A DNA stretch of 39,667 nucleotides from Clostridiaceae bacterium. Its GTDB lineage: Bacteria > Bacillota > Clostridia > Saccharofermentanales > DTU023. The position numbers and the translations under genes are program-made. The notes below the pieces were generated by a model, which saw only the letters and a program-made list of their open reading frames with translations, was not told where the DNA came from and searched no databases. Positions within the stretch are counted from its first letter, which is position 1. Every line of letters starts with the position of its first letter. The stretch is from positions 1 to 39,667 of the forward strand of contig DUPJ01000022.1 of NCBI GenBank assembly GCA_012838355.1, written 5' to 3'. This document shows positions 1 through 39,667 of this stretch, in pieces.

Positions 1-1
1 A

Positions 2-292
2 GGTGGATCTGCTGTAAGTCCCATCAAACTGGTCGGCGGTGCGGCCATCTCGACTCCAGCTGCCCCGACACGTTCAGGCTACACCTTTGATGGCTGGGAT
101 CCAGTGTTGCCGGCAACTATGCCGCAAAAAGACTTGACTGTTGTTGCGAAATGGAAAGCCAATCCGACTCCGACGTCGGCACCAACGGCAGCACCGACGC
201 CAACTCCGACTCCGTCTACCGATGCGCCGTCAGATTCATCGCCATCTGAAGGAGAATCAGGAACCAGCAACGCAGATCCTTCCGGCACATAG
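2..292 (+). CDS. C-terminal end of a secreted/surface protein with an InlB B-type repeat (5' truncated by window)
   Basis: The open frame enters from the left edge and stops at 290-292. The first ~50 residues end in the pattern GYTFDGW...LPATMPQKDLTVVAKW, which is the hallmark of the Listeria-Bacteroides (InlB B) repeat of Gram-positive surface proteins. After this comes a low-complexity Pro/Thr/Ala/Ser linker of about 40 residues and a short Ser/Glu-rich end. There is no LPXTG motif, sorting helix or charged tail, so any cell attachment must be made by the missing N-terminal part; the protein may simply be secreted. The family usually acts in adhesion or protein contacts, but no specific role can be given. 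A hairpin at 322-343 follows, separating it from the next gene. Confidence 0.7.
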   Translation, partial: GGSAVSPIKLVGGAAISTPAAPTRSGYTFDGWDPVLPATMPQKDLTVVAKWKANPTPTSAPTAAPTPTPTPSTDAPSDSSPSEGESGTSNADPSGT

Positions 293-321
293 CCGGATAG
301 CATGAATTATGAAAACACAGC

Positions 322-350
322 AGATCGCCCTTCGGGGCGATCTTTGTCTG
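322..350 (+). terminator. Hairpin terminator after the surface protein gene
   Basis: A perfect 9-bp stem (322-330 with 335-343) closes on a TTCG tetraloop and is followed by TTGTCTG. The T-tract is weak, but the stable UUCG loop and the position 30 bp after the stop support an intrinsic terminator. Confidence 0.65.
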
Positions 351-372
351 GTCAAAACCGGCCCAGTTCGTC

Positions 373-378
373 TATAAT
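373..378 (+). promoter_or_regulatory. Perfect TATAAT -10 hexamer just before the NusG_II gene
   Basis: TATAAT lies at 373-378 and the ATG of the next gene at 387, with only 8 nt between them. A transcript starting about 7 nt after the -10 would begin at or next to the ATG, so the mRNA would be leaderless. I see no Shine-Dalgarno sequence upstream of the ATG. The -35 region (around 350-355) is a poor match to consensus. Confidence 0.5.
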
Positions 379-386
379 CGTTGCCG

Positions 387-809
387 ATGTCAAGCGATAA
401 CAACAAAAACGCGCCGCGTTTTATCAGCCGCCGGGACTTTCTGATTTTGGCGGTCATCCTTGTGTTTGCACTCGTCTGGTTTTTCTCGGCGAGATCTGTA
501 CCTGCCGATGTGTCGACTCAGGCAGTGATTACGATTGATCAGGTTGAGGTCGCCCGCATTGATTTAAAGGCCGGTGAACCGGAGGCATTTTCATTTTCCG
601 AGCGGCCTGCCGTGCATTTTCAGCGCTACGAGGACGGATCGTTTGCGTTTGTAGAATCGGATTGTCCGGATAAAGTGTGTATTCGGGCCGGTAAGCTGAA
701 GATGCCGTATCACTATGCGGCATGTTTGCCGAATCTGGTCGTTGTTACGATAGAAACTGTTGGCGGCGCACCGACGGAGTCGATGCCGGAGGTGGATTTT
801 GTCTACTAA
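387..809 (+). CDS. NusG domain II-containing membrane-anchored protein (EetA-like)
   Basis: This 140-residue protein has one membrane segment near residues 16-35 after a basic N terminus, then an extracytoplasmic domain. The cysteine pattern CPDKVC (Cys93 and Cys98) followed by ACLPN (Cys113) is typical of the NusG_II family, which is unrelated in role to transcription factor NusG. Members of this family sit beside Gx-type membrane proteins, FMN-binding proteins and ApbE; I recall EetA of the Listeria flavin-based electron-transfer locus as one of them. The gene overlaps the next one by 11 bp, so they are translationally coupled. A TTG two codons upstream (381) is an alternative start, but the ATG fits the leaderless promoter. 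A role in passing electrons across the membrane is inferred from context. Confidence 0.72.
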   Translation: MSSDNNKNAPRFISRRDFLILAVILVFALVWFFSARSVPADVSTQAVITIDQVEVARIDLKAGEPEAFSFSERPAVHFQRYEDGSFAFVESDCPDKVCIRAGKLKMPYHYAACLPNLVVVTIETVGGAPTESMPEVDFVY

Positions 810-1398
810 TAAACCTACATTGTCATCCCATCAGACGATACGCAAGCTGACCATGACGGCCATCCTGTTTGCCATGGCGCTGGCATTGTCGTTGTTTGAA
901 TCGCTGCTGCCGCCCATTCCGTCTCCCGTTCCGTTGAAATACGGACTTTCGAATCTGGCCGTGATGTATGCGCTGTTCTTTCTGGGGCCGAAGCCGGCGT
1001 TTACGATTGCCGTGCTGAAGAGCACCTTCGTGATTATGACGCGCGGGCTTTTTGCCGGGCTTGTCAGCATGGGCGGCGGCCTGATGTCGGTTCTCGTGAT
1101 GTTTGTTCTGTATCAGATATCTAAACGCCGCATGTCCTATCTGCTGATTTCGGTCAGCGGTGCGATCTTCCATAATGCCGGCCAGCTATTTGTGGCGATG
1201 ATCATTTTGCAGCTTCCTCTGGCTTTCGGGTACATCATCCCGCTGATGGCGCTGACTGGCGTCGGTACAGGCATTCTGTCGGCCGTTTTGCTGAAGCTGA
1301 TTATTCCGGCGCTGGCCGCGATTCCGGGGCAGAGGATCTGGATGACGTTTGATGCCTCGTCGGATCACGATCAAGAGAGCAAAAACGGGAAGTTATAA
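799..1398 (+). CDS. Gx transporter family membrane protein (EetB-like; Hpre_diP_synt_I family)
   Basis: This 199-residue protein is made of five or six hydrophobic segments, with a hallmark N-terminal block PPIPSPVPLKYGLSNL and a MGGGLMS motif near residue 90. It belongs to the family once called heptaprenyl diphosphate synthase component I and now Gx transporter; EetB of flavin-based electron transfer is, as I recall, of this family. I chose the TTG at 799 because a strong GGAGGTGG Shine-Dalgarno lies at 788-795 and the start overlaps the end of the NusG_II gene; the longer frame from 760 would begin inside that gene with no ribosome site. The pairing with the NusG_II protein is conserved and suggests a membrane complex. 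Its exact activity (electron or quinone/flavin transfer) is not settled. Confidence 0.72.
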   Translation: MSTNKPTLSSHQTIRKLTMTAILFAMALALSLFESLLPPIPSPVPLKYGLSNLAVMYALFFLGPKPAFTIAVLKSTFVIMTRGLFAGLVSMGGGLMSVLVMFVLYQISKRRMSYLLISVSGAIFHNAGQLFVAMIILQLPLAFGYIIPLMALTGVGTGILSAVLLKLIIPALAAIPGQRIWMTFDASSDHDQESKNGKL

Positions 1399-1495
1399 GC
1401 GGAGGCATTTATGCGTTAAATAGTCGAATCTGCATCATCCGGAACAATGATTTTCTCTGTTCGTTCAGATGGTGACGTGAATCGGCTGTAAATGC

Positions 1496-1509
1496 TGCAA
1501 GCGCTTCCA
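1496..1509 (+). promoter_or_regulatory. LacI-family-type operator, distal copy
   Basis: The 14-mer TGCAAGCGCTTCCA matches the LacI/GalR-family operator pattern TGnAAnCGnTTnCA at every fixed base. It lies 98 bp upstream of a second perfect match (1594-1607) and in front of the FMN/FAD reductase gene. No regulator gene is in the window. Confidence 0.6.
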
Positions 1510-1593
1510 GTCATGTGCTGCGGCTTGTCCCGGTCTACTTCAATACCTTGAAATTGATCTTAAAAACGACGCTGTTTGTTTATGATTTTCTCC

Positions 1594-1607
1594 TGCAAGC
1601 GTTTGCA
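1594..1607 (+). promoter_or_regulatory. LacI-family-type operator, proximal copy overlapping the -35
   Basis: The 14-mer TGCAAGCGTTTGCA has perfect 5-bp arms and matches TGnAAnCGnTTnCA at every fixed base. It overlaps the proposed -35 hexamer TTGCAC (1603-1608), so a bound repressor would block RNA polymerase. Confidence 0.65.
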
Positions 1608-1631
1608 CGAGAAAGAGATTTATGCAATATT
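1603..1631 (+). promoter_or_regulatory. Probable promoter of the FMN/FAD reductase gene
   Basis: TTGCAC (1603-1608), a 17-bp spacer and AATATT (1626-1631) form a plausible sigma-A type promoter, about 30 nt before the start codon at 1663. The -10 match is moderate; the operator overlap and the spacing are the main support. Confidence 0.4.
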
Positions 1632-1662
1632 GTAGGAAAACAAACGAGGAGGAAAAATCTGA

Positions 1663-3702
1663 ATGTCAAGAAGAAAACTATTAGTGGCACTCTTTTTATG
1701 TGTGGCGCTTGCACTCGGATCGACGAGTGTCCTCTTAGCGGAGTCGAACACCTTCGAGGGAACAGGCCATGGCATGCAAGGCCCTATTACGGTCAGCATC
1801 AGTGTCGAAGAAGGCGAAATCACCGGGATTGAATTTCTGGAGTACTACGAAACGCCTAATATTGCGGCAGTAGCCAAAGAACGCATCCCGGAGTTGATTA
1901 TCGAACATCAGGCACTGGGGCTGGATGCAGTTGCAGGAGCGACGCTTACAAGCTTCGGCATTTTGAATGCGGTGGCCGATGCTGCGGAAAAAGCCGGCCT
2001 GGATGTAAAGGCGCTGCGAGACAATAAATACGCTCCAGAGCCTCAGGCAGACCAGACGTGGTCTGCGGATGTCCTGGTCATTGGCGGGGGAGGTGCCGGG
2101 TTTTCCGCAGCCGTTACCGCAGCACAGCAAGGTGCGGACGTCATTTTGATTGAAAAAGGCTCGGTCCTTGGCGGCAATACACTGGTAGCCGGGGCGGCTT
2201 ACAATGCCGTCGATCCTGATGCGCAATCTCACATGATCCTTTCGAGCGCACAAAGAGATACCATGAACAGCTATCTCGCCATGAACGAGTCAGATCCTGA
2301 ATTGATGCTGGATGAGCATCCTGAATGGACGCAGGTTCTGAACCAGGTTCAGGCCGACATCACTGAGTATTTTGAGGCAAATGAAGACAAAACCGTTGGT
2401 GAAGATGCGCCTGGCTTTGATTCAATTGCCATGCACATGTGGCAAATATACATTGGCGGGTTAAGACAGCTGAATGACGGATCGTGGATTGCCTCAAACT
2501 ATGACCTGGCAAAGGTTCTCGCGGAGCAGGCATTGCCTTCTCTGGAATGGATGGGAACGGTTGGGCTAAATCCAACGTATGGTGATGAGACGGCGGAAAG
2601 AGGACTGACAACAGTGCTTGGTGCCATGTGGCCGCGCACCCATTCTTTTATGTCAGGGGCAGAACGTATTCCGCAGCTGGCAAAAATCGCTGAAGAATTC
2701 AATGTCCAGATTTACACGGAAACAAGCGGAACTGCATTGCTGACCGATGAAGACGGCAGGGTCGTCGGCGCAAAAGCGGTAATGGCAGACGGTACCGAGA
2801 TTACCATTAATACATCAAAAGGCGTTGTTCTTGCCACGGGCGGATACTGCGCCAATCCAGGCATGGTTAAGGAATACGATATGTATTGGGGCGAGGACCT
2901 TTCGGACCGGACCTTATCTACAAATATGGGAACCAATGAGGGTGATGGCATCCTCATGGCAATGGAAGCTGGTGCGGATGTAACCGGTATGGAAATCGCC
3001 CAGATGATGCCTTCGTCCTCTCCCGTCAAAGGCACAATGACTGACGGTATGTGGGGCGATGCTTCCGAACAGATCTGGATTGATGGCCACGGCAATCGTT
3101 TCGTGAACGAGTATGCGGAACGCGATGTGCTGGCAAAAGCGTCACTGGCACTTGAAGATGGCATTTTCTACATCATTTACGCCGGCAGAGGTGAGCGGAA
3201 CAATCCGACGCAGCTGCTCACAGGTACCGAGTTGAATGAATGGGTAAAACCAATGGTGGAAAATGGCCATGTCTGGGCCGGATCAACGCTGGCTGAATTG
3301 GCTGAAGCAACGAAAACACCTGCCGCAGGCGTTGCACCGGCGTTCACAGAAGAAGCCCTGCGGGCCACTATTGAAAGATACAATGAATTTGTCATGAATC
3401 AGCATGATGACGATTTTGGCAGAGAAGTAATCGCCGGCGGGATCGATCTTGAAACGTTCGAGGCTGATCCTGACACGTACATTTTTATCAGCCCTAGGAA
3501 ATCGTCACTTCACCACACTATGGGTGGCGTCGTAATTGATACTGACACACGCGTCCTGCGCGCCGATGGATCGCCGATCGAAGGCCTGTGGGCAGCTGGC
3601 GAAGTCACCGGTGGCATTCATGGAGGCAATCGCCTTGGCGGCAATGCAATCGCTGACATCTTCACATTTGGTCGGATTGCCGGGATGAATGCTGTCGAGT
3701 AA
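1663..3702 (+). CDS. Secreted FMN-binding/FAD-dependent reductase (fumarate/urocanate reductase-like flavoprotein)
   Basis: The 679-residue protein begins with a Sec signal peptide (residues 1-26, basic start then a long hydrophobic run). Residues about 30-112 form an FMN-binding domain with DAVAGATLTS at 88-97; Thr94 is the expected site of covalent FMN attachment by ApbE. From residue 135 a FAD_binding_2 flavoprotein follows, with the dinucleotide motif GGGGAG at 141-146, RFVNEYAERD at 479-488 and HHTMGG at 617-622, both matching the active-site regions of soluble fumarate reductases, and a C-terminal FAD loop rich in Gly. There is no haem domain. Known relatives reduce fumarate, urocanate or other alkenes outside the membrane as terminal electron acceptors; the substrate here cannot be read from sequence. 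The start has a GAGGAGG ribosome site at 1646-1652. A terminator follows. Confidence 0.88.
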   Translation: MSRRKLLVALFLCVALALGSTSVLLAESNTFEGTGHGMQGPITVSISVEEGEITGIEFLEYYETPNIAAVAKERIPELIIEHQALGLDAVAGATLTSFGILNAVADAAEKAGLDVKALRDNKYAPEPQADQTWSADVLVIGGGGAGFSAAVTAAQQGADVILIEKGSVLGGNTLVAGAAYNAVDPDAQSHMILSSAQRDTMNSYLAMNESDPELMLDEHPEWTQVLNQVQADITEYFEANEDKTVGEDAPGFDSIAMHMWQIYIGGLRQLNDGSWIASNYDLAKVLAEQALPSLEWMGTVGLNPTYGDETAERGLTTVLGAMWPRTHSFMSGAERIPQLAKIAEEFNVQIYTETSGTALLTDEDGRVVGAKAVMADGTEITINTSKGVVLATGGYCANPGMVKEYDMYWGEDLSDRTLSTNMGTNEGDGILMAMEAGADVTGMEIAQMMPSSSPVKGTMTDGMWGDASEQIWIDGHGNRFVNEYAERDVLAKASLALEDGIFYIIYAGRGERNNPTQLLTGTELNEWVKPMVENGHVWAGSTLAELAEATKTPAAGVAPAFTEEALRATIERYNEFVMNQHDDDFGREVIAGGIDLETFEADPDTYIFISPRKSSLHHTMGGVVIDTDTRVLRADGSPIEGLWAAGEVTGGIHGGNRLGGNAIADIFTFGRIAGMNAVE

Positions 3703-3732
3703 AGCCTGCTGAAGCATTGCAATTTTTAACTG

Positions 3733-3760
3733 CATGATGCAGGAAGGCCTCCTCCGGGGG
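3733..3760 (+). terminator. Intrinsic terminator after the FMN/FAD reductase
   Basis: GAAGGCC (3733-3739) pairs with GGCCTTC (3750-3756), with further pairs inside the loop, and is followed by TTTT at 3757-3760. It lies 30 bp after the stop codon. Confidence 0.8.
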
Positions 3761-3774
3761 GCCTTCTTTTCGGT

Positions 3775-3999
3775 GTGCCGGGCATGGCCAGCTTCTACGA
3801 CGAGTTTGCCGATATGTTGCCGCTGCCGCCGATTCCTTTGAGTTATGTAAGACGTGCTTTGAAATGCCTATGGTCTCAGCATAATTTACTTGGACGAATG
3901 CCGCTGCTGCGCGCGTTGCGCAGAGCTTGCCAACCGCCCGGTGCTCGTCGCAGGCCCCGCGTATGTCTTCACCGTCTGCGATATCAGGGAATGAATTGA
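3775..3999 (+). pseudogene. Possible decayed coding remnant, unrecognised
   Basis: Two overlapping frames look more coding-like than chance. One runs from a GTG at 3775 and reads 74 codons. The other covers 3863-3994 and ends CCARCAELANRPVLVAG... with a cysteine cluster and a natural-looking stop. Neither has a ribosome site, and both lie between terminators of convergent genes. This may be two pieces of a frameshifted gene. I do not recognise the family and cannot exclude chance. Confidence 0.25.
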
Positions 4000-4097
4000 T
4001 ACATTTAAAACTGTTGATGAAAACTGCATTTACGTAAATTTGCCGTTATGAGAAACAGAAAAATTTTCCCCCCGCATGAAGCACCATATCGGTAAAT

Positions 4098-4143
4098 AAA
4101 AAGGAGCTGACTCCACTCTTGCGAGCAATTTGAAGTCAGCTCC
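4098..4143 (-). terminator. Intrinsic terminator of the second reductase gene (minus strand)
   Basis: GGAGCTGACT (4103-4112) and AGTCAGCTCC (4134-4143) form a perfect 10-bp stem. On the minus strand the stem is followed by TTTTT (complement of 4098-4102). It lies about 107 bp after the stop codon at 4250. Confidence 0.8.
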
Positions 4144-4249
4144 CGGCTTATTACCGTTATTGTTCAGCAGCACATCCGCAAAGGTTTCCCCGTCCTACCT
4201 TTCTCGCTTCAGTAATTTAAGGGGCCGCGGTACACACGCCGAAACGGCC

Positions 4250-6433
4250 TTAATCCTGCAGACCCGCCTCGGCCATGGCAGCTGTCAGTGCTTCCAGAAA
4301 GGCTTCACTCGAAACCGTTGCACCTGAAATGGCATCCAGATCCGCACTTTGTTGTTCCAGTGCCTGCTGAATCAGTTCTTCCATGGCAACATCACCGATA
4401 CCTGCCGTCTCCTCACTCTTTGACACGACAATGGCAACCATTTCTCCGTCAGAGACGGTGACTTCAATCGCGATCGGTCCATACAGGCCATTTTGCGAAA
4501 TGGCGCTGAACACTTCACCTTCAACTGCATCACTTTCAGTTTCAACTTCGGGAGATATCTCTTCCTCTTCTTCCAGCCCCCCAAAATAGATGTCATTGGA
4601 CATTAATTCGAGCGGGCTGATTTCAACTTCCTTTGTTCCGGCGAATTCCGGATTCAGCTCAGTGCTGGCCGTTGCCATACCATTCTCATCGACTGATGCT
4701 GCGGATCTGCCCGCGATATAGCCGCTTGTCATAACACGGCCGAAACCATGAATACGCATGCCCGCACTGCTCTCGCCACAGGCAAAGAGACCGGGAATCA
4801 GTTCACCGTGGATGTCATATACCTGCATGTTTCCGGCGACACGAAGTCCGGCATAGGTATCATGCAGATTGGGTGTTGCCCAGGCAGCGTAGAACGGGCC
4901 ATTTTCAATCTTATAGCCGAGCGTCTTTTTGCCCCAGTCTTCGTCGACACCAGCTTCAACAAACGAGTTGTAGCGTTCCACTGTTTCGACCAGAATCTCG
5001 GGATCCATCTTTACATCTTCGTAATATTTGTTGACGACCAGTTCTGCAAGCTCTTCCAGCGTGTCTGCCTTGAAGCAATAACCGTTATCGTAGTCGACGA
5101 TGCCCTGCTCCATTGCATATTCATTGCGGTCCACCGCATCCTGATCAAAGATCGCCCAGAGCGGTCCACCGACACGGCGTGCATTGCCGTCGCCTTCTTC
5201 ATCGATGACGACACTTTGAAGAGCCGTATTAAAGTATTCGTAACTGTCATACGAGTACTTTCCGCCAGCGCCTTTATCCTCGTTGCCCGGGCGGTTTCCC
5301 AGCATGTTGACAACAATCATGCTGTCGTAATCCGGCGAGATGCCGTTCGCTACGACCAGGGGCCAGATCTTGCTTTCTTCTGTGTATCCGCCGCCATAGC
5401 CGTAACGGCAACCGAAACGGTTTGCCATCGTAATCTGATGACCGCCGTGCTGCATGAACGCAGCAAGGCTTCCGAGGGAGGCGCCGACTTCCATCGCGGC
5501 CAGTTCGCCAGAAGCATCTTGGTCAGAGAACGGCATTCCCGATAATCCGTCATATTCGGGGCCAAGGCGGGGGTCAAACATGGTGCGGTACCATACGTTG
5601 CCGATGCCGCCGCCGGTAGCGATGACCACACCTTTATTGGCTTTGACTGAGACATTTTCTCTGGTTTCCTCAATGTTTCCATCATCCCAATGTGATTTGA
5701 GCGGCTCTGTCTCACCCGGTAAAATGGTTGGCGTATAGCTTGCTTCAACACCGAGCACACGACCGCTTGCACCGCCTTCGCGGAAAATCGTGTCCATGTG
5801 GTAGTTCATTAAGAACAAAGCGCCCTGATCGCGAAGTGAGCGCTCGAGTGGACGAGTTACGCCAAGACCTGCGGAACCGCGTCCCGACACGTCATCGACG
5901 ATTCCCTCAGCATCCGTATATGTCCAGCGCGGTACACTTTCCGGCTCGGTAAAACCGTCCAGAATGTAGTTTTGCTGTGTCGGTTCTGTATCGCGCAATT
6001 TCAGACCATTATCCAGAAAAAATGCGAACGCTTCCGCCATGCTGTTGGCGACCGAACGGACCACTTCCGTATCATTCAAACGGGTAGCCAGTGTGATACC
6101 ACTCGTGTGATCCACATAGTACTGGTCGGCTGAATCTTCAATGCCATACTCTGCCTGAATCTCTGTTCCTGCACCGCTGTGAAGATTGCCGCCGCTGACG
6201 GCCGCGTGCCCGCCAACTTCCCAATTGGCTTCCACCAGGATGACGGAGGCTCCGGCCTCCATTGCTTTCAATGCTGCCGGTAAACCGGATCCGCCGGCTC
6301 CGATTACAACGACGTCCGCTTCATAGTCCCATTGTGGTTCGTCTTCTGCTGCGTACAGGCTGATTCCCATCATGCTGACCAGAAGGGTCAGAATAAGTAG
6401 GAAACATCCTATACGCTTTTTTGTGTTTTTCAT
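4250..6433 (-). CDS. Secreted FAD-dependent reductase with C-terminal FMN-binding domain
   Basis: The 727-residue protein starts with a Sec signal peptide (residues 1-29). A FAD_binding_2 domain begins at about 38 (VVVIGAGGSG, 41-50) and closes near residue 600 with GESSAGMRIHGFGR, a fumarate reductase/ketosteroid dehydrogenase-like FAD loop. After an acidic linker near 625-645 (rich in Glu and Ser) comes a C-terminal FMN-binding domain ending in DAISGATVSS at 700-709, with Thr706 the likely covalent FMN site. Domain order is the reverse of the 1663 gene. The usual GxRFxNE active-site signature is altered to GNRPGNE, so the substrate probably differs. The start has AAGGAG 8 nt upstream. ApbE, encoded at 9910, would modify it after export. 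The substrate is unknown. Confidence 0.87.
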   Translation of the reverse strand: MKNTKKRIGCFLLILTLLVSMMGISLYAAEDEPQWDYEADVVVIGAGGSGLPAALKAMEAGASVILVEANWEVGGHAAVSGGNLHSGAGTEIQAEYGIEDSADQYYVDHTSGITLATRLNDTEVVRSVANSMAEAFAFFLDNGLKLRDTEPTQQNYILDGFTEPESVPRWTYTDAEGIVDDVSGRGSAGLGVTRPLERSLRDQGALFLMNYHMDTIFREGGASGRVLGVEASYTPTILPGETEPLKSHWDDGNIEETRENVSVKANKGVVIATGGGIGNVWYRTMFDPRLGPEYDGLSGMPFSDQDASGELAAMEVGASLGSLAAFMQHGGHQITMANRFGCRYGYGGGYTEESKIWPLVVANGISPDYDSMIVVNMLGNRPGNEDKGAGGKYSYDSYEYFNTALQSVVIDEEGDGNARRVGGPLWAIFDQDAVDRNEYAMEQGIVDYDNGYCFKADTLEELAELVVNKYYEDVKMDPEILVETVERYNSFVEAGVDEDWGKKTLGYKIENGPFYAAWATPNLHDTYAGLRVAGNMQVYDIHGELIPGLFACGESSAGMRIHGFGRVMTSGYIAGRSAASVDENGMATASTELNPEFAGTKEVEISPLELMSNDIYFGGLEEEEEISPEVETESDAVEGEVFSAISQNGLYGPIAIEVTVSDGEMVAIVVSKSEETAGIGDVAMEELIQQALEQQSADLDAISGATVSSEAFLEALTAAMAEAGLQD

Positions 6434-6526
6434 CCTTGTTGCTCCTTGTCTTGTCGTATGCTTCTTGTTTGTTCCTGCGAGAAAGGCTTGTCACGATCAC
6501 AATTTTCTTCTGCGACATGATCATGC

Positions 6527-6556
6527 TTTATGCAGGCTATCATTGTTTTATGCCAA
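6527..6556 (-). promoter_or_regulatory. Probable promoter of the second reductase gene
   Basis: On the minus strand TTGGCA (complement of 6551-6556), an 18-bp spacer and CATAAA (complement of 6527-6532) form a sigma-A-like promoter about 95 nt before the start codon. Just upstream, 6558-6571 carries a partial LacI-like half site (CGTTTGC on the minus strand) matching half of the 1594 operator; only 7 of 10 fixed bases fit overall. Confidence 0.35.
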
Positions 6557-6611
6557 AGGCAAACGTTATAAACCAGCCTTAAATGTCCCGTTGCTGACGA
6601 GTATCTGTCCG

Positions 6612-6620
6612 CCCCCCCCC
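6612..6620. repeat. Homopolymer tract of nine C
   Basis: An uninterrupted run of nine cytosines lies in the divergent intergenic region upstream of the second reductase. Such tracts can vary in length by slippage. It is outside the proposed promoter, so an effect on expression is only possible. Confidence 0.8.
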
Positions 6621-6865
6621 AATTGTTTCGCAGCAACATCGGAGTCCGCCGAAGAGAATATGCTCATTGATCCATGCTCGATCCTTGTTTAAAGTGACTC
6701 GAGTTTTTTATGTCACGGGTATCGTCTTAATCACAGTGGTTGATATGCTGAAACGATTTTGCGTGTCGATCTGCCGCATGCCGAACGTTACGCGCGGAGG
6801 TGCGAGAGGTACCCCGGTTAACGGATGATCGGGGTTTGCCCGATTTCACATGAGATGATGCGCAT

Positions 6866-6978
6866 GTCGTTTTGCAGGCTGGATATGCTGGCTTGCCGCG
6901 CTTTCGGGACAGAGGATCCGGATGACGCTTGAAAGCTCGCCGAATGAGCATCAGGGCAACCAAGGCAACGATCGCTAG
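6866..6978 (+). pseudogene. Remnant of the 3' end of a second Gx/EetB-like gene
   Basis: The stretch 6891-6960 aligns without gaps to 1311-1380 of the Gx family gene; I count 52 of 70 identical bases, with 34 of 40 in the first part. Read in the same frame it gives LAALSGQRIRMTLESS against LAAIPGQRIWMTFDAS, and it ends at a TAG (6976-6978) after the same number of residues as the intact protein. Upstream, similarity continues to about 6866 but needs a small gap that breaks the frame. No start or upstream part is left. It is therefore the tail of a lost second copy. Confidence 0.75.
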
Positions 6979-6987
6979 TTTGTTTAT

Positions 6988-7002
6988 TAACACATAGTGT
7001 TA
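6988..7002. promoter_or_regulatory. 15-bp inverted repeat, candidate operator
   Basis: TAACAC-ATA-GTGTTA is a perfect 6-bp-arm inverted repeat, located about 15-30 bp upstream of the -10-like element GATAAAAT (7016-7023) of the repeat protein gene. The spacing fits a regulator site in the promoter. I cannot assign a regulator family. Confidence 0.4.
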
Positions 7003-7015
7003 TTTCTTGTAATCT

Positions 7016-7023
7016 GATAAAAT
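7016..7023 (+). promoter_or_regulatory. Candidate -10 element of the tandem-repeat protein gene
   Basis: GATAAAAT at 7016-7023 in an AT-rich patch, 42 nt before the ATG at 7065. No good -35 is visible at 16-18 bp, so the promoter may depend on an activator or on the inverted repeat region. Confidence 0.35.
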
Positions 7024-7064
7024 CGCTCTTGGTAAAAATACCACCCTCAGGAGGAACAACACAA

Positions 7065-9008
7065 ATGCAAAAAAAGGCAGCCCTGTTGCTGGCTTTGGCG
7101 ATGTTATTCTCCTGCCTGGCGCTGACCTCACCGGTCGCCCACGCAGAAGAAGCCGAAGCAAAGCTGGGTCTTGGCATCGTCACGGACGTGTCAGGTTCCA
7201 CGCCGGCAACCGCAGATGCAGAGGGTCGAGCGAAAGTGGACACGACGATTGTCGCTGTTCTGCTTGCCGCCGACGACACGATTGTCGATGTCAAAATCGA
7301 CACAGTACAGCCGTATACGTTTTTCAATTCGACTGGCGTTGTAACGGAGAAGAAAGATTTCCGCTCGAAACGCGAACTGAAAGACGACTACGGCATGATC
7401 GCAGCTTCGCAGATTGGCAAAGAATGGTACGAGCAGGCTGAAGCGCTCGAATCCTACATGATCGGCAAGACTGTTGCCGACGTGATGGCCATGGAAGTGA
7501 ACGAGGAATTCCGTCCGACCGATGCCGACCTCATGGCATCCGTCACCATTCATGTAGACACGTACCTGCTGGCCCTGGAAAAAGCCGTGCAGAATGCAGT
7601 AGCTCTGGGCAGCAAGGCGGACAATACGCTCGGTCTAGCCATTACGGCGAACAACAATCGTTCAGCCGATGCAGACGGTGAAACGGATGGCGTGGCACAG
7701 GCATACCTGCATGTCGCCGCAGCCAGTGTCGATGCGGACGGTGTGATCACCGCCGCGGTCATTGACGCGCTTCAGCCGACTGTCACGTTCGATGCAGAAG
7801 GTCAGATCACGTCAGATGTAGCGGCCGAAGTCAAAACCAAGAACGAACTCGGTGCCGATTACGGCATGGTTAATGCTTCCGGCATTCAGAAAGAGTGGTA
7901 TGAGCAGGCCAGCGCCTTTGCCCAGTATGCCGTCGGAAAGACGAAGGCTGAGCTGGAGGCACTGCCCGTGGCAGACGGCAAAACGACTGATGCCGATCTG
8001 CTCGCTTCTGTGACCGTGACCGTGACCGACATGCAGACAGCCATGATGAAAACAGTGGATGACGCGGTCAGTATGACTTCCGGCGTCAAAACCGGTCTGG
8101 CCGTTTTAACCTCGATTGCAGGCTCAGCATCTGCGGACGGTGAAACAGACGGGCGTGCCAAAGTGGACATCACGATGGTCGCTGTTCTCGTTGACGAAGA
8201 CGGTACCATTCTCGATTTCAAGCTTGACTTCCTGCAGCCCTACACAAGCTGGGATGCTGAAGGACACGTGATTGAGAAGAAAGAATTCAAGACAAAGCGC
8301 GAGCTCGGTGACGACTATGGCATGCGTGCCGCATCGGCCATCGGTCTTGAATGGTATGAGCAGGCAGACGCATTTGAGCAGTACGTCATCGGCAAAACGC
8401 TGGAAGATGTTCTCGCCTTAGAACTGGACGAAGAATACCGCCCGGCTGACGTCGATCTGGCGGCATCCGTTACGATTCATGTCGATAGCTATGTGGCGGC
8501 TCTGGAAAAAGCCGTGACGACAGCCAAGGTGCTCGGTGCCTCGGCAGAAGATGAGCTGGGACTCGGTGCGGTTGCGCATAACAACCGTTCTGCGGATGCC
8601 GGCGACGAGGATGGCCTGGCCGAATCGTACGTCCATTTCGGTGCCTTGACATTCAACACCGAAGGCATTGTGACCTCAGCCATCATCGATGCCAGCCAGG
8701 CTCGTGTGTCCTTTGATGCCGAAGGCAAGATCACGTCGGATATCACCGTGAATCCGCTGACGAAGCTGGAGCTCGGCGATGCATATGGCATGGCCATTGC
8801 ATCCGAAATCGGCAGGGAATGGCACGAACAGGCCGATGCGTACGCAGACTTCATCGTCGGCAAAACGCAGGACGAAGTGGTGACCCTGGTCAATAACGAT
8901 GGCAAGTCGGCGGATATCGACCTGTTTGCGCATGTCACCGTCACCATTGATGAAATGACGAAGATCGTGAGCAAAGGATACGAGGACGCATTTCTGGCGG
9001 TCCGCTGA
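7065..9008 (+). CDS. Secreted protein of four tandem ~155-residue repeats, FMN-binding-like
   Basis: The 647-residue product has a Sec signal peptide (residues 1-27, cleavage likely after AHA). The rest is four repeats starting near residues 34, 189, 343 and 498. Repeats 1 and 3 resemble each other most, as do 2 and 4. Each has DYGM or AYGM, then S/G-x-x-KEWYEQA-like and GKT motifs, and ends with DLxASVT followed by an amphipathic helix. That ending resembles the flavinylation motif of FMN-binding domains (DAVAGATLTS), with Ser in place of the modified Thr in repeats 1-3 and His in repeat 4. I infer a distant FMN-binding relative that carries several redox or binding units outside the cell; it could also be a structural repeat. 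The ATG at 7065 follows AGGAGG at 7049-7054. A strong terminator ends the gene. Confidence 0.8.
   Translation: MQKKAALLLALAMLFSCLALTSPVAHAEEAEAKLGLGIVTDVSGSTPATADAEGRAKVDTTIVAVLLAADDTIVDVKIDTVQPYTFFNSTGVVTEKKDFRSKRELKDDYGMIAASQIGKEWYEQAEALESYMIGKTVADVMAMEVNEEFRPTDADLMASVTIHVDTYLLALEKAVQNAVALGSKADNTLGLAITANNNRSADADGETDGVAQAYLHVAAASVDADGVITAAVIDALQPTVTFDAEGQITSDVAAEVKTKNELGADYGMVNASGIQKEWYEQASAFAQYAVGKTKAELEALPVADGKTTDADLLASVTVTVTDMQTAMMKTVDDAVSMTSGVKTGLAVLTSIAGSASADGETDGRAKVDITMVAVLVDEDGTILDFKLDFLQPYTSWDAEGHVIEKKEFKTKRELGDDYGMRAASAIGLEWYEQADAFEQYVIGKTLEDVLALELDEEYRPADVDLAASVTIHVDSYVAALEKAVTTAKVLGASAEDELGLGAVAHNNRSADAGDEDGLAESYVHFGALTFNTEGIVTSAIIDASQARVSFDAEGKITSDITVNPLTKLELGDAYGMAIASEIGREWHEQADAYADFIVGKTQDEVVTLVNNDGKSADIDLFAHVTVTIDEMTKIVSKGYEDAFLAVR
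7164..9005 (+). repeat. Four in-frame tandem repeats (ABAB arrangement)
   Basis: Unit boundaries are near 7164, 7629, 8091 and 8556, giving unit lengths of 465, 462, 465 and about 450 bp. Units 1 and 3 share VDxTxVAVL and a QPYT block, while units 2 and 4 share NNRSADA and a VxFDAEGxITSD block. This suggests duplication of a two-domain unit, itself formed by an older duplication. Confidence 0.85.
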
Positions 9009-9031
9009 TCCGAAAAAAAGATTGCGAATGA

Positions 9032-9063
9032 AGCAAGGCCGCCCGCGGGCGGCCTTGCTGTTT
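9032..9063 (+). terminator. Strong intrinsic terminator after the repeat protein
   Basis: A perfect 12-bp stem AGCAAGGCCGCC (9032-9043) with GGCGGCCTTGCT (9048-9059) closes a CGCG loop and is followed by GTTT. The stem is symmetric and could also slow transcription from the opposite strand. Confidence 0.85.
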
Positions 9064-9213
9064 CATCCTCACGCGCCCTGAATCAGAGAAGAGCATCGTC
9101 AAGTCGTCCACCGCGATGGTTTCCAGCGGGCAGCCTGTATGTGCGGGACAAAAATGAAGAGTGGGAGTGCCGAGCGGTGCGTGCAAGGGGGGACAGCTCA
9201 ATTAATACCGGTA

Positions 9214-9717
9214 TCAGCGACCTTTCTGCAGACGGCCGGCAACACCGGATGCGTGCATGGTCTTATATAGGAAATAAGCCATGAGGGCACCCAGAATGCC
9301 TTGGATGAGGTTGATGCCGAAACTGGTCAGGGCAACGGCTGCGCCATAGAGCACGGTCTCATAGAGAAAGTAGCCGGCTGCCATCAGTATGCCGCCTCCC
9401 AGGGCAGAGGGAAGGGGACGACGTGTTTTTTTGAAAAGGAACGCGGCCAGCCATCCGGCAAGTCCTTTGACGATGAGGGTGACGGGCGCGTAATGCGCAT
9501 AGCCGGATAGCAGGTCTGCCAGCATTGAACCGAGCCCGCCTGTGAGTGCTCCGGCCAGCTGGCCGAACAACAGAGACGAGGTCAGCAAGATGGCGTCGCC
9601 GAGATTGAAGTAACCGTGCACGGCCGGTATCGGAATCTGAATAACAATGGTGGCGATTGTTGTCAGGGCGATCATCAGGCTGACGAGGGTCAGCGTTCTG
9701 GCATCCGGTCTTCGCAT
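9214..9717 (-). CDS. ECF transporter S component, riboflavin-type family
   Basis: This 167-residue membrane protein has about five or six hydrophobic segments. The motifs HGYFNLGDAILL near residue 34 and GGLGSMLADLLSGY near 60, followed by a YAPVTLIVKGL block, are typical of the ECF riboflavin-type substrate-binding (S) component family. S components work with a shared energizing module (EcfT, EcfA, EcfA'), which is not in this window. The ATG at 9717 is preceded by GGGAGGG on the minus strand; the longer frame to 9807 lacks such a site. It is divergent from apbE, so it probably supplies flavin to the system, like FmnA-type proteins in flavin-based electron transfer. No FMN riboswitch is visible upstream. 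Another vitamin or precursor as substrate is possible. Confidence 0.75.
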   Translation of the reverse strand: MRRPDARTLTLVSLMIALTTIATIVIQIPIPAVHGYFNLGDAILLTSSLLFGQLAGALTGGLGSMLADLLSGYAHYAPVTLIVKGLAGWLAAFLFKKTRRPLPSALGGGILMAAGYFLYETVLYGAAVALTSFGINLIQGILGALMAYFLYKTMHASGVAGRLQKGR

Positions 9718-9763
9718 ATCACCCTCCCACGAACGTTCGGATCGATTTTTGCGATGCACATCC

Positions 9764-9792
9764 ACCATACACCGCATCAATGGCAAAGACAA
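9764..9792 (-). promoter_or_regulatory. Probable promoter of the ECF S component gene
   Basis: On the minus strand TTGTCT (complement of 9787-9792), a 17-bp spacer and TATGGT (complement of 9764-9769) lie about 47 nt before the ATG at 9717. The palindrome CGAACGTTCG (9730-9739) is in the resulting leader. Confidence 0.45.
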
Positions 9793-9863
9793 TTCGCCGG
9801 ATTCCATGCCCGATTCTTCTGCTGAAAACGTGTCTTTGCAGACAGTTCGCGAATCCGGTCCTG

Positions 9864-9872
9864 TGCTATAGT
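9864..9872 (+). promoter_or_regulatory. Extended -10 promoter element of apbE operon
   Basis: TGCTATAGT contains TGn followed by the -10 hexamer TATAGT (9867-9872). No good -35 is seen, as expected for an extended -10 promoter. Transcription would start near 9879. Confidence 0.5.
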
Positions 9873-9886
9873 TGAAAACGATATCC
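9873..9886 (+). promoter_or_regulatory. cre-like site at the apbE transcription start
   Basis: TGAAAACGATATCC fits the CcpA catabolite-responsive consensus TGWAANCGNTNWCA at all fixed positions but the last. It would cover the predicted start site. One match of this quality could occur by chance. Confidence 0.25.
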
Positions 9887-9909
9887 TGAATAGTGAATGA
9901 GGATCGCGA

Positions 9910-10998
9910 ATGTCATTTTATAAAAAACTCCTTGCCGCGCTGATGATAGCGGCCTTCCTGCTCCTGTCTGCCGCCTGTGCCACGACGCCGTCGGCATCGG
10001 CCGGGGCTCCGGAAGAAGCGAGCACCCTGACGCGCTACCGCACATCGTTCATCGGCGTATTTGATACGCTGACCACCGTCATTGGCTACGCGGAAGATGA
10101 GGAAACATTCAATGAATACTCGGCGTTTATCAAGGACAAGCTGACCTTTTATCACCGGCTGTTCAATACGTATGACGCCTTTGAGGGCGTGGTGAACCTG
10201 AAGGTGGTCAATGAGACGGCCGGCAGCGAACCGGTCAAAGTGGATCCGGAAATTATCGCACTGCTGAAGCAGAGCCTGAGGGCAAATGAGCTGAGCGGCG
10301 GCAATGTCAATGTTGCGTTCGGCGCCGTGCTGAAGATCTGGCATGAGTACCGCGAAACGGGTATCAACGCACCGGAGCGCGCGAGCGTCCCGGAACGATC
10401 CGATCTCGAAGCCGCCGCGTTGCATACGGATATTCGCGACATTGTGATCGATGAAGAGGCGTCAACCGTCTATTTTCGAGATCCGGACCTGCGTCTCGAT
10501 GTCGGTTCCGGTGCCAAAGGATATGCGACGGAGCAGGCGGCACTTCAGGTAGAGGCAATGGGACTGCGCTCGGCCGTTATTTCGGTTGGCGGCAACATCC
10601 GCACAATCGGGCGGCGGCCGGATTCGGATACACCCTGGCGCATCGGCATCCAGAATCCGGACAAAACGGTGGAAAATCAGGTGATTGAGATTCTGGCCGT
10701 CGAGGACATGTCCGTCGTGACATCGGGCGTGTACGAGCGTTACTATGAAGTGGACGGCGTGCGCTACCACCACATCATTGATCCGGAAACCCTGTTTCCC
10801 GAAAAAACATTCGATGCTGTGACGATTGTCACGCCGAGCTCAGCACTGGCGGACTCCTTTACAACGGCGCTTTTCAATATGGATCTGGAAGACGGCATGG
10901 CCCTGATTGAGTCGCTTGAAAACGCCGAAGCCATGTGGCTGACCGGTGACGAACGCCGAATGACGGACGGGTTCGACAGGCATATTGCGAAGGATTAG
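9910..10998 (+). CDS. apbE: FAD:protein FMN transferase (ApbE)
   Basis: This 362-residue enzyme transfers FMN from FAD to Thr (or Ser) in FMN-binding domains, outside the membrane. It has an N-terminal lipoprotein-like signal with Cys23 (LLSAAC; the -3 residue is Ser, less usual). Family motifs are present: GNVNVAFGAVLKIW near residue 130, DVGSGAKGYATEQAA near 200, ISVGGNIRTIGRRP, VTSGVYERYYE, HHIIDPET near 292 and ADSFTTALFNM near 315, the last two supplying metal and FAD contacts. The usual HxIDPxTG lacks its Gly. It is the expected maturation enzyme for the reductases at 1663 and 4250. It heads an operon, 3 bp before the binding-protein gene. GAGG lies just upstream of the ATG. Confidence 0.93.
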   Translation: MSFYKKLLAALMIAAFLLLSAACATTPSASAGAPEEASTLTRYRTSFIGVFDTLTTVIGYAEDEETFNEYSAFIKDKLTFYHRLFNTYDAFEGVVNLKVVNETAGSEPVKVDPEIIALLKQSLRANELSGGNVNVAFGAVLKIWHEYRETGINAPERASVPERSDLEAAALHTDIRDIVIDEEASTVYFRDPDLRLDVGSGAKGYATEQAALQVEAMGLRSAVISVGGNIRTIGRRPDSDTPWRIGIQNPDKTVENQVIEILAVEDMSVVTSGVYERYYEVDGVRYHHIIDPETLFPEKTFDAVTIVTPSSALADSFTTALFNMDLEDGMALIESLENAEAMWLTGDERRMTDGFDRHIAKD

Positions 10999-11001
10999 CT
11001 T

Positions 11002-11862
11002 ATGAAACACATATCGAAAAGCAGACGCATCGCGGCGTCCATGACGGTTATTTTAATGCTCATGCTCCTGGTCGCCTCATGTCAGCGTGACGCGGATGAG
11101 TTGACTGAGGTGCAAACGGTAAAAATTGCCTACGCTCAGGCAGCGCGTCCGATTACCTTTACCGATGAAGACGGACGGGCTTCCGGCTACGATGTCGAGG
11201 TCATGCGGCTTGTCGACGAACGTCTGCCTGAATATGCGTTTGAGTTCATTGGCACGTCGGACGAGGACGCCCTGATCGGGGTCGAAACCGGCGCTTACGA
11301 CGCGACAGTCAAGAATGTGTTCTACACAGAAGCCAGGGCTGCCCGCTATATCTATCCGAAAGAGAATATTGGCGGCAGCAATACAGGGCTGGTCGTTCGG
11401 ATTGAAGACAGGGACAGGATTTTCGATCTGGAGTCGCTTGCTGAAAGCAGGGGCAAACTGGTCCCGATCGCGCCGCAGTCGGCACAGTATGCGCTCGTTG
11501 CCGCGTTCAACGAAAAAAATCCGGAGCAGGCCATTGAACTGCTCTCAGCGGACGATTTCAATCTGGTCGACGCGTATACATGGCTGGCCGAGACGCGTTT
11601 CGATGCATTTCTCAATCTGAAGGCGCTGTATGCGTTTCAGGTTGAAGCGGAGGACGGGCCCTTCCATCATCTGGAAAGCGAACTTCTTTATCAGCCGTTT
11701 GCGGCGATTCCGACCTGGCCGCTTTTCAATCAGGAACACCAGGCGCTGGCCGACGCCTACGACCGGGTGATCGCCGACTTGAAAGAAGCGGGCACGCTGC
11801 GCGAGCTGTCCCTGACCTGGTACGGCGAAGACGTCTTTGATTTGCTGGACCGGGCACCGTAA
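11002..11862 (+). CDS. ABC transporter substrate-binding lipoprotein, polar amino-acid type (SBP_bac_3)
   Basis: The 286-residue protein has a lipoprotein signal with lipobox VASC (Cys27). The mature part is a family 3 solute-binding protein: it starts VKIAYAQAARPITFTDEDG, then has GYDVEVMRLVDERL and later a YDAT...FYTEARAARY block typical of amino-acid binders. It would capture a small solute outside and pass it to the permeases encoded next. The ligand cannot be deduced: the binding-pocket region is divergent from the classic Arg/Gln proteins. Its position directly after apbE, with only 3 bp between, ties the transporter to the flavoprotein system. The ATG at 11002 has weak ribosome site sequence, so coupling with apbE is likely. 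Confidence 0.85.
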   Translation: MKHISKSRRIAASMTVILMLMLLVASCQRDADELTEVQTVKIAYAQAARPITFTDEDGRASGYDVEVMRLVDERLPEYAFEFIGTSDEDALIGVETGAYDATVKNVFYTEARAARYIYPKENIGGSNTGLVVRIEDRDRIFDLESLAESRGKLVPIAPQSAQYALVAAFNEKNPEQAIELLSADDFNLVDAYTWLAETRFDAFLNLKALYAFQVEAEDGPFHHLESELLYQPFAAIPTWPLFNQEHQALADAYDRVIADLKEAGTLRELSLTWYGEDVFDLLDRAP

Positions 11863-11866
11863 ACGC

Positions 11867-12589
11867 ATGAATTACCGTACATTCAATGTGAATGAAGTCG
11901 CTTCGGCGGCAAAGGATCTGCTGCCTCATGCCGGCACGAGTATTCTCATCCTGCTGGCGGCACTCGCCGGCGGCATCCTGATGGGCCTTTTGCTGACATT
12001 CCTGCTGCATGCCCGGTCGCCCGTGCTGTCGCTCATAGCCCGTATCTATCTGCGCGTGCTGCGCGGTGCGCCGGCCGTTGTCTTGCTGCTGCTTGTATTT
12101 TACGGACTGCCCGTGCTGTTTTCTCTGATCGGCATCGGCACGCTGACCCAGACGAATCGGCTCTTTGCCGTGATTTTGACCTTTGCCCTGATGGCGTCGG
12201 CGCAGATGGCCAACGTCTTCACGGCTGCATACGGGGCCATTCCGAAAAATCAACTCGAAGCGGCCAAGGCGGTCGGCTACACGGTTCGAAATCGCTTTTT
12301 TCATGTCTGGCTGCCGCAGGGCCTGCGTCTGGCCCTGCCGAATCTGGCCAATACGGCGACATGGCTGCTGAAGGAAGGTGCCGTCGCCTATACGATCGGC
12401 GTGCTGGATCTGGTCGGACACGCTCAGCTGCGCATATCTTCCCAGTACGGCGGCGGTGCTGTCGAAACCTACACGGCTTTGGCGCTGATCTTTTTTGTGC
12501 TCATTCGCCTGATTGAAGTGCTGTTTCACGGCCTGGAGCGGCGCGCCTCGGTTCATCTTGTGAAGGGAGCCGGATCCGGTGGCCGCTAA
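11867..12589 (+). CDS. Amino-acid-type ABC transporter permease 1
   Basis: This 240-residue inner-membrane protein has about five hydrophobic segments and the permease (EAA) loop EAAKAVGYTVRNRFFHVWLPQ near residue 137, which docks on the ATPase. It begins LPHAGTSILILLAALAGG, as in HisM/GlnP type permeases, with LRVLRGAPAVVLLLLVFYG as the family's RGTPL-like block. The start at 11867 is 4 bp after the preceding stop; no clear ribosome site is seen, so it is probably coupled. It overlaps the next permease by 11 bp. Two different permeases imply a heterodimeric channel. Confidence 0.88.
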   Translation: MNYRTFNVNEVASAAKDLLPHAGTSILILLAALAGGILMGLLLTFLLHARSPVLSLIARIYLRVLRGAPAVVLLLLVFYGLPVLFSLIGIGTLTQTNRLFAVILTFALMASAQMANVFTAAYGAIPKNQLEAAKAVGYTVRNRFFHVWLPQGLRLALPNLANTATWLLKEGAVAYTIGVLDLVGHAQLRISSQYGGGAVETYTALALIFFVLIRLIEVLFHGLERRASVHLVKGAGSGGR

Positions 12590-13295
12590 CGCGTTTGTCA
12601 CGACAATCCGGGAGATTATTCCAGGGCTGCCGCTGACCCTCGTTTTGACCGCTGTCCCGCTTGTGCTGGCGCTTGTCCCCGGCGTATTGCTCGGCTACCT
12701 GAGGAGCCGGGGCCGGCTGGCGTACTATCTGACTGGTGCGTACGTCACGCTGTTTCGCTCGCTCCCGGTCGTCTTGCAGATACTCTTTGCCTACAGCTGG
12801 CTGCCGAGCCTTCTCGCCGGCCTGGCCGCAGCACGCGGCTGGACCGTCGACGTGTTTGCGATTTCGCCCGTCTGGTACGCGATTGCGGTGTTGTTCTTCA
12901 ATACCCTGGCCGCCCTGATCGAGGTATACCGCAGCGCATTTTCAGCCGTCCCCGCGCGCGAAGTTGAAGCCGCCCGGGCCGCCGGTTTTGCTGAATCGCG
13001 CGTGTTCATTCAGGTGCGGCTGCCGCAGGCGTTTATGTTTGCCTTGCCGAACCTGGCGTCGGCGACAGTGAATCTGGTGCGCATGAGTGCACTTGCCTAT
13101 CTCATGACTGTGCCGGAAATGACGGGCCGCGCCCGCATGGCAGCCGGTCTGACTTTTGACACAATTACAGCCTACGGCGTCCTGCTTCTTGCGTACGTCG
13201 CGCTCTGCTTTCTCATCGATTCTGCCTATGACCTGATCTACGGGCGATTTATGCGCCGCCTGCACGGTACGGCCGGCGTGCGGGGGCTGACATGA
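12579..13295 (+). CDS. Amino-acid-type ABC transporter permease 2
   Basis: This 238-residue permease starts at a GTG with AGGGAG upstream, inside the end of permease 1. It has the same layout: an N-terminal helix IPGLPLTLVLTAVPLVLALV, the block LFRSLPVVLQILFAY (family RGTP-like) and the EAA loop EVEAARAAGFAESRVFIQVRLPQ region near residue 127. The two permeases are only distantly alike. The stop overlaps the ATPase start in ATGA. It would form the second half of the membrane channel. Confidence 0.88.
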   Translation: MAANAFVTTIREIIPGLPLTLVLTAVPLVLALVPGVLLGYLRSRGRLAYYLTGAYVTLFRSLPVVLQILFAYSWLPSLLAGLAAARGWTVDVFAISPVWYAIAVLFFNTLAALIEVYRSAFSAVPAREVEAARAAGFAESRVFIQVRLPQAFMFALPNLASATVNLVRMSALAYLMTVPEMTGRARMAAGLTFDTITAYGVLLLAYVALCFLIDSAYDLIYGRFMRRLHGTAGVRGLT

Positions 13296-14044
13296 TTCGG
13301 GTCACGGATCTGACCAAGATGTACGGTTCGCTGCGGGCGCTTGACGGTGTCTCCCTGGCCATCGAAAAAGGGGAGATTGTGACCGTCATCGGGCCGTCAG
13401 GCGGCGGCAAGACAACCCTGCTTCGCATGATCGATCTGCTTGAGCCGGCTGATCACGGACGGCTTCAGTTTGATTCGCTTGACGTGGATATGCATCGTCC
13501 GGGCCGCACTAAAAAGCTGGCGGTGCGCCGGCGAATCGGGTTCGTCTTCCAGCAGTTCAATCTCTTTTCGCACCGCACGGTCAGGCAGAACATCGTCGAT
13601 GTCCTCTGTTTCGGACACGGCTGGCCGAAGCGCGACGCGGAAGCGGCCGCTGATGAGGCGCTTCTCGATGTCGATCTGGCCGACAAGCGCGATGCCTATC
13701 CCGCGGAGCTGTCGGGCGGTCAGGCACAGCGTGCTGCGATTGCCCGCGCCATGGCTGCAAGACCCGACCTCCTGATTCTGGACGAGCCGACCTCGGCACT
13801 CGATCCCGAACTGACAGGCGAAGTCGCCGCCGTGATCCGCCGGCTGGCTTCTGACGGCATGACGATGCTGATGGTGACGCATCACGTCGATCTGGCAGCC
13901 GAACTGGCCGACCGGGTGCTCGTTCTGGCAGATGGCCGCATTGTTGAAGAAGGCTTTGTACATGACGTTCTGGATAATCCGCAAACGGACAGGACAGCCG
14001 CCTTCCTGGAGCGTGTGCGACCGCCCGGCCGCTCAGGCCTGTGA
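13292..14044 (+). CDS. Amino-acid-type ABC transporter ATP-binding protein
   Basis: This 250-residue ATPase powers the transporter. Motifs in order: Walker A GPSGGGKTTLL (residues 33-43), Q-loop FQQFNLF near 88, signature LSGGQAQRAAIARAMA near 142, Walker B LLILDEPTSALDP near 163 and the H-loop THH near 200. These fit the polar amino-acid (GlnQ/HisP) class. It starts in an ATGA overlap with permease 2 and ends with the stop at 14042-14044, which is partly shared with the promoter of the next gene. It is the last gene of the apbE operon by this reading. Confidence 0.93.
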   Translation: MIRVTDLTKMYGSLRALDGVSLAIEKGEIVTVIGPSGGGKTTLLRMIDLLEPADHGRLQFDSLDVDMHRPGRTKKLAVRRRIGFVFQQFNLFSHRTVRQNIVDVLCFGHGWPKRDAEAAADEALLDVDLADKRDAYPAELSGGQAQRAAIARAMAARPDLLILDEPTSALDPELTGEVAAVIRRLASDGMTMLMVTHHVDLAAELADRVLVLADGRIVEEGFVHDVLDNPQTDRTAAFLERVRPPGRSGL

Positions 14045-14050
14045 TATAAT
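14042..14050 (+). promoter_or_regulatory. Extended -10 promoter for the protease/trpS/scpAB operon
   Basis: TGATATAAT: TGn followed by a perfect TATAAT (14045-14050), overlapping the stop of the ATPase gene. No -35 is visible. It is 26 nt before the ATG at 14077. Confidence 0.6.
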
Positions 14051-14076
14051 CGCTTAAACCACGAAGGGAAACACTT

Positions 14077-14802
14077 ATGACAACTTTTCCGCTTGTCCTC
14101 ATTTCCAGATTTTTCAGCGGTATTGATCTGCAGACCCTGTTCATTACGATTCTTGTTCTGGCCGTCTCCTTGTCAATACATGAGTATGCACACGCCTGGA
14201 TGGCGAACCGTCTTGGAGACAGCACGGCGGCTGAAGCCGGCCGTCTGACCATGAATCCGCTGAAGCATCTGGACCCGGTCGGCTCGCTTGTTTTCCTTCT
14301 CACCAGACGTATCGGCTGGGCTCGCCCCGTGCCCGTGAACCCTGCCCGCTTCGACCGCAAATACACGGTCAAAAAGGGGATGATGCTCACGTCGGTCGCA
14401 GGGCCCATGTCCAATTTTCTGCTCGGCACGATCTCGCTCATCATTTACTATGCGGTCGCTACAATCGCGCTTTACAGCGGCCAAAACGAGTTTTTAGAGC
14501 TGCTCCTGCAGATATTCAGCATGTTTTATTCCGCCAATATGATTCTCGGTCTGTTCAACCTGCTGCCGATTCCGCCGCTTGACGGATACAAGGTGTTCGG
14601 CGCTCTGCTGCCGCGCAAACTGTATTTTCAGATCATGCGATACGAACGCTACATCGGGCTGGTGTTCCTCTTCCTGATTTTTTTCGGCGGGGGCATTCTG
14701 AGCCGCATTCTGCAGTTTCTCATGATCCCCTTTGATTTTTTGATCCGGAATCCGGTTGAATGGCTGTTCCGGCTGCTGTGGGGCGCACTTGGCCTGCTTT
14801 GA
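14077..14802 (+). CDS. Site-2 protease family (M50) membrane metalloprotease
   Basis: This 241-residue protein has several transmembrane helices with zinc motif HEYAH (residues 30-34) in the first and the second-ligand motif NLLPIPPLDGYKV near residue 163. That matches the small YwhC/Rip-like branch of M50 intramembrane proteases, which lacks PDZ domains. The substrate is unknown. A GAAGGGA ribosome site precedes the ATG. It starts the trpS-scpA-scpB run: the gap to trpS is 23 bp. Such a protease next to scpAB and trpS is a common Clostridia arrangement. A second, PDZ-containing M50 protease is encoded at 29415. Confidence 0.88.
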   Translation: MTTFPLVLISRFFSGIDLQTLFITILVLAVSLSIHEYAHAWMANRLGDSTAAEAGRLTMNPLKHLDPVGSLVFLLTRRIGWARPVPVNPARFDRKYTVKKGMMLTSVAGPMSNFLLGTISLIIYYAVATIALYSGQNEFLELLLQIFSMFYSANMILGLFNLLPIPPLDGYKVFGALLPRKLYFQIMRYERYIGLVFLFLIFFGGGILSRILQFLMIPFDFLIRNPVEWLFRLLWGALGLL

Positions 14803-14825
14803 TATATGCTGAAGGAGTGAATGGA

Positions 14826-15806
14826 ATGAAAACGATTGTATCGGGAGCCAGACCGACAGGAAGCCTGCATCTCGGCAATTATGCCGGTGCCATAGCCAAC
14901 TGGCTGCGCCTGCAGGAGACAGAGCATTGCTATTTCTTTGTCGCCAACTATCATATGCTGACGACGGGATTTCTGGATGTCAGCCAGCTTCATGAAAATA
15001 CGGGCATCGTGCTGGCGGAGCTGCTCGCCATGGGCGTCGATCCGGACAAGGTGACCTTGTTTGTTCAGTCCGATGTGCGCGAGCATGCGGAATTCTGCAT
15101 GCTGCTGTCCATGCTGACGCCGGTCTCGTGGCTGGAGCGAAATCCAACGTACAAGGATCTGATGGATAACCTGGATCAGCCGGAACTCAGAACGGCCGGC
15201 TTTTTGAACTATCCCGTTCTTATGGCGGCCGATATCCTGATGTACAAAGCCGATGCCGTTCCGGTCGGGCAGGATCAAGCGCCGCATCTTGAGATCACGC
15301 GCGAAATCGCACGCCGGTTCAACCATTTGTACGACGGCGTGCTGAGGGAACCGCAGGCGATTCACATTTCGCCCGTCCTCATGCGCGGCATGGATGGCCG
15401 CAAAATGTCGAAAAGCTACGGCAATGCCATCTCATTTCAGGACACGCCTGAAACCGTGCGCGAAAAGATACGTCTCACCGTGACCGATCCTGCCCGTGTG
15501 CGCCGGAATGATCCCGGTAATCCGGACGTCTGTTCCGTCTTTGACCTGCATAAGGTGTTCAATCCGGACGAAGCGCCCGAGATCAGACATCTTTGTCAGA
15601 CAGCCGGCATCGGCTGCGTTGAATGCAAGAAGCGCGTGGCCGAAAAAATCGCGGCGTTCCACACGCCGATTCACGAGAAGAGCCGGGAGCTGCTCGCGCA
15701 TCCGGCACGGCTGGCGGATATTGCAGCCGACGGTGCAAAGAAAGCCGCTGCCGTGGCAGCGGACACCATGGCTGAGGTGCGGGAGGCCATGAATCTTGGC
15801 ATCTAG
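14826..15806 (+). CDS. trpS: Tryptophan--tRNA ligase
   Basis: The 326-residue class I synthetase charges tRNA-Trp. It has the signature GSLHLGN near residue 12 (HIGH motif) and KMSKS near residue 194, and its length is typical of bacterial TrpRS. An in-frame ATG further upstream (14760) lies inside the protease gene; the ATG at 14826 has AAGGAG at the proper distance and matches the family N terminus (MKTIVSGARPTGSLHLG). There is no T-box leader in the 23-bp gap, which is notable since Firmicute trpS genes often have one. The stop overlaps the TTG start of scpA. Confidence 0.96.
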   Translation: MKTIVSGARPTGSLHLGNYAGAIANWLRLQETEHCYFFVANYHMLTTGFLDVSQLHENTGIVLAELLAMGVDPDKVTLFVQSDVREHAEFCMLLSMLTPVSWLERNPTYKDLMDNLDQPELRTAGFLNYPVLMAADILMYKADAVPVGQDQAPHLEITREIARRFNHLYDGVLREPQAIHISPVLMRGMDGRKMSKSYGNAISFQDTPETVREKIRLTVTDPARVRRNDPGNPDVCSVFDLHKVFNPDEAPEIRHLCQTAGIGCVECKKRVAEKIAAFHTPIHEKSRELLAHPARLADIAADGAKKAAAVAADTMAEVREAMNLGI

Positions 15807-16560
15807 TCAGGCAACCGTATCGGCCAGGGACTTTGACAGCCCTCTGGCCCTCCTGTCTTACCTTCTGGAGCAAGATGATGTTCCGATTTCGGAGCTTTTG
15901 CTCTGGCCTGTGATTGAGCAATACCTTGACCTGATGAATGACCTGGAGAAAATGGACATGGAACTTGCCAGCCAATTTCTCCTCATGGCCGCGACGCTCC
16001 TGCAGATCAAGTCGCAGGCGTGGCTGCCCAAATCCCTGCCGGACGGAGAATGGGACGCATCCGAGCCCCTGCGCAATCTGGAACTGCAGCTGCTGGCCTA
16101 CCGGCGCTGCAAACTTCTGGCCGGCGAGTTGAAGACGGCCCACGATATTTACGGATTCAGCCGTTTCGGCATGCCGCTGTCCGCCGCTGAACTCGGCATT
16201 GAAGAAGCCGTCATTGCGGATCAGCTCGACCGCACGAAATTCGATCGGGCATGCGGGGCACTGGAAGTGAGAAACCGGTCCAGATTTCACGATCTGCGGG
16301 TCAATGTACGCTATCTGCTGCAGCGGGAGCGCATTTCCGTCAAGGCTAAAATGAAGGAGATTCTCGGGGGGCTGGCACATAAGACGCGGCTCTTTTTCAC
16401 TGACCTTTTTCCATCCGACCGAAGTGCGCCGGAGCGCATCGCCGGATTTCTTGCTCTCCTGGAGCTGATGCACCTGAATCGCATTTCCGTCAGGCAGGAC
16501 GGCCTGTTTGCGCCGATTCTGATGTCGGCAAAGCGGAGACGTGACGATGTCGCGCTATAG
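15796..16560 (+). CDS. scpA: Segregation and condensation protein A
   Basis: The 254-residue kleisin links the SMC ATPase heads and binds ScpB, acting in chromosome compaction. The family pattern is seen in FDSPLALLSYLLEQDDVPIS at residues 12-31 (usually FxGPLDLLLxLI...), LxASQFLLMAATLLQIKSQ (MAATLLxIKS-like) near 65, and a C-terminal winged-helix segment. The start is a TTG at 15796 with GGGAGG 9 nt upstream, overlapping the trpS stop by 11 bp. Its end overlaps scpB. The slightly unusual N terminus (SP for GP) is within family range. Confidence 0.9.
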   Translation: MASSQATVSARDFDSPLALLSYLLEQDDVPISELLLWPVIEQYLDLMNDLEKMDMELASQFLLMAATLLQIKSQAWLPKSLPDGEWDASEPLRNLELQLLAYRRCKLLAGELKTAHDIYGFSRFGMPLSAAELGIEEAVIADQLDRTKFDRACGALEVRNRSRFHDLRVNVRYLLQRERISVKAKMKEILGGLAHKTRLFFTDLFPSDRSAPERIAGFLALLELMHLNRISVRQDGLFAPILMSAKRRRDDVAL

Positions 16561-17113
16561 CCAGAATATGGCAGCACTGGAGGGCATCCTCTTTGCAGCC
16601 GGTGAGCCGATCGGCATCGATGTCATTGCCGCCATCCTCGATTGCGAGACAAATGAGGCTCTGACGCACGTGGAGCAGCTGAAACGGCAATACGACCGGA
16701 ACGTGTGCTCAGGACTCACCGTGCGCCGGATCAATGACCGTTACACGCTGTCCTGCAAACCGGAGCTGATCAATACGGTCGCGCGGCTGTACCGGCCGCA
16801 GCATCGCCCGGCTCTGTCGCAAGCCGCATATGAAGTGCTGGCCGTGGTCGCTTACAGCAAGCAGGTGACGCGGGCGCAGATTGAGGCGGTGCGCGGCGTA
16901 AACAGTGACAGCGCACTGGCCAGACTGCTTGAGCGCGGATACGTCGCCGCAGTCGGACAGGAAGAAACACCCGGACGCCCAACTCTGTTCGGCGTTACAG
17001 AACTATTTTTGCTGGAATTCGGACTTGCCTCGGCAGATGATCTGCCGCCCGTCGACCTGCTCAGCTATGAGGCGGTGGAGCGCTTGACCGGCCAGTTTCG
17101 GGAAGAGGATTAA
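16547..17113 (+). CDS. scpB: Segregation and condensation protein B
   Basis: The 188-residue winged-helix protein partners ScpA in the SMC complex. Family motifs: LEGILFAAGEPI near residue 12, LSQAAYEVLAVVAYSKQVTRAQIEAVRGVNSDSA (usual: LSxAALETLAIIAYxQPITRxxIExIRGV) and GRPTLFGVTELFLLEFGL near 142. I prefer the ATG at 16547, which has GGAG 8 nt upstream, to a GTG at 16541 that would sit too close to it. It overlaps the scpA end and its TAA touches the ATG of cmk. Confidence 0.93.
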   Translation: MSRYSQNMAALEGILFAAGEPIGIDVIAAILDCETNEALTHVEQLKRQYDRNVCSGLTVRRINDRYTLSCKPELINTVARLYRPQHRPALSQAAYEVLAVVAYSKQVTRAQIEAVRGVNSDSALARLLERGYVAAVGQEETPGRPTLFGVTELFLLEFGLASADDLPPVDLLSYEAVERLTGQFREED

Positions 17114-17806
17114 ATGGAGACAACACCAGCCATCTTTCAAATCGCGATCGACGGGCCGTCCGGCTCGGGAAAAAGCACCATGGCGCGTCGTCTGGCCGCT
17201 GCCCTCGGCATCGGTTATCTGGACACGGGTGCGATGTATCGCGCGCTCGGCTTCGCCGCCCTGCGGCGCGGCATCAGGCCCTCCGATCCGACAGATGTTG
17301 AGATCATGCTGCAGGACGTCGAACTCGATGTCTCTTTCGCAGACGGCTGCCAGCAGACCCTGATCGACGGGGAAGATGTCAGTCCGTTTATCCGGACACC
17401 GGATGTTTCAATGGCTGCTTCCGACATTTCGGCGCTTCCGGCGGTGCGCGGCTTTTGCGTCGACAAGCAGCGCCGCATCGGCGAAACAAATGCCATGGTC
17501 CTGGATGGCAGAGATATCGGAACTTACGTTTTGCCTGATGCCGATCTGAAGTTTTTCCTCACGGCAGGCGACGACGTTCGTGCCGGCAGACGTTACCTGG
17601 ATCTTGTCAAGGCCGGCGTCTCCGTGGACATGAACGACGTCCTGCACGACCTGCGCGTGCGCGATCGGCAGGACAGCACACGTGAGCTGGCACCGACACT
17701 GGCTGCGTCTGACGCCATCCTGATCGATACCAGCGAGTTGAGCGAAGATCAGGTGTTTGACCTGATGCTCCGTCACTGTGCGGCGCGGGGTTTGACCCGT
17801 GGCTGA
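17114..17806 (+). CDS. cmk: Cytidylate kinase
   Basis: The 230-residue enzyme phosphorylates CMP and dCMP. Walker A is GPSGSGKST (residues 14-22), followed by YLDTGAMYRAL near 36 (typical), DGRDIGTYVLPDADLKFFL near 132 and RDRQDSTRELAPT near 185, all family marks. It begins directly after the scpB stop with GAGGA upstream, and its end overlaps the GTG start of plsC. The cmk-plsC-ispH/rpsA order is widespread in Clostridia. Confidence 0.96.
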   Translation: METTPAIFQIAIDGPSGSGKSTMARRLAAALGIGYLDTGAMYRALGFAALRRGIRPSDPTDVEIMLQDVELDVSFADGCQQTLIDGEDVSPFIRTPDVSMAASDISALPAVRGFCVDKQRRIGETNAMVLDGRDIGTYVLPDADLKFFLTAGDDVRAGRRYLDLVKAGVSVDMNDVLHDLRVRDRQDSTRELAPTLAASDAILIDTSELSEDQVFDLMLRHCAARGLTRG

Positions 17807-18437
17807 ACGGTCCGGAACGCGCCGCGTCCGCTTCGCCGCCTTTATGAGCTGGCTTGTCTCGGGGACGCTCAATTGCCTCTACCGGGTGCGCGTGAGCGGC
17901 ACGGCACATGTGCCGCAATCCGGTCCCTTTATCCTGATCGCAAACCACGGGCACGTATTTGACCCGCTGGTGATTCACCGCCATGTCGCGCCCTGGGTGC
18001 ACTGGGTGACTAAGCGGGAGCTTTTTGACAATCCCGTGATCCGCTTCGTTCTGCGCGGCGTCGGAACCATTCCGTTCAACCGCGAAAGTCTCGATGTCGC
18101 TGCACTGCGCACCATTATCCGGGTGGTGAAGGAGGATGGTGTCGTCGGGATTTTTCCGCAGGGCGGCCGCGTTGTTCCGGAAGATCGCGACCGCGTGCTG
18201 CCGAAGGAAGCCACGGCTCATCTGGCCAGACGGTTCAAACTGCCGATTGTGCCGGTGGCTGTCGCCAATGAATTTCGTCTTTTCGGGAAAACGCGTCCTC
18301 ATCTGATTTTCGGCCCGCCGTTTACGACCGATACCCTGAGTCTGAACGACGAAGCGGCGGCCGTTCAGATGATGCGCGTCGTTTACGCACTGATGGATCA
18401 GCCGTATTGCCCCGACTACGAGGTACCGCAGGCATGA
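17799..18437 (+). CDS. plsC: 1-acyl-sn-glycerol-3-phosphate acyltransferase (PlsC family)
   Basis: The 212-residue membrane-associated enzyme adds the second acyl chain to lysophosphatidate in phospholipid synthesis. The catalytic NHxxxxD motif appears as NHGHVFD near residue 49, the second motif as GTIPFNRES near 90 and the third as FPQGGR near 123 (usually FPEGTR; the Glu to Gln and Thr to Gly changes are notable but seen among such paralogues). The GTG start overlaps cmk by 8 bp; the stop overlaps the ispH-rpsA ATG in ATGA. Confidence 0.88.
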   Translation: MAERSGTRRVRFAAFMSWLVSGTLNCLYRVRVSGTAHVPQSGPFILIANHGHVFDPLVIHRHVAPWVHWVTKRELFDNPVIRFVLRGVGTIPFNRESLDVAALRTIIRVVKEDGVVGIFPQGGRVVPEDRDRVLPKEATAHLARRFKLPIVPVAVANEFRLFGKTRPHLIFGPPFTTDTLSLNDEAAAVQMMRVVYALMDQPYCPDYEVPQA

Positions 18438-20761
18438 ACATTACAGTGGCGCGCATCGCCGGTTTTTGTCCCGGCGTAAAAAGTGCCGTCGACACGGCTT
18501 ATCAGCTGGCCAGTGAAAGCGATCGTCCGGTCTATATGTACGGTGAGCTGGTCCACAACCCGGCCGTTGTTGCCGATCTTCAGGCGCAGGGAATCGGTCT
18601 CGCATTCGTTCCGGACGATATTCCCGAGCCGTCGACCGTCCTCATCCGGGCACACGGCGTAACGCCCGCAGAAATGCTGCAGCTCGAGGAGGCCGGCCAC
18701 ATTGTGGTGGACCGCACCTGCCCGTTCGTGGGACACATTCACCGGCTTGCAGCCAAAGCAAAAGCCGAGGGCAAGCAGATCATCATCACGGGCAGCAAAA
18801 CGCATCCGGAAGTCATCGGCGTGCTGGGACACGCAGGTGCAGACGCAATCGTCCTTTCTTCGGTGGAAGAAGCGGAAAACGCGACATTTGCAGACAATCA
18901 CTGTGTGCTTTTATCCCAAACGACATTTGCGAAATCAACGTGGAAAAAAATCAGCGAAATATTGCAACAAAAAATTGCATTGCTTGAGATCTTTGATACA
19001 ATATGTGGGACGACTGCGTCAAGACAGGACGAAGCTTCGCATTTGGCAGCTCAATCGGATGTTGTATTCGTGCTCGGTAGCCATTCGAGCTCAAATACGA
19101 GAAAGCTGGCTGAAGTAGCCGGAATGCATTGCGCCGAAACTTATCTTGTTGAACAGCCGGATCAGGTCAGGTCTATACTGTCAGGCCGGGAACCGGGACC
19201 GCTGAACATTGGCATCACTGCCGGCGCATCGACACCAGAACGCATGATCGGGGAGGTAATCCGCATAATGACAGAACAAGAAGGCTTAACAAACCAGCCT
19301 GAATCCATGGACCTGAACTTCGAGGAGTTCGTCGACAGCATTCCGCAGCTCAAGAAGGGCACCGTCGTGAAAGGCAATGTGATCCGCTACGACAGTGACT
19401 ATGTCTACGTGGATGTGAAGGACAAGTCAGAGGGAAGAATTCCCCTGTCGGAGTTTGGTTCGGATTTTGATCTGGAAGCCGCGGCGAACGATCATAGCGA
19501 AATCGAAGTTTATGTTCGTAATATCCGGAACACGGATCAGGGCAAAGAAATCAGCTTGTCCAAGTCGCGCGTCGACTACACGAAGGACAAGGAAATCGTC
19601 GAGCAGGCGTACAACGACAAGACGCCGCTCATGGTGCGCGTCAAGCATATCGTGAAGGACGGCCTCATCGCCGCCCATGGCCACATCGATATTTACGTGC
19701 ACCGCACACAGATTGAAACCCAGCCTGTAAAGGAACTGGAACCGTATCTCGGTCAATCGTTTGAGATTCTGGTCACACAGTTTGAACCGGACAAGAGACG
19801 ACTCCGGGTTGCCGGGTCACGCCGCACGCTTCTGCAGAAGGAACGCCGCCGCAAAGCAAACGAAATCTGGGCTTCCATGGAGGTCGGTGAGGAATACGAG
19901 GGAACGGTGCGCAATCTGACTGACTTCGGCGCCTTTGTCGATCTCGGCGGTGTTGACGGACTCGTTCACATCAGCGAACTGTCCTGGGGACGCATCAAGC
20001 ATCCTTCCGAAGTGGTCCAGGTCGGAGACAAAATTCCCGTCTTTGTGCGTGAATTCGATCCCGAGAAAAAGCGTGTATCGCTCGGCTACCGCAGAGCGGA
20101 AATGGATCCTTACAAGGATGTGGAAACCCGCTTCCCGGTGGGCTCGATTGTGCGCGGTATCATCGTTCGCATCTTCGCGTTCGGTGCTTTCATCGAGATC
20201 GACCCCGGTGTCGATGCGCTCTGCCACATTTCGCAGATCTCGGACTACCATCTGACGAAGCCGAATGAGGTTCTGGAAGTCGGCATGGAAGTGGATGCCC
20301 GTGTGCTCGAAGTATCAAATGAAGCGCGCCGCATCAGCGTCAGCATTCGCGACGTGGAGCCGATCAACCCGGTAAGGGATGAACCGCCGGCACGTTCGCG
20401 CCGCTCATCGCGGGATGAATTCAGTGATCTGCCGTCCAGCTACAGCGACACCAAATACAGCAGCAGCCTGGGCGACATCGCCACGTTCACGTCATTTGAC
20501 GCCGATCAGGACGATGCAGAAACGGAAGCGGCTGTTGAGGAAACGGCTGAAGAAGCGGTGGAAGCAAGCGTCGAAGAAACGGCTGAAGAATCGATTGAAG
20601 CGGCCGTTGACGAAGCGGTTGAGAATATTGCTGCAGACGTCGTCGAGGCGACGGAGACAGCAGACGAGACGGTGGAAGAAGCGGCCGAGGTCGAGGCGAT
20701 TACAGAACAAATCGAAGCGGCCGTACCGGATGAAGAGAATCCAGAGTCAGATCCCGTCTGA
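18434..20761 (+). CDS. ispH-rpsA: Bifunctional 4-hydroxy-3-methylbut-2-enyl diphosphate reductase / 30S ribosomal protein S1
   Basis: One 775-residue frame joins two proteins. Residues 1-280 are IspH, the last MEP-pathway enzyme; the iron-sulfur ligands Cys12, Cys96 and Cys191 and the substrate His41 (VHNP), His74 (RAHGV) and His124 (THPE) are all present. Residues about 300-640 hold four S1 RNA-binding domains, the third and fourth with the classic GAFVDLG...GLVHIS and GAFIEI...ALCHIS patterns. From 640 to the end is an acidic Ala/Glu/Val tail. Such fusions are known in Clostridia. Both halves look functional; whether the protein is cleaved is unknown. The start is in an ATGA overlap with plsC; a terminator follows. 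Confidence 0.96.
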   Translation: MNITVARIAGFCPGVKSAVDTAYQLASESDRPVYMYGELVHNPAVVADLQAQGIGLAFVPDDIPEPSTVLIRAHGVTPAEMLQLEEAGHIVVDRTCPFVGHIHRLAAKAKAEGKQIIITGSKTHPEVIGVLGHAGADAIVLSSVEEAENATFADNHCVLLSQTTFAKSTWKKISEILQQKIALLEIFDTICGTTASRQDEASHLAAQSDVVFVLGSHSSSNTRKLAEVAGMHCAETYLVEQPDQVRSILSGREPGPLNIGITAGASTPERMIGEVIRIMTEQEGLTNQPESMDLNFEEFVDSIPQLKKGTVVKGNVIRYDSDYVYVDVKDKSEGRIPLSEFGSDFDLEAAANDHSEIEVYVRNIRNTDQGKEISLSKSRVDYTKDKEIVEQAYNDKTPLMVRVKHIVKDGLIAAHGHIDIYVHRTQIETQPVKELEPYLGQSFEILVTQFEPDKRRLRVAGSRRTLLQKERRRKANEIWASMEVGEEYEGTVRNLTDFGAFVDLGGVDGLVHISELSWGRIKHPSEVVQVGDKIPVFVREFDPEKKRVSLGYRRAEMDPYKDVETRFPVGSIVRGIIVRIFAFGAFIEIDPGVDALCHISQISDYHLTKPNEVLEVGMEVDARVLEVSNEARRISVSIRDVEPINPVRDEPPARSRRSSRDEFSDLPSSYSDTKYSSSLGDIATFTSFDADQDDAETEAAVEETAEEAVEASVEETAEESIEAAVDEAVENIAADVVEATETADETVEEAAEVEAITEQIEAAVPDEENPESDPV

Positions 20762-20784
20762 TCGACTGACGTACCAACTGAAAG

Positions 20785-20814
20785 ACGCACCCCCGTTCGG
20801 AGGTGCGTTTTTTT
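20785..20814 (+). terminator. Intrinsic terminator after ispH-rpsA
   Basis: ACGCACC (20785-20791) pairs with GGTGCGT (20802-20808), with an inner CCG/CGG pairing, followed by a T-run to 20814. It ends the operon that began at 14077. Confidence 0.9.
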
Positions 20815-20872
20815 CTAAAAAAAACCTGAATAACGGGAGGGTTAACACACTGAAACGGAAGGATGGTATCGC

Positions 20873-21562
20873 ATGATGAAAAAAGAGGCCTCGCTTCCTC
20901 CGCCCGAACTGCCCTCAAAGCTTCGCGGGCGAAGCGTCATTTTGCCGGAGGAGATTTATCGCTGCAGCGGCATCAAGATACTGGGCACGAGAATCAAGAG
21001 TCTCGTCTTCACGACCGATGTTGCCGTGATCAAAAACTGCAATGCGCAGGCTGTGATGTGCGTCTATCCGTTTACACCGACGCTGACCATCACACAGGCC
21101 ATTCTGGATGTCTCGAACATGCCTGTGTTTGTGGGCGTTGGCGGCGGTCTGACCACCGGCCAGCGCATGATCGCCCTGTCCCTGCACTCCGAGCTTCTTG
21201 GCGCCTACGGTGTCGTCGTCAACGCGCCTGTTCAGCTCGACATGATTCGCGAGATATCGCACATTCTCGACATTCCTGTGATCGCCACGGTTGCGTCCGT
21301 GCATGACGATTATCTGGCCAAGATCAAGGCCGGGGCCTCAATCCTGAATGTCAGCGGCGGCAAGGAAACACCGGCTCTCGTTGCGCGCATCCGCCGCGAT
21401 ATCGGACCGGATTTCCCGATCATTGCGACGGGCGGCAATACGCCCGCGCTGATCATTGAAACGATCGACGCGGGCGCAAATGCCATCACTTATACCCCGC
21501 CGTCCGCGGCTGAGGTGTTTCGCACCGTTATGGAAAAATACCGGCAGGCTTCGGACGATTAA
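20873..21562 (+). CDS. TIM-barrel-like protein of unknown function
   Basis: This 229-residue protein has alternating strand/helix pattern, and a C-terminal part with NVSGGKETPALVARIR near residue 160, IIATGGNTPALI near 184 and DAGANAITYTPPSA near 200. The GG-centred loops resemble phosphate-binding TIM barrels (thiazole synthase, epimerases), but I do not recognise the family and no catalytic set is obvious. There is no signal peptide or membrane segment, so it is cytoplasmic. The ATG at 20873 (followed at once by a second ATG) is preceded by GGAAGGA. It is convergent with the pepV gene; the two stop codons overlap in TTAA at 21559-21562. Confidence 0.65.
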   Translation: MMKKEASLPPPELPSKLRGRSVILPEEIYRCSGIKILGTRIKSLVFTTDVAVIKNCNAQAVMCVYPFTPTLTITQAILDVSNMPVFVGVGGGLTTGQRMIALSLHSELLGAYGVVVNAPVQLDMIREISHILDIPVIATVASVHDDYLAKIKAGASILNVSGGKETPALVARIRRDIGPDFPIIATGGNTPALIIETIDAGANAITYTPPSAAEVFRTVMEKYRQASDD

Positions 21563-23391
21563 CTGCCGAGCTTTCTGAACACATCCCGGTAAATGGCAGC
21601 GGCCGCCATGGCCTTCTCGATTGAGATGTATTCATCTGCCTGATGAGCGACATGCTCGTCATCGGGGAAGCCCGGACCGAATGCCGCAATGTTCGGCACG
21701 GAACGGGCGTATGTGCCGCCGCCGATGGCCACAGCTTCGTCTGATGTGCCCATGTTTTCATTGTAGGTGCTCATCAGGGTGCGGATCAGTTCGGAATCCT
21801 TGCCCAGGTTCAGAGGCGGCATATCGTGCACGGTATTGACGATCACGCCGCGTGCTTCCAAAGCACGTTTGGCGTCGGCCAGCGCGTCGACAATGCTCAG
21901 TGTCACGGGATAACGCACATCGATGCCGATGCGGGCATCCTTGTCAGTGATCGTGAGCATGCCGACGTTGACCGTCGTGCGTCCGCTTTCGTCTGTAAAA
22001 TCGATGCCCAGATCGGTGCCGTGCAGATTGTCACCGACAAAATCCGCAAATGCGTCGAGGAATTCATCCTTTCGCTGGTGCTCGGCGAGCGATGCACGGA
22101 TTGCGAGCATGCCTTTGGCAATGGCGTTGTCGCCCAGCTCCGGCGTGCTGGCGTGTGCCGGCTTGCCGTCGAAGGTCTGTTCTGCGACACTGCCGTCTAG
22201 TCCTTCCACGGAGAATGCTGCTTTGGCCGCGACCATATTCAGTGCTTCGCCGCCTTTGGCCGATTTGACCGGTTCAGATCCGTCTCGCGGCATTGAAAGC
22301 TCGATCCTTGTGATGCCTTTTTCGGCATAAATCGCCGGAAACTCGGCGTCAGCCGTAAAGCCGGCGGACGGTATCTCCTCATGCCTGACATAGTAGTCCA
22401 TGCAGGAACTGCCGCTTTCTTCGTCCAGACCGACGATGAGGCGCAGGCGCTTCGTCGGCTTGAACGAAGGATCGTCCATCAGGGCTTTCAGTGCGTAGAC
22501 CGCCATCAGAGCCGGACCCTTGTCGTCCGACGTGCCGCGGGCGATGATTTTGCCGTCTTCGATGCGCGCCTGAAAGGGATCTGACGTCCAGCCGTCACCG
22601 GCCGGGACAACGTCGAGATGGCAGACACAGGCGACCATGTCCTCACCTTGGCCCATCTCCAGATAGCCGGCACGGTTTGCCACATTCACTGCCTTGAAGC
22701 CGAGTGCTTCGCCGCGGGCAAGGAACCATTCCAGCGCCCTGACGGTTTCAGGTCCGTACGGCGCACCGTCGACGGCGGCACCCTTGACGCTTTTGAAGGC
22801 GACCAGCTGCACCGTATCGTCGATAAACGGCTGCTTGTAGTCATTCATGGTTTCAGCCAGTGCTGTTACAGGGTTTTCCATTTTATCCTCCGTAATCATG
22901 AAGAGATCATTGCTGCTGTCCTCGATGGCGTAATCACCCGTGAAATCGCGTCCCGGCTGATCTATGCACGTATCGTGAATAGCGGCATACATGCCCATGT
23001 AAAGGGCTTTTGACTGCGCCGGCTCGCCGCATACAGCACAGGCATCGGATGGTACTTCAAGCTGATCCAGCCTGGCGGTCAGCTGCTTCAGAAAACGGAC
23101 GCTTTTATCGACCGCGCCAAGCAGCGGCTTTTTGGCATACACAGCCAGGAAATTGGCCGCCAGGTCATAACTGTCCAGTGTAAGCGGATGTTTCGTTTTT
23201 TCCAGCCACTCGGACAGCAGGGCCAGATTCTCCGGTTCAATACCGGCAACCGGTATGAAGAAGGCCACTCCGCGCGGTGTGGTATTGGCCGTCAGCTTGT
23301 AGCCGTCCAAATCACCAAAAACCGTCTCTTTGTCGTTGTGAAGCTTAAATGAAAGCGCATCCGCAATCTCCAGCAGTGTTGTACTCGGCAT
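21559..23391 (-). CDS. pepV: PepV-family dipeptidase (M20) with an extra N-terminal Cys-containing domain
   Basis: The 610-residue frame has two parts. Residues 1-170 form an unrecognised domain with CAVC (118-121), His139 and Cys142, a possible zinc site. Residues 171-610 are a full M20 dipeptidase like PepV/Sapep: [12 protein letters not shown] (His258, Asp260), [10 protein letters not shown] near 290, GLDEESGSS near 328 and a C-terminal GGGTYAR. These are metal ligands and the catalytic acid; the enzyme cleaves dipeptides in the cytoplasm. I set the start at the ATG at 23391 (AAAGGGG upstream); an in-frame ATG at 23418 lacks a ribosome site. A strong internal site could also start a 440-residue PepV at 22881. 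Either product is plausible. Confidence 0.85.
22879..22891 (-). promoter_or_regulatory. Strong internal ribosome site and ATG inside pepV
   Basis: On the minus strand GGAGGA (complement of 22886-22891), 4 nt, then an ATG at 22881 in frame with the long gene. The protein from this ATG begins [15 protein letters not shown], just as stand-alone PepV proteins do. It suggests a second start, or a former gene boundary. Confidence 0.7.
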
Positions 23392-23421
23392 GCATGTGTT
23401 CCCCTTTCTATGCGTCACTCA

Positions 23422-23430
23422 AGTATAGCA
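23422..23430 (-). promoter_or_regulatory. Extended -10 promoter of pepV
   Basis: On the minus strand TGCTATACT (complement of 23422-23430) gives TGn plus TATACT, about 30 nt before the ATG at 23391. No clear -35 is seen. Confidence 0.55.
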
Positions 23431-23485
23431 AATACTGACGCGTGCCCGGGAAGAACCGCGGATTGGATACCATTTTGCGAAACTT

Positions 23486-23515
23486 TTGTTTTGCTTCCGC
23501 GTTTTGTGGTAGAAT
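23486..23515 (+). promoter_or_regulatory. Promoter of rpsB-tsf
   Basis: TTGTTT (23486-23491), 18 bp, then TGG-TAGAAT with the -10 at 23510-23515 and an extended -10 TGn at 23507-23509. A leader of about 90 nt follows. Confidence 0.6.
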
Positions 23516-23537
23516 GCCCGCGGTATATGACAACACA

Positions 23538-23590
23538 CACGTGCCGGCCTTTTGTCGATTGCACCGCAACGGATGCATCGCGGGCACGTG
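23538..23590 (+). promoter_or_regulatory. Candidate structured rpsB leader
   Basis: CACGTGCC (23538-23545) and GGCACGTG (23583-23590) form a perfect 8-bp stem enclosing 37 nt with a small TTGC/GCAA hairpin. The stem ends just before the ribosome site (GGAGG at about 23602). It may serve ribosomal protein autoregulation; no known leader class is recognised. Confidence 0.35.
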
Positions 23591-23613
23591 GAGGAAAAAC
23601 AGGAGGTATATTC

Positions 23614-24501
23614 ATGTCGGTTATTACCATGAAACAATTACTTGAAGGCGGTGTCCATTTCGGTCACCAAACACGTCGCTGGAACCCCAAAATGGCTCCC
23701 TACATTTTTACGGAGCGAAACGGGATCTACATCATCGATCTGCAGCAGACCGTGAAGAAAATCGACGACGCGTATGATTTTATCCGCAGCGTCGCTGATG
23801 CCCGCGGCAAGATCCTCTTCGTCGGCACGAAAAAACAGGCGCAGGATTCGATACGCGAAGAAGCCGAGCGCTGCGGCATGTATTACGTGAACAACCGCTG
23901 GCTTGGCGGCACGCTGACAAACTACCAGACCATCCGCCGCCGCATCGGCCGTCTGAAGGAACTGCGCCAGATGGAAGAAGACGGGACGTTCACCGGACTG
24001 CCGAAAAAGGAAGTCGCGGCGCTCCGGCTCGAAATGAGCAAACTGGAGAAAAACCTGGGCGGCATTGCCGATATGCCGGGACTGCCGCAATGCCTGTTCG
24101 TTGTTGACCCGAAAAAAGAACATATCGCCATCCAGGAAGCAAGACGTCTCAACATTCCGATCGTCGGTATCGTCGATACAAACTGCGACCCGGAGGAGAT
24201 CGATTATGTGATCCCGGGCAATGACGATGCGATTCGGGCGATCAAGCTGATTACGTCCAAAATGGCCGATGCGGTGCTGGAAGCGCTGCAGGGAGAACAG
24301 ATGACGGACGCCAAGCTGGACGGAGCCGAAGCATTCGTGGATGAAGCCGCGCCCGAAGTGGAAGCGGCACCGGTCGAAGCGGCAGTTGAGGCACCTGCGG
24401 AGGCACCCGCTGAAGCGCCCGTCGAGGAGCTTGCGGAGAGCGTCCCGGCGATCGTTGAAGAAGCCGAAGCCGCTGCTGACGAAGCCGCCGCGAAAGCATA
24501 A
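23614..24501 (+). CDS. rpsB: 30S ribosomal protein S2
   Basis: The 295-residue protein begins [20 protein letters not shown], the S2 hallmark, and has FVGTKKQAQ near 66, [11 protein letters not shown] near 89 and VDTNCDP with [11 protein letters not shown] near 190-210. About the last 60 residues are an added Ala/Glu/Pro-rich acidic tail, longer than the usual ~230-250-residue S2. The ATG at 23614 has GGAGG at a good distance; the frame extends upstream without a ribosome site. It lies 39 bp before tsf, the common rpsB-tsf pair. Confidence 0.97.
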
Positions 24502-24540
24502 GCGACAGGTCGAAAACAGTAGAGACAGGTAGGAGGATAT

Positions 24541-25194
24541 ATGGCTACCATAACTGCACAAATGGTCAAGGAACTGAGAAATATGACGGGCGCCGGGATG
24601 ATGGACAGCAAGCAGGCACTGCAGGCTGCCGAAGGTGATATCGAGAAGGCGATCGTCTGGCTTCGTGAAAAGGGCATGGCGACGGCTGAGAAAAAGTCCG
24701 GCCGCATTGCCGCTGAGGGCATTGTCGATTCGTATCTCCATGGTGAAGGCCGGGTCGGCGTCCTGATTGAGGTCAATATCGAGACAGATTTTGCTGCCAG
24801 AAACCAGGACTTCAAGCAGCTGGTACGCGATCTCGCGATGCAGGTTGCAGCGATGAAACCGCTCTATCTGAAGGAAAGCGAAATCCCCGAGAGCGTGCTT
24901 GAAACGGAACGCCAGATTGCGCGAAACCAGGCGCTGGCTGACGGCAAGCCTGAGAAAGTCGTCGATCGCATTGTTGAAGGCCGCGTCAAGAAATACATCG
25001 AGGAGTTTTGCCTGATGAACCAGGCATTCATAAAGGATGAGAGCAAAACCTGCGAGCAGGTGGTCAAGGAAATGATCGCCGCCATCGGTGAGAATATTTC
25101 CGTACGACGCTTTACTCGCTACGAAATGGGCGAGGGGCTCGAGAAGAAAGAAGACGATTTTGCGGCCGAGGTCGCCGCTCAGCTCAAAGGCTGA
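24541..25194 (+). CDS. tsf: Elongation factor Ts
   Basis: The 217-residue guanine-nucleotide exchange factor for EF-Tu has the N-terminal UBA-like segment VKELRNMTGAGMMDSKQAL and the core motif VNIETDFAARNQDF near 78-92 (usual NCETDFVARN). The length fits the short bacterial EF-Ts. A GGAGG ribosome site lies directly upstream. Just after it a strong terminator stops transcription before pyrH. Confidence 0.97.
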   Translation: MATITAQMVKELRNMTGAGMMDSKQALQAAEGDIEKAIVWLREKGMATAEKKSGRIAAEGIVDSYLHGEGRVGVLIEVNIETDFAARNQDFKQLVRDLAMQVAAMKPLYLKESEIPESVLETERQIARNQALADGKPEKVVDRIVEGRVKKYIEEFCLMNQAFIKDESKTCEQVVKEMIAAIGENISVRRFTRYEMGEGLEKKEDDFAAEVAAQLKG

Positions 25195-25203
25195 TGAGAT
25201 TTT

Positions 25204-25230
25204 AAAGGGAGGCAGCCGCCTCCCTTTTTT
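25204..25230 (+). terminator. Intrinsic terminator after tsf
   Basis: GGGAGGC (25207-25213) pairs with GCCTCCC (25218-25224) around AGCC, with flanking AAA/TTT pairs and a six-T run at 25225-25230. Confidence 0.9.
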
Positions 25231-25306
25231 GAAGCAGCTGACACAGCACACAAGTTTATCTGACAAGACATAAGCGGTGATCAACCGGTTTAGGGGACGA
25301 ACGACT

Positions 25307-26011
25307 ATGGGTAAAAAATACAAACGAATCTTGCTGAAACTGTCTGGTGAAGCGCTGGCCGGTGCAAACGGGCAGGGGCTTGATGACGGCGTGCTTTCGC
25401 GTCTGGCAGATGTGATGGAGCGCCTGGTTGATGCGGGCAAGGAAATCGCGATCGTGGTCGGCGGCGGCAACTTCTGGCGCGGACGCATGAATGCGGCCAT
25501 GGATCGTACCACGGCGGATCACATGGGCATGCTGGCCACGACCATCAATGCACTGGCGCTGTCCGATTCGTTTGAACGCCGCGGCCTTGCGACACGTGTC
25601 ATGAATGCCGTCAACATGAGTCAGATCTGCGAGCCGTACATTCGCAAGCGTGCCATCCGTCATCTCGAAAAGGGCCGTATCATCATTCTTGCCGGCGGAA
25701 CGGGCAATCCGTATTTTACGACGGACTCTGCAGCGGCGCTGCGAGCCAGCGAGATCGATGCCGAAGTGATCTTCAAGGCGACTATGGTAGACGGGGTCTA
25801 CAACAAGGATCCGAAGATTCATGCCGACGCCGTGCGGTTCAATGAAGTGGCGCTGCACGATGTGCTGAACGATCGGCTTGGTGTGATGGACTCCACGGCG
25901 GCCGCGCTCTGCCGCGACAACAAGATGCCGATTGTCGTCTTTTCTGTCGAGGATCCCATGAATATCCTGCGCATCGCCGAAGGTGAGGGTATCGGAACTT
26001 TGGTATACTGA
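25307..26011 (+). CDS. pyrH: UMP kinase
   Basis: The 234-residue enzyme makes UDP from UMP. It has RILLKLSGEAL near 6, VVGGGNFWRGR near 52, DHMGMLATTINALAL near 73 and the C-terminal VVFSVEDPMNILRIAEGEGIGT, all family marks. The ATG at 25307 follows AGGGGA; a GTG ten codons upstream is a weaker candidate. It begins the pyrH-frr-uppS-cdsA-dxr-rseP-ispG operon; the terminator before it suggests its own promoter within 25231-25300, though I cannot place one firmly. Confidence 0.95.
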   Translation: MGKKYKRILLKLSGEALAGANGQGLDDGVLSRLADVMERLVDAGKEIAIVVGGGNFWRGRMNAAMDRTTADHMGMLATTINALALSDSFERRGLATRVMNAVNMSQICEPYIRKRAIRHLEKGRIIILAGGTGNPYFTTDSAAALRASEIDAEVIFKATMVDGVYNKDPKIHADAVRFNEVALHDVLNDRLGVMDSTAAALCRDNKMPIVVFSVEDPMNILRIAEGEGIGTLVY

Positions 26012-26040
26012 TGTCCATGAATTGAAGGAGAGGGTAGGCT

Positions 26041-26607
26041 ATGCCAGACATGACGAATGATCCGCTTCAGCCGTTTGAAGCGAAAATGACCAAGACGATC
26101 TCCGTCCTTGATGAGGATTTCAATACGATCCGCGCCGGTCGCGCCAATCCGAAAATACTGGACCAGATCATGGTTGACTATTACGGCAGCCCGACACCGA
26201 TCAACCAGGTGGCCAACGTGCAGGTTCCCGAAGCGCGCATGATCGTGATTACGCCGTGGGATACAAAAATGCTGCGCGATCTCGAGCGGGCGATCCAGAT
26301 GTCCGACATCGGCATCAACCCGCAAAATGACGGCAAATGCATCCGCCTCGCGTTTCCGGTTCTGACCGAGGAACGTCGCCGTGATTTGACAAAAGAGGTG
26401 GCTCAGCTTGGCGAAGACGCAAAAGTTGCCATCAGGAATATCCGCCGCGAAGCGCTCGACAAGTTCCGTCGGCAGCTGAAGGACAAGGCCATGCCGGAAG
26501 ATGACTTTTACAGTCTTGAGGCCGATCTGCAGAAACTGACCGACAAATTTACGGGCAAGGTTGATGCGGCCGTGGCTGCCAAAGACAAAGAACTGATGGA
26601 GTTTTAG
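26041..26607 (+). CDS. frr: Ribosome recycling factor
   Basis: The 188-residue factor splits ribosomes after termination with EF-G. It shows the family patterns DFNTIRAGRANPKIL near 25, VDYYGSPTPINQVANV near 44, LTEERRRDLTK near 108 and a long helical C terminus KLTDKFTGKVDAAVAAKDKELMEF. AAGGAG lies upstream of the ATG. It sits 29 bp after pyrH and 9 bp before uppS. Confidence 0.97.
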   Translation: MPDMTNDPLQPFEAKMTKTISVLDEDFNTIRAGRANPKILDQIMVDYYGSPTPINQVANVQVPEARMIVITPWDTKMLRDLERAIQMSDIGINPQNDGKCIRLAFPVLTEERRRDLTKEVAQLGEDAKVAIRNIRREALDKFRRQLKDKAMPEDDFYSLEADLQKLTDKFTGKVDAAVAAKDKELMEF

Positions 26608-26616
26608 CAGGCTGCA

Positions 26617-27348
26617 ATGAGGCCGGAACCGGAGAAAAACGCGACGGCCGCGCCGTTGCGTCATCTTGCCGTGATTATGGACGGGAACGGGCGCTGGGCA
26701 AAACGGCGCCTTTTGCCACGCAAGGCCGGACATCGCGCCGGGGCAAAAAATCTCCGCAGACTGTGCCAGATGTGCGGTCAGGCGGGCATTTCGTACCTGA
26801 CGGTGTATGCTTTCTCCACGGAGAACTGGAAGCGCCCCGAGGACGAGGTTGCCACATTGATGCGGCTTTTTATCGAGTTTCTGAATGACTATGACCGCGA
26901 AATGGAAAGCGAGGGAATACGCCTGCGAGTGCTGGGCGACGTGAGCGGTCTTCCGGCGAATGTCCGGGAGTCCATGCTGGCTGCGGAGGAACGATCGCGC
27001 GGCCGCGAGCGGCTGCAGCTGATTCTGGCGCTGAATTACGGCGGACGGGCCGAGATTGCCGCGGCAGTGAACCGGATTGCCGAACGCGTACTGCAGGGTG
27101 AGCTGATTCCGGGACAGATCGATGAAACGACGGTCGCCCGGCATTTGTATCTGCCCGATGTTCCCGATCCCGACCTGATTATCCGTCCGTCCGGTGAACA
27201 GCGGCTGTCAAACTTCCTCTTATGGCAGGGCGCGTACAGCGAACTCTGGTTTTCCGACGTGCTCTGGCCGGATTTTCGCCAGGATGACTTCGATCGCGCT
27301 CTGGCTGCGTACAGCGAACGCGAACGACGCTTCGGGGGGCTCAAATGA
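26617..27348 (+). CDS. uppS: Isoprenyl transferase (undecaprenyl diphosphate synthase)
   Basis: The 243-residue cis-prenyltransferase makes the C55 lipid carrier for cell-wall synthesis. Motifs: VIMDGNGRWAKRR near 20 (catalytic Asp), GHRAGAKNLR near 40, YAFSTENWKRP near 66, NYGGRAEI near 140 and IRPSGEQRLSNFLLWQGAYSE near 190, all hallmark. The ATG at 26617 has only a weak ribosome site. Its stop overlaps the cdsA start in ATGA. Confidence 0.96.
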   Translation: MRPEPEKNATAAPLRHLAVIMDGNGRWAKRRLLPRKAGHRAGAKNLRRLCQMCGQAGISYLTVYAFSTENWKRPEDEVATLMRLFIEFLNDYDREMESEGIRLRVLGDVSGLPANVRESMLAAEERSRGRERLQLILALNYGGRAEIAAAVNRIAERVLQGELIPGQIDETTVARHLYLPDVPDPDLIIRPSGEQRLSNFLLWQGAYSELWFSDVLWPDFRQDDFDRALAAYSERERRFGGLK

Positions 27349-28205
27349 GTGGACGTTTTCCCGGACTGCTCCCGCGGGTAAAGGGCGGTGCCGTTTATTT
27401 TCTTATTCTGGCAGCCGGCGTTGGCGCCGGCATCTGGGTGCCGTATATAACCGTGCTGTTTTTTGCCCTGATTGCCGTGCTCATGTGTTATGAACTGCTG
27501 CACGTCATGCAGCTGAAGAGGCCGGAGCTACCCTTGTGGCTGGCTCCTCTCGGCATCGTGCCGCTGATGTCCGTATTATTTCTCTCGCGGGCGACGGATG
27601 CGCTTGTCTGGTCGTATCTGCTGCTCGCGCTCATGACCATTTTGGCCTCAATCATCCACCTGATCCGCACGGGACCGGAAGGGCTGTCCGGTGCGACGGC
27701 TGCCGCCGCCGCCCTGTTTTATGTCTTTGGTTCGTTCAGTGTGGTTGGCCCCCTGCTCCTCTATGTCCCGCGCGGTTTGCGCTGGCTTTTGCTGGCGCTG
27801 CTGGCACCGGCCGTCTGCGATGTCTTTGCCTATATCGGCGGCATCTTGTTCGGCAAGCGCCGCATCGTGCCGCGGCTGTCCCCGAAAAAGACGTGGGGCG
27901 GTACAGTGGCCGGTACGATCGGTGCCGTTTTGCTCTGCCTGACTGCTTTCCTCACCTTTTTGCGGCAGGCCGAACTGTCCTTCCTGCAAATTATGCTCCT
28001 CGCTCTGGTGACCGGTGTATGCCTGTCGCTGTTTGCGCAGACGGGCGATTGGATTGCGTCGGCTGTCAAGCGATTCACCGGCGTCAAGGATTTCTCCCGC
28101 ATCATACCGGGACATGGCGGCCTTTTTGATCGTCTCGACAGCTTTCTGACTGTCCTGCCGGTCGTATTTCTGCTCGCGTTATGGCTGGAAAGGATCCTGG
28201 CATGA
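27345..28205 (+). CDS. cdsA: Phosphatidate cytidylyltransferase
   Basis: The 286-residue integral membrane enzyme makes CDP-diacylglycerol. About eight hydrophobic segments are seen; the C-terminal half has GGILFGKRRI and SPKKTWGGTVAG near 180, then the family signature with KRFTGVKDFSRIIPGHGGLFDRLDS near 240-265. It overlaps uppS and dxr, both in ATGA, so the three are tightly coupled. Confidence 0.95.
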   Translation: MSGRFPGLLPRVKGGAVYFLILAAGVGAGIWVPYITVLFFALIAVLMCYELLHVMQLKRPELPLWLAPLGIVPLMSVLFLSRATDALVWSYLLLALMTILASIIHLIRTGPEGLSGATAAAAALFYVFGSFSVVGPLLLYVPRGLRWLLLALLAPAVCDVFAYIGGILFGKRRIVPRLSPKKTWGGTVAGTIGAVLLCLTAFLTFLRQAELSFLQIMLLALVTGVCLSLFAQTGDWIASAVKRFTGVKDFSRIIPGHGGLFDRLDSFLTVLPVVFLLALWLERILA

Positions 28206-29365
28206 AGATTGCCGTGCTCGGTTCGACGGGATCCATCGGTACGCAGGCACTTGAGGTGATCCGCGCACTCGGGTACGAGGTGTCGGCACTCGTGGCCGGC
28301 AGCAACATTGATCTGCTCGCTGAGCAGATTGAGATGTTTGCCCCCCAGCTTGTTTCGGTCCGTGATGAGGCGGCGAAATCCCGCCTGCACGCAGCGCTTT
28401 CCGGCCGGCGTGCAGATCACAAAACTGAGTTGCTCTGCGGTCCCGCCGGGGCGGTTCAGGCAGCCGTCGCAGCCGGCACCGATCGGGTGCTCGCGGCTGT
28501 CAGCGGTTTTGCCGGCATGCCGCCCGTCGTGGCCGCCCTCCGCGCCGGCATCGATGTTGCACTGGCCAACAAGGAAACCCTGGTGTCTGCCGGCAGTCTT
28601 GTCAAGGCTGCCGCCGCTGCCGGCGGTGCCCGTATTATTCCGGTTGACAGCGAGCACGCCGCGGTGTTCCAGTGTCTGCAGGGCAAACCGGTATCAGCGG
28701 ATGAGACGATTTTTCTGACCTGTTCCGGCGGCCCCTTTTTCGGACGCAGCCGCAGCGATTTGGCCCGTGTAACGGTGCAGGATGCGCTGGCACATCCGAC
28801 CTGGCAGATGGGACGCAAAATATCGATCGATTCGGCCACCCTGATGAACAAAGCGCTGGAAGTCATTGAGGCCAGTGTCCTGTTCGGCGCTCAGGCCGAT
28901 CAGATCAGGGTCATCGTGCATCGGGAGAGCATCGTGCACTCCATGGTTGCTTTTGCAGACGGTTCCGTACTGGCTCAGCTGGGCTTTCCCGACATGAGAC
29001 TTGCGATTCAGCAGGCGCTGACTTATCCCGCTGTGGTGAAGAACACACTGCTGAAGCCGTTTGATCCGACCGACGAGAAGGCGGCAACGCTGACGTTTCA
29101 GCCGGTCGATGATGAATCGTTTCCCGCCATTATGCTGGCCAGGGAAGCGCTCAGGCGGGGAGGGACTGCACCGCTCGTGCTGAACGCCGCAAACGAAGCG
29201 GCCGTGTCGCTCTTTCTGCAAGAAAAGATCCCTTTCCTGCAAATTACGGAACTTGTCAGTGACGCGCTGGAGCGATATCGTCACTGGAGTATCGGATCAC
29301 TGGAAACGGCCGGTGGTATGATGGATCTGCACCGGACTGTCATGAGTGACGTCCGCCGGCGCTGA
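28202..29365 (+). CDS. dxr: 1-deoxy-D-xylulose-5-phosphate reductoisomerase
   Basis: The 387-residue NADPH enzyme catalyses the second step of the MEP isoprenoid pathway. NADPH-binding GSTGSIGTQALEV near 7, LANKETLVSAG near 121, PVDSEHAAVFQ near 146, the metal/substrate region ISIDSATLMNKALEVIEA near 211 and HRESIVHSMV near 240 are all present. The ATG at 28202 overlaps the cdsA stop; a longer frame upstream begins inside cdsA. With ispG and ispH in this window, three MEP genes are covered. Confidence 0.97.
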   Translation: MKIAVLGSTGSIGTQALEVIRALGYEVSALVAGSNIDLLAEQIEMFAPQLVSVRDEAAKSRLHAALSGRRADHKTELLCGPAGAVQAAVAAGTDRVLAAVSGFAGMPPVVAALRAGIDVALANKETLVSAGSLVKAAAAAGGARIIPVDSEHAAVFQCLQGKPVSADETIFLTCSGGPFFGRSRSDLARVTVQDALAHPTWQMGRKISIDSATLMNKALEVIEASVLFGAQADQIRVIVHRESIVHSMVAFADGSVLAQLGFPDMRLAIQQALTYPAVVKNTLLKPFDPTDEKAATLTFQPVDDESFPAIMLAREALRRGGTAPLVLNAANEAAVSLFLQEKIPFLQITELVSDALERYRHWSIGSLETAGGMMDLHRTVMSDVRRR

Positions 29366-29414
29366 CAGGCGCGTCGCCATGCATAAAGGCATTGTCGGTG
29401 CATAAAGGAGAAAC

Positions 29415-30740
29415 ATGACTGTAATAGGCATTGTGGCCGGGATATTGCTTCTCAGCCTGATTATGATTCTGCACGAATTGGGCCATTATCTTGTCGCAAA
29501 ACGGCTTGGTTTTAAAATCGAGCAGTTTTCGCTGTTCATGGGTCCCGTCCTCTTTGAACGTGTGAGAAACGGTGTCCGTTTCAACATAAAGGCGTTCCCG
29601 ATCGGTGCATCGGTCAGTTTTGCAGGCCAGGAAGAAGCACTGGAAGGCCAGACAAAAGGCGCCTATGACCGTTCGGACCCCGGATTGTTCCCGAACCGGC
29701 CGCGCTGGGCCAGAGCCCTCGTCATTGCAGCCGGACCGCTGGTCAACTTTCTCTCCGCTCTCGTCGGTTTCGCCATTCTCTTTCTGGCGGTCGGCGTGGC
29801 CGTTCCGAGACAGGCGGCCGTTGAACCGGACAGCCACGCGGCGCGTGCCGGCATCGAGGCGGGTGACACCATTTATGCGCTGGACGGCAGCCGCGTACGC
29901 ACGCAGTTTGATCTCAGCATGGTCGACATGACCAGGGATGCTGATAAGCCGCTGTCGGTTGAGTACATCGATCAGACGGACGGAGTGAGAAAAACGGCGG
30001 TGTTCCAGCCGGAGATCATCGATACGCGCTACATGCTCGGCATTTCCTATCTGGAGGAAGGCGACCGCTATACGATTTCCAGTGTAGATCCGCGTTCAAA
30101 CAACGGGGAACCCGTCCTGTTTCCGAATGACCAGATCGTCTCAATCGCCGGTGTCCCGTTCGGGGATGACGCGGCGATCCGGACGCTGCTCACCGAATCG
30201 GAAGGCCGTTCGCTCGACCTCGAAATTGTGCGCGGCGGGGACACGATGACGGTCAGCATGACGCCCGTCAACATGGACGTTTACCGCCCGAGCGGCGTTG
30301 TGATGCAGTATTCGCATGCGTTCGGCGATGCCCTTGCACAAGCGCTGCACACGCCCTGGTCGATCGTGAAAAGTTCGGTCAACGCCCTGTCCATGATGTT
30401 TTCAGGTCAGCTGTCGGCACGCGACAATCTGACTGGCCCGATCGGCATCGTGAACATGGTCGGCCAAGTTGTCACCGACCAGTCGCAGGACATCGGTCTG
30501 CGCCTGAGTCAGCTTCTATTGCTGTTCGGTCTGATTTCCGTCGCCGTCGGTTTCACGAATTTGCTGCCGATTCCGCCGCTTGACGGGAACCATCTTGTCA
30601 TTCTCGGTGTCGAAGGCGTGCTGCGCCGCAACCTGCCGGAAAAACTGAAAAACGCCATTTCCTACATCGGATTCCTCCTGATTATCGGGCTTGCCGTATT
30701 CGTTGTTTACCTCGATGTGGCCCGGCTTCTTGCCAGATGA
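29415..30740 (+). CDS. rseP: RIP metalloprotease RseP family (PDZ-containing site-2 protease)
   Basis: The 441-residue membrane protease cleaves regulatory or signal-peptide remnants in the membrane. Zinc motif HELGH (residues 20-24) is in the first helix; RARALVIAAGPLVNFLSAL-like block is near 98; two PDZ-like regions lie at about 130-200 and 205-290, and NLLPIPPLDGNHL near 387 carries the third ligand. SD AAAGGAG lies at 29404-29410. Just upstream a tandem of two GCATAAAGG copies includes an 8-codon open frame (29379-29405) whose stop overlaps this ribosome site. ispG overlaps its stop in ATGA. Confidence 0.95.
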   Translation: MTVIGIVAGILLLSLIMILHELGHYLVAKRLGFKIEQFSLFMGPVLFERVRNGVRFNIKAFPIGASVSFAGQEEALEGQTKGAYDRSDPGLFPNRPRWARALVIAAGPLVNFLSALVGFAILFLAVGVAVPRQAAVEPDSHAARAGIEAGDTIYALDGSRVRTQFDLSMVDMTRDADKPLSVEYIDQTDGVRKTAVFQPEIIDTRYMLGISYLEEGDRYTISSVDPRSNNGEPVLFPNDQIVSIAGVPFGDDAAIRTLLTESEGRSLDLEIVRGGDTMTVSMTPVNMDVYRPSGVVMQYSHAFGDALAQALHTPWSIVKSSVNALSMMFSGQLSARDNLTGPIGIVNMVGQVVTDQSQDIGLRLSQLLLLFGLISVAVGFTNLLPIPPLDGNHLVILGVEGVLRRNLPEKLKNAISYIGFLLIIGLAVFVVYLDVARLLAR

Positions 30741-31792
30741 ACCGACGAAAAACGAAAACACTCTATGTCGGCGATGTGGCGGTCGGAGGTGATGCGCCGA
30801 TTTCCGTCCAGTCCATGAACACGACGGATACGCGTGATGTGGCCGCGACGCTCCTGCAGCTGAATCAGCTGAAAGAAGCCGGCTGCGACATCAGCCGCCT
30901 GGCTGTCCCGGATCAGGAGGCGGCAGACGCACTGCCAGCCATTCTGGCCGCGTCGCCGCTGCCCCTCGTCGCTGATGTACATTTTGATTATCGCCTTGCC
31001 ATCAGCGCTGTTAAGGCGGGCGTGCAGGCCCTCCGCATCAATCCCGGCAACTGGCGCAGCCGCGACGGGATTATTGAAGTGGCGCGGCTTGCAAAAGAAC
31101 GGGGTATTCCGATCAGGGTCGGCGTAAATTCAGGCTCGCTGAGCCGCTCCGTGATTGACCGTTTCGGCGGTGTGACGCCCGAAGCCATGGCCTTTTCCGC
31201 GCTGGAATCAGCCGCACTTCTGACCGAACACGGCTTTACGGATATCTGCCTGTCGGTGAAGGCATCGGATCCTCTCATGATGATCGAGGCCAACAGGCAC
31301 CTGGCCAGCCAGTCAGATTTGCCGCTGCACCTTGGCGTGACTGAAGCCGGCACGCCATACGAAGGCATTATCCGCTCGTCCGTGGGCATCGGGGCCCTGC
31401 TTGCGTCCGGCATCGGGGATACGATTCGCGTGTCGCTGACAGCCGATCCGGTTCAGGAAGTGAAAGCGGGACGGGCAATCCTGAAATCACTTAATCTGAC
31501 GAACCGGGGTGCGATTCTCATTTCCTGCCCGACGTGCGGCCGCACTCAGGTAGGGCTTATGGCTCTCGCCGAAAGAGTGGAGCGGTATCTCGAAGGGGTT
31601 CGGCGCCCGCTGAAAGTGGCCGTGATGGGGTGCGCTGTCAACGGTCCCGGCGAAGCCCGGGACGCCGACATCGGCGTTGCCGGCGGCGACGGCGAGTATC
31701 TCTTGTTCAGCAAAGGCGCAATTATCGGCAAAGTGGCCGAAACTGAGGTGTTCGAGCGTCTCGTGGAAGAAATCGAACGCCTCAATGCGTGA
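30737..31792 (+). CDS. ispG: 4-hydroxy-3-methylbut-2-enyl diphosphate synthase (IspG)
   Basis: The 351-residue iron-sulfur enzyme works in the MEP pathway before IspH. The N-terminal TIM barrel has PISVQSMNTTDTRD and LPLVADVHFDYRLAI, and NPGN near 96. The cluster ligands are in CPTCGRT near 258 and MGCAVNGPGEA near 297. The ATG at 30737 overlaps the rseP stop. It is followed by priA in a GTGA overlap, not by polC as in many Firmicutes. Confidence 0.97.
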   Translation: MNRRKTKTLYVGDVAVGGDAPISVQSMNTTDTRDVAATLLQLNQLKEAGCDISRLAVPDQEAADALPAILAASPLPLVADVHFDYRLAISAVKAGVQALRINPGNWRSRDGIIEVARLAKERGIPIRVGVNSGSLSRSVIDRFGGVTPEAMAFSALESAALLTEHGFTDICLSVKASDPLMMIEANRHLASQSDLPLHLGVTEAGTPYEGIIRSSVGIGALLASGIGDTIRVSLTADPVQEVKAGRAILKSLNLTNRGAILISCPTCGRTQVGLMALAERVERYLEGVRRPLKVAVMGCAVNGPGEARDADIGVAGGDGEYLLFSKGAIIGKVAETEVFERLVEEIERLNA

Positions 31793-34041
31793 TCGCCCGA
31801 GTCACCATAATCGGGGCAAACCGGCAGTTTGACCAACCGTTCGATTACCGGGTGCCGCCTGATCTGGAAGCCGGGATCGAACCGGGCCAGATCGTCACGG
31901 TACCGTTCGGGAGAAGACGGGCGCCTGCGAAGGGGTATGTTGTCTCCGTCAGTCACAAGGCGGCGTCGTCCGAGCTCAAAACGATACAGGCGATTCTGAC
32001 CGGAAGGCCGGTCGTCACGGCGGAACATCTGCGCCTCGCCGTTGAGATGCGAAAACGCTATTTCTGTTCCTTTTCACAAGCTCTGGACTGCATGGTGCCG
32101 CCCCGAATCAGTCTGGTCGGCCAGAAGACGGAACGGGCTGCCCGACTGGTCGATCCCGATGACGTCATGGACAGACTCGAATTCGGTCAATTTCGCAGCC
32201 AGGGGCATATTCGTGTCGCCGAACTTTTGCTCCAGCAGCCGCTTTTGCCGCTCGCCGAACTGAAGGCGGCGGCCGAAGTCTCCGACTCGGTGCTGCGGAC
32301 ACTTGCAAAAAATAAGGTGATCGAGATTGTCGTGCAGGATACGGTGCGCGACAGAGATGTGCCGGATGATGTGCTGCCGTATGAGGCGCCACCGCTTCGG
32401 CCGGCTCAGCAGGCGGCCCTCCGTGCTATCCGGGATGCCGTCATGACGCCGGCAAACGGCGTGCTGCGCGAATTTTTGCTGCACGGCATTACGGGCAGCG
32501 GAAAGACGGAGGTCTATTTGCAGCTGGCGGATCGCGTGCTGGCCGACGGCAAGTCGGTGATCATCCTTGTGCCGGAGATCGCACTGACACCGCAGATGGA
32601 ACGGCGCATACGCGGTCGCTTCGGGCTTGACGTCGCGATTCTGCACAGCCGCCTGACCCTCACCGAACGATACGAAACGTGGCAGCAGATCAGCCGGGGC
32701 GACGCGCACATTGTGGTCGGAGCACGTTCGGCCATCTTTGCGCCGCTGACCAACATTGGCCTGATCGTACTGGACGAGGAACATGAATCGACTTATAAGT
32801 CGAGTCTGAAACCGCGCTATCACGCTGCAGACATCGCGCGGCTGCGCTGCCTTCTTCATGATGCCGTGCTCCTTCTGGGATCAGCCACACCATCCCTCGA
32901 GTCTTACAAGCGAACGGTGGACGGACGTTCCGTGCTGCTTTCGCTGCCGGAGCGAATCGGGCAGGCCGGCCGCCCGCGCATGCATCTGATCGATATGAAG
33001 GCGGTGCAAAAAGGCGGTGCCGCGGCCATTATTTCGGAGCCGCTGCAGCACGCAATCCGAGCCGCACTCGAGCGCAGCGAGCAAGTCATGATCCTGAACA
33101 ACCGAAGGGGACACGACCGGCTGACGATATGCCGTGCCTGCGGACAGGCAGTAACCTGCGGTTCGTGTGAAGTCGCCCTGATCCGTCATGTCAATATCCA
33201 CAGCAAAACCCGGGACAAACGGCTGCTCTGTCACCACTGCGACCGCATTTATCCGCTGCCGGACGTCTGTCCCGCATGCGGTGAGGCTGCTCTTGAACAA
33301 ATGGGATACGGTACGCAGCTCGTCGAAGAAACGGTGCGGTCATTGTTCCCCGAAACCGGCATCGTGCGCATGGATCAGGACACAACATACGGCAGAGGCA
33401 GTCACAAAACGGTGCTTGCGGAGTTTGCCGACGGGAGGGCCAGGATCCTGATCGGCACACAGATGATTGCCAAAGGGCACGATTTCCCGAATACAACGGT
33501 GGTCGGGATCCTGTCGGCGGATCAGCTGCTGAACGGCGACGATTTCCGGCAGACGGAGCGCGGCTTCGCCCTGATGCTGCAGGCGAGCGGTCGGGCGGGA
33601 CGCGGTGAACGCCCCGGTGATGTGTTCATTCAGGCGTACAATACGGAAGATAAAACGCTCGCCGACGTGCTGGCCCATGACACGAAACGCTTCATGCGGC
33701 GCGAAGCCGCGTATCGGAAACGGCTTCAGTACCCCCCGTTCGGGCACATCGGCATGGTCCTCTTTTCCGGTTTTGGCGAAAGCGAGACAAAGAAGGCAGC
33801 CGATTACTTTCAGCGGCTGCTTCTGGAAGCCCGCGTGCGCTTTCCTGAGTATGGCGATCTGCAGGTTTTGCCGGTAGCACCGGCACCGTTTCGCAAGTTG
33901 CGAAACCGCTATCGCTACCGGCTGATCGTCAAAGGCCAGGATGCCCGGCGCATGACAGCATGGCTGGCCATGGTTGACGATACGGCCCCGCGCGGCAGCG
34001 TATCACGTGCACTCGACCTTGATCCGCAATCGATGCTATAA
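31789..34041 (+). CDS. priA: Replication restart helicase PriA
   Basis: The 750-residue DNA helicase reloads replisomes at stalled forks. It has the N-terminal DNA-binding domain, Walker A GITGSGKTEVY near 233, DEEH near 327, helicase motifs with GSATPSLES near 365 and eight zinc-binding Cys in CRAC, CGSC, CHHC and CPAC (about residues 449-502), then ASGRAGRGERPGDV near 600. The GTG start overlaps ispG. The stop TAA is part of the TATAAT that drives def. The length is normal for the family. Confidence 0.97.
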   Translation: MIARVTIIGANRQFDQPFDYRVPPDLEAGIEPGQIVTVPFGRRRAPAKGYVVSVSHKAASSELKTIQAILTGRPVVTAEHLRLAVEMRKRYFCSFSQALDCMVPPRISLVGQKTERAARLVDPDDVMDRLEFGQFRSQGHIRVAELLLQQPLLPLAELKAAAEVSDSVLRTLAKNKVIEIVVQDTVRDRDVPDDVLPYEAPPLRPAQQAALRAIRDAVMTPANGVLREFLLHGITGSGKTEVYLQLADRVLADGKSVIILVPEIALTPQMERRIRGRFGLDVAILHSRLTLTERYETWQQISRGDAHIVVGARSAIFAPLTNIGLIVLDEEHESTYKSSLKPRYHAADIARLRCLLHDAVLLLGSATPSLESYKRTVDGRSVLLSLPERIGQAGRPRMHLIDMKAVQKGGAAAIISEPLQHAIRAALERSEQVMILNNRRGHDRLTICRACGQAVTCGSCEVALIRHVNIHSKTRDKRLLCHHCDRIYPLPDVCPACGEAALEQMGYGTQLVEETVRSLFPETGIVRMDQDTTYGRGSHKTVLAEFADGRARILIGTQMIAKGHDFPNTTVVGILSADQLLNGDDFRQTERGFALMLQASGRAGRGERPGDVFIQAYNTEDKTLADVLAHDTKRFMRREAAYRKRLQYPPFGHIGMVLFSGFGESETKKAADYFQRLLLEARVRFPEYGDLQVLPVAPAPFRKLRNRYRYRLIVKGQDARRMTAWLAMVDDTAPRGSVSRALDLDPQSML

Positions 34042-34042
34042 T
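34034..34042 (+). promoter_or_regulatory. Extended -10 promoter of def, giving a leaderless transcript
   Basis: TGCTATAAT (TGn plus TATAAT at 34037-34042) overlaps the priA stop codon. The def ATG is 8 nt after TATAAT, the same distance as at 373-387. A weak -35 (TCGACC at 34013-34018) lies 18 bp upstream. Transcription should start near the A of the ATG, and there is no ribosome site. Confidence 0.6.
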
Positions 34043-34050
34043 CCAGCCTT

Positions 34051-34557
34051 ATGGCAAGAAGAATAGTGCTGACAGAAGAAGATCCATCATTGCGCAGGAA
34101 AAGCCGCCCTGTGACGGCGTTTGACGACCGTTTGAGAACGATAGTGCGGGATATGTGGGAGACCATGCGACACGAAAACGGCGTCGGTTTGGCAGCTCCG
34201 CAGGTCGGCCTCCTGAGACGCATGTTTGTCATGGATACAGGGGACGGTGAGATTGTTGCCGTCAACCCGGAGCTCTCCGACTATGAAGGTGAGCAGGAAG
34301 AAATGGAAGGCTGCCTGTCCCTTCCCGGTCTTTACGGCTATGTCAAGCGACCGCTGAAGGTGCGCTTGTCAGCACAGGATGAACACGGAAACCCATTTCA
34401 GAAGGATTTGGAAGGTCTTGCTGCCGTCTGTGCCTGTCATGAAACGGACCATCTGAACGGCGTTTTGTTTCGCGATATCGCAGAAGGTGAGCTTTTCCGT
34501 CTGGAAGATCTGGAATCAGCCGACGATACGGATGACAACGCAGTAAATGACGACTAA
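34051..34557 (+). CDS. def: Peptide deformylase
   Basis: The 168-residue metalloenzyme removes the formyl group from new proteins. All three motifs are present: GVGLAAPQVG near 46, EGCLSLPG near 89 (metal Cys) and HETDHLNG near 131 (metal His, catalytic Glu). The C-terminal tail is acidic. The ATG at 34051 lacks a Shine-Dalgarno and sits 8 nt after TATAAT, so it may be read from a leaderless mRNA as well as from priA read-through. It overlaps fmt, its functional partner, by 11 bp. Confidence 0.97.
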   Translation: MARRIVLTEEDPSLRRKSRPVTAFDDRLRTIVRDMWETMRHENGVGLAAPQVGLLRRMFVMDTGDGEIVAVNPELSDYEGEQEEMEGCLSLPGLYGYVKRPLKVRLSAQDEHGNPFQKDLEGLAAVCACHETDHLNGVLFRDIAEGELFRLEDLESADDTDDNAVNDD

Positions 34558-35500
34558 ATGTCAATACATCTTTATGGGAACGCCGTCGTTTGCCGTCACC
34601 GTGCTGGACGCGTTTTCCAAAGTGTTCGGACCGCCTCTGCTTGCGGTGACACAGCCTGACAAACCGGCAGGCCGAAAGGCCGTCATAACGCCGTCGGAGG
34701 TCAAGCGCTACGCCCGTGAACGCGGCATCGGCGTAATCACGCCGGAGCGCTTGTCTGACGATCAGGTGGTCGAGCAGATTCGAAACCTTCGACCGGAAGT
34801 GATCGTCACTGCCGCTTTCGGTAAAATCCTGCCCCTGTCCATATTAGCGCTGCCGGAGCGCGGATGCCTCAACGTACATGCCAGTCTGCTGCCCCGTCAT
34901 CGCGGGGCGTCACCCGTGGCGGCGGCCATTCTGGCAGGCGACCGCGAGACAGGCGTGACCATCATGCAGATGGATCAGGGGCTCGATACGGGACCGATTT
35001 TGAAGCAGACGCCACTCATCATTGCTGCAGAGGATACGACCGGTTCATTGACGGCGCGGCTGGCCGAACTGGCCGGCCCGGTGCTCGCCGAAACAGTGCA
35101 GGGACTTCGTGCCGGCACCGTTCGGGAACAGCCTCAGGACAACGAGGGGGCAACGATGACACGGATTCTGACAAAGCGCGACGGCGCGCTCGATTTTTCT
35201 CGATCCGCCGCCGAACTTGAACGCCGCGTTCGCGCCATGATGCCGTGGCCGCGTTCATATTGCCGTTTCGGTGAATCTGTGATCCACGTCGAAAGAGCGG
35301 TCTGTGCCGACCCGGTCAAATCAGGGCCGGAACCGGGCACGATCGTCGGACTTGACGGCGGCATCGACATTGCCTGCCGGGAAGGCGTATTGCGTCTCCT
35401 GGAAATTGTGCCGGCGGGACGCAAACGCATGCAGGCGTCGGCGATGGCACACAATTTGAACCCGGGCGACCGATTTGACTCGGGTTTTGTCTCGAGATAG
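34547..35500 (+). CDS. fmt: Methionyl-tRNA formyltransferase
   Basis: The 317-residue enzyme formylates initiator Met-tRNA. Marks: IFMGTPSFAVTVLDAF at 8-23, TAAFGKILPL, LNVHASLLPRHRGASPVAAAI near 110 and TIMQMDQGLDTG near 140, which form the formyl-folate site, and an OB-like C-terminal domain. The ATG at 34547 lies in the end of def with no clear ribosome site, so translation is likely coupled. It makes the fMet substrate that Def later removes. Confidence 0.96.
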   Translation: MTTKCQYIFMGTPSFAVTVLDAFSKVFGPPLLAVTQPDKPAGRKAVITPSEVKRYARERGIGVITPERLSDDQVVEQIRNLRPEVIVTAAFGKILPLSILALPERGCLNVHASLLPRHRGASPVAAAILAGDRETGVTIMQMDQGLDTGPILKQTPLIIAAEDTTGSLTARLAELAGPVLAETVQGLRAGTVREQPQDNEGATMTRILTKRDGALDFSRSAAELERRVRAMMPWPRSYCRFGESVIHVERAVCADPVKSGPEPGTIVGLDGGIDIACREGVLRLLEIVPAGRKRMQASAMAHNLNPGDRFDSGFVSR

Positions 35501-35509
35501 GAGGATCAC

Positions 35510-36211
35510 ATGCCTTATTACTTTATGGACAGCACCTATTTTCTCTTCATACTTCCCGCGCTGATTCTCGGGATGGTTGCGCAGTTTATGGTGAAGAACC
35601 GCTTTCAGAAATACAGTAAGATCCGTGCCGGATCAGGCTATACCGGTGAAGCGGCGGCGACGCGCATCCTGCGCGAAAACCAGCTGCACGATGTGCGCGT
35701 GGAGCAGACGCCCGGCAGTCTGACCGACCATTACAGCCCGAAGGAAAAAGTGCTGCGTCTGTCCGATGCCACTTTTGCCAGTCCGTCCATCGCCGCGATT
35801 GGAGTGGCGGCGCATGAAGCCGGGCATGCCGTGCAGGATGCCACCGGATATCTGCCGAATAAAATTCGCGCCGCACTTGTGCCGGTTGCGCAGATCGGGT
35901 CGTCAGCAGGTCCCTATCTCGCCATTTTCGGACTTTTTATTCAGAGCACGACCGGTGATCTCCTGTTCAACATCGGCATCATTTTGTATTTCTTTGCCCT
36001 CCTTTTTTATCTCGTGACACTGCCCGTGGAGTTCGATGCCAGCCGCCGGGCGATTGCCTCGCTCGATCAGAGCGGGATGCTGTCGAGCGAAGAGCTGAAA
36101 GGCGCGAAGAAAGTACTGAATGCAGCGGCACTCACGTATGTTGCATCGGCCCTGACCGCCGTTCTTTCACTCCTCCGTCTGATTTTGCTGTCCAGAAACA
36201 GGCGCCGCTAG
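35510..36211 (+). CDS. Membrane zinc metallopeptidase (Zn_peptidase_2/YugP family)
   Basis: The 233-residue protein has hydrophobic segments at both ends and zinc motif HEAGH near residue 104 in GVAAHEAGHAVQDA. The leading part PYYFMDSTYFLFILPALIL and a conserved PVEFDASRRA region near 177 are typical of the YugP-like family. The substrate is unknown; a role in membrane protein turnover is assumed. A GGAGG ribosome site is near the ATG. It is common between fmt and rsmB in Clostridia. Confidence 0.9.
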   Translation: MPYYFMDSTYFLFILPALILGMVAQFMVKNRFQKYSKIRAGSGYTGEAAATRILRENQLHDVRVEQTPGSLTDHYSPKEKVLRLSDATFASPSIAAIGVAAHEAGHAVQDATGYLPNKIRAALVPVAQIGSSAGPYLAIFGLFIQSTTGDLLFNIGIILYFFALLFYLVTLPVEFDASRRAIASLDQSGMLSSEELKGAKKVLNAAALTYVASALTAVLSLLRLILLSRNRRR

Positions 36212-37567
36212 TTGTCCCGTCTGAACACACCCGTAGATCCGGCCCGTCTGCTGGCCGCGCGCGTGATCACTGAAACGGTCTTTGAAGGTGCTATGGTGGG
36301 CGAAGCGTCCGACCGTCATCTCACGGCGTCGGCACTGTTGCCGGAGGCGCGCGCCTTCGCCACCTTCCTTATTTTTGGCACGATTTCATACTGGCTGCCG
36401 CTGACGTATCGTCTTGAAGCGATCAGCCGCGAGCCGCTCAGCACCATGTCGAAATATGTGCAAAGCGTGCTCGTGCTGGGCGCCTTTCAGCTGGAGCATG
36501 CAGGATCGGTGCCGGCTTATGCGGCGGTTGATTCGAGTGTGCGGCTGGCTGCCTATTTTGCCGGCGCCAAAGTGAAGCCGCTCACGAATGCACTGCTGCG
36601 GCGGCTCAGTGCTGATCCGCCGGCGTATCCCCGGCGCGCCCCCGGTTTGCCTTTTGGCTGGCCGAATGAACTGTTCGGCGTGCTGCGCGCGTCCTACGGC
36701 GAAAACACGGCTCTGGCGATTGCCGAACATTCGACGCTCGTTCAGCCGTGGACGACGGTGCGCCTGAACCGGCGAGCCGCAGCCGGGGAACTGCCGGCCG
36801 GTTCACTCGATCCGGCCATCGTGGTGAAACCGGGGCGTTTTGCGGAAGGAGCGCGCCGTTTGCTTCTGAAGGGCCGGTCACCGCTGATGGAACGCGCCTA
36901 TGCCGAAGGGCTTATGTCGCTCCAGAATGATGCTTCGCAGCTGGCTGTGGAAACGGCGCTGAGGACAAATCCCGGATCGATTCTCGATATCTGTGCCGGT
37001 CACGGCGGCAAGACGGCAGCGCTTGCTGAAAAGGCCGGTCCCCAAGCGGTCACGGCCGTGGAAATCGACCCGGGAAAGCGAGAGCAGAGCGAGGCTAATC
37101 TGAAGCGGCTTGGGCTTTGGCCGCTGCGTCAGATTGAAGCCGACGCGACGGATGATCTGGCCGGTGTGCTCGGTCAGCGATACGACCTTGTCCTGTGCGA
37201 CGTACCGTGCAGCGGCCTTGGCGTGACGGCGAAAAAACCGGAAATTCGCCTGCGCATGACCTATGACCGTATTCAAGAACTGCTGCCGCTGCAGGCAGCC
37301 ATTCTGGATCGGGCTGCGCATTATGTGGCGCCGGGCGGACATCTGTTCTATCTGACCTGCACGCATAACCGGCAGGAAAACGAAGCGCAGGCGGACTTAT
37401 TTCTGGCGCAGCATCCGGAATACCGGCCGGCCTGTCTGCAGCAGTGGCTGCCGGATGCATTGAAGGATGAGGCGGAAGGCGGCTTCCTGAACCTGTTCGG
37501 ACACCGTCACGATGTCGACGGATTTTTTATGGCCGCATTTGAGTATGGAGGGGATGATCATGAGTGA
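36212..37567 (+). CDS. rsmB: 16S rRNA (cytosine(967)-C(5))-methyltransferase
   Basis: The 451-residue enzyme has an N-terminal NusB-like RNA-binding domain (residues 1-150) and a C-terminal methyltransferase. SAM-binding DICAGHGGKTAALAEKAG lies near 249; catalytic motif DVPCSGLGVTAKKP near 330 and the second catalytic Cys in FYLTCTHNRQENE near 380 are present. The start is a TTG at 36212, right after the metallopeptidase stop, with a weak ribosome site. The end overlaps rlmN. Confidence 0.93.
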   Translation: MSRLNTPVDPARLLAARVITETVFEGAMVGEASDRHLTASALLPEARAFATFLIFGTISYWLPLTYRLEAISREPLSTMSKYVQSVLVLGAFQLEHAGSVPAYAAVDSSVRLAAYFAGAKVKPLTNALLRRLSADPPAYPRRAPGLPFGWPNELFGVLRASYGENTALAIAEHSTLVQPWTTVRLNRRAAAGELPAGSLDPAIVVKPGRFAEGARRLLLKGRSPLMERAYAEGLMSLQNDASQLAVETALRTNPGSILDICAGHGGKTAALAEKAGPQAVTAVEIDPGKREQSEANLKRLGLWPLRQIEADATDDLAGVLGQRYDLVLCDVPCSGLGVTAKKPEIRLRMTYDRIQELLPLQAAILDRAAHYVAPGGHLFYLTCTHNRQENEAQADLFLAQHPEYRPACLQQWLPDALKDEAEGGFLNLFGHRHDVDGFFMAAFEYGGDDHE

Positions 37568-38606
37568 GTCACGTCCGTCATTTTATGACCTGGATCAGGC
37601 TGCACTGACGGAACTGGCGGCTTCGCTCGGCTGGCCGGCTTACCGGGCGACTCAGCTTCATGAATGGCAGATGAAAGGTGCTGTTTCATTTGACGTGATG
37701 AACAATCTGTCAAAAACGATGCGCACCGAACTGGCAGAAAGGCTGAATGCGGCACCGCTGGAGCTGCTGATGCTCGAAACGTCGCAGGATGATGATACAA
37801 GAAAAGCTCTGTTTCGGCTGTCGGACGGGCACATGATCGAGACCGTCGTCATGCGCTACGGTGATCACCGGTCGGTTTGCGTCTCCTCGCAGGTCGGCTG
37901 CGCCATGGGGTGCAGGTTCTGCGCCTCAACCGGTGCCGGCCTGGCACGCAATCTGACTGATGGCGAAATGCTGGCACAAGTCCTCTTCATGCAGCGGGAG
38001 ATCGGCCAGAAAGTGACCCATGTCACGGTGATGGGGATTGGCGAACCGCTGCAGAATCTGGCCGCACTGATTTTGTTCATCCGCCGGCTCGCAGACCCGA
38101 AAGGTCCGCATATCAGTATGCGCCGGATCACGGTGTCAACTTGCGGCCTTCCTGACATGATGCTAAAATTGGCAGATGCGAAACTGCCTGTTAATCTGGC
38201 TGTTTCGCTGCATGCGCCGAATCAGCAGCTGAGGGAGTCCTTAATGCCGATTGCCAGGCATGTCGATCTGACCGAACTGCTTTCGGTGTGCCGCCGGATT
38301 ACGGAGCAAAACGGGCGCCGAATTACGTTTGAATACGCGTTGTTTGACCGAATCAACGACGCTGAGGAACACGCATCCGAACTGGCGGAACGTCTGCGCG
38401 GCATGCTTTGTCACGTGAACCTGATCCCGGCCAACCGGGTGGAGGGCACGCCTTACAGGAAAAGCCCGGCCGACCGGGTCAGGCGATTTCAGGCCGTGCT
38501 GGAGCAGCAGGGCATCGTCGTCAGTGTGCGACGCGAATTGGGCAGTGATATTACAGCGGCCTGCGGGCAGCTTAGAAGAAAGCGAGAATCATGGACAACG
38601 CCTTGA
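37560..38606 (+). CDS. rlmN: Dual-specificity rRNA/tRNA adenine C2-methyltransferase (RlmN)
   Basis: The 348-residue radical SAM enzyme methylates A2503 of 23S rRNA. The iron-sulfur Cys are in CAMGCRFC at 114-121, with GEPLQN near 165 and a conserved Cys in the C-terminal AACGQL. I chose the ATG at 37560, 7 nt after GGAGGGG; ATGs further upstream are either too close to it or inside rsmB. The end overlaps the phosphatase gene by 16 bp. Confidence 0.96.
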   Translation: MSESRPSFYDLDQAALTELAASLGWPAYRATQLHEWQMKGAVSFDVMNNLSKTMRTELAERLNAAPLELLMLETSQDDDTRKALFRLSDGHMIETVVMRYGDHRSVCVSSQVGCAMGCRFCASTGAGLARNLTDGEMLAQVLFMQREIGQKVTHVTVMGIGEPLQNLAALILFIRRLADPKGPHISMRRITVSTCGLPDMMLKLADAKLPVNLAVSLHAPNQQLRESLMPIARHVDLTELLSVCRRITEQNGRRITFEYALFDRINDAEEHASELAERLRGMLCHVNLIPANRVEGTPYRKSPADRVRRFQAVLEQQGIVVSVRRELGSDITAACGQLRRKRESWTTP

Positions 38607-39349
38607 TGTTCTTCGCCAAGACGGAAACCGGTCTGGTGCGCCCATCCAATCAGGATATGTACCGCGTCGTTGGTGAACCGCCGGAAGTGCCGTCATCGTT
38701 TATCCTGGCGGACGGCATGGGCGGACACGCAAACGGTCGACTGGCAGCCGAACTGGCCGTCGAGACGGTTGGTGAATACCTGAGCGAGCACCTGCCGGCG
38801 GACAATGTGCCGGAAACGATCATGTCGATCCTTCACGACGCCATCCAGAAAACGAATGTTCGGATTTACATGGAATCGCTTGATGACGAAGCGAATTTCG
38901 GCATGGGCACGACGCTGACCATGATCGTTATTTACGGTGAAAGCATTTATCTGGCGCATGTCGGCGACAGCCGCTGCTATCTCCTGCGCGACCACGAACT
39001 GGAACAGCTGACCAAAGACCAGAATCTGGCGGGCGAACTCGTGTCGTCCGGTGCCATCACAAAGGAAGAAAGCCGCCATCATCCAAATCGCAATGTGCTG
39101 ACCCAGGCACTTGGATCCGCGTCATATCTGAACCCTGAGCTGCTTCATCTCGACCGCAAGCACGGGGACCGTCTGCTGCTTTGCTCGGACGGCCTGCACG
39201 GCCCGGTGCCGGACCACGACATAAAAAATGTGCTGAAAAAATCGAAGACGCCTGAAGCGGCCGCTTCACAGCTGGTCGATTTGGCCATGGCGGCGGGTGC
39301 ACCGGACAACGTGACGGTTATGGTTGTGTACAGCATGGGAGCCAAGTGA
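38591..39349 (+). CDS. PP2C-family Ser/Thr phosphatase (Stp1/PrpC)
   Basis: The 252-residue enzyme removes phosphate from Ser/Thr proteins. Metal and active-site motifs: VRPSNQD near 16, LADGMGGHANGR near 39, GMGTTLT near 105, AHVGDSRCYLL near 120, CSDGLHG near 197 and GAPDNVTVMVV near 235, all as in PP2C. It is paired with the kinase gene that starts 1 bp before its end (TGATG), the usual phosphatase-kinase duo that controls cell-wall and translation targets. Confidence 0.96.
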   Translation: MDNALMFFAKTETGLVRPSNQDMYRVVGEPPEVPSSFILADGMGGHANGRLAAELAVETVGEYLSEHLPADNVPETIMSILHDAIQKTNVRIYMESLDDEANFGMGTTLTMIVIYGESIYLAHVGDSRCYLLRDHELEQLTKDQNLAGELVSSGAITKEESRHHPNRNVLTQALGSASYLNPELLHLDRKHGDRLLLCSDGLHGPVPDHDIKNVLKKSKTPEAAASQLVDLAMAAGAPDNVTVMVVYSMGAK

Positions 39350-39667
39350 TGAGCGACAGCCGCCACATCCAGCCTGGCGATATACTGGGCGGCCGCTACG
39401 AAATAGTGCGACCGCTTGGGCAAGGCGGCATGGCCCACGTATTTCTGGCTCACGATCAGGAAACAGGCAGCGATGTTGCGCTGAAGGTGATGCGCACCGA
39501 ACTGATCGGCGATCCCGATTTTGTGCGCCGCTTTGCGACCGAGGCGAGGGCGGCGGCATCGCTCGATCACCCGAATATCGTGCGCGTTCTGGACTACGGT
39601 CAGGACGGTGACATCCGCTACATCATTCAGGAATACGTTGACGGCCGCACCTTGAAGGACCTGATTG
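39349..39667 (+). CDS. prkC: Ser/Thr protein kinase, N-terminal part (cut by window end)
   Basis: About 106 residues are visible. The kinase starts with IQPGDILGGRYEIVRPLGQGGMAHVFLA: the Gly-rich loop LGQGGMAHV near residue 24, then the ATP-binding Lys in VALKVM near 45, and the Glu of the alphaC helix in FATEARAAASLDHPNIV. It is a Hanks-type kinase, probably PrkC with extracellular PASTA domains, but those lie beyond the window. The start shares bases with the phosphatase stop. Confidence 0.9.
   Translation, partial: MSDSRHIQPGDILGGRYEIVRPLGQGGMAHVFLAHDQETGSDVALKVMRTELIGDPDFVRRFATEARAAASLDHPNIVRVLDYGQDGDIRYIIQEYVDGRTLKDLI

Follow-up and report, generated by a model that had tools for sequence, protein, structure and literature searches.

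A decayed copy of the eetB 3' end points to insertion of two secreted reductase genes in an EET cluster

We found that the extracellular electron transfer (EET) cluster of a Clostridiaceae bacterium carries, upstream of its repeat-protein gene, a non-functional remnant of the 3' end of eetB, at least about 100 bp long. This decayed copy occupies positions 6867–6978 (also given as 6866–6978; 112 bases) on the forward strand of the window, by which we mean the whole 39,667-nucleotide stretch analysed here (assembly GCA_012838355.1, contig DUPJ01000022.1), and it ends in a stop codon at the homologous position. The intact copy of the duplicated tail was located at 1283–1398 on the same strand by a repeat finder and by alignments, and the tail duplication itself is certain. 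Two secreted reductase genes lie between the copies. The probable history, in our assessment, is that foreign reductase DNA entered once, at the eetB 3' end, duplicated the tail and left the downstream copy as a decaying remnant.

The cluster comprises eetA (381–809, forward strand; a NusG domain II protein, PF07009, E 1.5e-19), intact eetB (760–1398, forward; Hpre_diP_synt_I / ECF S-component-like, PF07456, E 1.8e-30), secreted flavin reductase 1 (1663–3702, forward; FMN_bind, PF04205, then FAD_binding_2, PF00890), secreted flavin reductase 2 (4250–6433, reverse; FAD_binding_2, PF00890, then FMN_bind, PF04205), the repeat-protein gene (7065–9008, forward), a riboflavin-type ECF S component (9214–9807, reverse; PF07155) and ApbE (9910–10998; PF02424). 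The genes by which we recognize a Listeria-type EET locus, eetA, eetB and ApbE, are all present (PF07009, PF07456 and PF02424), and eetB is the sole PF07456 match in its own 2.06-Mb genome. The repeat protein, the usual neighbour of eetB, contains four D.DL.A.VT repeats and gave no Pfam, NCBIfam or PDB sequence match; we take it to be PplA-like from its position and its repeats. It has four DL.A.VT repeats in 647 amino acids (7065–9005), compared with six in 975 amino acids in the sister genome (locus L036, 1333–4257). The ECF S component at 9214–9807 is missing from that place in the sister and so has the look of another lineage-specific change, the second in this cluster; no repeat-gene tail was found behind it. 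Fourteen identical bases, CCTGTGCTATAGTT, precede ApbE in both genomes (window 9860–9873; sister L036 4334–4347) and may represent a promoter −10 region. Neither an Rfam family nor a tRNA was found in the window, and thus no tRNA attachment site.

The similarity between the remnant and eetB is well above chance. Positions 1311–1380 and 6891–6960 match without gaps at exactly 52 of 70 bases, as an earlier sequence-only reading had estimated by hand, whereas the next best offset for this eetB 70-mer within 6400–7064 matches at 31 of 70. That reading had also proposed a gapped alignment with a shuffle control. Smith–Waterman alignment of 6434–7064 with 799–1662 gave a score of 40, which none of 500 dinucleotide-preserving shuffles reached (mean 12.2, maximum 17). 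Under a second scoring scheme with different gaps, the score was 43.5 (60 shuffles, maximum 21), and the alignment paired 6868–6968 with eetB 1284–1391. When the 70-mer was slid along both strands of the window and of 1,591,488 bases from other loci (seven loci identical with the window were left out, and some loci overlap one another), the best match elsewhere was 38 of 70; this runner-up is the genuine end of eetB in the sister genome. The repeat finder ranked the pair of eetB tail and remnant first, with 78% identity over 63 nt.

The reading frame of the remnant is intact from 6891 to a TAG at 6976–6978, which stands opposite the eetB TAA at 1396–1398 with an offset of 5580. From 6891 there are 28 codons and a stop in remnant and eetB alike, bearing out the earlier claim that the frame runs to a stop after an equal number of residues. 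Upstream of 6891 the frame is broken, and the alignment there takes two 2-base gaps. The 39-residue frame of the remnant had no Pfam match up to E 1. Such a negative is to be expected, since in eetB the PF07456 match stops at residue 179, close to where the duplicated tail begins.

The substitutions in the remnant show no sign of constraint. Across 29 codons, counting the stop, remnant and eetB differ at 14, 6 and 10 of the 29 first, second and third positions, respectively, and without a third-position excess the remnant can be taken as unconstrained. Across the 48 sites comparable with the sister, all three sequences agree at 25, only the sister differs at 14, only the remnant at 6 and only eetB at 1, and all differ at 2. 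The remnant thus has the substitution pattern of unconstrained DNA, with changes derived on its own branch (6 remnant-only compared with 1 eetB-only, from few sites). Over 16 codons, eetB and the remnant have three third-position differences, fewer than the nine between eetB and its sister counterpart; the tail copy therefore looks younger than the species split. These numbers are small but run in one direction, and they point to a remnant that was copied after the split from the sister and is no longer under selection.

The gene order of the sister indicates what stood at this site before. The genus comparison covers two genomes, the source and one sister, and the sister has the order eetA–eetB–repeat protein with no insert. 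By blastn against the sister contig, window positions 590–1351 and 7047–8879 align with nothing between, and the stretch between the aligned blocks is about 110 bp in the sister; the DNA at 1399–6866 is therefore an insertion relative to it. The stop of the remnant lies 86 bp before the repeat-protein ATG (the leader, 6979–7064) and in the sister the distance from the eetB stop to the repeat-protein ATG is 92 bp, so the remnant sits where eetB should end. The two leaders gave no alignment above shuffles outside the ribosome-binding site, and with that site included 20 of 300 shuffles reached the score; thus, position and not leader sequence supports this placement. A promoter consensus scan of 6434–7064 found none. 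Among the best 80 eetB loci of 383 relatives, eetB lies directly 5' of a PplA-like repeat gene in 32 (29 with eetA and 3 without an eetA match; the sister is one of the 32), ApbE is directly next to it in 24, 19 have another arrangement and in 5 the contig end is too near. The inserted flavoproteins have a match in one of the 80 loci, weak and at a distance of 8 kb. These data support the view that an eetB end formerly stood directly before the repeat-protein gene. No intermediate stage of insertion was seen in the two genus genomes.

The insert of about 5.5 kb places the two FMN_bind/FAD reductase genes between eetB and the repeat gene, and sequence comparison suggests a source outside the lineage for both. 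A search of 391 genomes of the class gave a best relative with 65% identity for reductase 1 and one with 57% for reductase 2, each from another family; E 1e-70 was passed by 9 of the 391 genomes for reductase 1 and E 1e-60 by 2 of the 391 for reductase 2, the source genome included in both counts. Neither is closely matched in the sister, which gave only partial matches of at most 52% identity (best E 1.7e-38 and 3.8e-24). GC3 is 0.53 and 0.54 in the reductase genes, the lowest of 18 compared, and 0.58–0.69 in 16 other window genes; their codon-usage distances of 6.56 and 5.0 fall inside the range of 2.76–8.82 and are not outlying. In NCBIfam, both proteins score best against the flavocytochrome c subfamily TIGR01813, short of its cut-off. 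Their closest relatives sit in different genomes, and the relative of reductase 2 adjoins a gene only about 32% like reductase 1, with no two close copies adjacent in the stretches compared; these data give no support for one joint transfer. FMN_bind proteins are common in the genus (17 matches in the source genome and 15 in the sister), which leaves loss in the sister as an alternative to transfer. The own genome holds no long DNA copy of the insert elsewhere, only short stretches of 70–86% identity, and a plasmid search with reductase 2 returned one distant match, from Salipiger (37.9%).

The spacers of the insert have features of their own. A 33-nt inverted repeat (73%; 4083–4163) with a 10-bp GGAGCTGACT/AGTCAGCTCC core lies between the convergent reductase genes and is perhaps a terminator of reductase 2. 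A run of nine Cs at 6612–6620, in the spacer upstream of reductase 2, may be a variable tract or a sequencing error. At 3819–3836, 18 bases resembling eetB failed the shuffle control, and a weak match between 1399–1662 and the antisense strand of reductase 1 (score 17, shuffle maximum 16.5) was taken as chance.

The most economical sequence of events that we can propose starts after the divergence from the sister: a segment of about 5.5 kb with the genes for two foreign secreted flavin reductases would have entered at the eetB 3' end, duplicating at least about 100 bp of the eetB tail. One tail would complete the intact upstream eetB, and the other would have been left behind on the distal side of the insert, where it has been decaying. 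One possible route is a single crossover between eetB and incoming DNA that carried an eetB tail, which would produce the same anatomy. Neither integrase, transposase nor terminal repeats were seen in the insert, which makes the proposed mechanism tentative. The insert shows no sign of an integrative element using a gene 3' end as its attachment site: there is no integrase or recombinase, both genes are reductases, and the spacer frames (3730–3999, 3863–3994, 6327–6692 and 6598–6828) have no convincing Pfam match, the sole one listed having E 0.24.

Other histories could also place an eetB tail before the repeat gene. The sequence-only reading had proposed that a whole unit of eetA–eetB and a secreted protein was duplicated and that the second eetAB was later lost save for its tail. 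Such a loss would leave the tail where we find it, and the part of the claim that places an eetB end before the repeat gene is borne out by the sister order and by the spacing; the duplication of a unit is not. The intact second eetA–eetB that it had suggested seeking in relatives did not appear, as none of the best 80 loci from 383 relatives, compared at the protein level with whole eetB, has a second eetB-like match. In the spacers 1399–1662, 3703–4249 and 6434–6866, neither strand matched eetA, eetB or the repeat gene better than shuffled sequence did, the remnant aside, so no residue of the eetB body or of a second repeat gene accompanies the tail. Moreover, reductase 1, the flavoprotein behind eetB, shows no relationship to the repeat protein by BLASTP (best E 1.4), and unit duplication takes more steps. 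We consider this history very unlikely, and the reading that proposed it is probably wrong on this point.

Slippage or unequal exchange could first have produced a short tandem copy of the eetB tail, with the reductases inserted between the tails later; this order would yield an identical anatomy and would suit an insert without mobile machinery. From the anatomy alone, a single crossover with tail-carrying DNA and an earlier tandem copy are indistinguishable here. However, the tandem-first order requires two events at one place, and no relative with a tandem tail was seen in the 80 loci, for which only protein matches to whole eetB were used; we regard it as unlikely. The genome is fragmented (183 contigs) and GC3 is lower in both reductase genes, as might be seen if 5.5 kb had been wrongly joined in the draft assembly. 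Yet the repeat at the joint, 78% over 63 nt, is too little to mislead an assembler, the own genome has other FMN_bind/FAD paralogues, and the remnant is itself a decayed biological copy, making a chimera highly improbable. A single insertion with tail duplication therefore stays our preferred reading, with the duplication route and a foreign donor as its presumptive parts.

The remnant shows where, and roughly when, two secreted reductases entered an EET cluster. The repeat-protein gene has been separated from eetAB and now lies beyond an opposite-strand gene, and the reductases may be flavinylated via the locus's own FAD exporter and ApbE. In the literature collection searched, no paper joined eetB, pseudogene and duplication. 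A bolder and quite doubtful generalization is that eet clusters may act as docking sites, at which recombination that preserves the gene end adds foreign extracellular reductases behind eetB, the remnant being the scar of one such event; if so, new electron acceptors would plug directly into the FAD exporter and ApbE. On a more sober view, the remnant is a real but ordinary evolutionary scar that leaves knowledge of the EET system unchanged.

Gene-end duplications left by integration or by single-crossover insertion are a general phenomenon. The present locus resembles them in having an intact gene at one edge, the truncated 3' part of that gene repeated at the other and foreign-looking genes between; it differs in that no recombinase or sharp att core is present and the copies have already diverged (78% over 63 nt). 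Like the Gram-positive EET locus of Listeria (eetA–eetB, PplA and FmnB/ApbE), it has eetA–eetB, a PplA-like repeat protein and ApbE, in an order found in relatives. In Listeria, according to PMC9973259, export of FAD depends on EetB, and so does the flavinylation of PplA by the ApbE-like FmnB. Unlike in the Listeria locus, two secreted reductases here separate eetB from the repeat gene, and a riboflavin-type ECF S component separates the repeat gene from ApbE. Both inserted genes carry FMN_bind and FAD_binding_2, as do flavinylated extracytosolic reductases of the fumarate-reductase-like kind. A difference is that the inserted genes sit within the eet cluster, between eetB and its usual neighbour.

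Follow-up and report, generated by a model that had tools for sequence, protein, structure and literature searches.

A gene in a Clostridiaceae bacterium raises the question of whether a secreted, repeated protein that lacks the canonical Gly-Ala of the flavinylation motif carries covalent flavins and, if so, on which residue. It was considered here in the window, i.e. the whole 39,667-nucleotide stretch of DNA that was analysed, and in comparison with relatives in other genomes.

Gene, signals and repeat structure

The open reading frame extends from an ATG at 7065 to a stop codon at 9006-9008, and is associated with the following features:

7049..7054, + strand: Shine-Dalgarno sequence AGGAGG upstream of the ATG (sequence)
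7065..9008, + strand: four-domain FMN-bind2-type secreted protein, 647 aa (translation, repeat comparison, relatives)
7065..7145, + strand: predicted signal peptide, aa 1-27, cut after AHA, without convincing lipobox (read from the translation)
7158..7622, + strand: repeat 1, type A, aa 32-186 (repeat comparison; AlphaFold2 model of this repeat alone, pLDDT 94.8)
7623..8081, + strand: repeat 2, type B, aa 187-339 (repeat comparison; AlphaFold2 model of repeats 1 and 2, pLDDT 96.7, pTM 0.93)
8085..8549, + strand: repeat 3, type A, aa 341-495 (repeat comparison)
8550..9005, + strand: repeat 4, type B, aa 496-647 (repeat comparison)
9033..9058, + strand: GC-rich hairpin past the stop codon, possible terminator (sequence)

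The preliminary description had taken the product to be secreted, in agreement with the predicted signal peptide at the start of the translation, in which LFSC makes a poor lipobox and cleavage after AHA appears more likely. The segment 9045-9058 matches the terminator consensus, a kind of match which is overall little above shuffled expectation. Promoter-like matches in the window showed no excess over shuffled expectation, and an Rfam search of the window yielded no element at the gathering threshold, so that it contains no recognised FMN riboswitch.

The four repeats and their ABAB order, also noted previously, were confirmed by pairwise comparison. Identity is 59% between repeats 1 and 3 and 49% between repeats 2 and 4, versus 33-45% for the cross pairs, and the z-scores of 15-36 against shuffled sequence show that neither the repeats nor their order are due to chance. 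The protein, with repeats of 152-155 aa, is a duplicated A-B domain pair.

A scan of genome contigs provided a family set, with 80 loci taken of 136 relatives, almost all of them from Clostridia or other Firmicutes and including two-domain Erysipelotrichaceae proteins (L065, L075). Among the relatives that were split into repeats, two repeats were found in 80 proteins, four in 3 and six in 1, and some further relatives are apparently single-domain. The six-repeat protein (L101:1333-4260, 975 aa), from a genome of a sister or the same genus (G006), has its repeats in ABABAB order. In a tree of single repeats, repeats 1 and 3 of the window protein group with repeats 1, 3 and 5 of this relative, and repeats 2 and 4 with its repeats 2, 4 and 6 (supports 0.98 and 0.90), which indicates that multiplication of the A-B pair predates the divergence of the two species. 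In the same tree, L010 and L011 owe their four repeats to separate, more recent duplications. This history of A-B pairs agrees with a remark in the paper on FMN-bind2 domains that these occur in even numbers because two of them form one unit (PMC11334425). Within the taxonomic family of the source genome the gene has a patchy distribution, with matches in 5 of 38 genomes and 2 of 7 genera, which suggests loss or transfer. A search of plasmids gave a single record, a 2.6-Mb Acetoanaerobium entry typed as non-mobilizable, in which the match is without annotation.

Relation to FMN-binding domains and the predicted acceptor residue

Pfam FMN_bind (PF04205) has no match to the 647-aa protein at E <= 1, and a Pfam/NCBIfam search of this protein gave no family match of substance. 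Weak Pfam matches to Tudor_1_RapA, MmlI and RAP1, all below cut-off and covering fragments only, were set aside. The family profile matches PDB entry 2kzx at E 1.2e-8, and a single-repeat profile does so at 1e-7, in an alignment that pairs aasvT with DAISGAT. A weak match of the family profile to 8p2b (E 0.08) pairs the predicted acceptor threonine with Thr67, the residue carrying covalent FMN in the crystal (PMC10339131). Comparison by hhalign of the window family with 50 FMN_bind domains gave a score of 25.5 in the same register, against a mean of 10.9 and a maximum of 21.7 for 100 column-shuffled profiles. A profile of PplA-type domains scored 83.1 against the window family (null maximum 20.3) and 29.2 against FMN_bind (null maximum 16.4).

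Intermediate proteins display graded motifs in which the acceptor is kept, namely DAISGAS, DAVAGVT, DAVTGCT, DIAGVS and DTVASVS, and several of them pass or approach the Pfam FMN_bind cut-off. They include a two-domain protein with DAISGAS that matches 2kzx at E 1.7e-46 (L160), a three-domain protein with DIAGVS (L163), a single-domain protein with DAVAGVT that scores 28.5 bits with FMN_bind (cut-off 22) over nearly the whole profile (L164), and a protein with DAVTGCT at 22.4 bits (L165). In a protein of 518 aa (L166:7159-8715), a canonical FMN_bind domain is followed by three PplA-type domains with DTVASVS; its gene adjoins those for EetB and EetA. Canonical FMN_bind also stands ahead of two or four FMN-bind2 repeats in L010:7365-9746, L011:6795-9266 and L015:7536-8918. 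Judged by these profiles, the repeats are homologous to PplA-type and FMN_bind domains, and the descent from FMN-binding domains proposed in the preliminary description is thereby backed through PplA-type intermediates. In two further proteins, encoded near ABC transporters (L161:6299-7282 and L162:6237-7298), LysM precedes a single related domain with canonical DVTTGAT; these may be cell-wall-anchored flavin proteins.

Comparison with FMN_bind structures had also been suggested. A Foldseek search against the PDB returned no FMN_bind structure among the best 50 matches of either AlphaFold2 model, an outcome that does not speak for the FMN_bind fold, and the homology is carried by sequence profiles. 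The IscU-like matches, the best listed, were too poor to mean anything (TM about 0.3-0.46, rmsd 7-10). As assigned by eye, the elements of the model are a strand (2-10), a loop (11-22), two strands (23-36 and 42-50), an insert with short strands (51-70) and a helix (71-78). The helix said to follow the motif is seen in the models of repeats 1 and 2, where the last helix begins 4 residues past the acceptor threonine. The pTM of the two-repeat model is compatible with sheet-to-sheet packing of neighbouring domains.

The motifs near the ends of the repeats read as previously described, as DLxASVT with His in place of Ser in the fourth:

7527..7547, + strand: flavinylation-like motif 1, DLMASVT; predicted FMN acceptor Thr161, codon 7545-7547 (profile alignments, family alignment)
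7995..8015, + strand: motif 2, DLLASVT; predicted FMN acceptor Thr317, codon 8013-8015 (family alignment)
8454..8474, + strand: motif 3, DLAASVT; predicted FMN acceptor Thr470, codon 8472-8474 (family alignment)
8919..8939, + strand: motif 4, DLFAHVT; predicted FMN acceptor Thr625, codon 8937-8939 (family alignment)

The predicted acceptors are spaced by 156, 153 and 155 residues. ApbE places FMN on the last residue of the seven-residue motif Dxx[S/T]GA[S/T] (PMC12052999). Set against it letter for letter, DLxASVT has Asp at Asp, Ser at Gly, Val at Ala and Thr at the acceptor; only the Asp and the last Thr of the strict motif are kept, its [S/T], Gly and Ala being replaced in the four repeats by A, S or H, and V. 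In the family alignment (176 repeats from 84 loci) the acceptor column holds Thr in 141 and Ser in 35 repeats, with no exception, and is the sole column that is fully Ser/Thr. The flavinylation motif was no part of the peptide patterns of the family scan, so the scan does not account for this conservation. Lys, Tyr, E-W-x-E-Q and Gly-Lys are further invariant residues of the family, the invariance of EW-EQ being partly selected by the scan itself.

The preliminary description had raised the possibility of FMN on the serine of ASVT, which would leave repeat 4 empty and give a carrier of three flavins. A serine acceptor is chemically possible, and Ser is the commonest residue at this position (110 of 176 repeats, the others having Gly in 56, Thr in 5, Val in 3, His in 1 and Leu in 1; the following residue is mostly Val, in 113, or Cys, in 57). 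Yet the 56 repeats with Gly belong to the same family and have the same ApbE context, the position aligns with the Gly of SGAT in 2kzx, 8p2b and the FMN_bind and PplA-type profiles, and it is the next-but-one Thr/Ser that is invariant. We therefore reject serine as the acceptor, an assignment we consider scarcely credible: it reads the motif in the wrong register, the aligned acceptor being the final Thr in all four repeats. On these alignments, the terminal threonine of each motif is the most likely site of FMN. The His at the Gly position of repeat 4 is unique among the 176 repeats; since the acceptor Thr is kept, it does not remove the acceptor. Repeat 4 (8919-8939) may be the least flavinylated site.

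A different reading of the degenerate motif is that covalent flavin has been lost and that the adjoining flavoprotein reductases dock onto the secreted protein or use it as a scaffold, much as the earlier alternative of a scaffold evolved from FMN-binding domains had it. The replacement of the canonical GA, the missing Pfam FMN_bind match, and the fact that K, Y, E-W-x-E-Q and G-K are as invariant as the acceptor would all suit such a role. An unused acceptor should drift, though, and its retention as Ser/Thr in 176 of 176 repeats makes a scaffold without flavins unlikely. Substitutions by Val and Ala are moreover tolerated in a tested ApbE substrate: in this other protein, changing Gly to Ala or Ala to Val leaves about 50% flavinylation in each case, and changing the acceptor Thr to Ala abolishes it (PMC12052999).

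Gene context and proposed function

The gene is surrounded by others with predicted functions in flavin export, uptake and transfer, and also adjoins an amino-acid-type ABC transporter:

381..809, + strand: EetA-like protein (NusG_II; Pfam PF07009, E 1.5e-19)
760..1398, + strand: EetB-like FAD-export ECF-S protein (PF07456, E 1.8e-30)
1663..3702, + strand: FMN_bind + FAD_binding_2 reductase, fumarate-reductase-like, with canonical DAVAGAT (Pfam/NCBIfam)
4250..6433, - strand: FAD_binding_2 + FMN_bind reductase with canonical DAISGAT (Pfam/NCBIfam)
9214..9807, - strand: ECF riboflavin transporter S component, RibU-like (PF07155, E 7e-34)
9910..10998, + strand: ApbE flavin transferase (PF02424, E 4.5e-67)

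EetB is the FAD-export subunit in Listeria (PMC9973259). Elsewhere in the window, 18407-20761 encodes a fusion, already known (NF000907), of IspH with ribosomal protein S1-type domains.

Among relatives, an ApbE gene lies near 75 of 87 loci; of 77 loci examined, 68 have it downstream in the same orientation. The other neighbours in the 77 loci comprise EetB (35), EetA (27), Ndh2-like Pyr_redox_2 proteins (19), polyprenyl synthetase (19), UbiA (18) and Rnf subunits (11-17). These identities rest on a Pfam check of one representative per cluster, except for EetA, which was recognised by similarity to the NusG_II protein of the window. In the sister genus, EetA, EetB, the six-repeat relative and ApbE follow each other in uninterrupted order, and the acceptor position of the protein between EetB and ApbE is Thr in all six repeats. 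Homologues of the two reductases of the window occur near 2 of 87 loci only, and that ApbE is instead the most constant neighbour further weakens the case for a docking protein.

The adjoining RibU-type transporter and amino-acid-type ABC transporter could point to domains with a non-covalent ligand, be it free FMN, riboflavin or another small molecule, that serve capture or delivery of flavin rather than electron transfer, and a pocket for this ligand could be made up of the aromatic and charged residues among the invariant ones. Such a role is nevertheless very unlikely: RibU is found near 6 of 87 loci against 75 for ApbE, the acceptor residue is invariant, and the repeats of three relatives share their chain with a canonical FMN_bind domain.

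The reading that we favour, with a probability of roughly three in four, is that of a secreted tandem of four FMN-bind2 domains, loaded by ApbE with four covalent FMN and acting as an extracellular electron carrier; counterpoints are the absence of the canonical GA from all four motifs, the His of repeat 4 without counterpart in the family, the missing Pfam match and the Foldseek result. The neighbouring ApbE (9910-10998) would attach one FMN per motif, as a phosphoester to the last Thr, and would draw on FAD that EetB (760-1398) helps to export and on flavin imported through RibU. Once loaded, the protein would take electrons from a membrane donor and pass them, outside the membrane, to the adjoining reductases (1663-3702 and 4250-6433) or to other acceptors. 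We infer the covalent FMN on the four sites as well as the direction and partners of electron flow. The idea of a multi-flavin wire put forward in the preliminary description thus draws support from profile homology and from the ApbE and extracellular electron transfer context, once its serine acceptor is given up.

The electron donor is probably the Rnf complex of the own genome. This genome has two ApbE genes, including that of the window, and 17 FMN_bind matches, and the RnfG-like protein encoded in its Rnf cluster has four or more canonical FMN_bind domains; a multi-flavin RnfG has been described (PMC8238504). The RnfG-like gene (L100:1-1744, G000:C174) ends at a contig edge and adjoins those for RnfD and RnfC. 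In the assembly, which is 94% complete so that absences could reflect a gap, UbiA was not found and Ndh2 gave a weak match only, and Rnf, which is present, would be the likelier source of electrons.

It is tempting to generalise, in a proposal whose odds we regard as even, that FMN-bind2 proteins serve as substrates of ApbE through a relaxed motif, Dxx[AS][SG][VC][TS], which is missed by canonical-motif and Pfam searches; that A-B pairs have been multiplied into two-, four- and six-flavin carriers; and that in some Clostridia these are wired to Rnf and not to Ndh2 and demethylmenaquinone. If so, counts that rely on Pfam FMN_bind or the [S/T]GA[S/T] motif would underestimate multi-flavin carriers in Clostridia, including gut and rumen species. 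The family would then offer a natural motif series (SGAT, AGVT, TGCT, AGCT, ASVT) for the study of ApbE requirements, and its two-, four- and six-domain versions a series for electron transfer along a flavin chain.

Comparison with known systems

A known counterpart, PplA of the Listeria flavin-based extracellular electron transfer (FLEET) system, carries FMN on two Thr (PMC8906456) and is likewise a secreted protein with repeated FMN-accepting domains, encoded beside apbE (fmnB), eetA and eetB. The latter three genes are also clustered in the window and in the sister-genus locus L101, and in Lachnospiraceae and other relatives the gene lies, as in Listeria, beside Ndh2-, UbiA- and polyprenyl-synthetase genes. 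Unlike FLEET, the own genome gave no UbiA and no close Ndh2. Compared by description, PplA is a lipoprotein whose two sites (143 and 265) are separated by 122 residues, whereas the window protein has four predicted sites 153-156 residues apart and is without convincing lipobox.

Multi-flavinylated FMN_bind proteins (PMC8238504; SaFMN3 and CbFMN4, PMC10339131) similarly have several extracytosolic flavin-accepting domains and are encoded near apbE. Their domains are compact, of the FMN-bind1 type, recognised by Pfam and with canonical GAT/GAS, none of which applies to the window protein. The uncharacterized protein 2kzx shares the C-terminal half with EWxEQ and the motif in register, but is shorter, has canonical DAISGAT and is a PplA-type domain, as seen from its match to L160.

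The window protein fits the FMN-bind2 subtype described in 2024 in mSystems, whose authors aligned it with FMN-bind1 (PMC11334425). Our literature search found no experiment with covalent flavin on an FMN-bind2 domain or on the relaxed motif. According to the article text, FMN-bind2 domains are about 160 aa long, occur as two or four per protein, are treated as ApbE substrates, and differ from FMN-bind1 by insertions between beta1 and beta2 and between beta3 and alpha1. The length, both insertions and the even number of domains are all matched by the window protein, and the source of the published example, Erysipelotrichaceae, is also represented in the present family set. This text does not take up the relaxed DLxASVT motif, and the six-domain relative of the sister genus exceeds the published two or four. 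As far as comparison with this published description goes, the 647-aa protein is a four-domain member of the already described FMN-bind2 type.
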